Positions 1-50,457 of a stretch of 50,457 nucleotides of DNA are shown here, one piece after another. The stretch is taken from the NCBI RefSeq assembly GCF_009900765.1, contig NZ_JAAABL010000028.1, forward strand, positions 1 to 50,457, given 5' to 3'. Numbering within the stretch: the first letter of the stretch is position 1; every line of letters begins with the position of its first letter. A program made the translations under genes and the position numbers. The DNA comes from Rhodovarius lipocyclicus. GTDB taxonomy: Bacteria > Pseudomonadota > Alphaproteobacteria > Acetobacterales > Acetobacteraceae. Below the pieces are notes generated by a model. That model searched no databases and was not told the DNA's origin. It was given only the letters and a program-made list of their open reading frames with translations.

Positions 1-2
1 GC

Positions 3-113
3 CGCGCCACCTTCCACTTGCACCTCAAGGAGTGCGAGTTCAGGTACAACAACAGAGCCAGGAACCTTACTCGCCTCCTGCTCAAACTCTGCCGGGATAA
101 CCCGCTCTCCTAG
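3..113 (+). CDS. C-terminal end of an IS1595-family (ISXO2-like) transposase, truncated by the window edge
   Basis: The plus-strand frame starting at base 3 is open to a TAG at 111-113 and gives 36 residues, including HLHLKECEFRYNNRA near the start and ending LCRDNPLS. The block H-L-K-E-x-E-F-R-Y-N-x-R closely resembles the last conserved stretch of ISXO2-like DDE transposases of IS1595 elements, where the Glu-Phe-Arg-x-Asn region ends the catalytic domain. The family assignment rests on this short block only. The rest of the element lies to the left of the window, so intactness cannot be judged. The 50 bases after the stop should hold the right end of the element, but I could not identify its inverted repeat. 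Confidence 0.6.
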   Translation, partial: RATFHLHLKECEFRYNNRARNLTRLLLKLCRDNPLS

Positions 114-162
114 TCGAGACCCTCAATAAGAAACACGTTCTCAAGATGTAGCACCAACTCCC

Positions 163-246
163 CGGGGTCCAGGGCCGCTACGGTCCTGGCGGGGTTCCAA
201 GGGGCAGCGCCCCTTGGTGGGGTCCAGGGGCAAAGCCCCTGGCCCT
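163..246 (-). repeat. Palindromic intergenic repeat, copy 1 (inverted, short form)
   Basis: Between the transposase tail and the PEP-carboxylase-like gene lie G+C-rich palindromes: CCAAGGGGCAGCGCCCCTTGG near 200-220 in shape, and a CCAGGGGC/GCCCCTGG pair just after it. Bases 166-189 are an exact 24-base reverse complement of 37837-37860 in copy 3. The copy lacks the A+T-rich core seen in copies 3 and 4. It is probably non-coding; the stems could act as a terminator for the minus-strand gene ending at 250. Confidence 0.7.
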
Positions 247-249
247 CCC

Positions 250-3006
250 TCACCCAAACGCCCCCACCTCATGCGTAATGCCCGCCGAGCATTCCCGCGT
301 CAGCGCGAACAGCCGCCGCATGGGCTCGAAGATCACCTGATGTTCCCGCGCGTAGGAGGTGCCGGTGCGCGGCGGCGCGGCCTCCCCGAAATCCAGCCCC
401 GAGGCGGGGTCAGGGGCGGCGGGGAACACCTCGGTCAGGATGGCCAGCACCGGCTCCACATCCAGTTGCAGGATGCGCCCGATCAGGCTGGCGCGGGTGG
501 CGCCGTGGCGGGGGCTGAATTCCGGCACCTCCACCGCCAGCAGCCAGATGCGCTGGATCAGCGCCAGGCGCAGCGCGTGCAGCAGCACCAGCCGGTCGGG
601 CATGCGCGGCAGTTCGGGCCAGCAGGCGCGCAGGTTCAGCGCATCGGCCTGCAACCGGCGGAACATGCGGCGCACATCGGCGGAAAGGCCCAGCTTTTCC
701 AGCGCCTCGGCCACGGCCATCAGGGCCTCCCGCCGGCCGGGGCGGGTGGTGAAGCCCGCGCGGTCCAGCCAGGAGCCGGGGTCGAGCGTATCCACCCCCG
801 CGCGCAGCACGCCGATATCGCTGGCCGCCGCCGCGTGGCTCGCCATCTCGATCGCGCGGGCGAAGCGGGGTGAGCGCGCGTGCAGGTCCTGGAAGGCATC
901 GGGGTTGGCGACCGCCGCGCGGCCCAGCCCATGCAGCGTGTTCGCCAGCCAGCCCAGTTGATGCAGGATGGCGTTGTTCGGAATGGCCCGCAGCTGGGAG
1001 GGATGGGTGATGCGCGCGGCGCCGCCCATCCCGTCGCTCTGCCGCGCGGCGGGGCGGCTGCCGGTGCGGTCCAGCAGCCCGGGCCCGAAGGCGCCCAGCA
1101 GCGCGGCATAGCCCGGGTCCTCCACCAGCCCCTGCACCGCGTCGCGGGCGGTGGCGAAGAAATCGGCGCCCCAGTCGCTCTCGGCATAGATCGGGTCCGG
1201 CACGGCGGAGGGTGCCGAGAAGGCGTGTTCCGCGATGCGGGCGATGGTGGCGCGCGCCAGCGTCGGCGTGCCGAACAGCATGTAGCCGTCGCCGCCCTGA
1301 AAGGCCGTTTCCTCCCGCAGCCACAGCCCCGCGCGCGCCAGGGAAAGCCGCACGGCGGGCGGCGAGAGATACTCGAACCGGTCCGCCAGGCTGGCCGGGT
1401 GCCCGCCCCGGCCGATGCTCTCGCCATGGGTGTCGAACAGCACCAGCTCGATGCCCGTCAGCCCGTGGCGGCGCAGTTGCTCGGCCAGGCGCAGCTTCAG
1501 GCGCTCGGCCAGATAGCTGGCCGCGAGCTGGCCCACATAGCGCCCGGAATCCGAATAGCCGAATTGCAGCGCGAGCCGCCCGTGATGGCGCAGATAGTCG
1601 CGGTAATGCGGGCTGCGCAGCGCCTCCTCCAGCACGCGCTCGCCGCGTTCCAGCGCCTCCGCCGTCTCGAACAGGGGCGAGATCTCCACCTGCTCCGCGA
1701 TGCCGAAACGCCGCGCGAGCCAGAGGGCGGCCAGCAGCGTGTATCCCGTCTCGGTCTCCGCGATCAGGAAGCGCACGGGCTGGCTGGCGTCGATGTGCTT
1801 CACGATCTGGGCGACCGTCATCATCAGCCGCGCGGCGGAGGCCTGTTCGCCCATCAGCGCGCCGAAATCCACCGGTTGGGGCGTGACCTCGGCCAGGGCG
1901 GTGTTGATCTGCGCCAGCACCCCCCGGCGAGAGGCCATGTCGTTCGGTGCCTCCGCCATGCCCAGGCGCTGGCGCAGCGCGTTGTGCACCTGCGCCGCGT
2001 TCAGCCGCACATGGGTGTGGGCCAGCGCCAGCCCATGCCCCAGCAAGCCGGCCCGCGCGACCGAGAGCGCGCGGCGCGCTTCTTCCGGCGCCGCCATGAT
2101 GGCGGTGTCGAACATCGCGGCCAGGGGGGCGGTGTGGGTCAGCGCGGCCTCCCGCCCCTCGATCAGCGCGGTGGCGAAGGCCTGGACGGCGGCGGGTTCC
2201 TGGCTGTCGGGGCTGGCCGCGATCTGCGCGCCCACGGCGGCCAGCGCCTGGGCCACGCGCTGCCGCAGCGCCTCCGCCGCATCCCCCAGCGGGGCCAGCT
2301 GCGCGCCGAGGCGTTCCAGCTGCAGGCGCTTCATCGTCAGGCGCAGGCGCAGCGTGTCGTACCACTGGATGTCCGTGCGGCCATCCGTGTCATAGCCCAC
2401 CCAGCTGGAGAGGATGATCGGCCGGGGGGTCAGTTGCAGCACGCGCTCCCCCCACACCGCGCGGCCGGCGTCGAACAGGGCGCCCGCCAACTCGTCCAGT
2501 GCGTCCCGCCCGCGGGTGATGGCGGCGGTGGCCTGGATGAACTCGTCCATCAGGGTGGGGGCGATGGGGCGGTGCGGCAGCCCCTCCGGCAGGGGGGCGC
2601 CGCTGGCGGCGGCGGCCAGCGCCTCGGCGGTGGAACGCGGCAGGCTGAAGGTGGGGTGAGCGGTGAAGACGGCGGCGAAGCGCGGGCGCTCCAGCGCCTC
2701 CCGGAACTGGGCGAAGGGGATGGGGCTGTCATCCGGGTCGGGGCGGATGATGCGCTCGGCGGTGGCCTGGAAATCGGGCGCGGGGCCGACATAGGCGCCC
2801 ATGCGGGCTGCCCGGTCGCGCGCCGCCGCATCGGCCAGCTGCTGGATGATGCGCGCCACCTTGTCCAGGTCCAGCCGCCCGTCATCCAGCCGCCGGCTGA
2901 TGGACAAGGCGATGGCCAGCACCGGGTCCCCGAACGGGTCCTGGTCGGCGGCCTCACGCGTCGCGTGCAGGCGGGTGAGAAGATCTTGGAGCTGTTCCTC
3001 GGGCAT
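250..3006 (-). CDS. ppc: Phosphoenolpyruvate carboxylase family protein (divergent)
   Basis: The 918-residue product has the size of a PEP carboxylase, which adds bicarbonate to PEP to make oxaloacetate in the cytoplasm. Recognisable signatures are VFTAHPTF near residue 112 (canonical VLTAHPTE), FGYSDSGRYVG (canonical GYSDSxKDxG) and THGESIGRGGHP (canonical HGRGGSxGRGGGP). Each is altered relative to classical enzymes, and the C-terminus is HEVGAFG instead of the usual (R/Q)NTG. I take it as a divergent PEPC clade, with real doubt about catalysis. Start: the frame stays open to 3084 with in-frame ATGs at 3021 and 3006; neither has a good ribosome site, and 3006 (MPEEQL) gives the usual length. 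It lies downstream of the pnt operon on the same strand, separated by a hairpin. Confidence 0.75.
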   Translation of the reverse strand: MPEEQLQDLLTRLHATREAADQDPFGDPVLAIALSISRRLDDGRLDLDKVARIIQQLADAAARDRAARMGAYVGPAPDFQATAERIIRPDPDDSPIPFAQFREALERPRFAAVFTAHPTFSLPRSTAEALAAAASGAPLPEGLPHRPIAPTLMDEFIQATAAITRGRDALDELAGALFDAGRAVWGERVLQLTPRPIILSSWVGYDTDGRTDIQWYDTLRLRLTMKRLQLERLGAQLAPLGDAAEALRQRVAQALAAVGAQIAASPDSQEPAAVQAFATALIEGREAALTHTAPLAAMFDTAIMAAPEEARRALSVARAGLLGHGLALAHTHVRLNAAQVHNALRQRLGMAEAPNDMASRRGVLAQINTALAEVTPQPVDFGALMGEQASAARLMMTVAQIVKHIDASQPVRFLIAETETGYTLLAALWLARRFGIAEQVEISPLFETAEALERGERVLEEALRSPHYRDYLRHHGRLALQFGYSDSGRYVGQLAASYLAERLKLRLAEQLRRHGLTGIELVLFDTHGESIGRGGHPASLADRFEYLSPPAVRLSLARAGLWLREETAFQGGDGYMLFGTPTLARATIARIAEHAFSAPSAVPDPIYAESDWGADFFATARDAVQGLVEDPGYAALLGAFGPGLLDRTGSRPAARQSDGMGGAARITHPSQLRAIPNNAILHQLGWLANTLHGLGRAAVANPDAFQDLHARSPRFARAIEMASHAAAASDIGVLRAGVDTLDPGSWLDRAGFTTRPGRREALMAVAEALEKLGLSADVRRMFRRLQADALNLRACWPELPRMPDRLVLLHALRLALIQRIWLLAVEVPEFSPRHGATRASLIGRILQLDVEPVLAILTEVFPAAPDPASGLDFGEAAPPRTGTSYAREHQVIFEPMRRLFALTRECSAGITHEVGAFG

Positions 3007-3063
3007 GGAGCCATGCTGCATGCGCGAAGGGGGGAAAAGCAATGCTGATGAGGGGGTTGGAAC

Positions 3064-3082
3064 GAGAGGGCGCCGCCCTCTC
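3064..3082 (-). terminator. Stem-loop between pntB and ppc
   Basis: GAGAGGG (3064-3070) pairs with CCCTCTC (3076-3082) around a five-base loop. It follows the pntB stop at 3107 on the minus strand. There is no U-tract, so it may be a weak terminator or an RNA-processing stem. The same stem plus a TCCCGCCAGGAGCC tail recurs at 18653-18686 in repeat copy 2, so it may simply be a repeat module. Confidence 0.4.
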
Positions 3083-3106
3083 ATTCCCTCCCGCCAGGAG
3101 CCCCGC

Positions 3107-4516
3107 CTAGCGTTGCAGCGCCTGCACGATCTGCTGCGTCACCTTCTTCGCATCGCCGAACAGCATCATCGTGTTCGGGCGGAAGAACAGCTCGTTGTCC
3201 ACGCCGGCATAGCCGCTGGCCATGCCGCGCTTGATGAAGAACACGGTCTTGGCCTTTTCCACATCCAGGATGGGCATGCCGTAGATGGGGCTGGACTTGT
3301 CGGTCTTGGCGGCCGGGTTCGTCACGTCATTGGCGCCGATCACGAAGGCCACGTCGGCTTCCGCGAATTCGGGGTTGATCTCCTCCAGCTCGTGCACTTC
3401 CTCGTAGGGCACATTCGCCTCGGCCAGCAGCACGTTCATGTGGCCGGGCATGCGCCCCGCGACGGGATGGATGGCGTAGGAGATGTCCACCCCTTCCTTC
3501 TTCAGCAGCTCGGCCATTTCGCGCAGCACCTGCTGGGCCTGGGCCACCGCCATGCCATAGCCGGGCACGATGATGATCTTCTGCGCGTTCTTCATGATAT
3601 AGGCCGCGTCCTCGGGGCTGCCGGCCTTCACCGGCGGGCGGTCGCCGCCGCCGCCACCGGCCGCCGCCGCCCCGCCATCCGAACCGAAGCCGCCCAGCAG
3701 CACGTTGATGATGCTGCGGTTCATGCCCTTGCACATGATGTAGGACAGGATGGCGCCCGAGGCACCGACCAGCGCGCCGGTCACGATCAGCAGCAGGTTG
3801 CCGACGGTGAAGCCGATGCCCGCCGCCGCCCAGCCGGAATAGCTGTTCAGCATGGACACCACGACCGGCATGTCCGCACCCCCGATCGGGATGATCAGCA
3901 GGAAGCCGAGGCCGAAGGCCAGCAGCGCGATCAGCCAGAACAGCAGCGGGTTGCCGCTGGCCACGAAGCTGATGATCAGCACCAGCAGCAGCGCGCCGAG
4001 CGCCGCGTTCAGCAGATGCTGGCCCTTGAAGGTGATCGGCGCGCCGGACATCCGGCCATCCAGCTTCAGGAAGGCGATGACCGAGCCCGAGAAGGTGATG
4101 GCGCCGATGGCCAGGCCCAGCGACATCTCGACCAGCGAGCCCGCCTTGATATGGCCCCGGGCATCCAGGATGCCGAAGCTCTCGGGCGCGTAGAAGGCGG
4201 CGGCAGCGACGGCCACGGCCGCCATGCCGACCAGCGAGTGGAAGGCCGCGACCAGCTGCGGCAGGGAGGTCATCTCGATCTTCTGCGCGACATAGGTGCC
4301 GATGCTGCCGCCGATGAGCAGGCCCAGCACGATCAGCGAAATGCCGGAGAAGGACATGCCCGGGTGCAGCAGGGTCGCCAGCACGGCGATGCCCATGCCG
4401 ACCATGCCGAAGGTGTTGCCCTTGCGGCTGGTCTCGGGGTGCGACAGGCCGCGCAGCGCCAGGATGAACAGGACCGAGGCGACGAGATAGGCCAGCGTGG
4501 AAAGCGTGTGCGCCAT
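3107..4516 (-). CDS. pntB: NAD(P) transhydrogenase subunit beta
   Basis: PntB is an integral membrane subunit of the proton-translocating transhydrogenase, which uses the proton gradient to reduce NADP+ with NADH. The 469-residue product has about nine hydrophobic segments in its first 270 residues (for example LVASVLFILALRGL near the start), then a glycine-rich linker and a C-terminal cytoplasmic NADP(H) domain with IIIVPGYGMAVAQAQ and HPVAGRMPGHMNVLL. Length and order match the family. It is the last gene of pntAA-pntAB-pntB, starting 4 bases after the pntAB stop, so translation is probably coupled. Confidence 0.96.
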   Translation of the reverse strand: MAHTLSTLAYLVASVLFILALRGLSHPETSRKGNTFGMVGMGIAVLATLLHPGMSFSGISLIVLGLLIGGSIGTYVAQKIEMTSLPQLVAAFHSLVGMAAVAVAAAAFYAPESFGILDARGHIKAGSLVEMSLGLAIGAITFSGSVIAFLKLDGRMSGAPITFKGQHLLNAALGALLLVLIISFVASGNPLLFWLIALLAFGLGFLLIIPIGGADMPVVVSMLNSYSGWAAAGIGFTVGNLLLIVTGALVGASGAILSYIMCKGMNRSIINVLLGGFGSDGGAAAAGGGGGDRPPVKAGSPEDAAYIMKNAQKIIIVPGYGMAVAQAQQVLREMAELLKKEGVDISYAIHPVAGRMPGHMNVLLAEANVPYEEVHELEEINPEFAEADVAFVIGANDVTNPAAKTDKSSPIYGMPILDVEKAKTVFFIKRGMASGYAGVDNELFFRPNTMMLFGDAKKVTQQIVQALQR

Positions 4517-4520
4517 GGGT

Positions 4521-4916
4521 TCAGCCCTTCTTCTTGAACATCGCGAGCATGCGCCGCGTGACCGCGAAGCCGCCGAAGATGTTCACCGAGGCGAGTGTGA
4601 CGGCGATGAAGCCGAAGACCTTGGCGGCGGTGGATTCACCCAGGCCCGTGGCCAGCATCGCCCCCACCACGATCACCGAGGAAATGGCGTTGGTGACGCC
4701 CATCAGCGGCGAGTGCAGCGCGGGGGTCACGTTCCACACCACGTAATAGCCCACGAAGCAGGCCATCAGGAAAATGGTCAGCAGCAGCAGGAAGGGCTCG
4801 GCGGCGGCGGCGGCGGGGGCCACATGGGTCTCGGCCACCACGCGGGCCTGGGCGGCCAGCGCCATCGCGTCCTGGGCCAGGGCGGCGGCCCGGTTGGCCA
4901 GTTCGGTCGGGTTCAT
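4521..4916 (-). CDS. pntAB: NAD(P) transhydrogenase subunit alpha, part 2 (membrane part)
   Basis: The 131-residue protein carries three hydrophobic helices ([20 protein letters not shown], the [14 protein letters not shown] region, and [19 protein letters not shown]), matching the small membrane piece of the alpha subunit in organisms where alpha is split in two, as is usual in Alphaproteobacteria. It forms the proton channel with PntB. The start at 4916 ([10 protein letters not shown]) is chosen because AGGAGA lies just upstream; a longer frame to 4979 would overlap pntAA and has no support. It sits between pntAA (10 bases upstream) and pntB. Confidence 0.95.
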
Positions 4917-4926
4917 CTCTGTCTCC

Positions 4927-6075
4927 TCAGGCCAGGCCGGGGTGCACGACGGCACCGTTGCGGGTGATGGTGACGCCACGCACCAGGTCGTCGTCCTCGG
5001 GCAGTTTCGGCGCCTGGGCGTCCTTGTCCCAGAAGGTGGTCAGGAAGGTCAGCAGGTTGCGGGCGTAGAGCGCGCTCGCGGCATTGGCGATGCGGCCGGG
5101 CCAGTTGGTGTGGCCCAGGATGGTCACGCCATTGTCGGTCACCACCACCTGGCCCGGCTGGGTCAACGCGCAATTGCCCCCGGCGTCGGCGGCGATGTCC
5201 ACGATCACGCTGCCGGGCTTCATGCTGGCCACCATCTCGGCCGTGACCAGGATGGGGGCGCGGCGGCCCTGCACCAGCGCGGTGCAGATCACCAGGTCCT
5301 GCTTGGCGATGTGGGCGGCCACCACCTCGGCCTGCTTGGCCAGGAATTCGGCCGACATCGGCTTGGCATAGCCGCCCGCGGTCTGGGCCGCGCGGCTTTC
5401 CTCATCCTCATAGCCCACATAGGTCGCGCCGAGAGACTTGATCTCCTCCTTCGCGGCGGGGCGCACATCGGTGGCCGAAACCCGCGCGCCCAGGCGGCGC
5501 GCGGTGGCGATGGCCTGCAGCCCCGCCACGCCCGCGCCCATCACGAAGGCATTGGCGGCGGGGATGGTGCCGGCCGCCGTCATCAGCATCGGGAAGGCGC
5601 GGTCGAAGGCGGCCGCCCCCTCGATCACAGCGCGATAGCCCGCGAGGTTCGCCTGAGAGGACAGCACGTCCATGCTCTGCGCGCGCGTCGTGCGCGGCAG
5701 CAGTTCCATGGAGCACGCATCCACCCCGACGCTGGCCAGCGCATGGGCGCGGCCGGGGTTCGGCAGCGCCTCCAGCGTGCCGATCAGCAGCGCGCCGCGA
5801 TGGAACAGCGCCAGCTCGTCGATCGGGCCTTCGCCGGTGCCCAGCGGCGCGCGCACCTTCAACACGATGCCCGCGCCGAACAGGGCGCTGCCGGCATCGG
5901 GCGCGATCTCGGCCCCCGCATCGGCATAGAGCTGGTCGGGATAGCCGGCCGCGAGCCCGGCCCCAGTCTCGATCGCCACGGTGCAGCCCAGTGCCGCCAG
6001 TTTCTTCGCGGTTTCCGGGGTGGCGGCCACGCGCGTCTCACCCGCGCGACGTTCCTTCAACACTGCAAGGCGCAT
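4927..6075 (-). CDS. pntAA: NAD(P) transhydrogenase subunit alpha, part 1 (NAD-binding)
   Basis: This 382-residue soluble subunit binds NAD(H) and passes hydride to PntB. It resembles alanine dehydrogenase: the N-terminus [20 protein letters not shown] is typical, [20 protein letters not shown] follows near residue 140, and the Rossmann motif [20 protein letters not shown] lies near residue 180. GGAGGAATG just before the ATG is a good ribosome site. It is first in the operon, so the pnt promoter should lie in 6076-6291, shared with the divergent flagellin gene. Confidence 0.96.
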
Positions 6076-6291
6076 TCATTCCTCCACATCCCGGGACGCG
6101 ATCATGCCCGCATGCGGGCGATCCCGGAATGTTCATGCCGAGATGCCCGGGCGGGCGCAAGCGCCCTGCCATGACGGTGCATGCCATGTGCATGGAAAAT
6201 GGGCGTTTACCGCGCGTTTAGACAGAAGTGCCAAGCATGCGCCCCAGGGTCCGGATGTCCCGGCCCCGGATTGTCCTGAGGAAAAACCCCG
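6076..6291. promoter_or_regulatory. Divergent intergenic region between pntAA and the flagellin gene
   Basis: These 216 bases must hold the minus-strand promoter for pntAA-pntAB-pntB and the plus-strand promoter for flagellin. The repeated TGCATG/CATGCA words around 6177-6195 are the most visible structure. I found no convincing sigma-54 (TGGCAC-N5-TTGC) or sigma-28 promoter. A GAGGAAA ribosome site lies at about 6279-6285, ahead of the flagellin ATG. Confidence 0.5.
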
Positions 6292-7122
6292 ATGGCACTC
6301 AACAGTATCAATACCAACCTCGGCGCCCAGGTGGCGCTGCAATCGCTGAACCGCACCACCGATGAGCTGGCGTCGGTTCAGAAGCGCATCTCCACCGGCT
6401 ATCGGGTGGCGGATGCGAAGGACGATGGCGCGGCTTTCGCGGTGGCGGAACGTGTGCGGGGCGAGATCGCCGCGACCACCTCCGCCAACGAGCAGCTGGG
6501 CGGCGTCAAGGGCCTGATCGACGTGACGAGCTCCAGCCTGCAGAACGTCTCGACCTCGCTGTCGAAGCTGAAGGAACTGACGGTGAAGCTGGCTGACGGC
6601 AGCATCACCTCCGACCAGCGGACGCAGTATCAGTCCCAGGCCAAGGAACTGACGAACAACATCAAGGCCTTCGTCACTGACGCCTCCTACAATGGTCAGA
6701 ACCTGATCAAGGCGGGCGGCGCCAGCGTGAATGTCGTGACCAATGGCTCGGGCAGTTCCTACACGGTGGCGGCGTATGACGCGGAAGCGAACATCTTCAA
6801 TGGCGTTTCCGGTGCCAATGCCTACACCGCCGGCGATGCCGCCGCGGCGCTGACCACCTCCGGCGCCGTCAACAAGGCCATCACCAACACTCTCACTCAG
6901 CTGAACACCTTCGGCTCCTATTCCAACTACGTCGACACCCAGATCTCGTTCAACAAGAACAAGGTCGATGCGATGGAAACTGGCATGGGCGCCCTGGTGG
7001 ATGCCGACCTCGCCAAGGAATCGGCCCGGTTGCAGGCGCTGCAGATCCGTCAGCAGCTCGGCACCCAGTCCCTTGGCATCGCCAACCAGGCCCCGCAGGT
7101 CCTGCTGAGCCTGTTCCGCTGA
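6292..7122 (+). CDS. Flagellin
   Basis: The 276-residue product has both conserved ends of flagellin. The N-terminal D0/D1 part begins MALNSINTNLGAQVALQSLN with QKRISTGYRVADAKDDGAAF and carries on through LKELTVKLADGSI. The C-terminal part has KVDAMETGMGALVDADLAKE and ends LGIANQAPQVLLSLFR. The central variable region, residues about 140-210, is short and rich in Ser, Thr, Asn and Gly, so it could be an O-glycosylation surface. Flagellin is exported by the flagellar type III system and polymerises as the filament. It is followed by flaF and two modification-type genes, which suggests regulation and glycosylation of this very protein. Confidence 0.96.
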   Translation: MALNSINTNLGAQVALQSLNRTTDELASVQKRISTGYRVADAKDDGAAFAVAERVRGEIAATTSANEQLGGVKGLIDVTSSSLQNVSTSLSKLKELTVKLADGSITSDQRTQYQSQAKELTNNIKAFVTDASYNGQNLIKAGGASVNVVTNGSGSSYTVAAYDAEANIFNGVSGANAYTAGDAAAALTTSGAVNKAITNTLTQLNTFGSYSNYVDTQISFNKNKVDAMETGMGALVDADLAKESARLQALQIRQQLGTQSLGIANQAPQVLLSLFR

Positions 7123-7131
7123 TCCAGCATA

Positions 7132-7163
7132 GGGCCTGGCAAAATGCCGGCCCGCCCCTTTTC
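7132..7163 (+). terminator. Stem-loop after the flagellin gene
   Basis: GGGCC-T-GGCA (7132-7141) pairs with TGCC-GGCCC (7145-7153) with one bulged T, followed by a pyrimidine stretch with TTTT. It could end most flagellin transcripts so that flaF and the downstream genes are made in lower amount. This is inferred from position and shape. Confidence 0.45.
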
Positions 7164-7201
7164 CCTTCCGATAAGCCGTCAGCGCAGGAACCGCCCCCGC
7201 C

Positions 7202-7579
7202 ATGTCCGAAGCCCTGCTTTCCGCCCAGGCCTCTCCCTCGCGCCATGCCGGCGCCAGCGCCTATGCCCGCCGCCGCAGCGCGAAGCAGCAGGAGGCCGAG
7301 GTGTTCGCCCGCGCCACGCGCAGCCTGCGCGATGCGATGACGGGGGATGACACGCCGGCCTCTCCCATGGCGCTGGCCCGCGCGGTCGCGGACAACCGCC
7401 GGCTGTGGGATGCGGTGAACATCGCCGTGATGGACCCCTCCAACCAGTTGCCGCGCGAATTGCGGGCCCAGATCGCCTCCATCGCCCGCGCCGTGCTGCG
7501 CGAATGCGGCGCGGAGACGCCGGACCTGGCCTTCATCGCCGACATGAACGAGCAGGTGGCGGGCGGGCTGTGGGCATGA
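7202..7579 (+). CDS. flaF: Flagellar biosynthesis regulator FlaF
   Basis: The 125-residue protein carries the FlaF signature NRRLWDAVNIAVMDPSNQLP followed by LRAQIASIARAVL. In Caulobacter and relatives FlaF is a small cytoplasmic partner of flagellin needed for its synthesis or export; its usual partner FlbT is not in this window. The start at 7202 (MSEALLSAQ) follows the flagellin by 79 bases. Its stop overlaps the next ATG as ATGA (7576-7579), implying coupled translation with the TPR-methyltransferase. Confidence 0.93.
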   Translation: MSEALLSAQASPSRHAGASAYARRRSAKQQEAEVFARATRSLRDAMTGDDTPASPMALARAVADNRRLWDAVNIAVMDPSNQLPRELRAQIASIARAVLRECGAETPDLAFIADMNEQVAGGLWA

Positions 7580-9048
7580 TCCCCGCGCCGCTGGTGCCCC
7601 CCTTGGCGGCCGCCCCGCCGCCCCCCCTGGCCGAGCGCCTGCTGGCCGAGGCCGGCCGCCTGCTGGAACGCGGCCACGCGCCGGAAGCCCTGCCGCTGCT
7701 GACCACCGCCGCCCGCATCGCCCCCAGCCCCGGCACCTGGCTGGCGCTGGGCCGCGCGCGCTTCACCCTGGCCGATGTGCCGGGCACCATCGAGGCCTGC
7801 GGCCAGGCCCTGGCGCTGGGCGGCGACAGCCCGGAGGCCCTGACCCTGCGCGGCCGCGCCCATGCCCTGCTGGGCGACAACCGCGCCCTGCTGGCCGATG
7901 CCGCCCAGGCCGTCTGCCTGGCCCCGCGCGACACCCAGGCCCGGACCCTGCTGGCCCAGGCCCTGCTGCTGGCCGAGGAATTCGACGAGGCCCTGGCCGT
8001 GCTGGGAGAGCTGTGGCGCGAGAACCCCGCCGATCACGGCGCCAGCCTGCGCCTGGCCGAGGCCTTCCAGCGCGCCGGCCGGTACGACGCGGCGGAGGAG
8101 CTGGCCGCCGCCCTGCTGGCCCTGCCGGACCTGCCGCCGGCCCAGCGCCGCCTGGCCCATGGCATCCTGGCGCAGAGCGCGCTGGGGCGCGGCGACCATG
8201 CGGGCGCGATCCGCGCCGCCGAGCGCGGCCTGGCCGAGACCGGCCCCGACATGCCCCTGCTGAGCGTGCTGGGCCACGCGCAGCTGCACAGCAACGACCA
8301 CGCGGGCGCCGCCCGCCACATCGCCGCCGCCCAGCGCCTGGCCCCGCGGGATGGCTATCTGAGCCACCTCTCGGCCGCCTTGAATGAGGATGCGGCGGCC
8401 GGCCGCGCCCCGGACGGCTATGTGGCGCATCTGTTCGATGGCTACGCGCCCCGGTTCGAGGCCTCCCTGTTCGGCCTCGGCTATCGCGTGCCCGGGCTGG
8501 TGCTGCGCCTGATCGAGGAACTCCGCCCCGGGTTGAACGAGGGGCGCAAGCTGGGCGATGTGCTGGACCTGGGCTGCGGCACCGGGCTGGTGGGCGTGGT
8601 GCTGCATGACCTGCTCGGCGGCCGGCTGAAGGGGGTGGACCTGTCCCCCGCCATGCTGCGGGAGGCCGAGGCGAAGCACGTCTATACCGAATTGCAGCGG
8701 GCGGAGCTGGGCCAGTCCCTGCTGACCGACCCGGCCCTGTACGATGCCGTGATCGCGGCGGATGTGTTCTGCTATTTCGGCGAATTGCTGCCCGCCTTCA
8801 CCCTGGTGCCGCAGCGCCTGGCGCCCTGCGGGGTGTTCGTGTTCAGCGTGGAGCTGACGGCCGGCGAAGGCTGGGAACTGACCGGCTCCGGCCGCTATCG
8901 CCACGCGCGCGGCTTCGTGGAACGCGCCCTGGCGCTGGCGGGGCTCTCGCCCCTGGTGCTGCGGGAGGAAGTGCTGCGCACCGAGAACAACACGCCGGTC
9001 CGGGGCCTGCTGGTCGCGGCGCAGGCGACGCCGGCCGGGCGCGCATGA
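7576..9048 (+). CDS. TPR-repeat SAM-dependent methyltransferase, probably linked to flagellin modification
   Basis: The 490-residue product has an Ala/Leu-rich N-terminal half (about residues 20-260) of helix pairs with TPR spacing (for example TWLALGRARF and EALTLRGRAHALLGD), then a class I methyltransferase domain. Motif I is DLGCGTGLVG near residues 331-340, followed by GVDLSPAMLREAEAK. The TPR part should bind a protein partner, and the C-terminal part should methylate it or an attached sugar. The substrate is not known. The start is the ATGA overlap with flaF and the stop overlaps the next ATG, so it is translated as part of flagellin-flaF-methyltransferase-glycosyltransferase. A longer open frame upstream runs inside flaF and is not used. 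Confidence 0.85.
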   Translation: MIPAPLVPPLAAAPPPPLAERLLAEAGRLLERGHAPEALPLLTTAARIAPSPGTWLALGRARFTLADVPGTIEACGQALALGGDSPEALTLRGRAHALLGDNRALLADAAQAVCLAPRDTQARTLLAQALLLAEEFDEALAVLGELWRENPADHGASLRLAEAFQRAGRYDAAEELAAALLALPDLPPAQRRLAHGILAQSALGRGDHAGAIRAAERGLAETGPDMPLLSVLGHAQLHSNDHAGAARHIAAAQRLAPRDGYLSHLSAALNEDAAAGRAPDGYVAHLFDGYAPRFEASLFGLGYRVPGLVLRLIEELRPGLNEGRKLGDVLDLGCGTGLVGVVLHDLLGGRLKGVDLSPAMLREAEAKHVYTELQRAELGQSLLTDPALYDAVIAADVFCYFGELLPAFTLVPQRLAPCGVFVFSVELTAGEGWELTGSGRYRHARGFVERALALAGLSPLVLREEVLRTENNTPVRGLLVAAQATPAGRA

Positions 9049-11288
9049 ACCACATCGCCCCGTTCCGGCAGGCCATCCAGGCGCTTTCCGAGGGCCGGCC
9101 CAGGGAAGCCCTGCCCTGGCTGCGGCAGTCGATCGCGGAGGCCGATGAGCCGGAGCTGGCCGGGCTGAACCTGGGCATGGCCCTGGCCGACCTGGGCGAG
9201 TTCGGAGAGGCCGAACCCCTGCTGCTCCGCGCGGCCCAGGAATTGCGGCATCTGGCGGAGCCGCATTTCCGCCTGGGCCGCATCGCCGCCCAGCGCATGC
9301 GCATCGCCGAGGCGCGGCAGCATTTCGACACCGCCCTGGCCGTGGAACCCGACCATGTGATGAGCCTGGTGGGCCTGGCCATGCTGGAGGAAGCGGCGGG
9401 CCACCCGCATGAGGCGCTGGCCCTGCTGGACCACGCCGCCCTGCTGGCCCCGCGCGACGAGCACATCGCCCTGTTCCGCCTGCGCTGCCAGGCTGCGACC
9501 CGCGAACCCCAGGCGGCGATGGAAATCGCCCTGGCGCTGCTGGCCCATGGCCAGGGCGGGGTGGAGAATGCGCGCCTGGCCGCCAGCCTGCTGCCCCCGG
9601 CCGAGGCCCTGCCGAAGCTGGAGGCGGGCGCGGCCAACCAGCCGGTGAACTGGCTCTGGAGCTTCGCCATCGCCCTGGCCCAGCATGCCGCCGGCGCCAC
9701 GGAGGATGCGGTGGCCAGCCTGCGCCTGGCCAGCCTGCTGTCCGACGGCGCGCCGGCCGTGGCGGGGGAGTTGGGCATGCGCCTGGCCGACCTGCGCCGC
9801 CATACGGAGGCCGAGCCCCATCTGGCCGCCGCCGCGCGCGGCCTGCCGACCGATCCGGGCTTCCGCAGCCAGCACGGCATCACCCTGTTCAAGCTGCACC
9901 GCTTCGCGGAATGCCGCGCCGTGCTGGAAGCCGCGATCCGCGATTTCGGCCCCCTGCCCGCGCTGCTGGGCAATCTGGCCCTGGCGCTGAACGCCCAGGG
10001 CGCGCAGCAGGAGGCCCTGGCCACCGCCCGGCGCAACCCCGGGAATGTGGCGGGGCTGGCGAACCAGCTGGGCGTGCAGCCCTATCACCCGCGGGAAGGC
10101 TCCGCCGCCGCGCTGGCCGCCACCGCCCGCGCGCTGGGCGCGCTGCTGCCCCAGCCCAGCCTGCCGCCGCACCCGCGTGGCTTCGCGCCCGAACGGCGGC
10201 TGCGCGTGGGCTTCCTGTCCAGCCATTTCGCCCGCCACCCGGTGGGCTGGCTGACGCTGGCGGGCATCGAGGCCCTGCCGCGCGACGAGATCGAGGTGGT
10301 GTGCTTTTCCCTGCGCCCCAACACGGATGCGCTGGCGCGGCGCTTCCACGACACCGCCGATCTGTGGCGCGAATTGCCGAAGCTGGACGACGCCGACCTG
10401 GTCGAGGCGATCCGCGCCGACGCGCCCGATATCCTGGTGGATCTGGGCGGGCATGGCGAAGGCGGGCGCGTGGCCGCCCTGGCCCATCGCGCCGCGCCCG
10501 TGCAGGTGAAATGGGTGGGCGCGCAAAGCTGCTCCACCGGCGTGCCCGCGATGGACTGGATGCTGACCGACGCGCGCGAAACGCCCCCGGGCAGCGAGGC
10601 CCATTACACCGAGCGCCTGCTGAGCCTGCCCGATGGCTATGTGTGCTACGCTCCGCCCGCTTGGGCGCCCGCGGTGGGTCCCCTGCCCGCGCTGGCCCGC
10701 GGCCACATCACCTTCGGCTGCTTCAACAACATGGCCAAGATCACGCCCGAGGCCCTGCGCGCCTGGGCCGCGATCCTGAACGCCGTGCCGGGCAGCCGGC
10801 TGGTGCTGCGCACCCACGCCCTGGCCGATGCCGAAACCCGCGCCCTGGTGCTGGCCCGCGCCGCCGCCTGCGGCCTGGACCCCGCGCGCATCGAGACCCA
10901 CGGCCCGGTGCCGCATGAGGAATTGCTCGCAGCCTACAACGACATCGACCTGGCGCTGGAGCCCTTCCCCTATGCCGGGGGGCTGACCGCCTGCGAGGCG
11001 CTGTACATGGGCGTGCCGCTGGTGGCGCTGGCGGGCAGCAGCTTCGCCGGGCGCCACGCGGTATCGCACCTGACCAATGTGGGCCTGCCGGACTGGATCA
11101 CGGACAGCACGCCCGCCTATATCGCCCGCGCCATCGCCGCCTGCCGGGATGTCCCGGCCCTGGCCGCGCTGCGGGCCGGGCTGCGGGCACGGGTGGCGGC
11201 GTCACCGCTGATGGATGCGCCGCGCTTCGGGCGGAACCTGGCGGATGCGCTGCGGCGGGCCTGGCGGGAGAGGTGCCTGGAAGGGTAG
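9045..11288 (+). CDS. TPR-GT41 (O-GlcNAc-transferase-like) glycosyltransferase, candidate flagellin glycosyltransferase
   Basis: The 747-residue protein has TPR-like helical repeats over residues 1-330 and a GT41 domain over about 380-740. Seen in the catalytic part are LRVGFLSSHFARHPVGW near residue 385, DILVDLGGHGEGGR, VKWVGAQSCSTGVPAMDWML, FGCFNNMAKITPEAL, and FPYAGGLTACEALYMGVP near residue 640, where GT41 enzymes bind the nucleotide sugar. The same layout occurs in Caulobacter FlmG, which recognises flagellin through its TPRs and adds a nonulosonic acid. Being co-translated behind flagellin and flaF, this is probably the flagellin glycosyltransferase; the donor sugar is unknown and no sugar biosynthesis genes lie in the window. 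Confidence 0.88.
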   Translation: MNHIAPFRQAIQALSEGRPREALPWLRQSIAEADEPELAGLNLGMALADLGEFGEAEPLLLRAAQELRHLAEPHFRLGRIAAQRMRIAEARQHFDTALAVEPDHVMSLVGLAMLEEAAGHPHEALALLDHAALLAPRDEHIALFRLRCQAATREPQAAMEIALALLAHGQGGVENARLAASLLPPAEALPKLEAGAANQPVNWLWSFAIALAQHAAGATEDAVASLRLASLLSDGAPAVAGELGMRLADLRRHTEAEPHLAAAARGLPTDPGFRSQHGITLFKLHRFAECRAVLEAAIRDFGPLPALLGNLALALNAQGAQQEALATARRNPGNVAGLANQLGVQPYHPREGSAAALAATARALGALLPQPSLPPHPRGFAPERRLRVGFLSSHFARHPVGWLTLAGIEALPRDEIEVVCFSLRPNTDALARRFHDTADLWRELPKLDDADLVEAIRADAPDILVDLGGHGEGGRVAALAHRAAPVQVKWVGAQSCSTGVPAMDWMLTDARETPPGSEAHYTERLLSLPDGYVCYAPPAWAPAVGPLPALARGHITFGCFNNMAKITPEALRAWAAILNAVPGSRLVLRTHALADAETRALVLARAAACGLDPARIETHGPVPHEELLAAYNDIDLALEPFPYAGGLTACEALYMGVPLVALAGSSFAGRHAVSHLTNVGLPDWITDSTPAYIARAIAACRDVPALAALRAGLRARVAASPLMDAPRFGRNLADALRRAWRERCLEG

Positions 11289-11403
11289 TGTCCTGCCCGC
11301 GAAGTTCGCGGGATCTCCCGCGAACGAAGCGGATCAGCAGGCCGCTGAAAACCATGGCTCGTGGCCTGAGAACGAAATCCGGGAGATTTCGGAATCAGGA
11401 CAC
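11288..11403. repeat. 116-bp inverted-repeat (MITE-like) element
   Basis: The segment is bounded by GTGTCCTG (11288-11295) and its exact reverse complement CAGGACAC (11396-11403). Inside are a CCCGCGAA/TTCGCGGG hairpin at about 11297-11312 and GGGAGAT-containing words repeated in inverse orientation. It exactly fills the gap between two convergent genes, starting in the last base of the glycosyltransferase stop codon and ending 4 bases before the Anbu stop. It might be a small non-autonomous transposable element or a two-way terminator. No clear target duplication is visible. Confidence 0.5.
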
Positions 11404-11407
11404 GAGA

Positions 11408-12139
11408 TCACCCCCACTCCGGCGACGGCAGCCCCACCAGCGCCGAGCGCAGCGCCCCCGACCACCCCGCCCGCACCATGGAAAAATACGAGTCATCCTC
11501 ATTGATCCGCCGCCAGCGCCCGATATGCAGGCTGTCGCGGTCCATCGTCAGCAGGTCCAGCGGCATGCCCACGGTCAGGTTCGATCGCAGCGTGCTGTCC
11601 ATGCTGACCAGCGCCAGCTTCACGCCATCCATCATCGGCGTTTGCCAGCCCAGCGCCCGGTCCAGGATGGGCTTGCCGTATTTGTGCTCGCCGATCTGCA
11701 GGAAGGGCGTGTCCTGGGTCGCCTCGATGAAATTGCCGGCGGCGTAGACCAGGAACAGGCGCGGCGCCTCGGTGCCGATCTGCCCGCCCAGCAGGAAGCT
11801 GGCGTCGAACACCACGCCCTGGGCCGCCAGATCCTTGCCGTCGGCCTCGTACACCTCCCGCACCGCGGCTCCCAGCAGGCGCGCGGCCTGGAACATGTTG
11901 GGCACGTCGGTCAGCTTCTGCCGGCGCCCGTCCAGCGCAACGCCTTCCTGCAGATAGCCCCAAGTGGCCTGGGTGATGGCCAGATTGCCGGCGGTGGTCA
12001 CGCAGATCACCCGCTCGCCCGGCACCTCCAGCACCTGCATCTTGGAAAAGGTGCTGATGTTATCCACCCCAGCATTGGTGCGGGTGTCGGACAGCATGAC
12101 CAGCCCGTGTTCCAGATTCAGGCCCAGGCAATAGGTCAC
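11408..12139 (-). CDS. Anbu-type proteasome-like peptidase
   Basis: The 243-residue product starts (M)TYCLGLNLEHGLVMLSDT and continues RTNAGVDNISTFSKM, the hallmark N-terminus of Anbu (ancestral beta subunit, COG3484), an Ntn-hydrolase relative of proteasome beta subunits and HslV, with the nucleophile Thr right after the initiator. FLLGGQIG and LALVSMDSTLRSNLTVG fit the fold. The start is GTG at 12139, overlapping the alpha-E stop as GTGA; the longer upstream frame is a shadow of the alpha-E gene. Anbu is usually encoded with ATP-grasp, alpha-E and transglutaminase genes. The first two are directly upstream, the transglutaminase is absent. The substrate is unknown. Confidence 0.9.
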   Translation of the reverse strand: MTYCLGLNLEHGLVMLSDTRTNAGVDNISTFSKMQVLEVPGERVICVTTAGNLAITQATWGYLQEGVALDGRRQKLTDVPNMFQAARLLGAAVREVYEADGKDLAAQGVVFDASFLLGGQIGTEAPRLFLVYAAGNFIEATQDTPFLQIGEHKYGKPILDRALGWQTPMMDGVKLALVSMDSTLRSNLTVGMPLDLLTMDRDSLHIGRWRRINEDDSYFSMVRAGWSGALRSALVGLPSPEWG

Positions 12140-13077
12140 GGCTCGGCCACCTGGATGTAGAAGCGCTCGATTTCCTGGCCCAGGGATGCCGTGTGCTCGA
12201 TCACCCGGGTCAGGAATTCGTGCAGGCCTTCCTCCAGGATGGCCTCGATGCGGCCATAGGCCAGGCGCGCGTGCAGTTCGCCCGCCATGCGGTGGCATTC
12301 GCCCCGCCGCCCGCCCTGGTCGGCGGAGATCGCGTCCAGCTGCTCCTTCACCCGGGCGAAGCTGGCCACCAGGCTGCGCGGCAGTTCGGGGCGCAGGATG
12401 ATGAGTTCCGCGATGCGCGTGGGGTCCAGCCGGTCCCGGTACACCCATTGATAGGCCCGGGTGGCGGAGACGGAGGCCAGCACCGCCTGCCATTGCGCGT
12501 ATTCCGTGGCGGCGCTGCCCGAGAGCATGGCGTGGCGCACATCCAGCAGCCGGGCGGAATTGTCTGCCCGTTCCAGCGCGGTGCCGATCTGCACGAAGCG
12601 CCAGGCCTCATCGCGCAGCATGGTGTCGGTGGCGGCGCCGTTGCACAGCAGCACGCGCTCCCGCACCCATTCCAGGAAGCCGGCCAGCGCCTCGCCACTG
12701 GTCTCGGCGGGGGTCATGCGGCGCAGCAGGTTCCAGGTGTCATTGATGGCGCCCCACATGTCCACGGTCAGCGCCGTGCGCACGGTGCGGGCGTTGTTCC
12801 GCGCCGCCGCGATGCAGGAGAAGATGGAGGAAGGGTTGTCCCGGTCGCGGACGATCCAGTCCACCACCGCCTCTGGCGTCACGCCGGGGTGCTTGTCGAG
12901 GAAGCCGGCCTCCCCGCCGCTGGCGGTCAGGATGCCGTGCCATTCGGCGCTCTCATCCTCCAGCGCGACGGAAAGCGAGGCCATGCGCCCCGCGACACCC
13001 AGGCCGCGGGCGAGGTTGGCCGCGCGCTCAGTGTAGCGGGCCATCCAGAACAGGCTGTCTGCGGTGCGGCTCAGCAT
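12136..13077 (-). CDS. Alpha-E domain protein (COG2307)
   Basis: The 313-residue protein begins MLSRTADSLFWMARYTERAA, the standard opening of alpha-E proteins, and is mostly amphipathic helix. Such proteins accompany the circularly permuted ATP-grasp of the preceding gene and are predicted to help it form amide bonds on peptides or proteins. The ATG at 13077 overlaps the ATP-grasp stop (13071-13073) and its own TGA overlaps the Anbu GTG, so the three genes form one translationally coupled operon. Confidence 0.92.
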   Translation of the reverse strand: MLSRTADSLFWMARYTERAANLARGLGVAGRMASLSVALEDESAEWHGILTASGGEAGFLDKHPGVTPEAVVDWIVRDRDNPSSIFSCIAAARNNARTVRTALTVDMWGAINDTWNLLRRMTPAETSGEALAGFLEWVRERVLLCNGAATDTMLRDEAWRFVQIGTALERADNSARLLDVRHAMLSGSAATEYAQWQAVLASVSATRAYQWVYRDRLDPTRIAELIILRPELPRSLVASFARVKEQLDAISADQGGRRGECHRMAGELHARLAYGRIEAILEEGLHEFLTRVIEHTASLGQEIERFYIQVAEP

Positions 13078-14561
13078 CCCAGGCTGTCCTCCTGGGTCTG
13101 TGTCTGACTTTGGGCTTGCCCCATGGGCGCATGCGGCCGGGATGGGCCGTCCTCCAGCACCCAGGTGTCCTTGGTGCCGCCGCCCTGGCTGGAATTCACC
13201 ACCAGCGACCCCTCCCGCAGGGCCACGCGCGTCAGGCCCCCGGGCACGATCGAGATCTCATTGCGGCCGAACAGGATGAAGGGGCGCAGATCCACATGGC
13301 GCGGCGCGATGCCGGTATCCGTCACGGTCGGCACGGTCGAGAGCGCGAGAGTGGGCTGGGCAATGTAGTCGCCGGGCTTTTCGGCGATGCGGCGGGCGAA
13401 TTCGGCGCGCATCGCCTCATCCGCGTGCGGGCCGATCATCATGCCATAGCCGCCCGACCCGCGCGCCAGCTTCACCACCAGCTTGTCGAGGTTGGAGAGC
13501 ACCTCCGCCCGGTCCGCCTCGCGCTCGCACAGATAGGTGGGCACATTGCCGAGCTTCGGTTCCTCATCGAGGTAGAAGCGCACCATGTCCGGCACATAGG
13601 GGTAGATGGCCTTGTCATCCGCGATGCCGGCGCCGGGCGCGTTGGCCAGGGTGACGTTGCCGGCCTTGTAGGCGCGCATCAGCCCCGGTACGCCCACCAG
13701 GCTATCCTTGCGGAACACCTCGGGGTCCAGGAAATCGTCGTCGATGCGGCGATAGATGACATCCACGCGCTGCGGCCCCCGGGTGGTGCGCATGAACACC
13801 ACATCGTCGTCGCTGACGAACAGGTCCGCGCCCTCCACGACCTCCACGCCCATCTCATCGGCCAGGAAGCAGTGCTCGTAATAGGCGCTGTTGTAGCTGC
13901 CGGGCGTCAGCACGACCACGGTGGGGTCGAGGCCCGCGCGCTCCGGCGCCACGGATTTCAGCGTGGACAGCAGGTGCTCGGGATAGCGGGAGACAGGGGC
14001 CAGCCGGTGCCGGGCGCACAGGCGCGGGAACAGGCGCAGCATCGCCTCCCGGTTCTCCAGCATGTAGGAGACACCGGAGGGCGTGCGGCAATTGTCCTCC
14101 AGCACGTAGAAGGCGTCGGGGCCGGTGCGCACCATGTCGATGCCGCTGATGTGGGTGTAGATCCCGCCCGGTGGCGTGAAACCCATCATGGCGGGCTGGA
14201 ACGCCTCATTCTCCAGCACCAGCGCGGAGGGGACGATGCCCTCCTTCAGAATCCGCTGCTCGCCATAGACATCCAGCATGAAGGCGTTCAGCGCCCGCAC
14301 CCGCTGCTCCAGCCCCGCCGAGAGCGATTTCCACTCACTGGCCGCGATCAGCCGGGGGATGATGTCGAAGGGAATGAGCCGCTCGGGATCGCCGCCTTCG
14401 CCATAGACGGCGAAGGTGATGCCGAGCCGGCGGAACAGCAGTTCCGCCTCGGCACTCTTGCGTTTCAGGGCATCGAGCGGGGTCCGCTCGATCCAGGCGC
14501 GGATCTCGGCATAGGTGGCCGCGGCCACCGCGCCGTCCCGCATCTCATCAAAGGCGGTCAA
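13071..14561 (-). CDS. Circularly permuted ATP-grasp protein (COG2308)
   Basis: The protein (496 residues from the TTG at 14561) matches the permuted ATP-grasp family: LIPFDIIPRLIAASEWKSL, ALNAFMLDVYGEQRILKEG, VLEDNCRTPSGVSYMLENR, then DPTVVVLTPGSYNSAYYEH and, near the end, KLARGSGGYGMMIGPHAD. These enzymes use ATP to activate a carboxylate for ligation to an amine; the substrate here is unknown. The start is uncertain: TTG at 14561 has GGGGAGAAGA just upstream, and the next ATG is at 14543. It leads the ATP-grasp, alpha-E, Anbu operon, and the promoter should lie in 14562-14688, divergent from the TPP enzyme gene. Confidence 0.92.
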   Translation of the reverse strand: MTAFDEMRDGAVAAATYAEIRAWIERTPLDALKRKSAEAELLFRRLGITFAVYGEGGDPERLIPFDIIPRLIAASEWKSLSAGLEQRVRALNAFMLDVYGEQRILKEGIVPSALVLENEAFQPAMMGFTPPGGIYTHISGIDMVRTGPDAFYVLEDNCRTPSGVSYMLENREAMLRLFPRLCARHRLAPVSRYPEHLLSTLKSVAPERAGLDPTVVVLTPGSYNSAYYEHCFLADEMGVEVVEGADLFVSDDDVVFMRTTRGPQRVDVIYRRIDDDFLDPEVFRKDSLVGVPGLMRAYKAGNVTLANAPGAGIADDKAIYPYVPDMVRFYLDEEPKLGNVPTYLCEREADRAEVLSNLDKLVVKLARGSGGYGMMIGPHADEAMRAEFARRIAEKPGDYIAQPTLALSTVPTVTDTGIAPRHVDLRPFILFGRNEISIVPGGLTRVALREGSLVVNSSQGGGTKDTWVLEDGPSRPHAPMGQAQSQTQTQEDSLGC

Positions 14562-14688
14562 GCTCTTCTCCCCGTATCCTGCCCTCAGCAGGCCATGGGC
14601 GGGGCCGCAAGGCAAGCGGGGCGGGTGGCCAAGCCGCTCATGTCGCTGCACTCTCTGCCTAGTCCATAAGCACAAGGGGGAACGGCCG

Positions 14689-16284
14689 ATGAATGGAGCC
14701 GAGGTGGTGGTGCGTGCGCTGCACGAGGCTGGGGCGCGCGCCCTGTTCGGTGTGCCCGGGGGCGGCAGCAGCCTGGACCTGATGGCGGCGGCACGCGGCG
14801 TGGGCATGCCCTTTCACCTGGCGCGCACGGAAACCGGGGCCGCGATCATGGCGGGCGCGGTGGCGGAGCTGTCGGGCGCGCCCTGCCCGGTGCTGACCAC
14901 GCGCGGGCCCGGCGTTTCCTGCGTCACCAACGGCATCGCCAATGCCAGCCTGGAGCGCGCGCCGGTGGTGCTGCTGGCCGATGGCTTCACGGCGCGCGAG
15001 CGCACCTTCGCCTGCCATCAGTTCGTGGACCACGCGGCCCTGCTGCGGCCGGTGACCAAGGCGCAGCTGCGCGCCGATGGCCAGGCGGGGGTGGCCATCC
15101 AGGCCGCGATCGCGGCGAGCCTGGCGGCCCCGCGCGGCCCCGTGCTGCTGGAACTGACCGGTGAGGCCGCCCAGGCCGAATCGGCGCCCGCCCCCGCCTT
15201 CACCCCGGCGCCGCCGCGCGCGCCGGAAGCCGCGGCCCTGGCGGCCGCCCAGGCGCTGCTGGCCGGCGCGAAGCGCCCGGCGATCATCGTGGGGCTGGAG
15301 GCCATCCCCCACGCCGCCCCCCTGCGCGCCCTGGCCCGCGCCCTGCGCTGCCCGGTGCTGGTCACCTACAAGGCCAAGGGCGTGTTCCCGGATGCGGACC
15401 CGCTGTTCGGCGGCGTCTTCACCGGCGGCGCGGCGGAGGTGCCGATCCTGGCCGAGGCCGACCTGATCCTCCTGGCGGGGGCCGACCCGATGGAATGGGT
15501 GCCCCAGCCCTGGAAATTCCAGGCCCCGGTCATCGACATCGCGGCCTGCCCGCGCAGCCCGCACTACCTGGTGCCCGCCGCCACGCTGGAAGGCGATGTG
15601 GGGCTGGCGCTGGCCGCCCTTGCCGGGGCCCCGGGCACATGGACCGAGGCTGCCATCGCCGCCCATCGCGCCGCCTGGCTGGCGGCGCTGTCCAACGGGC
15701 CCTCGGGCAACCGGGGCATCTCGCCCCAGGCGCTGGTCGAGATCACCCAGGCCGCCTGCCGCGCCGCCGCCGCCAACCCGCGCGTGGCGGTGGATGCTGG
15801 CGCCCACATGTTCCCCAGCACCACCTTCTGGCAGGCCAGCGAACCGGGCGACCTGCTGATCTCCAACGGGCTGGCCACCATGGGCTTCGCGCTGCCGGCC
15901 GCGATCGGGGCCGCGCTGTACGACCCCGCGCGCGGGGCCATCGCCTTCACCGGCGATGGCGGGCTGCTGATGTGCCTGGGCGAGCTGGCCACCGCGACCA
16001 CGCTGAAGGCCAATATCCTGGTCATGGTGTTCAACGACGCGACGCTGAGCCTGATCGACATCAAGAAGGGCGGGCGCGCCCTGCCGCCGGGCGGGCTCGA
16101 TTGGCCGAGCGCCGATTTCGCCACGCTGATGCAGACGCTGGGCGGCACCGCCTGGCACGCCCATGACGACGCCAGCCTGCGCCGGGCGCTGGACGAGGCA
16201 CTGGCCGCCACCGGGCCCCGGCTGATCGATGCGCGGACGGATCCGGGGAGCTATCCGGCGCAGATCAAGGCGTTGCGGGGGTAG
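14689..16284 (+). CDS. Thiamine-diphosphate-dependent enzyme of the acetolactate synthase / benzoylformate decarboxylase type
   Basis: The 531-residue product has the three-domain layout of this superfamily. The N-terminal PYR domain includes FGVPGGGSSLDLM and the likely activating Glu48 in ARTETGAAIMAGAVAELSG. A middle domain follows, then a C-terminal PP domain with GDGGLLMCLGELATATTL near residue 422 and VFNDATLSLIDIKKGG, the GDG-N thiamine-diphosphate/Mg2+ motif. Substrate cannot be read from the sequence; a 2-oxoacid decarboxylase, synthase or lyase are all possible. No small regulatory subunit is adjacent, so a biosynthetic AHAS is unlikely. The convergent neighbour is a tricarboxylate-type binding protein. 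Confidence 0.88.
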   Translation: MNGAEVVVRALHEAGARALFGVPGGGSSLDLMAAARGVGMPFHLARTETGAAIMAGAVAELSGAPCPVLTTRGPGVSCVTNGIANASLERAPVVLLADGFTARERTFACHQFVDHAALLRPVTKAQLRADGQAGVAIQAAIAASLAAPRGPVLLELTGEAAQAESAPAPAFTPAPPRAPEAAALAAAQALLAGAKRPAIIVGLEAIPHAAPLRALARALRCPVLVTYKAKGVFPDADPLFGGVFTGGAAEVPILAEADLILLAGADPMEWVPQPWKFQAPVIDIAACPRSPHYLVPAATLEGDVGLALAALAGAPGTWTEAAIAAHRAAWLAALSNGPSGNRGISPQALVEITQAACRAAAANPRVAVDAGAHMFPSTTFWQASEPGDLLISNGLATMGFALPAAIGAALYDPARGAIAFTGDGGLLMCLGELATATTLKANILVMVFNDATLSLIDIKKGGRALPPGGLDWPSADFATLMQTLGGTAWHAHDDASLRRALDEALAATGPRLIDARTDPGSYPAQIKALRG

Positions 16285-16290
16285 CACGGC

Positions 16291-16309
16291 GCGGGGGCCA
16301 AGCCCCCGC
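16291..16309. terminator. Hairpin between convergent genes
   Basis: GCGGGGGC (16291-16298) and GCCCCCGC (16302-16309) form a perfect eight-base-pair stem with a three-base loop in the 27-base gap between convergent genes. There is no long T-run on either side, so termination efficiency is uncertain. Confidence 0.5.
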
Positions 16310-16311
16310 CT

Positions 16312-17268
16312 TCACTGCGCCTCGAAATTCACGCTGCGCAGCAATTGCGTGTTCCGGGCCTCATCCTGGCGGATATAGGCATCGAAGGCCGCCGCGTCCT
16401 CGTCCACCGGCTCGAAGGCCAGCGCGGTCAGGCGCTGCAGCACGTCGGGTTCGCGCATGCCCTCGTTCAGCGCGCTGTTCATGCGCGCGACCAGGGCGGG
16501 GGCCATGCCCTTCGGCCCCCACACCCCATACCAGGAATGGAAGACGAAGCCGGGCATGCCGGCTTCCTCCATGGTCGGGATCTCGGGGGCGGCGGGGATG
16601 CGGGTGCCATTGGTGATGGCCAGCGCCCGCAACTGCCCGCCGCGCACCATGGGCAGCGGCGCCAGCACCGGGTCGAACATCAGGGAAATGTTGCCCGCCA
16701 TCACATCCGTCAGCCCGGCCGAGGAGCTGCGCTGCGGCACCATCAGGATATCGGCCCGCGCCGCCTGGCCGAAGGCGATGGCCGCCAGATGCCCGGCCGA
16801 CCCCAGCGATGAGGTGGTGAAGGTCCAGTCCCGCGGGTTGGCATGGGTGGCCGCCGCCAGTTCGGCCACATTGCGCGGGGCGCGGCGGGGGTCGATCACG
16901 AACAGCAGCGGGCCCCGGGCCGTGCGGGCGATGGGCGTCATGTCGTTGATCGGGTCGAAGGGGATGCCGCGCAGCACCCGGTGCAGCAGCGCCTGGATGG
17001 AGGCCGAGGCCATGATGGTCAGCCCATCCGGCTGGGACTGGATCAGCGCCATGCCGCCCACCACCCCATTGCCACCCGAACGGTTCTCCACCACCACGGT
17101 CTGGCCCAGCTTTTCCTGCAGTTTCCCGGCGGCGATGCGGCTCAGCGCATCGGTGGCGCCGCCGGGGGGAAAGGGCACGATCATGCGGATCGGCCGCAGG
17201 GATTGCGCCGTCACCAGCCCCGGCGCGGCCAGCAGCCCGGCGGAGAGGATGACGGCGCGGCGGCGCAT
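16312..17268 (-). CDS. Bug/TctC-family tripartite tricarboxylate transporter binding protein
   Basis: The 318-residue periplasmic protein has an N-terminal export signal (RRRAVILSAGLLAAPGLVTA) and the family's first block IRMIVPFPPGGATDALSRIA, followed by VVENRSGGNGVVGG. Bug proteins capture small organic acids or related compounds for TctAB permeases, but most are orphans, and no tctA/tctB is visible here. Its ATG overlaps the stop of the upstream NTF2-like gene (ATGA at 17266-17270 on the minus strand), so the two are co-translated and may serve the same compound. Confidence 0.93.
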   Translation of the reverse strand: MRRRAVILSAGLLAAPGLVTAQSLRPIRMIVPFPPGGATDALSRIAAGKLQEKLGQTVVVENRSGGNGVVGGMALIQSQPDGLTIMASASIQALLHRVLRGIPFDPINDMTPIARTARGPLLFVIDPRRAPRNVAELAAATHANPRDWTFTTSSLGSAGHLAAIAFGQAARADILMVPQRSSSAGLTDVMAGNISLMFDPVLAPLPMVRGGQLRALAITNGTRIPAAPEIPTMEEAGMPGFVFHSWYGVWGPKGMAPALVARMNSALNEGMREPDVLQRLTALAFEPVDEDAAAFDAYIRQDEARNTQLLRSVNFEAQ

Positions 17269-17732
17269 CAGCGCGCGATCACCGGACGGTTGCCATAGCT
17301 TTCCTGCGGCACGCCGCGTTCCAGCGACATGTGGCTGTGCACGCCCACCCAGCCGTCGCCGCTTTTCAGCAGCACGATGCTGGCCCGGCCCGGCCGCTCG
17401 AACGGCGTGCCGTCGGGGTTGTAGCCGGTACTGTCCCAGGGGGTGATGGCGATGGCCATCTGGCCGTCGGGGCTGGCCAGCACGCGCGTCTGGTCATGGA
17501 TGAAGCTGAAGCCGGAGGTCTTGGGCCACACGCTGTCCCACTGGCGGTCGCGCCAGTCCCACAGCCCCTCCAGCACGCGCTTGTGGGTGCCGAAGGCCAG
17601 GGCCTGCTCATGCCAGAAGGGATAGGCGCTTTTGTAGTCCACCGCCTGCACGCAGGCGGCGAAGCGGTCCAGCCAATCCAGGATCTCGGCACGCAGTTCG
17701 GGGCTGGCTTCAGGCAAGGCGGGAATCGTCAC
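17268..17732 (-). CDS. NTF2-like / SnoaL-like domain protein
   Basis: The 154-residue product has the pattern of the cone-shaped NTF2 fold: an N-terminal helix (ELRAEILDWLDRFAACV), then strands such as FSFIHDQTRVLASPDGQMAI and RASIVLLKSGDGWVGVHSHM. Such domains bind small molecules or act as isomerases or hydratases; no reaction is assigned. The GTG at 17732 is chosen; another in-frame GTG at 17744 is possible. It is translationally coupled to the downstream Bug-type binding protein and divergent from the SDR gene at 17839. Confidence 0.75.
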   Translation of the reverse strand: MTIPALPEASPELRAEILDWLDRFAACVQAVDYKSAYPFWHEQALAFGTHKRVLEGLWDWRDRQWDSVWPKTSGFSFIHDQTRVLASPDGQMAIAITPWDSTGYNPDGTPFERPGRASIVLLKSGDGWVGVHSHMSLERGVPQESYGNRPVIAR

Positions 17733-17838
17733 GGTCAGTCTCACTCCGGTGTCAGGAACCGGAAAGCTACGGCGCCCCCCTTGCGGCGCGCAAGCGAGCA
17801 GGCAGGATTGTATACAGATCCATGTCCCGGAGTAGCTG

Positions 17839-18594
17839 ATGACTGACCGCCCCCGCGTCTTCCTGGTGACCGGCGCCGCCTCCGGCATTGGTGCCGCATG
17901 CTGCCGCGCCATGGCGGCCCCCGGCACCGCCTTCCTGGTCCATACCCGCAAGAACGAGGAAGGCGCCGAGCGCACCGCCGAGGCGATCCGCGCCCGCGGC
18001 GGCCAGGCCGTGGTCGCCCTGGGCGATATCGGCGCGCCGGAAATCCCGGCCGCCCTGGTCCAGCAGGCCATCGCGGCCTTCGGCGGGCTGGACGTGGTGG
18101 TGGCCAATGCCGGCTTCGCCGACCGCACCCCCCTGCTCTCCCTGACCGATGAGGCCATCACCCGCAGCCTGGATACCATCCTGTGGGGCTTCATCCGCCT
18201 GGCGCGCGCCGCCGCCACGCCGCTGGCCGCCAGCGAGGCCGGGCGGCTGATCGGCATCTCCTCCTTCGTGGCGCATGTGTTCCGGCCGGATGTGACGACC
18301 TTCCCCGCCACCGCCGCCGCCAAGGGCGCGCTGGAGGCCACGCTGCGCGCCATCGCCATCGAACTGGCGCCCAACGGCACCACCGTGAACGCCGTCGCCC
18401 CCGGCTTCACCCAGAAGGACGCCGGCAGCCACACCGCCATGACGCCCGAACAGTGGAAAGCCATCGCGGCTCGCATCCCCCTCGGGCGCCTGGGCACGCC
18501 GGACGACGTGGCCCAGGCCGTGGCCTTCCTGGCCTCGCCAGGCGCCGCCTACATCACCGGACAACTGCTGCACGTGAACGGCGGCCTGGTCTGA
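17839..18594 (+). CDS. SDR-family protein with altered catalytic site
   Basis: The 251-residue protein has the classical SDR nucleotide-binding motif TGAASGIGAACC near residues 12-23, NAG in VVVANAGFADR, the serine region IGISSFVAHVF, and the C-terminal VNAVAPGF and GQLLHVNGGLV. The usual YxxxK is replaced by TAAAK (in FPATAAAKGALEATL), so the catalytic Tyr is Thr while the Lys is kept. It may therefore be a poor oxidoreductase, a binding protein, or may use another residue. A 106-base gap separates it from the divergent NTF2-like gene. Confidence 0.88.
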   Translation: MTDRPRVFLVTGAASGIGAACCRAMAAPGTAFLVHTRKNEEGAERTAEAIRARGGQAVVALGDIGAPEIPAALVQQAIAAFGGLDVVVANAGFADRTPLLSLTDEAITRSLDTILWGFIRLARAAATPLAASEAGRLIGISSFVAHVFRPDVTTFPATAAAKGALEATLRAIAIELAPNGTTVNAVAPGFTQKDAGSHTAMTPEQWKAIAARIPLGRLGTPDDVAQAVAFLASPGAAYITGQLLHVNGGLV

Positions 18595-18649
18595 ACCAGA
18601 CCTGGGGAGCCCGCGGGGAAAGTTAGGCCCGGTGAGAGGGTGGTATACG

Positions 18650-18870
18650 AGAGGGCTCCGCCCTCTCGAGCTCTCCCGCCAGGAGCCGAAAGGCCCCTGG
18701 ACCCCATCAGTTTAAGTTGGAAGTTTGGGGAGGGGGCACAAAGCGCCTTCCCGGCCAGACGACCTGTCGGTGCCCCCTCCCCAAACTTCCAATTAATTGG
18801 GTTCCAAGGGCCTTTCGGCCTTTGGTGGGGGGAGCGCGAGGGGGGCAAAGCCCCTCTCGCACGCCGCCCT
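18650..18870 (+). repeat. Palindromic intergenic repeat, copy 2, with long-stem core
   Basis: The region between the SDR and the binding protein is built of stems. GAGAGGGC/GCCCTCTC lies at about 18652-18668. A perfect 23-base inverted repeat joins 18717-18739 with 18770-18792, with a 30-base loop. The module at 18798-18820 is identical over 23 bases to copies 3 and 4, and a GAGGGG/CCCCTC stem follows at 18838-18866. I see no coding function. The core differs from that of copies 3 and 4 but sits in the same place between the same kind of flanks. Confidence 0.8.
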
Positions 18871-18882
18871 GCCCACCCGCAC

Positions 18883-20466
18883 CTACCCTCTCCGCAGGTT
18901 CCACAGGAACGGGTTCGGGCCTTGCAGCACGTCCTGCAGGTCCCGGCGGAAGGCGGTGCGCAGGCGGAACACGCCGGTGGGGGCGATCGGCACCGCGTCC
19001 CAGGCGAGTTCCTGCAGGCGTTGCATGGCCTGATTCTGGCCGGCGGTGTCCGGGGCATCGATCCAGGCCTGCACCTGGGCTTCCACGGCCGGGTCGTCGG
19101 GCCAGCCGGGCCAGGCCTGGGCGCCGTTCATGCGGATCACCCAGCTGACAGCGGGGTTGGCGATGGTGGCGGCCGGGGCGTTGGTGTTGTGCAGGTTCCA
19201 GCCGCCTTGCGGCCCGGGTGCGCGGTTGGCGCGGCGGGCGAGCGTGCTGGCCCAGTCGCTCTCCACCGCCTGGATGTTCACGCCCAGGCGCCGCATCAGC
19301 TCCACGGTGATGCGCCCCTGCTGGGTCACGGCGGGGAAGTCGGTGGGGTTGATGTGGATGATGGGCTCGCCGTTGTAGCCGGCATCCCGCAGGGCGGCGC
19401 GGGCCGCGTCCATCGCGGCGGCGGCGCCGACGGCGGGGGGGAATTCCGTGGCACCGGGCAGGCCGCAGGGGAACATGGAGTGGCATTCCTGCCAGTCCTG
19501 CGGCAGGGCCACGGCCTGCATGAAATCGGGCTGCACGATCGCGTCGCGGATGGCGCGGCGCACGCGCGCGTCGTCGAAGGGCGCGTGCAGGTGGTTGAAG
19601 CGCAGGAAGCCCAGGAAGCCGTTGGGGTCGTAGATCTGGGTGCGGGTGTTGCGGTCGCGGTCCAGCACCGGCACCAGGTCCGGCAGCGGGTATTCCACCC
19701 AGTCGATCTCGCCGGTGCGCAGGGCGGCGGCGGCGGTGCCGCCATCGGGGATCCAGAGCAGTTCCAGCCGGTCGAAATGCACGCGCTTGCCGCCGCTGGC
19801 GGCCTCGGCGGGTTCGTCGCGGGGGGTATAGGCCTCGTTGCGGAGATAGACGGATTTGCTGCCCTGCACATATTCGCTGGCGACGAAGCGCCAGGGGCCG
19901 CTGCCGATCATCTGGTCGGGGCCGAGCGCGCGGTCGCCGGGCGTGCTGGCGAAGCGCTCGGGCATCATGAAGCAGGGCGAGGCGCCGGGCTTGGCCAGCG
20001 CGTCGAACAGCGCCGGAAACGGCCGGCGCAGGCGGAACTGGATGGTGTGGTCGTCGGGGGCCAAGAGATCCTCGGTGGCGCGCATCAGAACGGCGCCGAA
20101 GCCGTCGCGGCTGGCCCAGCGGCGGATGCTGGCCACGCAATCGGCGGCGCGCACGGGTTCGCCATCGTGCCAGCGCAGGCCATCGCGCAGGCGGATCAGC
20201 ACGCGCAGGCCATTGTCCTCGATGCGGTGGCCCTCGGCCATCTGCGGGTGGGCGCGCAGGGCGCGGTCGGCGCCGTACAGCGTGTCGAACACGCAATAGC
20301 CGTGGGTGGTGATGATGGTGCTGGGGTTGAAGATGGGGTCCAGCACCGCGAGTGCGGCCTGCGGCATGAAGCGCAGGGTGCGGGCGCGTGGCGCCGCACC
20401 TTGGCCCCAGGCCGCGGGCGCGGCCAGCATGGCGGGGCCCGCCCCGAGCAGTGAACGGCGCAGCAT
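18883..20466 (-). CDS. ABC transporter substrate-binding protein, family 5 (peptide/nickel type), under TPP riboswitch control
   Basis: The 527-residue protein has a twin-arginine-like signal (MLRRSLLGAGPAMLAAPAA) and the family-5 pattern: LAVLDPIFNPSTI, then MAEGHRIEDNGLRVLIRLRD, LRWHDGEPVRAADCVASIRR, and IGSGPWRFVASEYVQGSKS. It would bind a solute in the periplasm. Family 5 usually handles peptides, nickel or opines, but the thiamine diphosphate riboswitch directly upstream points to thiamine, its phosphates or a precursor as ligand. No permease or ATPase gene is adjacent, so it must work with a distant transporter. AGGGAGGAAG is a strong ribosome site just before the ATG. Confidence 0.9.
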   Translation of the reverse strand: MLRRSLLGAGPAMLAAPAAWGQGAAPRARTLRFMPQAALAVLDPIFNPSTIITTHGYCVFDTLYGADRALRAHPQMAEGHRIEDNGLRVLIRLRDGLRWHDGEPVRAADCVASIRRWASRDGFGAVLMRATEDLLAPDDHTIQFRLRRPFPALFDALAKPGASPCFMMPERFASTPGDRALGPDQMIGSGPWRFVASEYVQGSKSVYLRNEAYTPRDEPAEAASGGKRVHFDRLELLWIPDGGTAAAALRTGEIDWVEYPLPDLVPVLDRDRNTRTQIYDPNGFLGFLRFNHLHAPFDDARVRRAIRDAIVQPDFMQAVALPQDWQECHSMFPCGLPGATEFPPAVGAAAAMDAARAALRDAGYNGEPIIHINPTDFPAVTQQGRITVELMRRLGVNIQAVESDWASTLARRANRAPGPQGGWNLHNTNAPAATIANPAVSWVIRMNGAQAWPGWPDDPAVEAQVQAWIDAPDTAGQNQAMQRLQELAWDAVPIAPTGVFRLRTAFRRDLQDVLQGPNPFLWNLRRG

Positions 20467-20473
20467 CGCGCTT

Positions 20474-20497
20474 CCTCCCTAAAACCGGCGCGGGAGG
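20474..20497 (-). promoter_or_regulatory. Predicted ribosome-site sequestering hairpin (expression platform)
   Basis: In the leader RNA, CCUCCC (20497-20492) can pair with the ribosome site GGGAGG (20479-20474) across a 12-base loop. The G-rich 3' strand of the TPP aptamer could compete for the C-rich arm, so ligand binding may decide whether the ribosome site is free. This pairing is my reading of the sequence and has not been folded computationally. Confidence 0.55.
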
Positions 20498-20518
20498 GGC
20501 GGTTCGTGGCGGCCGCTG

Positions 20519-20615
20519 CGTCCCCATCCCTCCGCCGGTGCGAACCGGATCAGGTTCCGCGGGTCGCGGGGAAGAACCCGCCTCTCAGCCCTTCATCGGG
20601 CTCCCCGTGGTGACG
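20519..20615 (-). ncRNA. TPP (THI-box) riboswitch
   Basis: Read on the minus strand, the RNA has the conserved thi-box blocks in order: ACGGGGAGCCC, GGGCUGAGAG, ACCCGCGGAACCUGAUC, CGGUUCGCACCGGCGGAGGGA. The CUGAGA and ACCUGAUC blocks are those that bind the pyrimidine and diphosphate of TPP. A closing stem can form between CGUCACC (20615-20609) and GGGGACG (20525-20519) with one mismatch. The aptamer ends 53 bases before the ATG of the binding-protein gene at 20466. Confidence 0.95.
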
Positions 20616-20639
20616 GTGCGATTGTGCTTGGGCGGCCCA

Positions 20640-20657
20640 GGGGGCGCAAGCGCCCCC
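20640..20657 (-). terminator. Hairpin after pgk
   Basis: GGGGGCGC (20640-20647) and GCGCCCCC (20650-20657) form an eight-pair stem ten bases after the pgk stop on the minus strand and upstream of the riboswitch. No U-run follows, so it may be weak, but it would keep pgk transcription from running into the riboswitch. Confidence 0.45.
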
Positions 20658-20667
20658 CTCCCGGTTA

Positions 20668-21858
<1,191 letters not shown>

Positions 21859-21902
21859 AGGTTTATTTCCATCCAGAAGGGCAGGGTTTCGCAGCGAATG
21901 CT

Positions 21903-22148
21903 GTGGCTGGGGATTTTTTGCTGACCGCCCCAGTAGCATCGGCGCAAAGCGGCTTCCAGTCGCCCAGCGGCAACATCTATTGCCAGCAATTCGCGCAAGG
22001 CGGCCTGCGCCGCGATATCGGGCAGTACAGCTATCGTGCGCCCCGCCCGCCACGCCGGTGCGAGGGTGCGCTGGGCTCCGGCGGGTCCGTGGGGCTGACC
22101 GGGCATGGTTGGAACTGCACCGAGGGCGGCGGATGCGAACGCACGTGA
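21903..22148 (+). CDS. Small exported protein with SPSGNIYC motif (DUF6636-like), possibly a remnant
   Basis: The 81-residue frame from a GTG has a short hydrophobic start ending VASAQ|SGF, like a clipped signal peptide. [11 protein letters not shown] follows, and later Cys residues ([16 protein letters not shown]) could form disulfides. The FxSPSGNIxC block resembles small secreted DUF6636-type proteins. The leader is unusually short and no better start exists, because the frame meets a stop at 21858. It may be a gene that lost its N-terminus, lying in the pgk promoter region. I judge coding likely but function unknown. Confidence 0.45.
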
Positions 22149-22252
22149 CAATCACTCGCAAATACACATAACTATAACCCTTCTTTCCCTTTAGTAAAAA
22201 GCCCCTCCGTGAGACCCCTGCCGCCGTTCGGGGTTGTCACAGGAGGTCTCCC

Positions 22253-24448
22253 ATGTCCGGTACCACTGGTCCGTCTTCCAGCCAGGCTGCCTATCTGATC
22301 GGGCAGCAGCCCAATGTGCGGTTCATGTCCATCATCACCGCGGGCGATACCGCGGCCGGCGGCGCGGCCACCGGCTTCGCCGGCGTGCCCGACGGGCTCG
22401 GCGCCTTCGACAATGGCGACGGCACCGTCACCATCCTGGTGAACCATGAGATCGGGAACACCGCGGGCGTCGTCCGCGCCCATGGTTTCAAGGGCTCCTA
22501 TGTCGATCAGATCGAGCTGAACAAGGCGGACCTGTCCGTCGTCTCCATGACCGACCTGGCCACCGGCCTGCACCTGTGGGACAGCGCCAGCACCAGCTAT
22601 GTGCTGGCCACGGCCGGGGCCTCGGGCATCGCGGGCCAGGGCGCGCTGGCGCGGCTGTGCTCGGCCGACCTGCCCTCCGTCTCGGCCTTCTACAACGCGA
22701 CCAGCGGCCTCGGCACGCAGGACCGCATCTTCATGAACGGCGAGGAAACCGGCGCCGAGGGCCGCGCCCTCGCCTGGATCGTGACGGGCACCGAGGCCCA
22801 CCAGGCCTTTGAGCTGCCGCGCCTGGGCAACACCTCCTTCGAGAACCTGCTGGCCCGCCCGGTCGCCAGCGACAAGACCGTGGTCATCGGCACCGACGAC
22901 AGCACCGGCGGCCAGGTCTATGTCTATATTGGCGACAAGCAGGCCACCGGCAGCGCGATCGAGAAGGCGGGCCTGACCAACGGCCAGCTGTTCGGCATCA
23001 AGGCCAGCTTCGCGGCCGAGACCACCTCCGGCCCCACCAGCGGCACCTTCACCCTGGCGGCGCTGGGCGATGTCAGCGCCATGAACGGCGCGCAGCTGGA
23101 AACCGCGAGCGCCGCCGCCGGCGTCACCACCTTCCTGCGGCCCGAGGACGGCGCCTGGGACACGGTGAACCCGAACCGCTTCTATTTCCAGACGACGGAC
23201 GCGATCAACCAGCCCTCCCGCCTGTGGGCGCTGGATTTCGTCGACCCCACGGACCCGACCAAGGGCGGCACCATCACCGCCGTGCTGGACGGTACCGAGG
23301 GCCAGCAGATGCTGGACAACATGGCCGTGACGGCGGGCGGCGGCTTCGTGCCCGCCGGCACCACCATCAACCAGGAGGATACAGGCAACAACATCCGCAC
23401 CGGCCGCGTCTATGCCTATGACGTGACCAGCGACCAGTTGAGCCTGATCGCCAAGCACAACCCGGCCCTGTTCGGCGACGACAACAACGTCGTCACCGCG
23501 CCCTTCACGGTCGATGACGAGACCTCCGGCGTCATCGACGTCACCTCCCTGTTCGGCAACGCCAACACCAGCGCCTATCTGATCGTCAGCCAGGCGCATT
23601 ACGGCATCGCCACCCCCGGCATCGTCGAGGGCGGCCAGCTGCAGATCATGTATGTGGACCGCCCCATGAACGGCGGCGCGGGCGCCGACACGGTGCGCGG
23701 CAGCTGGTATTCCGAGGCGCTGGGCGCGGGCGCCGGCAACGACACGATGCTGGGCGGCGACGGCCATGACCAGCTGTTCGGCGAGGCGGGCGACGACGCC
23801 ATCGACGGCGGCGCGGGCAACGACACGCTGTATGGCGGCGCCGGCAACGACGCGATGACCGGCGGCACCGGCGACGACCGCTACCTGATCGAGGACGCGG
23901 GCGACACGGTGGTCGAGGCCGCGGGCGGCGGCAACGACACGCTGTTCGTCGCGGTCAGCGGCTGGCAGGCGCCGGCCAATGTCGAGACGGTCTATCTGGT
24001 GGGCAACGCCGTCAGCGCCTCCGCCCTCGGGGCGGTCACCATGGTGGCGAATGCCAGCCTGGGCAGCAGCCTGACCGGCGGCACGGGCGCGGACACGCTG
24101 TGGGGCCAGGCGGGCAACGACACGCTGAACGGCGGCCAGGGCGCCGATGTGCTGCGCGGCCAGGGCGGCGACGACATCCTGGTGGGCGGCGCGGGCAACG
24201 ACCAGCTGGTGGGCGGCGCGGGCGCCGACACCTTCACCTACAACGCCCCCGGCTGGGGCTATGACCAGATCTTCGACTTCGTCCGCGCCGAGGGCGACAA
24301 GATCGACCTGCGCGGGTCCGGCGTGACCAGCTTCGCGGGGCTGACGGTGCAGGTGATCGGGGACAGCACCGCCATCATCGTCGGCGCCGACCGCATCGAC
24401 GTGTATGGCGTGTCGAACCTGGTGGCGGGCGACTTCATCTTCGCCTGA
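22253..24448 (+). CDS. PhoX-like beta-propeller protein with C-terminal RTX repeats, probably type I secreted
   Basis: The 731-residue protein has no N-terminal signal. Residues 1-470 resemble the PhoX/DUF839 propeller of calcium-dependent alkaline phosphatases: VTILVNHEIGNTAGVVRAHG, IFMNGEETGAEGRALAW, and FLRPEDGAWDT, which carries the typical RPED. Residues about 475-570 and 615-665 contain repeated GGxGxDxLx nonapeptides (GGAGNDTLYGGAGNDAMTGG), which bind calcium and mark type I secretion substrates. The likely role is an extracellular phosphatase or phosphodiesterase. AGGAGGT is a strong ribosome site. No secretion ABC genes are nearby. Confidence 0.88.
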   Translation: MSGTTGPSSSQAAYLIGQQPNVRFMSIITAGDTAAGGAATGFAGVPDGLGAFDNGDGTVTILVNHEIGNTAGVVRAHGFKGSYVDQIELNKADLSVVSMTDLATGLHLWDSASTSYVLATAGASGIAGQGALARLCSADLPSVSAFYNATSGLGTQDRIFMNGEETGAEGRALAWIVTGTEAHQAFELPRLGNTSFENLLARPVASDKTVVIGTDDSTGGQVYVYIGDKQATGSAIEKAGLTNGQLFGIKASFAAETTSGPTSGTFTLAALGDVSAMNGAQLETASAAAGVTTFLRPEDGAWDTVNPNRFYFQTTDAINQPSRLWALDFVDPTDPTKGGTITAVLDGTEGQQMLDNMAVTAGGGFVPAGTTINQEDTGNNIRTGRVYAYDVTSDQLSLIAKHNPALFGDDNNVVTAPFTVDDETSGVIDVTSLFGNANTSAYLIVSQAHYGIATPGIVEGGQLQIMYVDRPMNGGAGADTVRGSWYSEALGAGAGNDTMLGGDGHDQLFGEAGDDAIDGGAGNDTLYGGAGNDAMTGGTGDDRYLIEDAGDTVVEAAGGGNDTLFVAVSGWQAPANVETVYLVGNAVSASALGAVTMVANASLGSSLTGGTGADTLWGQAGNDTLNGGQGADVLRGQGGDDILVGGAGNDQLVGGAGADTFTYNAPGWGYDQIFDFVRAEGDKIDLRGSGVTSFAGLTVQVIGDSTAIIVGADRIDVYGVSNLVAGDFIFA

Positions 24449-24459
24449 GGCCGGGCATG

Positions 24460-24492
24460 AAAAAGGCGCCTGACCCTTCCGGGCCAGGCGCC
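24460..24492 (-). terminator. Rho-independent terminator of gap
   Basis: GGCGCCTG (24465-24472) and CAGGCGCC (24485-24492) form an eight-pair stem. On the minus strand it is followed by a run of five T (24464-24460), as expected for the end of the tkt-gap transcript. On the plus strand it could also help end the phoX-like transcript. Confidence 0.85.
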
Positions 24493-24527
24493 GATCTCCG
24501 GGTCCGGGGGCTGACGCCCCCGCCCCC

Positions 24528-25547
<1,020 letters not shown>

Positions 25548-25560
25548 GATCCGTCTCTCC

Positions 25561-27603
<2,043 letters not shown>

Positions 27604-27714
27604 TCTCTCGATGGGGGCGCGCGGTTCTACTAGCGGCGCGGAGGGCCTTGGGCAACCGCATGGCTGATGCCACAACAGGGCAAAGCCCCTTGATCCGCCC
27701 CAGAGAAGCCGAGG

Positions 27715-28803
27715 ATGAAGCTTATGCCCGTGCCCGCGACCCAGGTTTTCCGCATCCCCATGCGCCATCCGGGCGATGTCTCGGGCATCGAGGCGCTGTT
27801 CGCGGCGGGGGCCACGGCACCCGCGCAGGTTGTGGCGATCCTGGCGAAAACCGAGGGCAATGGCTGCGTGAACGACTTCACCCGCGCCTATGCGGTGCAG
27901 TCGCTGGAGTTGCTGCTGCACCGGCACGGCGTGACGCGGGACGTGGCGCTGGTGATGTCCGGGGGCACGGAGGGCGGGCTTTCCCCACACTGGATCGTGT
28001 TCGCGGTGAGCGAGGCCGAGGCCCCCGCGCCCGGCGGCGCGCTGGCCATCGCCAGCGCCTTCACCCGGGATTTCCTGCCGGAGGAGCTGGGCCGGATGCC
28101 GCAGATCCGCGAAACCGCCGCCGCCGTGCGCGCCGCCATGGCCGAGGCCGGCATCACCGAGGCCCATTACGTGCAGGTCAAATGCCCCCTGCTGACCAAT
28201 GAGCGCATGGCCGATGCCGCCGCCCGCGGCCGGACGGTGGCCACCACCGACACCTATGCCTCCATGGGCCTGTCGCGCGGGGCCTCGGCGCTGGGTGTGG
28301 CGCTGGCGCTGGGAGAGGTCGCGGAGGACGCGCTGTCGGACGCGGTGGTGGGGGAGGACTGGTCGCTGTTCTCGGGCGTCGCCAGCGCCTCGGCGGGGGT
28401 GGAGTTGACCCGCAACGAGGTGGTGGTGATGGGCATGGCCCCGGGCTGGGGCGGCGATCTGGCCATCGCGCATGATGTGATGATGGATGGCATCGACTTC
28501 CCGGCCGTGCAGCGGGCGCTGGCGGCGGCGGGCCTGGCCGCCCCCGGCCAATTGACGCCGGCGCAGCGGGAGCGGGCGGTGGCGGTGCTGGCCAAGGCCG
28601 AGCCCAGCACCACCGGGCGGATTCGCGGCGCGCGCCACATCATGAACGACGACAGCGACATCAACGCGACGCGCCACGCCCGCGCGCTGGTGGGCGGGGT
28701 GATCGCGGCCGCGGTGGGGCGGACGGAGCTGTTCGTCTCCGGCGGGGCGGAGCACCAGGGGCCGGATGGCGGCGGGCCCGTGGCGGTCATCGTCAGGCGT
28801 TGA
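27715..28803 (+). CDS. Ring-opening amidohydrolase (cyanuric acid amidohydrolase / barbiturase family)
   Basis: The 362-residue protein matches the AtzD/TrzD/barbiturase family, which opens cyanuric acid to carboxybiuret or barbiturate to ureidomalonate. Each of its three pseudo-symmetric domains brings a Ser and a Lys: Ser82 in VMSGGTEGG, Lys156 in YVQVKCPLL, Ser226 in ASASAGVE, and [14 protein letters not shown] near the C-terminus. [16 protein letters not shown] is also typical. Which ring is used cannot be decided here. The usual next steps (biuret or allophanate hydrolase) are not in the window, though an N-carbamoyl hydrolase lies 1.3 kb downstream. Start at 27715 or the ATG three codons in. 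Confidence 0.9.
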
Positions 28804-28806
28804 CCC

Positions 28807-28840
28807 TTGGGCGGCAATAATTGCCGGGTTTCCGGCCCAA
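28807..28840 (+). terminator. Nested palindrome after the amidohydrolase gene
   Basis: TTGGGC (28807-28812) pairs with GCCCAA (28835-28840). Inside is a perfect GGCAAT-A-ATTGCC palindrome at 28813-28825. It starts 4 bases after the stop codon and could be a terminator, though no T-run follows. Confidence 0.4.
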
Positions 28841-28972
28841 ATCACCACCACAGGTTGCTAGAGTGTTAACGCCGCCCTGCCCCACCCTGCGGGCATGGCA
28901 CGGATCACATCTTCTCACGCACGCTATCGCCCGTTAACGCGATCTTCAGGTCTTTCCTGGATGGTGTTGCGC

Positions 28973-29206
28973 ATGATCTCGCTCAACACCCTTTCCGCCT
29001 TCACACAGGAAGTGGCGCGTAACCGCGCGGCCCAGGGGACTCAGGGCACCCAGGCCGCCCAGGGCGCACAGAACGCTTCCGGTATCCAGCAGGTCCAGGC
29101 CATCGCGGCGCGGGACGTGCAACCAGCCCAGCGCACGCTGGAAGCGGTGCCGGCCCAGCCGGCGCGGCCCCTGCCGCGCGGATCGCTGCTGGATTTGCGG
29201 GTCTAA
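28973..29206 (+). CDS. Small hypothetical protein, Gln/Ala-rich
   Basis: The 77-residue frame begins MISLNTLSAFTQEVARNRAA, then has GTQGTQAAQGAQ-like Gln/Gly/Ala repeats and ends PLPRGSLLDLRV. I recognise no family. No membrane segment or signal is visible; the middle looks disordered. An upstream frame to 28895 is possible but less protein-like. Its TAA overlaps the TAG of the convergent beta-lactamase gene by 2 bases. Coding is moderately likely from the shape of the frame. Confidence 0.45.
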   Translation: MISLNTLSAFTQEVARNRAAQGTQGTQAAQGAQNASGIQQVQAIAARDVQPAQRTLEAVPAQPARPLPRGSLLDLRV

Positions 29207-30027
29207 AGCGCCCCCAGCCGCGCCAGCACCGCCCGCGCCACCGCCTCGCGCTTCGGCGCGTGGCGCGCGATGCTGCCCGGCAGGCTGGCGCTGGGCAGGT
29301 CCATGTTGACCGCGAAGACCCAGCGCCCGGCCTCGCGCTCCACCCAGCCGACCAGCCAGCCCAGATCCGTGGCGCCGCCGCCGCTGAACCAGCCGGTCTT
29401 GCCATGCAGGCGGAAGCCCGGGCCTTCCTCCAGCCCCGGGCTTTCCTCCAGTAGCGTGATGCGCCGCACGATCCGCTGCGACCGCTCGGAGAAGGGCAGC
29501 CCGCCGGCGGCCAGGCGGCGCAGGAACTCCACCTGCTGCCAGGCGCTGATGCGCAGCGTGCCGTTCAGCCAGAAGCGGTCCACCTCCGTGCCCAGCTCCT
29601 GGTTGCCATAGCCCGCGCGGGCTATCCATTCGCGCATCCGCGCCATGCCGATGCGCCGGGCCATGGCCTGGTAGAACCAGACGGTGGAATGGCGCATGCC
29701 CTCGGCCAGGGTGGTGTCGCGGTTCCAGGCCGGCAGGCCGCGCCGCACGCCATCCCAGGGAAACACCTCGTTCTCGTCGCGCACGGCGCCGGTTTCCAGC
29801 CCGATCAGCGCGTTGCAGATCTTGAAGGTGGAGGCGGGGGAGAAGGCCGTTTCGGCGCGGGGGCGGTCGAAGACATGAAAGGCCCCGCGCGCCTCATCCA
29901 GCACCAGGGCGCAGCCGGGTGCCTCGCGGCCGGCGAATTCGGGCGCCCATTCCGGGTGCTCGGTCCAGTCCGCGGCCGCCGCCGCCCCGGGGGCCAGCGC
30001 GGCCAGCAGAAGATGGCGTCGGAACAT
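29203..30027 (-). CDS. Class D (OXA-type) beta-lactamase
   Basis: The 274-residue periplasmic serine hydrolase has a signal peptide (MFRRHLLLAALAPGAAAAA) and every class D motif: S66-T-F-K69 (nucleophile and the lysine that is carbamylated in this class), S114-T-V116, Y140-G-N142 and K210-T-G212. RFWLNG near residue 151 holds the Trp that usually stabilises the carbamate. The start at 30027 has GGAGGAAG upstream. Such genes are common as resident chromosomal genes in environmental Proteobacteria. No mobile element, integron or regulator is beside it. Which beta-lactams it hydrolyses cannot be told. Confidence 0.93.
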   Translation of the reverse strand: MFRRHLLLAALAPGAAAAADWTEHPEWAPEFAGREAPGCALVLDEARGAFHVFDRPRAETAFSPASTFKICNALIGLETGAVRDENEVFPWDGVRRGLPAWNRDTTLAEGMRHSTVWFYQAMARRIGMARMREWIARAGYGNQELGTEVDRFWLNGTLRISAWQQVEFLRRLAAGGLPFSERSQRIVRRITLLEESPGLEEGPGFRLHGKTGWFSGGGATDLGWLVGWVEREAGRWVFAVNMDLPSASLPGSIARHAPKREAVARAVLARLGAL

Positions 30028-30085
30028 GGCAGCTTCCTCCAGCGCGCCCCTATACCCACGGGAATCCGGACGCGATACTGAACCC

Positions 30086-31336
30086 ATGCAGACCAACCAG
30101 CGTATCGACGGTATCCGGCTGTGGGACAGCCTGATGGCCATGGCCCGGATCGGCGCCACCCCCAAGGGCGGCGTGAAGCGCCTGACCCTGACCGAGGTGG
30201 ACAAGCGCGGCCGCGACCAGTTCCGCCAATGGTGCGAGGCGCTGGGCCTGACCGTGCGCGTGGACGCCATCGGCAACATGTTCGCCCGGCGCGAGGGCCG
30301 GGACCCCACCCGCCTGCCGGTGCTGCTGGGCTCGCACCTCGACAGCCAGCCCTCCGGCGGCAAGTTCGACGGGGCGCTGGGCGTGATCGCGGGGCTGGAG
30401 GTGATGCGCACCCTGCATGACCTGAACATCACGACCGAGGCGCCCATCGAGCTGGTGAACTGGACCGATGAGGAAGGCAGCCGCTTCGGCCATTCCCTGA
30501 TGGGCAGCGGCGCCTGGTCCGGCATCTACACCCTCGACAAGCTGTATAATCTGAAGGACCCCGACGGCGTGCGCGTCGAGGACGCGCTGGACGCCATCGG
30601 CTATCGCGGCCCGCACCCCGCCGCCCCCTTCCCGGCGGATGCCTATTTCGAGCTGCATATCGAGCAGGGCCCGATCCTGGAGCGCGAGGAAAAGCCCATC
30701 GGCATCGTCACCGGCGCCCAGGCGATGATCTGGTACGATGCCCGGGTGGTGGGCCAGGACGCCCATGCGGGCACCACCCCGCCCTCCGCCCGCCGCGACG
30801 CGCTGGTGGCCGCCGCCCGGGTGGTGGATCTGGTGGACCGGCTGATGCGCGAACGCGGCGAGGATGGCCGTGGCACGGTGGGCTACATGCAGGTGCTGCC
30901 CAACAGCCGCAACGTGGTGCCCGGCGAGGTGCGCTTCAGCGTCGAATTCCGCCACCCCGCCGATGCGCGGATCGCCGGGCTGGGCGAGAGCTTCCCCGCC
31001 GAGGCCCAGGCCCTGGTCGCCGCCACCGGCTGCAAGCTGGAGTTGACGGAGCTGTTCCGCCTGCCGGCCCAGCCCTTCGATGCCGGCTGCGTGGACCTGG
31101 TCCGCCAGGCCGCCGCCCGCCTCGGCCTGCCCGCGCGCGAGATCGTGAGCGGCGCGGGCCATGACGCCTGCTACGTCGCCCGGCATGTCCCAACGGCCAT
31201 GATCTTCACCCCCTGCAAGGACGGTCTTTCCCATAATGAGGAGGAAAGCATCGAGCCGCATGAGGCCGAATCTGGCTGCCAGGTGCTGTTCGAGGCCGTT
31301 CTGGCCCGGGCGAACCGGGCTCTGTCAGCCGGTTAA
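30086..31336 (+). CDS. M20-family amidase/hydrolase (N-carbamoyl-L-amino-acid hydrolase / allantoate amidohydrolase type)
   Basis: The 416-residue metal-dependent enzyme has the binuclear zinc signatures GSHLDSQPSGGKFDGALGV, NWTDEEGSRF and ELHIEQGPILE, and the dimerisation domain with GQDAHAGTTPPSARRDAL. The family removes N-carbamoyl groups from ureido compounds (hydantoin-derived amino acids, beta-ureidopropionate, allantoate). Exact substrate is not readable. The ring-opening amidohydrolase upstream also makes ureido-type products, so a joint role in heterocycle nitrogen use is possible. ATG at 30086 (MQTNQRIDGIRL) is used. Confidence 0.88.
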   Translation: MQTNQRIDGIRLWDSLMAMARIGATPKGGVKRLTLTEVDKRGRDQFRQWCEALGLTVRVDAIGNMFARREGRDPTRLPVLLGSHLDSQPSGGKFDGALGVIAGLEVMRTLHDLNITTEAPIELVNWTDEEGSRFGHSLMGSGAWSGIYTLDKLYNLKDPDGVRVEDALDAIGYRGPHPAAPFPADAYFELHIEQGPILEREEKPIGIVTGAQAMIWYDARVVGQDAHAGTTPPSARRDALVAAARVVDLVDRLMRERGEDGRGTVGYMQVLPNSRNVVPGEVRFSVEFRHPADARIAGLGESFPAEAQALVAATGCKLELTELFRLPAQPFDAGCVDLVRQAAARLGLPAREIVSGAGHDACYVARHVPTAMIFTPCKDGLSHNEEESIEPHEAESGCQVLFEAVLARANRALSAG

Positions 31337-31417
31337 CGCCCTGTCACGCGCCCCCCGGTTGGGTTCTGTAACCGATCGGTCTATATTCCCGGCCTTGCAT
31401 TGAGCGGGGCGCCAGAA

Positions 31418-31663
31418 ATGCCGGCAGAAAAGGTCGCCGAAAGGACCGTGGACAGCCTGAGTTTCGAGGAAGCCCTGGCGGAGCTCGAAACAATCGTGCG
31501 CGGGCTGGAATCGGGCAAGGGCGACCTGGCCCGGGCCATTGCCGATTACGAGCGCGGCGCCCTGCTGCGCCGCCATTGCGAGGCCCGGCTGGCCGAGGCC
31601 GAGGCCAAGGTGCAGGCGATTGTCGAGGGGCCCAACGGCCCCGTGCTGAGGAATGTGGAATAG
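31418..31663 (+). CDS. xseB: Exodeoxyribonuclease VII small subunit
   Basis: The product (81 residues from ATG; 87 from a TTG at 31400) has the XseB pattern LSFEEALAELETIVRGLESG followed by LARAIADYERGALLRRHCEA. It associates with XseA to degrade single-stranded DNA. It ends 6 bases before ispA and begins the xseB-ispA-dxs-tlyA cluster, a very common order in Alphaproteobacteria. xseA is not in the window. Confidence 0.93.
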   Translation: MPAEKVAERTVDSLSFEEALAELETIVRGLESGKGDLARAIADYERGALLRRHCEARLAEAEAKVQAIVEGPNGPVLRNVE

Positions 31664-31669
31664 GCTGCG

Positions 31670-32584
31670 ATGAGCATCACAATGACGGACGGCGCCACCC
31701 TGACGGCAGCTCTCTCCGCCTCGGCCGCCGAGCTGGAGCGGGCGCTGGACCAGTTGCTGCCCCCCAATGAGGGCGCGGAGGCCCGGCTGTTCGATTCCAT
31801 GCGCTATTCCGCCATGGGCGGCGGCAAGCGCATGCGGGCCTTCCTGGTGCTGGAAGGGGCGAGGCAGTTCAATGTCTCCCGCACTTCCGCCCTGCGGGTG
31901 GCGGCGGCCATCGAGATGATCCACGCCTATTCGCTGGTGCATGACGACCTGCCCGCGATGGACAACGACGATCTGCGGCGCGGCAAGCCCACCAACCACA
32001 AGGCCTTCGACGAGGCGACCGCCATCCTGGCGGGCGACGCGCTGCAATGCCACGCCTTCACCGTGCTGGCGGAGGAGGAGACCCACCCCGACCCCGCCGT
32101 GCGGATCGAGCTGGTGCGCGCCATCTCCCGCGCCGCGGGGCCTCGGGGCATGTGCGGCGGCCAGATGCTGGACATGATGGCCGAGCAGGCCACGGCGGCG
32201 CTGGATGAATCGGCCATCGGCCGCTTGCAGCTGCTCAAGACCGGCAAGCTGATCGAGGTCTCGGCCGAGGCCGGGGCCATTCTGGGCAAGGCCGCCCAGC
32301 AGCAGCGCGCGGCACTCGCGGCCTATGGCCGCGATGTCGGCGCCGCCTTCCAGATCGCGGACGATGTGCTGGATGCCACCGTCTCGGCCGAGGAAGCGGG
32401 CAAGGCCACCGGCAAGGATGCCGGCGCCGGCAAGGCCACGCTGGTCGGCCTGCTGGGGCTGGAACGGGCCCGGCTGCAATCGGAACGCTTGGTCGCCCAG
32501 GCCAAGTCCCACCTTGAAGGGTTCGGGGAGCGCGCCGATCTGCTGCGGGCACTTGCCGACTACACGATCGCGCGGAGAAGCTGA
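31670..32584 (+). CDS. ispA: Farnesyl/geranyl diphosphate synthase (polyprenyl synthetase)
   Basis: The 304-residue enzyme condenses isopentenyl diphosphate with allylic diphosphates. [13 protein letters not shown], the first Asp-rich motif in [20 protein letters not shown], the Gly-Gln motif [24 protein letters not shown] and the second Asp-rich motif [11 protein letters not shown] are all present. It sits in an operon with dxs, which makes the precursor, with a one-base gap between the two genes. Confidence 0.96.
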
Positions 32585-32585
32585 C

Positions 32586-34502
32586 ATGGACCGCCCCGAA
32601 ACGCCGCTGCTGGACCGGGTGCGCGTGCCCGCCGACATGAAGAACTTCTCGAACGAGCAACTCCGCCAATTGGCGGATGAGCTGCGGTCCGAGACCATTT
32701 CCACCGTCTCCACCACCGGCGGCCATCTCGGCAGCTCGCTGGGCGTGGTGGAACTGACGGTGGCCATCCATGCCGTGTTCGACACGCCCGATGACCGCCT
32801 GATCTGGGACGTGGGCCACCAGTGCTACCCGCACAAGATCCTGACCGGCCGGCGCGACCGCATCCGCACGCTGCGCCAGGGCGGGGGGCTCTCGGGCTTC
32901 ACCAAGCGCAGCGAGAGCGAATACGACCCGTTCGGCGCGGCGCATTCCTCCACCTCGATCTCGGCGGGCCTGGGCATGGCCGTGGCCAGCGACCTGAAGG
33001 GCGACGACCGGCATGTGATCGCGGTGATCGGCGATGGCTCGATGTCCGCCGGCATGGCCTATGAGGCGATGAACAATGCGGGGGCGCTGCGCTCCAAGCT
33101 GATCGTCATCCTCAACGACAACGACATGTCGATCGCGCCGCCCGTGGGCGCGATGAGCGCCTATCTGAGCCGCACCATCTCCTCCCGCCCGTTCCTGTCG
33201 GTGCGGGAGTTCATGTCCAAGATGGCCAAGAACTTCCCCGCGCCGCTGGAGCGCGCGGCGCGCCGCGCCGACGAATACGCGCGCGGCCTGCTGACTGGCG
33301 GCACGCTGTTCGAGGAAATGGGCTTCTACTATGTGGGCCCGGTGGACGGTCACAACCTGGACCATCTGCTGCCCGTGCTGCGCAATCTGCGCGACAGCCA
33401 GCATCCCGGCCCCTTCCTGCTGCATGCCGTCACGCAGAAGGGCAAGGGCTATGCCCCCGCCGAGGCCGCCGGCGACAAGTATCACGGCGTGCAGAAGTTC
33501 GACGTGGTGACCGGCGTGCAGCAGAAGGCCCCCCCGGGCCCGCCGCAATACACCAAGGTGTTCGCGCAGGCGCTGATCGCCGAGGCCGAGGCCGACGACC
33601 GCATCGTGGCGGTGAACGCCGCCATGCCCTCCGGCACGGGCCTGGATGCCTTCGCCAAGAAGTTCCCGACCCGCTGCTTCGATGTGGGCATCGCGGAGCA
33701 GCACGCCGTCACCTTCGCCGCCGGCATGGCGACGGAGGGGCTGAAGCCCTTCTGCGCGATCTATTCCACCTTCCTGCAGCGCGGCTATGACCAGGTGGTG
33801 CATGACGTGGCGCTGCAGCACCTGCCGGTGCGCTTCGGCATGGACCGCGCCGGGCTGGTGGGCGCTGATGGCGCCACCCATGCGGGCTCCTACGACATCG
33901 CCTTCCTGGGCTGCCTGCCGGGCTTCGTGCTGATGGCGGCGTCCGACGAGGCGGAGCTGGCCCATATGGTTGCCACCATGGCGGCCTATGATGCCGGCCC
34001 CTCCGGCGTGCGCTATCCGCGCGGTGAGGGCTTCGGCCTGGTGCCCGTGCCCGCGCGTGGCGAGGTGCTGGAGATCGGCCGCGGCCGCATCATCCGGGAG
34101 GGCAGCAAGATCGCCATCCTCAGCTATGGCACGCGCCTGCAGGAATGCCTGAAGGCCGCCGATGAGCTGGGGAATTTCGGCCTGTCCACCACCGTGGCCG
34201 ATGCGCGCTTCGCGAAGCCGCTGGACACCGCGCTGATCGAGCGCCTGGCGCGTGAGCACGAGGTGCTGATCACCATCGAGGAAGGCAGCGTGAACGGCTT
34301 CGGCGGGCTGGTGATGCACCATCTGGCGACGCACGGCCTGCTGGACCGTGGCCTGAAGCTGCGGCCGATGACGCTGCCGGACTTCTACATCGACCATGAT
34401 TCGCCGAAGAAGCAGTACGATGTGGCGCGGCTGAACGCCCCGCAGATCGTGGAAACCGCCCTGGCGGCCCTTGGTCAGGAAGCGTTGAAGGCGCGTGCCT
34501 AA
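32586..34502 (+). CDS. dxs: 1-deoxy-D-xylulose-5-phosphate synthase
   Basis: The 638-residue thiamine-diphosphate enzyme joins pyruvate and glyceraldehyde 3-phosphate, the first step of the MEP isoprenoid pathway. [51 protein letters not shown] with ILNDNDMSI (TPP/Mg2+ motif), and [17 protein letters not shown] are diagnostic. The ATG at 32586 lies 1 base past the ispA stop. The stop overlaps the GTG start of tlyA by 8 bases. Confidence 0.98.
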
Positions 34503-35403
34503 GAGCCGGTCCGGAAAGGGTGGCGGGTCGGCCGGGCGGGTCTTTTCCGCCCCTGACACGCCGCCCTCCTTGCCGATGCAGCCAGCATCGGCCGCGTCGG
34601 TCGCGTCGGACGACGCGCCAGGGACGCAAAATCCCTCGCCCACCCTCAACCGCCCCCCTCCCCGGACCGGCTCCAAGATCCGCGTCGACCAGCTGCTGGT
34701 CGAGCGCGGGCTGGCCGAAAGCCGCACCCGCGCCCAGTCGCTGATCATGGCGGGCGTGGTGCTGTCCAACGGCCGCCGCATCGACAAGCCCGGCACCTCG
34801 GTGCCCGACGACACGCCGCTGGAGCTCAAGGGGCAGGACCACCCCTGGGTCTCGCGCGGCGGGCTGAAGCTGTCCCATGCCATCGCGCATTTCGGCTTCG
34901 ACCCCACGGGCCGGGTGTGCCTGGATGTCGGCGCCTCCACCGGCGGCTTCACCGATGTGCTGCTGCATCACGGTGCGGCGCGCGTCTATGCGGTGGATGT
35001 GGGGCACGGGCAGCTCGCCTGGAAGCTGCGCAACGACCCGCGCGTGGTGGTGAAGGAAAAGCTCAACGCCCGCCACATCACCACCGAGGACGTGCCCGAA
35101 CCCATCCAGGCCCTGGTCTGCGACGCCAGCTTCATCGGGCTGCGCACCGTGATCCAGGCGCCCGTGGCGCTGTGCGCGCCCGGCTGCTGGGCGGCGGTGC
35201 TGATCAAGCCGCAATTCGAGGTGGGGCCCAAGATCGCCCAGGGCGGCGTGGTGCGCGACCCGGCGGTGCATGAGCAGGTGTGCCAGGAGATGGCGGCGTG
35301 GTGGGCCACCCTGCCGGGCTGGCGGGTGCTGGGGGTTGAGGCCAGCCCGATCACGGGGCCTGAGGGCAACCGGGAGTTTCTGCTGGGGGCGGTGAAGGAA
35401 TAA
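34495..35403 (+). CDS. tlyA: TlyA-family rRNA (cytidine-2'-O)-methyltransferase
   Basis: The product (302 residues from GTG 34495) has an S4 RNA-binding domain ([20 protein letters not shown], about residues 62-120) and a SAM-binding domain with [20 protein letters not shown] and [15 protein letters not shown], then [12 protein letters not shown]. TlyA proteins 2'-O-methylate cytidines of 16S or 23S rRNA. The first ~60 residues are a Pro/Ser/Ala-rich extension not needed by the family; an ATG at 34576 would shorten it to about 33 residues. Last gene of the xseB-ispA-dxs-tlyA cluster. Confidence 0.93.
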
Positions 35404-35503
35404 GAATCTTCTTTTTCTGTAGAAAAAGAAGCAAAAAGACTTTTGAGAGTTCAGACAGAAAAATCATCAAAAGTTTTTTGGTTCTTTTTTTCAAAAAAGA
35501 ACA
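35404..35503. repeat. A+T-rich island of three consecutive hairpins
   Basis: In a G+C-rich window this 100-base gap is strikingly A+T-rich and consists of three inverted repeats: CTTCTTTTTC/GAAAAAGAAG (35408-35417 with 35422-35431, loop TGTA), ACTTTTGA/TCAAAAGT (35439-35446 with 35467-35474) and GTTCTTTTTT/AAAAAAGAAC (35481-35490 with 35493-35502). It lies between the tlyA stop and queG. The first hairpin could terminate the tlyA transcript. Similar hairpin-rich A+T islands are known to me as dispersed repeats in Acetobacteraceae genomes; that link is from memory. Confidence 0.8.
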
Positions 35504-35529
35504 TTCCTTCAGTCCGTTATGACAAGACC

Positions 35530-36564
35530 ATGCCCAAGCAAGCCATCACCGATCGCGCCCACGCGCTGGGCTTCGACGCCATCGGCTTCACCACCGCCAC
35601 CCTGCCGGCCGAGGCCCGCGCGCGCCTCGACGCCTTCCTGGCGGCTGGCGCCCACGGCGCCATGGGCTGGATGGAAAGCCGCGTGGAACAACGCGCCCAC
35701 CCCCAGGCCCTGTGGCCGGAAGCCGTCACCGTCATCTCTCTCGGCCTGAACTACGGGCCCGGGGAGGATCCGCTGGCCATCCTGGCGCACCGCCATCGCG
35801 GCGCCATCAGCGTCTATGCCCAGGGGCGCGACTACCACGATGTGGTGAAGAAGAAGCTGAAGGCGCTGGGGCAATGGATGGTCCATGCCTTCAAGGGCAG
35901 CGGGCTGAAGGTGTTCGTGGACACCGCCCCGGTGATGGAAAAGCCCCTGGCGGCGCAGGCGGGGCTCGGCTGGCAGGGCAAGCACACCAACCTGGTCAGC
36001 CGCACCCATGGCTCCTGGCTGTTCCTGGGCGAGATCTACACGACGCTCGCCATCCCGCCCGACGCGCCGGAGGGCGAGCATTGCGGCCGCTGCACCGCCT
36101 GCCTCACGGCCTGCCCCACCAACGCTTTCCCGGCCCCGTTCCGGCTGGATGCGCGGCGCTGCATCTCCTACCTGACCATCGAGCAGGCGGGGCCGATCCC
36201 GCAGGAATTCCGCGCCGCCATGGGCAACCGCATCTATGGCTGCGACGATTGCCTGGCGGTCTGCCCCTGGAACAAATTCGCGGCGCGCGCGCGGGAAGCG
36301 GAGTTGCACGCCCGCGAAACCGCGGCCAACCCGCCGCTGGCGGAACTGGCGGCGCTGGAGGACGCGACCTTCCGCGCCCGCTTCTCCGGCTCGCCCATCA
36401 AGCGCATCGGGGTGAACCGCTTCCTGCGCAATGTCATGATCGCCATCGGCAACAGCGGCGATCCCGCCTTGCGCGCGGCGGCGCAGGCGCATACCGAGGC
36501 AGCGGACCCCGTGCTGGCAGAGGCCGCGCGCTGGGCGGTGGAGAGGCTGGATGATGCGCGATGA
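35530..36564 (+). CDS. queG: Epoxyqueuosine reductase
   Basis: The 344-residue cytoplasmic enzyme carries out the last step of tRNA queuosine synthesis, reducing epoxyqueuosine with a cobalamin and two [4Fe-4S] clusters. Both cluster motifs are present: [16 protein letters not shown] near residue 192 and [13 protein letters not shown] near residue 238. [18 protein letters not shown] and [17 protein letters not shown] are family blocks. The start is ATG 35530 ([10 protein letters not shown]); a longer frame reaching into the hairpin island translates to Phe/Lys-rich sequence and is rejected. It overlaps queC by 14 bases. Confidence 0.97.
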
Positions 36565-37243
36565 CGGGGCTCTGGTGCTGCTTTCCGGCGGTCAGGACAG
36601 CGCCACCTGCCTGGCCTGGGCGCTGGACCGCTTCGGCCATGTGGAGACCCTCGGCTTCGACTATGGCCAGCGCCACCGGGTGGAGCTGGCCTGCCGGGAC
36701 ACGCTGCGCGCCGGCATGGCGGGGCCGCGCCTCGGCCCCGACCACACCCTGTCTATCCCGACCTTCGCCGAGATCGGCGGCACCGCCCTGACGGAGCAAG
36801 TCGAGATCGCGATGCGCGCCGACGGGCTGCCCAACACCTTCGTGCCCGGGCGCAACATCGTGTTCCTGACCTTCGCGGCGGCGCTGGCCACCAGGCGCGG
36901 CCTGAAGCACATCGTGGCCGGCATGTGCGAGACGGACTACTCCGGCTATCCCGATTGCCGCGACGACACCATCAAGGCGCTGCAGGCCACGCTGAACCTG
37001 GGCATGGCCACGCGGCTGGTGCTGCACACGCCCCTGATGTGGCGCGACAAGAAGCAGACCTGGGAGCTGGCGGAGGCGCTGGGCGGCGCGCCCCTGGTGG
37101 AACTCATCCGGCGGGAAAGCCATTCCTGCTACAAGGGCGAGCGCGGCGTGCTGCATGACTGGGGGTATGGCTGCGGCGCCTGCCCGGCCTGCGAGTTGCG
37201 CGAGAAGGGCTGGCGGGCCTATGCGGTCGGCCATGAGCACTGA
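36551..37243 (+). CDS. queC: 7-cyano-7-deazaguanine (preQ0) synthase
   Basis: The 230-residue enzyme converts 7-carboxy-7-deazaguanine and ammonia to preQ0 using ATP. The PP-loop [12 protein letters not shown] is near residues 10-21, [11 protein letters not shown] and [15 protein letters not shown] follow, and four C-terminal Cys (SCYKGE and [12 protein letters not shown]) bind zinc. It lies between queG and a precursor transporter, overlapping each neighbour by 11-14 bases, so the three form a queuosine operon. Confidence 0.97.
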
Positions 37244-37799
37244 CACGCAACGCCGCCGGGAAGGCTTCCTGTTCCTGCTGGGCTTCGCGCTCTGTATTCC
37301 CGCGGCGAACTGGCTGATCGGGCATGTGGGCACCTTCTGTGTGCCGCAGGGGCCCTGCCTGGTGCCGGTGGCGCCGGGCGTCACGGCGCCGTCGGGCGTG
37401 CTGATGATCGGCCTGGCGCTGGTGCTGCGGGACCTGGTGCAGCGGCGGCTGGGCCTGCCCTGGGCGGGGGTCGCGGTGCTGGCGGGGGCGGGGCTTTCGG
37501 CCTTCCTGGCGCCGCCCGCGCTGGTGCTGGCCTCCGCGCTGGCCTTCCTGTTCAGCGAGTTGGCGGATCTCGCCGTCTATACGCCCTTGCAGCGGCGCGG
37601 GCTGACCATCGCCGTGGCCGCCAGCGGCGTGGTGGGGCTGGTGGTGGACAGCCTGATCTTCCTCCACCTCGCCTTCGGCTCGCTCGCCTATCTGCCGGGG
37701 CAGGTGATCGGCAAGGCCTGGATGGTGCTGCTGGCGCTGCCGGTGGTGGCCTGGCTGCGCCGGCGGGATGAACGGCTGGGCCTGACGCCGCAAGCGTAA
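37233..37799 (+). CDS. Queuosine precursor transporter (VUT/YhhQ family)
   Basis: The 188-residue integral membrane protein has about five hydrophobic segments and the family block [20 protein letters not shown]. Members import preQ0, preQ1 or related bases. ATG at 37233 ([12 protein letters not shown]) overlaps queC by 11 bases; the longer frame upstream is a shadow of queC. PRK-type names for this family vary, but the que neighbours make the role clear. Confidence 0.88.
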
Positions 37800-37804
37800 A
37801 TAGG

Positions 37805-38066
37805 CCACCCAGGGGGCTCCGCCCCCTGGACCCCCGCCAGGACCGTAGCGGCCCTGGACCCCGAGCCGTTGGCGCTGACCTTGGAACGTCATATCTAATT
37901 GATATTTATAATATAATTGACGCCACACCTGTCAGGATCGGCGCCAATCTGATGGGTTCCAAGGGCCTTTCGGCCCCCTGGGGTGTGGGGCTTCGCCCCA
38001 CGGCTTGGGGCGGGGAGCCGAGGGGCAGAGCCCCTCGGTGGGGGTCCGGGGGCGAAGCCCCCGCCC
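37805..38066 (+). repeat. Palindromic intergenic repeat, copy 3, with A+T-rich core
   Basis: This 270-base gene-free gap is a chain of stems. CAGGGGGC/GCCCCCTG is followed by CCAGGACC/GGCCCTGG (24 bases exactly matching copy 1 in reverse). Then comes an A+T-rich core bounded by TTGGCGC (37869-37875) and GCGCCAA (37941-37947) with ATTGATATTTATAAT inside, then 37953-37975 (identical to copies 2 and 4), and 38011-38045 (35 bases identical to copy 4). Non-coding. The stems may end transcription of the que operon and, from the other side, of the LLM oxidoreductase gene. Confidence 0.85.
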
Positions 38067-38069
38067 GCC

Positions 38070-39392
38070 TCACCCGAAGAACTGGTTCGCCGGCCTCGGC
38101 AACCCCAGATGGTCCCGCAAGGTGGTGCCCTCGTATTCCGTCCGGAACAGCCCGCGCCGCTGCAGTTCCGGCACCACCTGGTCGCAGAATTCCTCCAGCC
38201 CCGCCGGCACGTTCGGGAACATGATGTTGAACCCGTCCGAGGCGCGGGTCTCCAGCCATTCCTGCATCTCGTCCGCGATGCTGGCGGGCGTGCCGACGAA
38301 GGCGTTGCCCGAATAGCCGCCCAGCCGCTGGGCCAGCTGGCGCACCGTCAGCCCCTCGCGCTCGGCGATGCGGATGGCGCGCTCACGCCCGCTCTTGCTG
38401 CTTTCGGTCTCGGGCACGGGCGGCAGCGGGGCGTCGGGGTCGAAGGCGCGCGCATCCAGCCCCAGCGCCACGGACAGCGCGCCGATCGCGCTTTCGTAAT
38501 GCACCAGGCTGTCCAGCTTCGCGCGCTTGGCGCGGGCTTCCGCGATGGTCTCGCCCACCACCACCAGCGCGCCGGGCAGGATCTTAATGTGATCCGGGTT
38601 GCGGCCGAGGGCCGCCGCCCTGCCCTTCACATCGGCGTAGAAGGCGCGGCTGTCCTCGATCAGCCCGCCGGCGGCGAAGATCATCTCGGCGGTCTCGGCC
38701 CCCAGTTGCCGCCCGGCGTCGGAGGCACCGGCCTGCACGATCACAGGCCAGCCCTGCACGGGGCGGGCCACGTTCAGCGGGCCGCGCACGGACAGTTCCT
38801 CCCCCACATGGTTCAGCACATGCATGCGGTCGGGGTCCCAGAAGATCCCGCTCTCCTGGTCGCGGATGAAGGCATCGTCGGCGAAGCTGTCCCACAAGCC
38901 GGTGACGACATCGTAGAATTCGCGGGCGCGCTTGTAGCGCTCGCCATGGGCCATGTGGGCGTCATGGCCGAAATTCAGCGCGGCGTCGGGGTTGGCGGTG
39001 GTCACCAGGTTCCAGCCCGCCCGCCCGTTGGAGATATGGTCCAGCGAGGCGAATTTCCGCGCGACGTGATAGGCATCGTTATAGGTGGTGGAGGCGGTGG
39101 CGATCAGGCCGATGCGCTCCGTCACGGCGGCGAGTGCCGGTAGCAGCGTCAGCGGGTCGAAGCTGGTGACGGTGTGGCTGCGGCGCAGCGCCTCGATGGA
39201 CATGTTCAGCAGCGCCAGGTGGTCGGCCATGAAGAAGGCGTCGAACTTCGCCGCCTCCAGCCGCTGGATCAGGGTCTTCAGGCGGGAGAAGTTGAAGTTC
39301 GCATCCGCCCAGGCCCCCGGCCAGCGCCAGGAACCGGTGTGGATGGTGACCGGGCGCATGAAGGCGCCAAGGTGGAGCTGGCGTTGCGCCAT
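38070..39392 (-). CDS. LLM-class flavin-dependent monooxygenase (NtaA/SnaA/DszA/SoxA type)
   Basis: The 440-residue protein is a two-component flavin monooxygenase large subunit. Family blocks are FMADHLALLN near residue 55, LTLLPALAAVTERIGLIATA, LDHISNGRAGWNLVTTANPD, and VIVQAGASDAGRQLGAETAE. It would use FMNH2 from a separate reductase to oxidise a small substrate; relatives act on nitrilotriacetate, sulfones or alkanesulfonates. No flavin reductase is adjacent. Start ATG 39392 (MAQRQLHLGAF). The leader contains a long imperfect stem-loop. Confidence 0.93.
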   Translation of the reverse strand: MAQRQLHLGAFMRPVTIHTGSWRWPGAWADANFNFSRLKTLIQRLEAAKFDAFFMADHLALLNMSIEALRRSHTVTSFDPLTLLPALAAVTERIGLIATASTTYNDAYHVARKFASLDHISNGRAGWNLVTTANPDAALNFGHDAHMAHGERYKRAREFYDVVTGLWDSFADDAFIRDQESGIFWDPDRMHVLNHVGEELSVRGPLNVARPVQGWPVIVQAGASDAGRQLGAETAEMIFAAGGLIEDSRAFYADVKGRAAALGRNPDHIKILPGALVVVGETIAEARAKRAKLDSLVHYESAIGALSVALGLDARAFDPDAPLPPVPETESSKSGRERAIRIAEREGLTVRQLAQRLGGYSGNAFVGTPASIADEMQEWLETRASDGFNIMFPNVPAGLEEFCDQVVPELQRRGLFRTEYEGTTLRDHLGLPRPANQFFG

Positions 39393-39402
39393 GCGGGGTG
39401 TC

Positions 39403-39473
39403 CTGTTGCATCGGGGCGCTGGCGCCGCCGGCTGTTGCGGTATGGCGGCGGCGCCGCCGGGTCGATGCAGCAG
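39403..39473 (-). other. Large stem-loop in the leader of the LLM oxidoreductase gene
   Basis: CTGTTGCATCG (39403-39413) and CGATGCAGCAG (39463-39473) are complementary at ten of eleven positions, and the bases between are rich in GGCGCC/GGCGGC words that can pair further. It would sit 11 to 81 bases ahead of the ATG in the mRNA. It matches no riboswitch class I know; it may be a translational control element or a chance palindrome in G+C-rich DNA. Confidence 0.35.
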
Positions 39474-39599
39474 ATGGTTTCGATCCCGCAAGGCAAAAGG
39501 GGCAAATCAACCCAAATCGGCAAATAGCGCCGTGGATTAACTCACCCCCTGTGAGCCCTGCTCACAGCCCCGCTCAGGCCCCCACTCGGGCCGGGCCGA

Positions 39600-39935
39600 T
39601 CACGGCGGGCTGTCGGCAGGCGCCTCCGCGCGGTCCTGCATGCCGTAGTCGCGCAGCACCTGCGCCACCCGCAGCCGGTAGCCCGCGAAGATGCCCCCGC
39701 GCCCGGCGGCCTGGGCGATGCGGTGGGCGGCGCGGTTGCGCCATTCCGCCACCGCCGCCTCGTCCCGGAAGAAGGAGATCGAGAGGAATTTGCCCGGCGT
39801 GGTCAGGCTGCTGAAGCGTTCCACCGAGATGAAGCCGTCCACGCTGGCCAGCTCCTCCCGCAGGGAGGCGGCGATGGCGAAGTAATCCTTGTCCCGTCCG
39901 GGGGCGGGTTCGACCTCGAAGATGATGGCGATCAT
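39600..39935 (-). CDS. Antibiotic-biosynthesis-monooxygenase (ABM) domain protein
   Basis: The 111-residue protein has the ABM ferredoxin-like fold pattern: MIAIIFEVEPAPGRDKDYF, a helix with SLREELASVDGFISVERF, FLSISFFRDEAAVAEWRN and a closing helix with HRIAQAAGRG. Such proteins are small oxygenases, haem-binding or stress proteins; no cofactor residue is decisive. It lies 25 bases after the ArsR-type regulator stop and is probably co-transcribed with it, which suggests that the regulator's signal governs this enzyme. Confidence 0.85.
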   Translation of the reverse strand: MIAIIFEVEPAPGRDKDYFAIAASLREELASVDGFISVERFSSLTTPGKFLSISFFRDEAAVAEWRNRAAHRIAQAAGRGGIFAGYRLRVAQVLRDYGMQDRAEAPADSPP

Positions 39936-39960
39936 GCGTTGTCTCCCTGTGCGGGCCGGA

Positions 39961-40641
39961 TCATGCCCAATCCAGGCCGAAGGCGTCACGCATCAGCCGC
40001 GCCCCCTCGGGCGAGGCCCGCACCGCGCGGCTGCCGGGCACGCGGCGCAGCCAGCCGCGCTCCAGGCAATGCCGGCACAAGGCCGCCCCCAGCCGGCCCG
40101 CCAAATGCGGGCGGCGCTCGCTCCAGTCCAGGCAGGGGCGGCACAGCAGCCGCCCGCCCGGCGCGGTCTCGACGCCCAGGGCCAGCAGATGCGCGGCCCC
40201 CGCCTCCGTCAGCCGGCCGGCGTCGTGGTCCAGTTCCAGATGCCCGCGCGCGACCAGCGCATCGGCCAGCGCCACGCCCATGCGCCCGGCCAGATGGTCG
40301 TAGCAGGTGCGGGCATGGCGCAGCGCGGCCTCTCTCGGGCCGGTGCGGATGGCGGGGCGGGCGGGTGCCTCGGCCAGCGCCATCAGGGATTCCAGCAGCC
40401 GTGCCACCTCGGTGCCGGCCAGGCGGTGGTAGCGGTGGCGGCCTTGGCGCTCCATGGCCAGCAGCCCGGCCTGGGTCAGCCGGGCCAGATGGGCGCTGGC
40501 GGTCTGGGGCGTGATGCCGCCGGCCTGGGCGAGTTCGCCCGCCGTCAGCGCGCGGCCATCCATCAGCGCCTGCATCATGGCGGCGCGGGCGGGTTCGCCC
40601 AGCAGGGCGGCGATCTCGGCGAGGCGGGCGGTGCTGGCCAT
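39961..40641 (-). CDS. ArsR-family winged-helix transcriptional regulator
   Basis: The 226-residue protein has an N-terminal ArsR-type DNA-binding domain: LAEIAALLGEPARAAMMQAL, ELAQAGGITPQTASAHLARL as the recognition helix-turn-helix, LLAMERQGRHRYHRLAG as the wing. The C-terminal 130 residues form an extra domain seen in longer ArsR-like regulators and contain a C-R-P-C and a C-R-H-C pair that might bind metal. Start ATG 40641. It heads a two-gene unit with the ABM protein and is divergent from the ligase gene. Confidence 0.9.
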   Translation of the reverse strand: MASTARLAEIAALLGEPARAAMMQALMDGRALTAGELAQAGGITPQTASAHLARLTQAGLLAMERQGRHRYHRLAGTEVARLLESLMALAEAPARPAIRTGPREAALRHARTCYDHLAGRMGVALADALVARGHLELDHDAGRLTEAGAAHLLALGVETAPGGRLLCRPCLDWSERRPHLAGRLGAALCRHCLERGWLRRVPGSRAVRASPEGARLMRDAFGLDWA

Positions 40642-40708
40642 GCGCCTTCCTAGCATGGCCGGGCTGCCGGCACTTCGTCCCGGGCCGAAGCGTGCCTATC
40701 TTGCCCGC

Positions 40709-42301
40709 ATGAGTGTCCCCGCCTTCGCCGAATTGCTGGAGCGCCTGGCCTTCACCCCCTCCCGCCTCGGCAAGCAGGCGCTGCTGCGGCAATGGTTCGC
40801 GGGCCAGCCCGACCCGGACCGCGGCGTGGGGCTGGCGGCGCTGGCGGGGGAGCTGAAGCTGCGCGCCGCCAAGCCCGCCCTGGTCAAGGAGCTGGCCACC
40901 GCCCGCACCGACCCCACGCTGTTCGCCCTCAGCTACGATTATGTGGGCGACCTGGCGGAGACCATCGCGCTGATCTGGCCGGTGCCGCGCGGGGTGAACA
41001 TGCCCCCGCCCGGCCTGGCGGAGGTGGTGGAGGCGCTGGAGACCACCCCGAAGGCGGAGCTGCCCGCCCTGATCGCGGGCTGGCTGGACACGCTGGACGC
41101 CAGCGCGCGCCTAGCGCTGATCAAGCTGATCACCGGGGGGCTGCGCGTCGGCGCCTCGGCCCGGATGGCGCGGGTGGCGCTGGCCGAATGGTCCGGCCAG
41201 CCGGTGGAGGCGATCGAGGAGGTGTGGCACGGCGTGGCCCCCCCCTATCAGCCGCTGTTCCGCTGGCTGGAGGGGGCCGCCCCCCGCCCCGACCCCGGCG
41301 CCGCGCCCATCTTCCGCCCCCTGATGCTGGCCCACCCGCTGGAGGAGGAGGCGCTCTCCTCCCTGGCCCCCGCCGACTGGGCGGCTGAATGGAAATGGGA
41401 CGGCATCCGCGTGCAGCTGACCGCCGGGCCCGGCGGCGCGCGGCTGTGGTCGCGCGGCGGCGAGGACATCTCCGCCAGCTTCCCGGAGATCCTGGCCGCC
41501 ATGGATTTCCACGCGGTGCTGGATGGGGAGCTGCTGGTGCTGCGCGACGGCCAGGTGGCGCCCTTCGCCGATCTGCAGCAGCGGCTGAACCGCAAGGCGC
41601 CGGGGCCGAAGATGCTGCGCGAGCACCCGGCCGCCGTGCGCCTCTATGACCTGCTGTTCGAGGGGGAGGAGGATCTGCGCCCCCTGCCCTTCGCTGCCCG
41701 CCGCGCCCGGCTGGAGGGCTGGCACGCCGCCGCCGCCCCGGCACGGATGGACCTGTCGCCACTGATCCCCTTCCAGGGCTGGGAGGAGCTGGCGGAGCTG
41801 CGCGCCGGCGCGCGCGCCGCCAGCATGGAGGGGCTGATGCTGAAGCGCCTCGACAGCCCCTATCTGGCCGGGCGCATGAAGGGGCCGTGGTGGAAGTGGA
41901 AGCGCGGCACCCAGAATGTGGACGCCGTGCTGATGTATGCCCAGCGCGGGCACGGCAAGCGCAGCTCCTTCTACTCCGACTACACCTTCGGCCTGTGGCG
42001 GGACGGGCCGGACGGCGCGCCGGAGCTGGTGCCGATCGGCAAGGCCTATTCCGGCTACACGGACGCGGAGCTGGCCTTCCTGGACAAATGGATCCGCGAC
42101 CACACCACCAACCGCTTCGGCCCGGTGCGGGAGGTGGAGCGCGGCCTGGTGCTGGAGGTGGAGTTCGACGCCGCCCAGCGCTCCGGCCGGCACAAATCGG
42201 GGGTCGCGCTGCGCTTTCCGCGCATTGCCCGCCTGCGCCGCGACAAGCCCGCCGAGGAGGCGGACCGGCTGGAGACGCTGCTGGCGATGATTCCCGCCTG
42301 A
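40709..42301 (+). CDS. ATP-dependent DNA ligase (cisplatin-damage-response type)
   Basis: The 530-residue protein has an N-terminal helical domain (FTPSRLGKQALLRQWFAG; IKLITGGLRVGASARMARVA), the nucleotidyl-transferase motif WAAEWKWDGIRVQL with the Lys that becomes adenylated, DGELLVL, EGLMLKRLDSPYLAGR and WWKWKRG, and an OB fold near the end. It seals nicks with ATP. In many Alphaproteobacteria it is beside an mRNA-processing-type exonuclease, a helicase and a phosphoesterase; none of these is here. Start ATG 40709; the longer upstream frame is antisense to the arsR gene. Confidence 0.93.
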   Translation: MSVPAFAELLERLAFTPSRLGKQALLRQWFAGQPDPDRGVGLAALAGELKLRAAKPALVKELATARTDPTLFALSYDYVGDLAETIALIWPVPRGVNMPPPGLAEVVEALETTPKAELPALIAGWLDTLDASARLALIKLITGGLRVGASARMARVALAEWSGQPVEAIEEVWHGVAPPYQPLFRWLEGAAPRPDPGAAPIFRPLMLAHPLEEEALSSLAPADWAAEWKWDGIRVQLTAGPGGARLWSRGGEDISASFPEILAAMDFHAVLDGELLVLRDGQVAPFADLQQRLNRKAPGPKMLREHPAAVRLYDLLFEGEEDLRPLPFAARRARLEGWHAAAAPARMDLSPLIPFQGWEELAELRAGARAASMEGLMLKRLDSPYLAGRMKGPWWKWKRGTQNVDAVLMYAQRGHGKRSSFYSDYTFGLWRDGPDGAPELVPIGKAYSGYTDAELAFLDKWIRDHTTNRFGPVREVERGLVLEVEFDAAQRSGRHKSGVALRFPRIARLRRDKPAEEADRLETLLAMIPA

Positions 42302-42310
42302 GGCGTCAGA

Positions 42311-42347
42311 TGCGAAGCGTTCGCAATGCACTTGCGAACGCCTCGCA
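42311..42347 (+). promoter_or_regulatory. Tandem Fur-like palindromic operators
   Basis: TGCGAAGCGTTCGCA (42311-42325) is a perfect TGCGAA-N3-TTCGCA palindrome. TGCGAACGCCTCGCA (42333-42347) is a second copy with one mismatch, 22 bases on, about two helical turns. Together they also create a 10-base-arm inverted repeat, 42317-42326 with 42332-42341. The sites lie 37-73 bases ahead of the ATG of the iron-binding protein and just after the ligase stop. The 6-3-6 layout fits Fur-family sites in G+C-rich Alphaproteobacteria; Irr or another regulator is possible. Confidence 0.75.
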
Positions 42348-42383
42348 CTCTCGCTACATGGCGGTCTCCATCGGGAGCACGTC

Positions 42384-43421
42384 ATGCGCCGTCGCCAGAT
42401 TCTCGCCCTGCCCAGCCTGCTGGCCGCGCCCCTCGCGGCGCCCGCCTTGGCCCCCGCCTGGGCGCAAGAACGCACGATCAACCTGTATTCGGCGCGCCAC
42501 TACGATTCCGACCGCAGCCTGTGGGACAGCTTCACCCGCCAGACCAACATCCGCGTCCGCGTGGTCGAGGCCAACATCGACCAGCTGATGGAGCGCCTGC
42601 GCGCCGAGGGCGCCAACAGCCCCGCCGACGTGCTGGTGACGGTGGACATCGCCCGGCTGGTGCGCGCGACGGAGCTGGGCATCTTCGAGCCCATCCGCAA
42701 CGCGGCGCTGGAAAGCCGCATCCCCGCCCATCTGCGCGACGCGGACGGCCATTGGTTCGGCTTCACCACCCGCGCCCGGGTGCTGATGTACGACAAGGCC
42801 CTGGGCCTGCCCGCGGGGCTGGCGCGGTACGAGGACCTGGCCAAGCCGGAATTCGCCAATTCCATCGCCGTGCGCAGCTCCAACCACGTCTACAACGTCA
42901 ATCTCGCGGCCTCGATCGTGGCGGCCGATGGCGCGGCGGCCACGGAAGCCTGGGCGCGCGGCGTGGCGCACAACCTGGCCCGCCCGCCCGCCGGCGGCGA
43001 CCGCGACCAGATCCGCGCCGTGCTGGCCGGCCAAGGCCGCATCGCCGTCTCCAACTCCTACTACCTCGGGCTGATGGCGATCTCGGAGCGCGAGGAGGAC
43101 AAGCAGCTGGCGGCCCGGGTGGGCGTGCTGTTCCCCAACCAGGGCGACCGCGGCACCCATGTGAACGTCTCGGGCGCCGGCATGGTCAAGACCGCGCCGA
43201 ACAAGGAAGCCGCCCGCGCCTTCCTGGAATTCCTCTCCACGCCCGAGGCGCAGTCCCAGTTCGCCATGGGCAACATGGAATTCCCGGCCGTGACGGGTGC
43301 CGCCGTGCACCCGTTCCTGGCCGCGCTCGGCAGCTTCAAGCAGGACCCGGTGGACCCGCGCGTGCTGGCCAGCCACATGCCGGAGGCCCTGCGCATCATG
43401 CAGCGGGCCGGCTGGCGGTGA
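42384..43421 (+). CDS. Ferric-iron ABC transporter substrate-binding protein (FbpA/AfuA type)
   Basis: The 345-residue periplasmic protein has a signal peptide (MRRRQILALPSLLAAPLAA ending AWAQ) and INLYSARHYDSDRSLWDSFT, the standard start of FbpA-type proteins with YSxRHY. SPADVLVTVDIARLVRATE and later ISNSYYLGLM, read here as VSNSYYLGLMA, hold the Tyr pair that coordinates Fe3+. It should capture iron for a permease encoded elsewhere. It is first in an operon with bfd and bfr, its TGA overlapping the bfd GTG, and has Fur-like operators upstream. Confidence 0.93.
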   Translation: MRRRQILALPSLLAAPLAAPALAPAWAQERTINLYSARHYDSDRSLWDSFTRQTNIRVRVVEANIDQLMERLRAEGANSPADVLVTVDIARLVRATELGIFEPIRNAALESRIPAHLRDADGHWFGFTTRARVLMYDKALGLPAGLARYEDLAKPEFANSIAVRSSNHVYNVNLAASIVAADGAAATEAWARGVAHNLARPPAGGDRDQIRAVLAGQGRIAVSNSYYLGLMAISEREEDKQLAARVGVLFPNQGDRGTHVNVSGAGMVKTAPNKEAARAFLEFLSTPEAQSQFAMGNMEFPAVTGAAVHPFLAALGSFKQDPVDPRVLASHMPEALRIMQRAGWR

Positions 43422-43597
43422 TCGTCTGCTCCTGCAACGCGCTCAGCGAGGCCGCGATCCGCGCCGCGCTGGCCGCCGGCGCCGCGCGCCCGGGCGAGGT
43501 GTACACGCAATGCGGCTGCGCGGCGCAATGCGGCTGCTGCACGCAAACCATCCTGAGTATCATTCGCGAGCCCGCTCAGGACAAACCGCGCGCTTGA
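43418..43597 (+). CDS. bfd: Bacterioferritin-associated ferredoxin
   Basis: The 59-residue protein starts with GTG at 43418 overlapping the preceding stop (GTGA). VCSCNALSEAAIRAAL and the cluster QCGCCTQTILSII match Bfd, with Cys4, Cys6, Cys38 and Cys41 placed as in the E. coli protein to hold a [2Fe-2S] cluster; extra Cys32, Cys34 and Cys40 are unusual. Bfd gives electrons to bacterioferritin to release stored iron. It sits right before bfr, as expected. Confidence 0.93.
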   Translation: MIVCSCNALSEAAIRAALAAGAARPGEVYTQCGCAAQCGCCTQTILSIIREPAQDKPRA

Positions 43598-43651
43598 CCT
43601 GCCGCCCGGCAAGACCGCATGACTGCGCGATCCAAGCCAGGAGCGCGCGTC

Positions 43652-44146
43652 ATGAAGGGCGACACCAAGGTTATCGAGTTTCTCAATACTCAGCTGACGA
43701 ATGAGCTGACGGCCATCAATCAATACTTCCTGCACGCCCGCATGCTGGACAATTGGGGCGTGACCAAGCTCGCCAAGCACGAATACGGCGAATCCATCGA
43801 GGAAATGAAGCACGCGGATGACCTCATCCAGCGCATCCTGTTTCTCGGCGGCCTGCCCAATGTCCAGCGCCTCAACCACATCCTGATCGGGCAGAATGTC
43901 CAGGAAGTCCTGGAATGCGACCTGAAGCTGGAAGAGAAGGCGATCGGCGACCTGAAGGACGGCATCGCCTATTGCGAGCAAGTGCGCGATTTCGTCAGCC
44001 GCGACCTGCTGTTCCGCATCCTGGCCGATGAGGAAAGCCATGAGGACTTCCTCGACACCCAGTTCGAACTGATCCGCCAGGTGGGGCTGCCCAAATACAT
44101 CCTGCTGAACAGCGGTGCCGCCAACGAGGGCAAGACGGAAGATTAA
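43652..44146 (+). CDS. bfr: Bacterioferritin
   Basis: The 164-residue protein opens MKGDTKVIEFLNTQLTNELT, very close to E. coli Bfr. Ferroxidase-centre residues Glu18, Glu51 and His54 and the haem ligand Met52 are in SIEEMKHAD, and FRILADEESHEDFLD holds the later Glu/His ligands. Twenty-four copies form an iron-storage shell. AGGAG lies at about 43639-43643 upstream of the ATG at 43652. It ends the SBP-bfd-bfr operon, closed by a hairpin. Confidence 0.97.
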   Translation: MKGDTKVIEFLNTQLTNELTAINQYFLHARMLDNWGVTKLAKHEYGESIEEMKHADDLIQRILFLGGLPNVQRLNHILIGQNVQEVLECDLKLEEKAIGDLKDGIAYCEQVRDFVSRDLLFRILADEESHEDFLDTQFELIRQVGLPKYILLNSGAANEGKTED

Positions 44147-44154
44147 CGCCCGGC

Positions 44155-44178
44155 AACGCCCCGTCTGACGGGGCGTTT
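44155..44178 (+). terminator. Terminator after bfr
   Basis: ACGCCCCGTC (44156-44165) and GACGGGGCGT (44167-44176) are perfect complements, forming a stem of at least eight pairs with a five-base loop, followed by TTAA. It closes the iron operon. Confidence 0.75.
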
Positions 44179-44248
44179 AACGCTGGGCTGACAGGGCGCT
44201 GACGCTGGGTGCGGCAAAACCTCCTCATCAGACGAGGAGAAACCCACC

Positions 44249-44926
44249 ATGCCGAGCGAATCGCCCCTGCTCCCCTCCCCCGCCGCCGACCTGGGCATGC
44301 TGCTGACGCGCCGGCCGATGCCGGCGCCGCCCGCCGCCGAGCCCAGCGGCGAGATCGGCATGCTGGCCGCCGCCCTGGATTGCCAGGGCGTGGCCATCAG
44401 CCTGCACGGCCCCGATGGCCAGGCCCGCTTCCTGAACCGCGCCATGCACCGGCTGCTGCGGACCGACACCACCGCCTTCACCCCGCATGGCAGCTTCGGC
44501 GTGGTGCCGGCCGAACCCATGCAGCGCAGCCGCTACGCGGCCTCCCTGCTCGCGGCCGCCCATGGCCGCCCAGCCGAAATGCCGCTGCTGCGCGGCGAGG
44601 GCCCGCCCCCCTACATGGTCTGCTTCCAGCCGATGGAAGGGATGGGGGCCATGGTCACCATCCTCGACCCCTCCCGCCGGCGGCTGCCCAGCCAGGCCTT
44701 CCTGCGTGAGGCCTTCGGCTTCACCGCCGCCGAGGCCGCCCTCGCGCTCGACCTGGCCGATGGGCTGGCCGCGGCCGATTGCGCCTCTCTGCGCGGGGTG
44801 TCGGTGCACACCGTGCGGTCACAGCTGCGGGCGCTGTTCGCCAAGACCGGGCTGTGCCGGCAGGCCGAGCTCGTCTCCCTGATCCTGACCATGGGCCTGC
44901 AGCAGGCCGGCGGCCAAAAGGATTAG
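44249..44926 (+). CDS. LuxR-type helix-turn-helix transcriptional regulator
   Basis: The 225-residue protein has a C-terminal LuxR/FixJ DNA-binding domain (about residues 155-215): FGFTAAEAALALDLADGLAA, DCASLRGVSVHTVRSQLRAL as the recognition region, and FAKTGLCRQAELVSLI. The N-terminal part, with CQGVAISLHGPDGQARFLNR, has the look of a divergent PAS-like sensor. No ligand or phospho-acceptor is evident. It stands alone between bfr and ppa; its targets are not known. Confidence 0.85.
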   Translation: MPSESPLLPSPAADLGMLLTRRPMPAPPAAEPSGEIGMLAAALDCQGVAISLHGPDGQARFLNRAMHRLLRTDTTAFTPHGSFGVVPAEPMQRSRYAASLLAAAHGRPAEMPLLRGEGPPPYMVCFQPMEGMGAMVTILDPSRRRLPSQAFLREAFGFTAAEAALALDLADGLAAADCASLRGVSVHTVRSQLRALFAKTGLCRQAELVSLILTMGLQQAGGQKD

Positions 44927-45003
44927 GTGATTAGGGCCATGCCGGATTGAAACCGGCCCCGCTTCGTGGTTAAGCCCGGCAAACCTCTCCCAGGGAGCCT
45001 GGC

Positions 45004-45537
45004 ATGAACATCGACGCGATCCCCACCGGCAAGAAGACGCCCGATGACGTGAATGTCGTCATCGAGGTCTCGATCGGCGGCGAGCCGATCAAGTACGAGA
45101 TGGACAAGGAAGCGGGCGTGCTGTTCGTCGACCGCTTCCTGCACACCCCCATGCGCTACCCCGGCAATTACGGCTTCGTGCCGCACACCCTGTCCGAGGA
45201 TGGCGACCCGATCGACGTGCTGGTGGCCAACACCCGCCCGATCATGCCCGGCGCCGTCATCAACTGCCGCCCCATCGGCGTGCTGAAGATGGAGGACGAC
45301 GGCGGCGAGGACGAGAAGATCATCGCCGTGCCGTCCGACAAGCTGACCAAGAAGTATCTGAACGTGAAGACGCTGACGGACCTGCCGCAGGCGACCGTCG
45401 ACCAGATCCAGCACTTCTTCGAGCACTACAAGGACCTGGAGCCCGGCAAGTGGGTGAAGGTGAAGGGCTGGGGCGACGTGAACGAGGCCAAGGCGCTGAT
45501 CCTGGCCGCCGTGGAACGGGCCAAGTCCAAGGGCTGA
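45004..45537 (+). CDS. ppa: Inorganic pyrophosphatase
   Basis: The 177-residue cytoplasmic enzyme hydrolyses pyrophosphate. [33 protein letters not shown] and the signature [10 protein letters not shown] with its three Asp are diagnostic of family I. CTGGGAG-type ribosome site precedes the ATG. It stands alone and is followed by a strong terminator. Confidence 0.98.
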
Positions 45538-45540
45538 GGA

Positions 45541-45564
45541 AAGGGGGGCTTCGGCCCCCTTTTT
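45541..45564 (+). terminator. Rho-independent terminator of ppa
   Basis: AAGGGGGGC and GCCCCCTTT pair around a TTCG tetraloop (45550-45553), followed by TTTTT. This is a textbook intrinsic terminator three bases after the ppa stop. Confidence 0.95.
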
Positions 45565-45615
45565 CATATCCGGCCCACTGCCCTACCCTGCCCGGGAAAC
45601 CCCGGGAGATACGCC

Positions 45616-46623
45616 ATGGAATACCGCCCCCTCGGCCGCAGCGGCCTGAAGGTCTCGCCGCTCTGCCTCGGCACCATGATGTTCGGCGACGCCACGGACG
45701 AAGCCACCGCCACCCGCATCATCGACCGCGCCCGCGACCAGGGCATCAACTTCATCGACAGCGCCAATGCCTATAATGGCGGCCGCTCCGAGGAGATCAC
45801 GGGCCGCGCCATCCGCGCCCACCGCCGCCACTGGGTGCTGGCCACCAAGATCGCCAACCCCGTGGGCCCCGGACCCAACGACCGCGGCCTGTCCCGCCGC
45901 CACGTGATGCAGGCCACCGAAGACTGCCTCCGGCGCCTGGGCACCGAGACCATCGACATCCTGTACCTGCACAAGGAAGACCACTCCACGCCGCTGGCCG
46001 AGACGGTGCTGGCGCTCGCGCAGCTGGTGCGGCAGGGCAAGATCCTGCATTTCGGCGTCTCCAACTACCGCGCCTGGCGCGTGGCCGAGATCTGCCGCCT
46101 GTGCGACGAGGCCGGCATCGACCGCCCCGTCGTCAGCCAGCCCTACTACAACGCGCTGAACCGCATGCCGGAGGTGGAGCACCTGCCCGCCTGCGCCCAT
46201 TTCGGGCTGGGCGTCGTGCCCTACAGCCCGCTGGCGCGCGGGGTGCTGACCGGCAAATACGCCAGCCAGGCCGCCCCCGAGCCCGGCAGCCGCGCGGGCC
46301 GCGCCGACCGCCGCATGATGGAAACCGAATGGCGCCCGGAAAGCCTGGAAATTGCCCAGACCCTGCGCGCCCACGCCGAGGCCCAAGGCATCACCGCCGG
46401 CCAGTTCGCCGTGGCCTGGGTGCTGAACAACAAGCTGGTCACGGCCCCCATCGGCGGCCCGCGCACCGAAGCCCAGTGGGAAGACTACGTCGGCGCCCTG
46501 GACTACCGCTTCACAGCGGAGGACGAAGCCCTGGTGAACCGGCTGGTGCCGGCGGGCCATCCCTCCACACCAGGCTACAACGACCCGGCCTACCCGCTCG
46601 AAGGGCGCGTGGCGCGGAGCTGA
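45616..46623 (+). CDS. Aldo/keto reductase
   Basis: The 335-residue NADPH-dependent oxidoreductase has MEYRPLGRSGLKVSPLCLGT at its start, the catalytic Asp and Tyr in FIDSANAYNGGRSEE, Lys in WVLATKIANP and His in YLHKEDHSTP, then HFGVSNYRAWRV and VVPYSPLARGVLTGKY. All four tetrad residues are present. The physiological substrate is unknown; relatives act on a range of aldehydes. It is probably monocistronic, between two terminator hairpins. Confidence 0.93.
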   Translation: MEYRPLGRSGLKVSPLCLGTMMFGDATDEATATRIIDRARDQGINFIDSANAYNGGRSEEITGRAIRAHRRHWVLATKIANPVGPGPNDRGLSRRHVMQATEDCLRRLGTETIDILYLHKEDHSTPLAETVLALAQLVRQGKILHFGVSNYRAWRVAEICRLCDEAGIDRPVVSQPYYNALNRMPEVEHLPACAHFGLGVVPYSPLARGVLTGKYASQAAPEPGSRAGRADRRMMETEWRPESLEIAQTLRAHAEAQGITAGQFAVAWVLNNKLVTAPIGGPRTEAQWEDYVGALDYRFTAEDEALVNRLVPAGHPSTPGYNDPAYPLEGRVARS

Positions 46624-46632
46624 GGCGCGCGG

Positions 46633-46651
46633 CAGGGGGCTCCGCCCCCTG
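46633..46651. terminator. Hairpin between convergent genes
   Basis: CAGGGGGC (46633-46640) and GCCCCCTG (46644-46651) form an eight-pair stem in the 35-base gap between the aldo/keto reductase and acyl-CoA dehydrogenase genes. The same stem opens repeat copy 3. It may be a two-way terminator. Confidence 0.5.
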
Positions 46652-46658
46652 TCCGCCC

Positions 46659-47822
46659 TCAATAGCTGCGCGGCATGCCCAGCACGTGTTCGCCGATGTA
46701 GGACAGCACCAGGTTGGTGCTGATCGGGGCCACCTGGTACAGGCGGGTTTCGCGGAATTTACGTTCCACGTCGTATTCTTCGGCGAAGCCGAAGCCGCCA
46801 TGGGTCTGCACGCAGGCTTCGGCCGCGGCCCAGCTGGCGTCGGCGGCCAGCATCTTGCCCATATTGGCTTCCTCGCCGCAGTTCTCGCCGGCCTCGAACT
46901 TGGCCAGGCCCTTGTGGACGATGGCCTCGGCGGCGCGCATGGCGGCATAGGCCTTGGCGATGGGGAATTGCACGCCCTGGTTCTGGCCGATCGGGCGGCC
47001 GAACAGCACGCGCTCCTTGGCGTAGCTCACCGCCTTGTTGATGAACCACTTGGCGTCGCCGATGCATTCGCTGGCGATCAGCAGGCGCTCGGCGTTCATG
47101 CCGTCCAGGATGTAGCGGAAGCCCTTGCCCTCGATGCCCACCAGGTTTTCGGCGGGCACTTCCATGTTGTCGAAGAACACTTCGCAGGAATTGTGGTTCA
47201 TCATGGTGCGGATGGGGCGGATGGTCAGGCCGTTGCCCAGCGCCTTGCGCATGTCCACGATGAAGGTGGACAGGCCTTCGGTCTTCTTCGCTTCCTCGCC
47301 CTTCGGCGTGGTGCGGGCCAGCAGCAGCATCAGGTCCGAATGCTCGGCGCGGCTGGTCCAGATCTTCTGGCCGTTGACGATGTACTTGTCGCCTTCCTTC
47401 TTGGCGAAGGTGCGCAGGTTGGTGGTGTCGGTGCCGCTGGTGGGCTCGGTCACGCCGAAGGCCTGCAGGCGCAGTTCGCCGCTGGCGATCTTGGGCAGGT
47501 ATTCCGCCTTCTGCGCCGGGCTGCCGTGCTTCAGGATGGTGCCCATGATGTACATCTGGGCGTGGCAGGCGGCCCCGTTGGCGCCTTCGGCCTGCACGGT
47601 TTCCAGGATGGCGGCGGCGGCCGAGAGCGGCAGGCCCGCGCCGCCGAATTCCTCGGGGATCAGCGCGCCGAGGTAGCCGGCCTCGGTCAGGGCGGTGACG
47701 AATTCGGTGGGATAGCCGCGCACCTCATCCAGCTTGCGCCAGTATTCGCCGGGGAAGCGGGCGCAGAGCTTGCGCACTTCCTCGCGGATTTCGGGATGGG
47801 TCTCGGCTTGCGTGGACGTCAT
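46659..47822 (-). CDS. Acyl-CoA dehydrogenase
   Basis: The 387-residue FAD enzyme oxidises acyl-CoA to enoyl-CoA. FGGAGLPLSAAAAILETVQA, QAFGVTEPTSGTDTTNLRTF, YIVNGQKIWTSRAEHSDLML and the C-terminal QTHGGFGFAEEYDVERKFRE are the standard blocks. The chain length or branching of the substrate cannot be read. It follows the LysR gene on the same strand after an 85-base gap that begins with a copy of a 12-base word also present in the LysR divergent promoter. Confidence 0.95.
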   Translation of the reverse strand: MTSTQAETHPEIREEVRKLCARFPGEYWRKLDEVRGYPTEFVTALTEAGYLGALIPEEFGGAGLPLSAAAAILETVQAEGANGAACHAQMYIMGTILKHGSPAQKAEYLPKIASGELRLQAFGVTEPTSGTDTTNLRTFAKKEGDKYIVNGQKIWTSRAEHSDLMLLLARTTPKGEEAKKTEGLSTFIVDMRKALGNGLTIRPIRTMMNHNSCEVFFDNMEVPAENLVGIEGKGFRYILDGMNAERLLIASECIGDAKWFINKAVSYAKERVLFGRPIGQNQGVQFPIAKAYAAMRAAEAIVHKGLAKFEAGENCGEEANMGKMLAADASWAAAEACVQTHGGFGFAEEYDVERKFRETRLYQVAPISTNLVLSYIGEHVLGMPRSY

Positions 47823-47907
47823 GGTGACCTTGGGTGCGTTGTCGTTGGCTTGCCGCCAATCTGCCCGCAGACGGGGCTTGCGAGAAGACCCGCCGGCCCA
47901 CGATCAC

Positions 47908-47920
47908 CTATAACGGATTT
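47908..47920 (-). promoter_or_regulatory. Second copy of the putative LysR-site word, ahead of the acyl-CoA dehydrogenase gene
   Basis: On the minus strand this reads AAATCCGTTATAG, matching AAATCCGCTATAT at 48864-48876 at 11 of 13 positions. It overlaps the lysR stop codon and lies about 86 bases upstream of the acyl-CoA dehydrogenase start. If it is a binding site, the regulator would control both flanking units. The match is short and could be chance. Confidence 0.4.
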
Positions 47921-48861
47921 GGCATGCTCGACAGCAGCTGCCCGTCCCAGACCTTGGTGCTGACCATCTCGGTCACCTCGTCGCGCAGCACCTCCGCGAA
48001 GCGGCGCACGGCGTGGCTGGCCTGGCGGCCGAGCGGCTGGGCCACCACCAGCTTGCGCGACAGATGGGGGTCGATGATGGGGGCGGCCGCGAGCTGGCCG
48101 GCCATCACCTCCGCATGCACGGCCGCCAGCGGCAGGATGGTGGCCCCCAGCCGGCGCTGCACCAGCCCCTTCAGCACCTGCAACGCATCGGCCTCCACCG
48201 GGATATCCAGTGCCAAGCCGCGCTGCCGCGCCTCGCGCTCCACCAATATGCGCAGACCATGCTGGGGGCCGGGCAGCACCAGGCGGTGCCGCACCACATC
48301 GGCGAAGGAGACGGCATGGTGGGGCACCGCCTCCGGCCCCACGGCGGTCACGAAGCACAGGTTTTCCACCAGCAGCGGCGAGAAGCGGATATTGGCGCCC
48401 TGCTCGGTGCCATAGACCACGGCGATGTCCACCTCCCCGCTGTGCAGCCAGTCGAGCAGATAGCCGCTGAAGGCCGGCACCACGCGCAGCGTCACCTGCG
48501 GGTACAGGGCCAGGAAGCGCTCGATCAGCCGTGTGGCCAGCACGTCGCCCACGGTGGGCGGCATGCCGAACACCACCCGGCCGCGCACGGCCGCGGCCTC
48601 CGTGATCAGGTCGGCGCGGGTTTCCTCGATCTGGCGCAGGATGCTGCTGGCGCGGCCGCGCAGCAGTTCCCCCGCATGGGTCAGCACCATGCCCCGGCCG
48701 TGGCGGGTGAACAGCGGGGTCTTCAGCTCCTCCTCCAGCAGGCGGATCTGGCGGCTGAGGGCGGGCTGGGCGGTGTGGAGCCGGTCGGAGGCCCGGCTGA
48801 GGCTGCCCAGCTCGGCCACCTGCAGGAAGGTATTGAGCTGGCGGAGGTCCATGACGGCCAT
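47908..48861 (-). CDS. LysR-family transcriptional regulator
   Basis: The 317-residue protein has an N-terminal winged helix: DLRQLNTFLQVAELGSLSRA, SDRLHTAQPALSRQIRLLEE, FTRHGRGMVLTHAGELL, then the effector-binding domain (RGRVVFGMPPTVGDVLATRL). Such regulators often control the divergent gene and bind a pathway intermediate. Two starts are possible, 48861 (MAV) and 48852 (MDL). It is divergent from the two-subunit TPP enzyme at 48953. Confidence 0.95.
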   Translation of the reverse strand: MAVMDLRQLNTFLQVAELGSLSRASDRLHTAQPALSRQIRLLEEELKTPLFTRHGRGMVLTHAGELLRGRASSILRQIEETRADLITEAAAVRGRVVFGMPPTVGDVLATRLIERFLALYPQVTLRVVPAFSGYLLDWLHSGEVDIAVVYGTEQGANIRFSPLLVENLCFVTAVGPEAVPHHAVSFADVVRHRLVLPGPQHGLRILVEREARQRGLALDIPVEADALQVLKGLVQRRLGATILPLAAVHAEVMAGQLAAAPIIDPHLSRKLVVAQPLGRQASHAVRRFAEVLRDEVTEMVSTKVWDGQLLSSMPNPL

Positions 48862-48876
48862 ATAAATCCGCTATAT
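48860..48876 (+). promoter_or_regulatory. Putative LysR-type operator in the divergent promoter
   Basis: ATATA-AATCCGC-TATAT is an inverted repeat with a T-N11-A layout typical of LysR-type sites. It lies between lysR and the TPP enzyme genes in an otherwise G+C-rich stretch, overlapping the possible first codon of lysR. It shares AAATCCG(C/T)TATA with the word at 47908-47920. Confidence 0.5.
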
Positions 48877-48952
48877 CTCGTCAAGCAATACGATCATTCA
48901 GGCAAGGCATGCCCCGCGCTAGAACCGCCCCGCGCAACAACGGAAGGTTCGC

Positions 48953-49495
48953 ATGGGAACGGAAACCATCGCCCCACCCAAGGCTGCTCCCTGGCAGCGG
49001 GACGTCTTCGACGTGCTGAAGGAAGCCGGGGTGAAGCACATCGTCTATGTGCCCGATGCCGGCCACTCCACCGCCATCCGCCTGGCCGAGGCTGACAACG
49101 ACATCCATTCCGTGGTGCTGACGACGGAGGAGGAAGGTATCGGCTACCTCGCCGGCGCGTGGCTGGGGGGTGAGCGCGGGGCGCTGCTGATGCAGTCCTC
49201 CGGCGTGGGCAATTGCATCAACACGCTGGCCCTGCCGGCCTGCGCGCGGTTTCCGCTGCTGATGGTGGTGACGATGCGCGGCGACTGGGCGGAGTTCAAC
49301 CCGTGGCAGAACCCCATGGGCCAGGCCACCGAACCCGCGCTGAAGCTGATGGGCGTGATGACCTGGCGCGCCGACGAACCCGAACAGGTGCGCCCGAAGC
49401 TGGAAGGGGCGGCCACCATGGCCTTCAACGGCGATGCCGCCTGCGCGCTGCTGCTGGGCCAGCAGCTGATCGGCCGGAAGGAGTGGGTGAAGTGA
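48953..49495 (+). CDS. Thiamine-diphosphate enzyme, PYR-domain subunit (sulfopyruvate decarboxylase alpha-like)
   Basis: The 180-residue protein holds only the PYR domain of a TPP decarboxylase. FDVLKEAGVKHIVYVPDAGH opens it, and TTEEEGIGYLAGAWLGG with Glu59-61 includes the Glu that activates the cofactor, followed by LLMQSSGVGNCINTLALP. This strongly resembles ComD, the alpha subunit of sulfopyruvate decarboxylase; phosphonopyruvate decarboxylase and similar 2-oxoacid decarboxylases are close relatives. The stop overlaps the GTG of the partner subunit (GTGA). A GGAAGG ribosome site precedes the ATG. Confidence 0.88.
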   Translation: MGTETIAPPKAAPWQRDVFDVLKEAGVKHIVYVPDAGHSTAIRLAEADNDIHSVVLTTEEEGIGYLAGAWLGGERGALLMQSSGVGNCINTLALPACARFPLLMVVTMRGDWAEFNPWQNPMGQATEPALKLMGVMTWRADEPEQVRPKLEGAATMAFNGDAACALLLGQQLIGRKEWVK

Positions 49496-50079
49496 GCATC
49501 GCAGGAAACCTGGACCGCCGGGCCGTGGTGGCGGAGCTGCTGCGGGACCGGGGCGATCTGCTGGTGGTGACCGGCCTCGGTTCGCCATCCTATGACGTGA
49601 TGGCGGCGGGGGATCACCCGCTGAACTACTATCTGTGGGCCGCGATGGGCAGCGCCACCACGGTGGGGCTGGGCCTGGCCGCCGCGCAGCCCAACCGCCC
49701 CGTGCTGGTGCTGACCGGCGATGGCGAGCAACTGATGGGGCTGGGCGCGCTGGCCACCACCGCGCTGCGCCGGCCCGCGAACCTCAGCATCGTGGTGCTG
49801 GACAACGGCCATTTCGGGGAAACCGGGATGCAGCCGAGCCACGCCGGCCAAGGCGTGGAACTCAGCCGCGTGGCCGCCGCCTGCGGCTTTCCGCACAGCC
49901 AGGCGGTGACGGACATGGACGCCATCCCAGCCCTGCGCGCACGCATCCACGCGCGGGAAGGGCTGAACTTCGCCACGGTGAAGATCAAGGCGGACAACCC
50001 GCCCCGCGCCCTGCCCCCGCGTGACGGCGTGTACGTGAAGAACCGCTTTCGGCAGGCGCTGGGGTTCAGCCCGAATTGA
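49492..50079 (+). CDS. Thiamine-diphosphate enzyme, PP-domain subunit (sulfopyruvate decarboxylase beta-like)
   Basis: The 195-residue protein supplies the cofactor-binding domain: WAAMGSATTVGLGLAAAQPN, LTGDGEQLMGLGALATTALR with GDG at 76-78, and VVLDNGHFGETGMQPSHAGQ with the metal-binding Asn105. It resembles ComE. The GTG at 49492 overlaps the alpha stop, so the two subunits are made together in equal amount. Adjacent genes do not include coenzyme M or phosphonate synthesis functions, so the 2-oxoacid substrate is unknown; degradation of a sulfonate, phosphonate or other 3-substituted pyruvate is possible. Confidence 0.88.
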   Translation: MSIAGNLDRRAVVAELLRDRGDLLVVTGLGSPSYDVMAAGDHPLNYYLWAAMGSATTVGLGLAAAQPNRPVLVLTGDGEQLMGLGALATTALRRPANLSIVVLDNGHFGETGMQPSHAGQGVELSRVAAACGFPHSQAVTDMDAIPALRARIHAREGLNFATVKIKADNPPRALPPRDGVYVKNRFRQALGFSPN

Positions 50080-50097
50080 GGTAGCGGGTGGCAGGGG

Positions 50098-50335
50098 CTT
50101 CGCCTCCGAACCCCCACCAGGGGCGCCGCCCCTGGACCCCGCCAGGACCGTGCTCGGTCCTGGACCTAGATCAGTTTGGCGCTGACCTTGGGAGGGTTTT
50201 TCCCATTGATTTTTATAATGAAAATGGCACCTGACCTAACAAGGTAAGGCGCCAAACCCCTGGGTTCCAAGGGCCTTTCGGCCTTTGGCGGGGAGCCGAG
50301 GGGCAGAGCCCCTCGGTGGGGGTTCGGGGGTGTTC
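50098..50335 (+). repeat. Palindromic intergenic repeat, copy 4, with A+T-rich core
   Basis: The order matches copy 3: CAGGGGC/GCCCCTG stem, CCAGGACC/GGTCCTGG stem, then a core bounded by TTTGGCGC (50175-50182) and GCGCCAAA (50249-50256). ATTGATTTTTATAAT lies inside the core. Next is 50261-50283 (identical to copies 2 and 3), then 50289-50323 (identical to copy 3). No coding potential is seen. Confidence 0.85.
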
Positions 50336-50457
50336 AGACTGGAGAGATGTTTGACAGGTGTACGGAGACATCCCTGACGGTTTTGAGATGGGGTGTTTCG
50401 TCCCTGAGGTCGAGTGTGGCGAGAGGAAATCGCGAGAAGAACACCTGCCATACTCCA
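50326..50457. other. Unassigned right edge of the window
   Basis: The sequence after repeat copy 4 is less G+C-rich and contains GATGTTTGACAG and GGAGACATCC, an imperfect GATGT/ACATC inverted arrangement. An open frame from ATG 50347 runs off the window (MFDRCTETSL...), and the minus strand is also open. It could be the left end of an insertion sequence, judging by its different composition, but I cannot identify it. Confidence 0.25.

Follow-up and report, generated by a model that had tools for sequence, protein, structure and literature searches.

Why would a TPP riboswitch precede a lone gene for a family-5 solute-binding protein, and which solute would such a protein capture? The question arises from a stretch of 50,457 bases of Rhodovarius lipocyclicus DNA, here called the window. 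A first-pass annotation had read a TPP-responsive leader at 20519-20615 on the minus strand. The Rfam scan confirmed this element: the TPP riboswitch family RF00059 matched at 20510-20617(-) with 65.7 bits (cut-off: 54.3 bits; E 9.3e-11) over model positions 1-105 of 105. It was the sole match at gathering level in the window, and the whole-genome scan returned the same place.

We examined the aptamer fold in an alignment of 23 sites, comprising 13 sites before the orphan binding-protein gene (that of the window included) and 10 other TPP sites. Scored against the RNAalifold consensus of that same alignment, a choice that favours the structure, 95.3% of the cells were paired and 11 of 26 pairs had changed on both sides. 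None of 500 shuffles reached either measure, and slid versions were lower every time. A chance match was ruled out by the score, by recurrence of the element before orthologues (described below) and by its absence from five paralogue loci, which contained no TPP match at gathering score. We conclude that 20510-20617(-) is, by sequence and fold, a real TPP riboswitch belonging to RF00059, for which TPP binding and a change in expression are predicted.

The gene behind the aptamer (18883-20466, minus strand) encodes an extracellular solute-binding protein (SBP) of 527 residues with an N-terminal RRSLL signal-like sequence. Sequence and fold both place the protein in family 5. It matched PF00496 (SBP_bac_5) at E 5.3e-56 and no other Pfam family at E 0.001, and the closest folds to its structure model (pTM 0.86) were receptors of the family-5 type such as 8vdx, NikA and DppA. 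We know of no function or ligand for 8vdx, a family-5 binding protein of Bordetella bronchiseptica. The best fold matches also include AapF with the signal HEHEAA as well as sialic-acid and opine receptors, which indicates that family 5 can bind small non-peptides. None of the NCBIfam equivalog cut-offs for DppA, OppA, NikA and GsiB was reached; GsiB came best with 62.3 bits (cut-off: 594), NikA scored 53 (cut-off: 393) and DppA 33 (cut-off: 1005). TIGR01254 (ThiB) was absent from the nine NCBIfam matches of the SBP at E 0.001, and PF09084 (ThiY and NMT1-like proteins) gave no Pfam match at the same threshold. The proposal that the receptor differs from ThiB and ThiY thus held at the level of sequence family. 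The source genome contains 47 matches to the SBP at E ≤1e-5, itself included, and the nearest other shares 48% identity. When 66 orthologues (G119 left out) were compared with 25 paralogues, 29 orthologue-specific positions were found.

We searched 397 genomes of the same family (Acetobacteraceae; 102 genera) for orthologues at a threshold of E ≤1e-165 and obtained 68 matches in 67 genomes of 13 genera, with two in G198. The 67 orthologues formed one clade (SH-aLRT 100), and the second G198 match grouped with four outgroup paralogues. Like the Rfam match itself, retention of the riboswitch upstream of orthologues had been set beforehand as a check on the annotation, and both checks were passed: 56 of the 67 have a same-strand TPP site at a distance of 42-242 bases upstream. 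Forty-nine of these sites exceeded the Rfam cut-off and the other seven were weaker (35.6-53.4 bits). The 11 orthologues without a site came from genus g61 (seven), genus g25 (three) and G119. A search for decayed riboswitch remnants with filters off, covering nine loci (six of the seven g61 genomes, G238, G119 and the G198 paralogue), gave a best E of 0.39. The G119 orthologue (L143, G119:C1:66500-70500, positions 823-2318) is split into two pieces that overlap but differ in frame; its genome has ThiC, and the orthologue is either a decayed gene or an assembly error.

In a second locus set, drawn from named genomes, which includes Rhodovarius, Neoroseomonas, Roseococcus, Rubritepida, Siccirubricoccus and Roseomonas, the clade-trained model R1 detected a TPP site in 68 of 80 loci, a count less independent than those from Rfam because R1 was partly built from leaders of this clade. 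Two of the 12 loci without an R1 site (L194 and L211) start at a contig edge. Taken together, the sequence data indicate a real and conserved regulon in which a TPP riboswitch, with a predicted response to TPP, serves one gene, that of an orphan family-5 receptor.

The next called minus-strand gene downstream of the SBP lies past an opposite-strand gene (17839-18594), so the SBP gene is very probably monocistronic and stands alone as a transcription unit. Upstream, a phosphoglycerate kinase gene (20668-21867, minus strand) ends about 50 bases before the aptamer and belongs to the context rather than to the unit. Just past the SBP stop there is an inverted repeat at 18717-18792 with arms of some 23 bases each (18792-18770 and 18739-18717, matched by eye), possibly a terminator or a mobile repeat. 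The four neighbours scanned with Pfam (a TPP-dependent enzyme, TctC, SDR and phosphoglycerate kinase) included no permease; beyond these genes, the scan covered part of the window.

The same picture emerged across the 80 loci. With one tblastn query, a DppB-type permease was detected within 10 kb on each side in two loci, both times more than 5 kb away; tblastn over the same range found a DppC-type permease in one locus and a Dpp-type ATPase in five. A co-located permease was also rejected by a set of eight neighbour queries, none of which was near more than 39 of the 80 loci (altronate dehydratase: 39; TauD: 18; metallo-beta-lactamase fold: 12; TRAP DctM: 6), and the neighbours of the SBP differ between genera. 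An ABC importer operon, with permease and ATPase beside the SBP, was therefore not the arrangement found, and the initial description of an orphan family-5 binding protein without a permease was borne out.

Forty-three bases separate the aptamer end from the ATG of the SBP gene, and the Shine-Dalgarno sequence GGGAGG (20474-20479, minus strand) lies in between. The element CCTCCC at 20497-20492 is complementary to it (20479-20474) and is the proposed anti-Shine-Dalgarno. The hairpin that had been proposed at 20474-20497 can form: the two elements paired with a probability of 0.92-0.93 when the aptamer helices were enforced in folding. In the free fold this pairing had a probability of 0.00, yet the Shine-Dalgarno was paired elsewhere in the very GC-rich leader. 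Neither the whole leader (z −0.12) nor the hairpin stretch (z 0.42) folded better than shuffled sequences.

We compared 57 leaders, namely those of 56 of the 68 loci with a site and the window's own; the 12 loci left out were mostly near-identical Roseomonas MAGs. After three leaders without a recognisable Shine-Dalgarno had been dropped, at least five complementary anti-Shine-Dalgarno bases were found upstream of the Shine-Dalgarno in 42 of 54. The mean run was 5.3, compared with 4.4 in shuffled spacers, a modest excess among related sequences. A conserved pairing between the 3′ strand of the aptamer and the anti-Shine-Dalgarno region was considered and rejected as weak (mean run 5.6 versus 5.0 in shuffled spacers, with the 3′ strand only crudely located in some rows). 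We infer the direction and the level of control of the SBP gene; judging by the leaders, TPP probably represses translation. The SBP gene would be translated when TPP is scarce, and binding of TPP to the aptamer would free the anti-Shine-Dalgarno, so that the ribosome site would be hidden.

What might the receptor capture? We analysed the thiamine gene content of the 67 genomes with the SBP. ThiC, scored as absent where the PF01964 family had no match, was missing in 24 genomes. Twenty-two of these have a completeness of 90% or more and a contamination no higher than 5%, and the set includes G245 and G318, each in about one contig, as well as G347 (two contigs) and G337 (three contigs). ThiE (PF02581) gave a strong match in all 24, and ThiG did so in 23, with a partial match in G008, the ThiG call being made from PF05690, with no ThiG match in NCBIfam for the two proteins tried. 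Matches to PF03070 in the TenA range occurred in all 24 genomes (one partial), where TenA was separated from PqqC by E-values, by context at a few loci and by three NCBIfam checks: one match at E 1e-50 was PqqC, the TenA-like protein of the source genome scored 114 bits (cut-off: 130) and that of G337 scored 138.9. Cells that have lost ThiC and kept ThiG and ThiE need a pyrimidine.

The riboswitch preceded the SBP gene in 24 of 24 genomes without ThiC and in 32 of 43 with it, and all 11 genomes lacking the riboswitch at this place have ThiC. Each of the 43 thiC genes carries a TPP site no more than 1.5 kb upstream, indicating that TPP switches mark thiamine genes in these bacteria. In 23 of the 24 genomes without ThiC, no TPP site was detected besides that before the SBP; the remaining genome, G347, has one more before thiG. 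Across the 67 genomes, 53 TPP sites were located elsewhere than before the SBP: 43 before thiC, six before thiG, whether or not thiS was called, one before thiM, one before a NitT/TauT-type ABC operon, and two near contig ends where the next gene is unreadable (G169:C319 and G121:C405). Co-conserved family-5 permeases under a TPP riboswitch, which the first-pass annotation had suggested looking for, were not seen among these 53 sites. The NitT/TauT-type operon, one example of another TPP-controlled carrier, belongs to G273 (L134, G273:C292, 918-6101) and has a ThiXYZ-like layout: behind a TPP site of 58.0 bits it encodes LuxE-like and LuxC-like enzymes and an NMT1-like binding protein together with the ATPase and permease of an ABC transporter. 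This genome has ThiC, and its family-5 SBP lacks the riboswitch.

Retention of the riboswitch and loss of thiC were not significantly associated once the tree was taken into account (paired comparison, sign test p 1). Parsimony on the tree gave 10 thiC changes and four riboswitch changes. With so few riboswitch changes and this p value, the 24-to-0 split is suggestive and falls short of statistical proof. Presence of the SBP was rejected as a correlate of thiC loss, as 24 of 67 genomes with the SBP and 102 of 330 without it lack thiC; both groups have lost thiC at a similar frequency, so other routes exist.

The first-pass annotation had suggested thiamine, TPP or a degradation product as ligand. 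Regulation and gene content support a thiamine-related ligand, and loss of ThiC with retention of ThiG and ThiE favours a precursor of the pyrimidine moiety over intact thiamine or TPP. Could the SBP nevertheless bind intact thiamine or its phosphates, which would make it a family-5 counterpart of ThiB? Passages of PMC2211319 describe control by TPP as typical for transporters of thiamine, and the slot of ThiB looks empty, as none of the 67 genomes exceeded the TIGR01254 cut-off (among 14 controls, four did so, and the group of E. coli was among the six with signal). We nevertheless regard intact thiamine as an unlikely ligand, because an importer of thiamine would make ThiE and ThiG dispensable, and both are kept in 24 of 24 genomes without ThiC (one partial). 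Less likely still is a solute unrelated to thiamine, such as a peptide, with the pyrimidine of these genomes entering through another carrier, for example an unregulated ThiY-type system, CytX or ThiV. The solutes of family 5 are very varied, and one genome with both SBP and ThiC has the TPP-controlled NitT/TauT-type operon; against this, only G347 among the 24 genomes without ThiC has a detected TPP site besides that of the SBP.

Gene content would say nothing about the ligand if genomes without ThiC made HMP with another enzyme, THI5-like or of an unknown type. Our definition of ThiC absence covers the PF01964 family only, and HCCCX4C, which we take to be the THI5 motif, occurred in 11 of the 24 genomes without ThiC; a search of 25 genomes found it 20 times, compared with 11 times in a reversed control. 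The motif is missing from the remaining 13 of the 24, however; 12 of the 20 occurrences lie in open frames shorter than 100 residues, and the eight frames of at least 100 residues match no Pfam family, NMT1/THI5 included. We therefore consider a replacement enzyme very improbable. The pattern in genomes without ThiC, together with the lack of ThiB over the cut-off and of a THI5-like enzyme by motif, makes the pyrimidine moiety of thiamine, as HMP or as a related pyrimidine compound, the most likely ligand, and we lean towards this assignment on the basis of gene content.

The source genome (4.59 Mb draft, 98.9% complete) has two detected TPP sites, one before the orphan SBP and one before ThiC, and it contains ThiG (PF05690) and ThiE (by Pfam and also by NCBIfam). 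Judged by ThiC, ThiG and ThiE, it is able to produce both the pyrimidine and the thiazole itself, and the SBP would be a salvage component. Pyrimidine salvage would likewise be its role in other species with ThiC. In species without ThiC the pyrimidine would arrive via the SBP, and ThiG and ThiE would do the rest. On contig C50 of the source genome (L280, G000:C50), positions 10422-19460 hold three consecutive family-5 SBP paralogues, with Dpp-type permeases and ATPases coming after them. This Dpp-type set is one candidate for a transporter shared by orphan receptors, and sharing of permeases is plausible. Both the ligand and the permease partner of the SBP are inferred from genome sequences. 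Our joint reading is tentative, somewhat short of probable: the SBP clade of Roseomonas-like Acetobacteraceae may be a dedicated receptor for HMP or the pyrimidine of degraded thiamine, switched by TPP as a regulon of one gene and working with a Dpp-type permease that it shares, and possession of it may have allowed repeated loss of ThiC, so that the SBP switch is often the only one detected in a genome.

ThiY is the NMT1/THI5-like protein of a complete ABC transporter. The orphan SBP differs from it in matching PF00496 only and in having no adjacent permease; it would resemble ThiXYZ in that ThiY is a binding protein for a pyrimidine precursor (passages of PMC10881298) and thiXYZ is under THI elements (passages of PMC2211319). 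With ThiBPQ, the transporter of thiamine and TPP, it has in common that a TPP riboswitch precedes the gene of a periplasmic binding protein (for thiB, according to passages of PMC2211319), whereas the SBP family is another and no ThiB passed the cut-off in the 67 genomes. According to passages of PMC11452348, ThiV, with a putative TPP riboswitch, is the HMP importer of SAR11, in which HMP auxotrophs import HMP, a parallel to the role proposed here; ThiV, however, is a sodium:solute symporter and the SBP a binding protein. Thiamine-related carriers named in passages of PMC10881298 are ThiB, ThiT, ThiY, ThiV, CytX, YkoF, ThiPerm and Omr1, and those of PMC2211319 place thiB, omr, thiXYZ and thiV under THI elements. 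A family-5 receptor is not among the thiamine carriers in the passages available from these three sources. A literature search for a TPP riboswitch together with family 5, a peptide ABC transporter or Acetobacteraceae found no such case in mostly open papers, which is no proof of novelty.

If the pyrimidine assignment is correct, the uptake routes known for precursors of vitamin B1 would gain a further binding-protein family, a previously unlisted kind of uptake protein, and a ligand could be given to one of the numerous family-5 receptors of these bacteria. It also predicts that named culturable species without ThiC are pyrimidine auxotrophs.

Two further features were observed in the source genome. 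Its thiC riboswitch (G000:C63:11154-11291; L002, 1501-1638) spans 138 bases and has an enlarged P3 arm compared with its aligned relatives. Within the window, a 731-residue open frame at 22253-24448 carries RTX-type calcium-binding repeats (PF00353) in four stretches.
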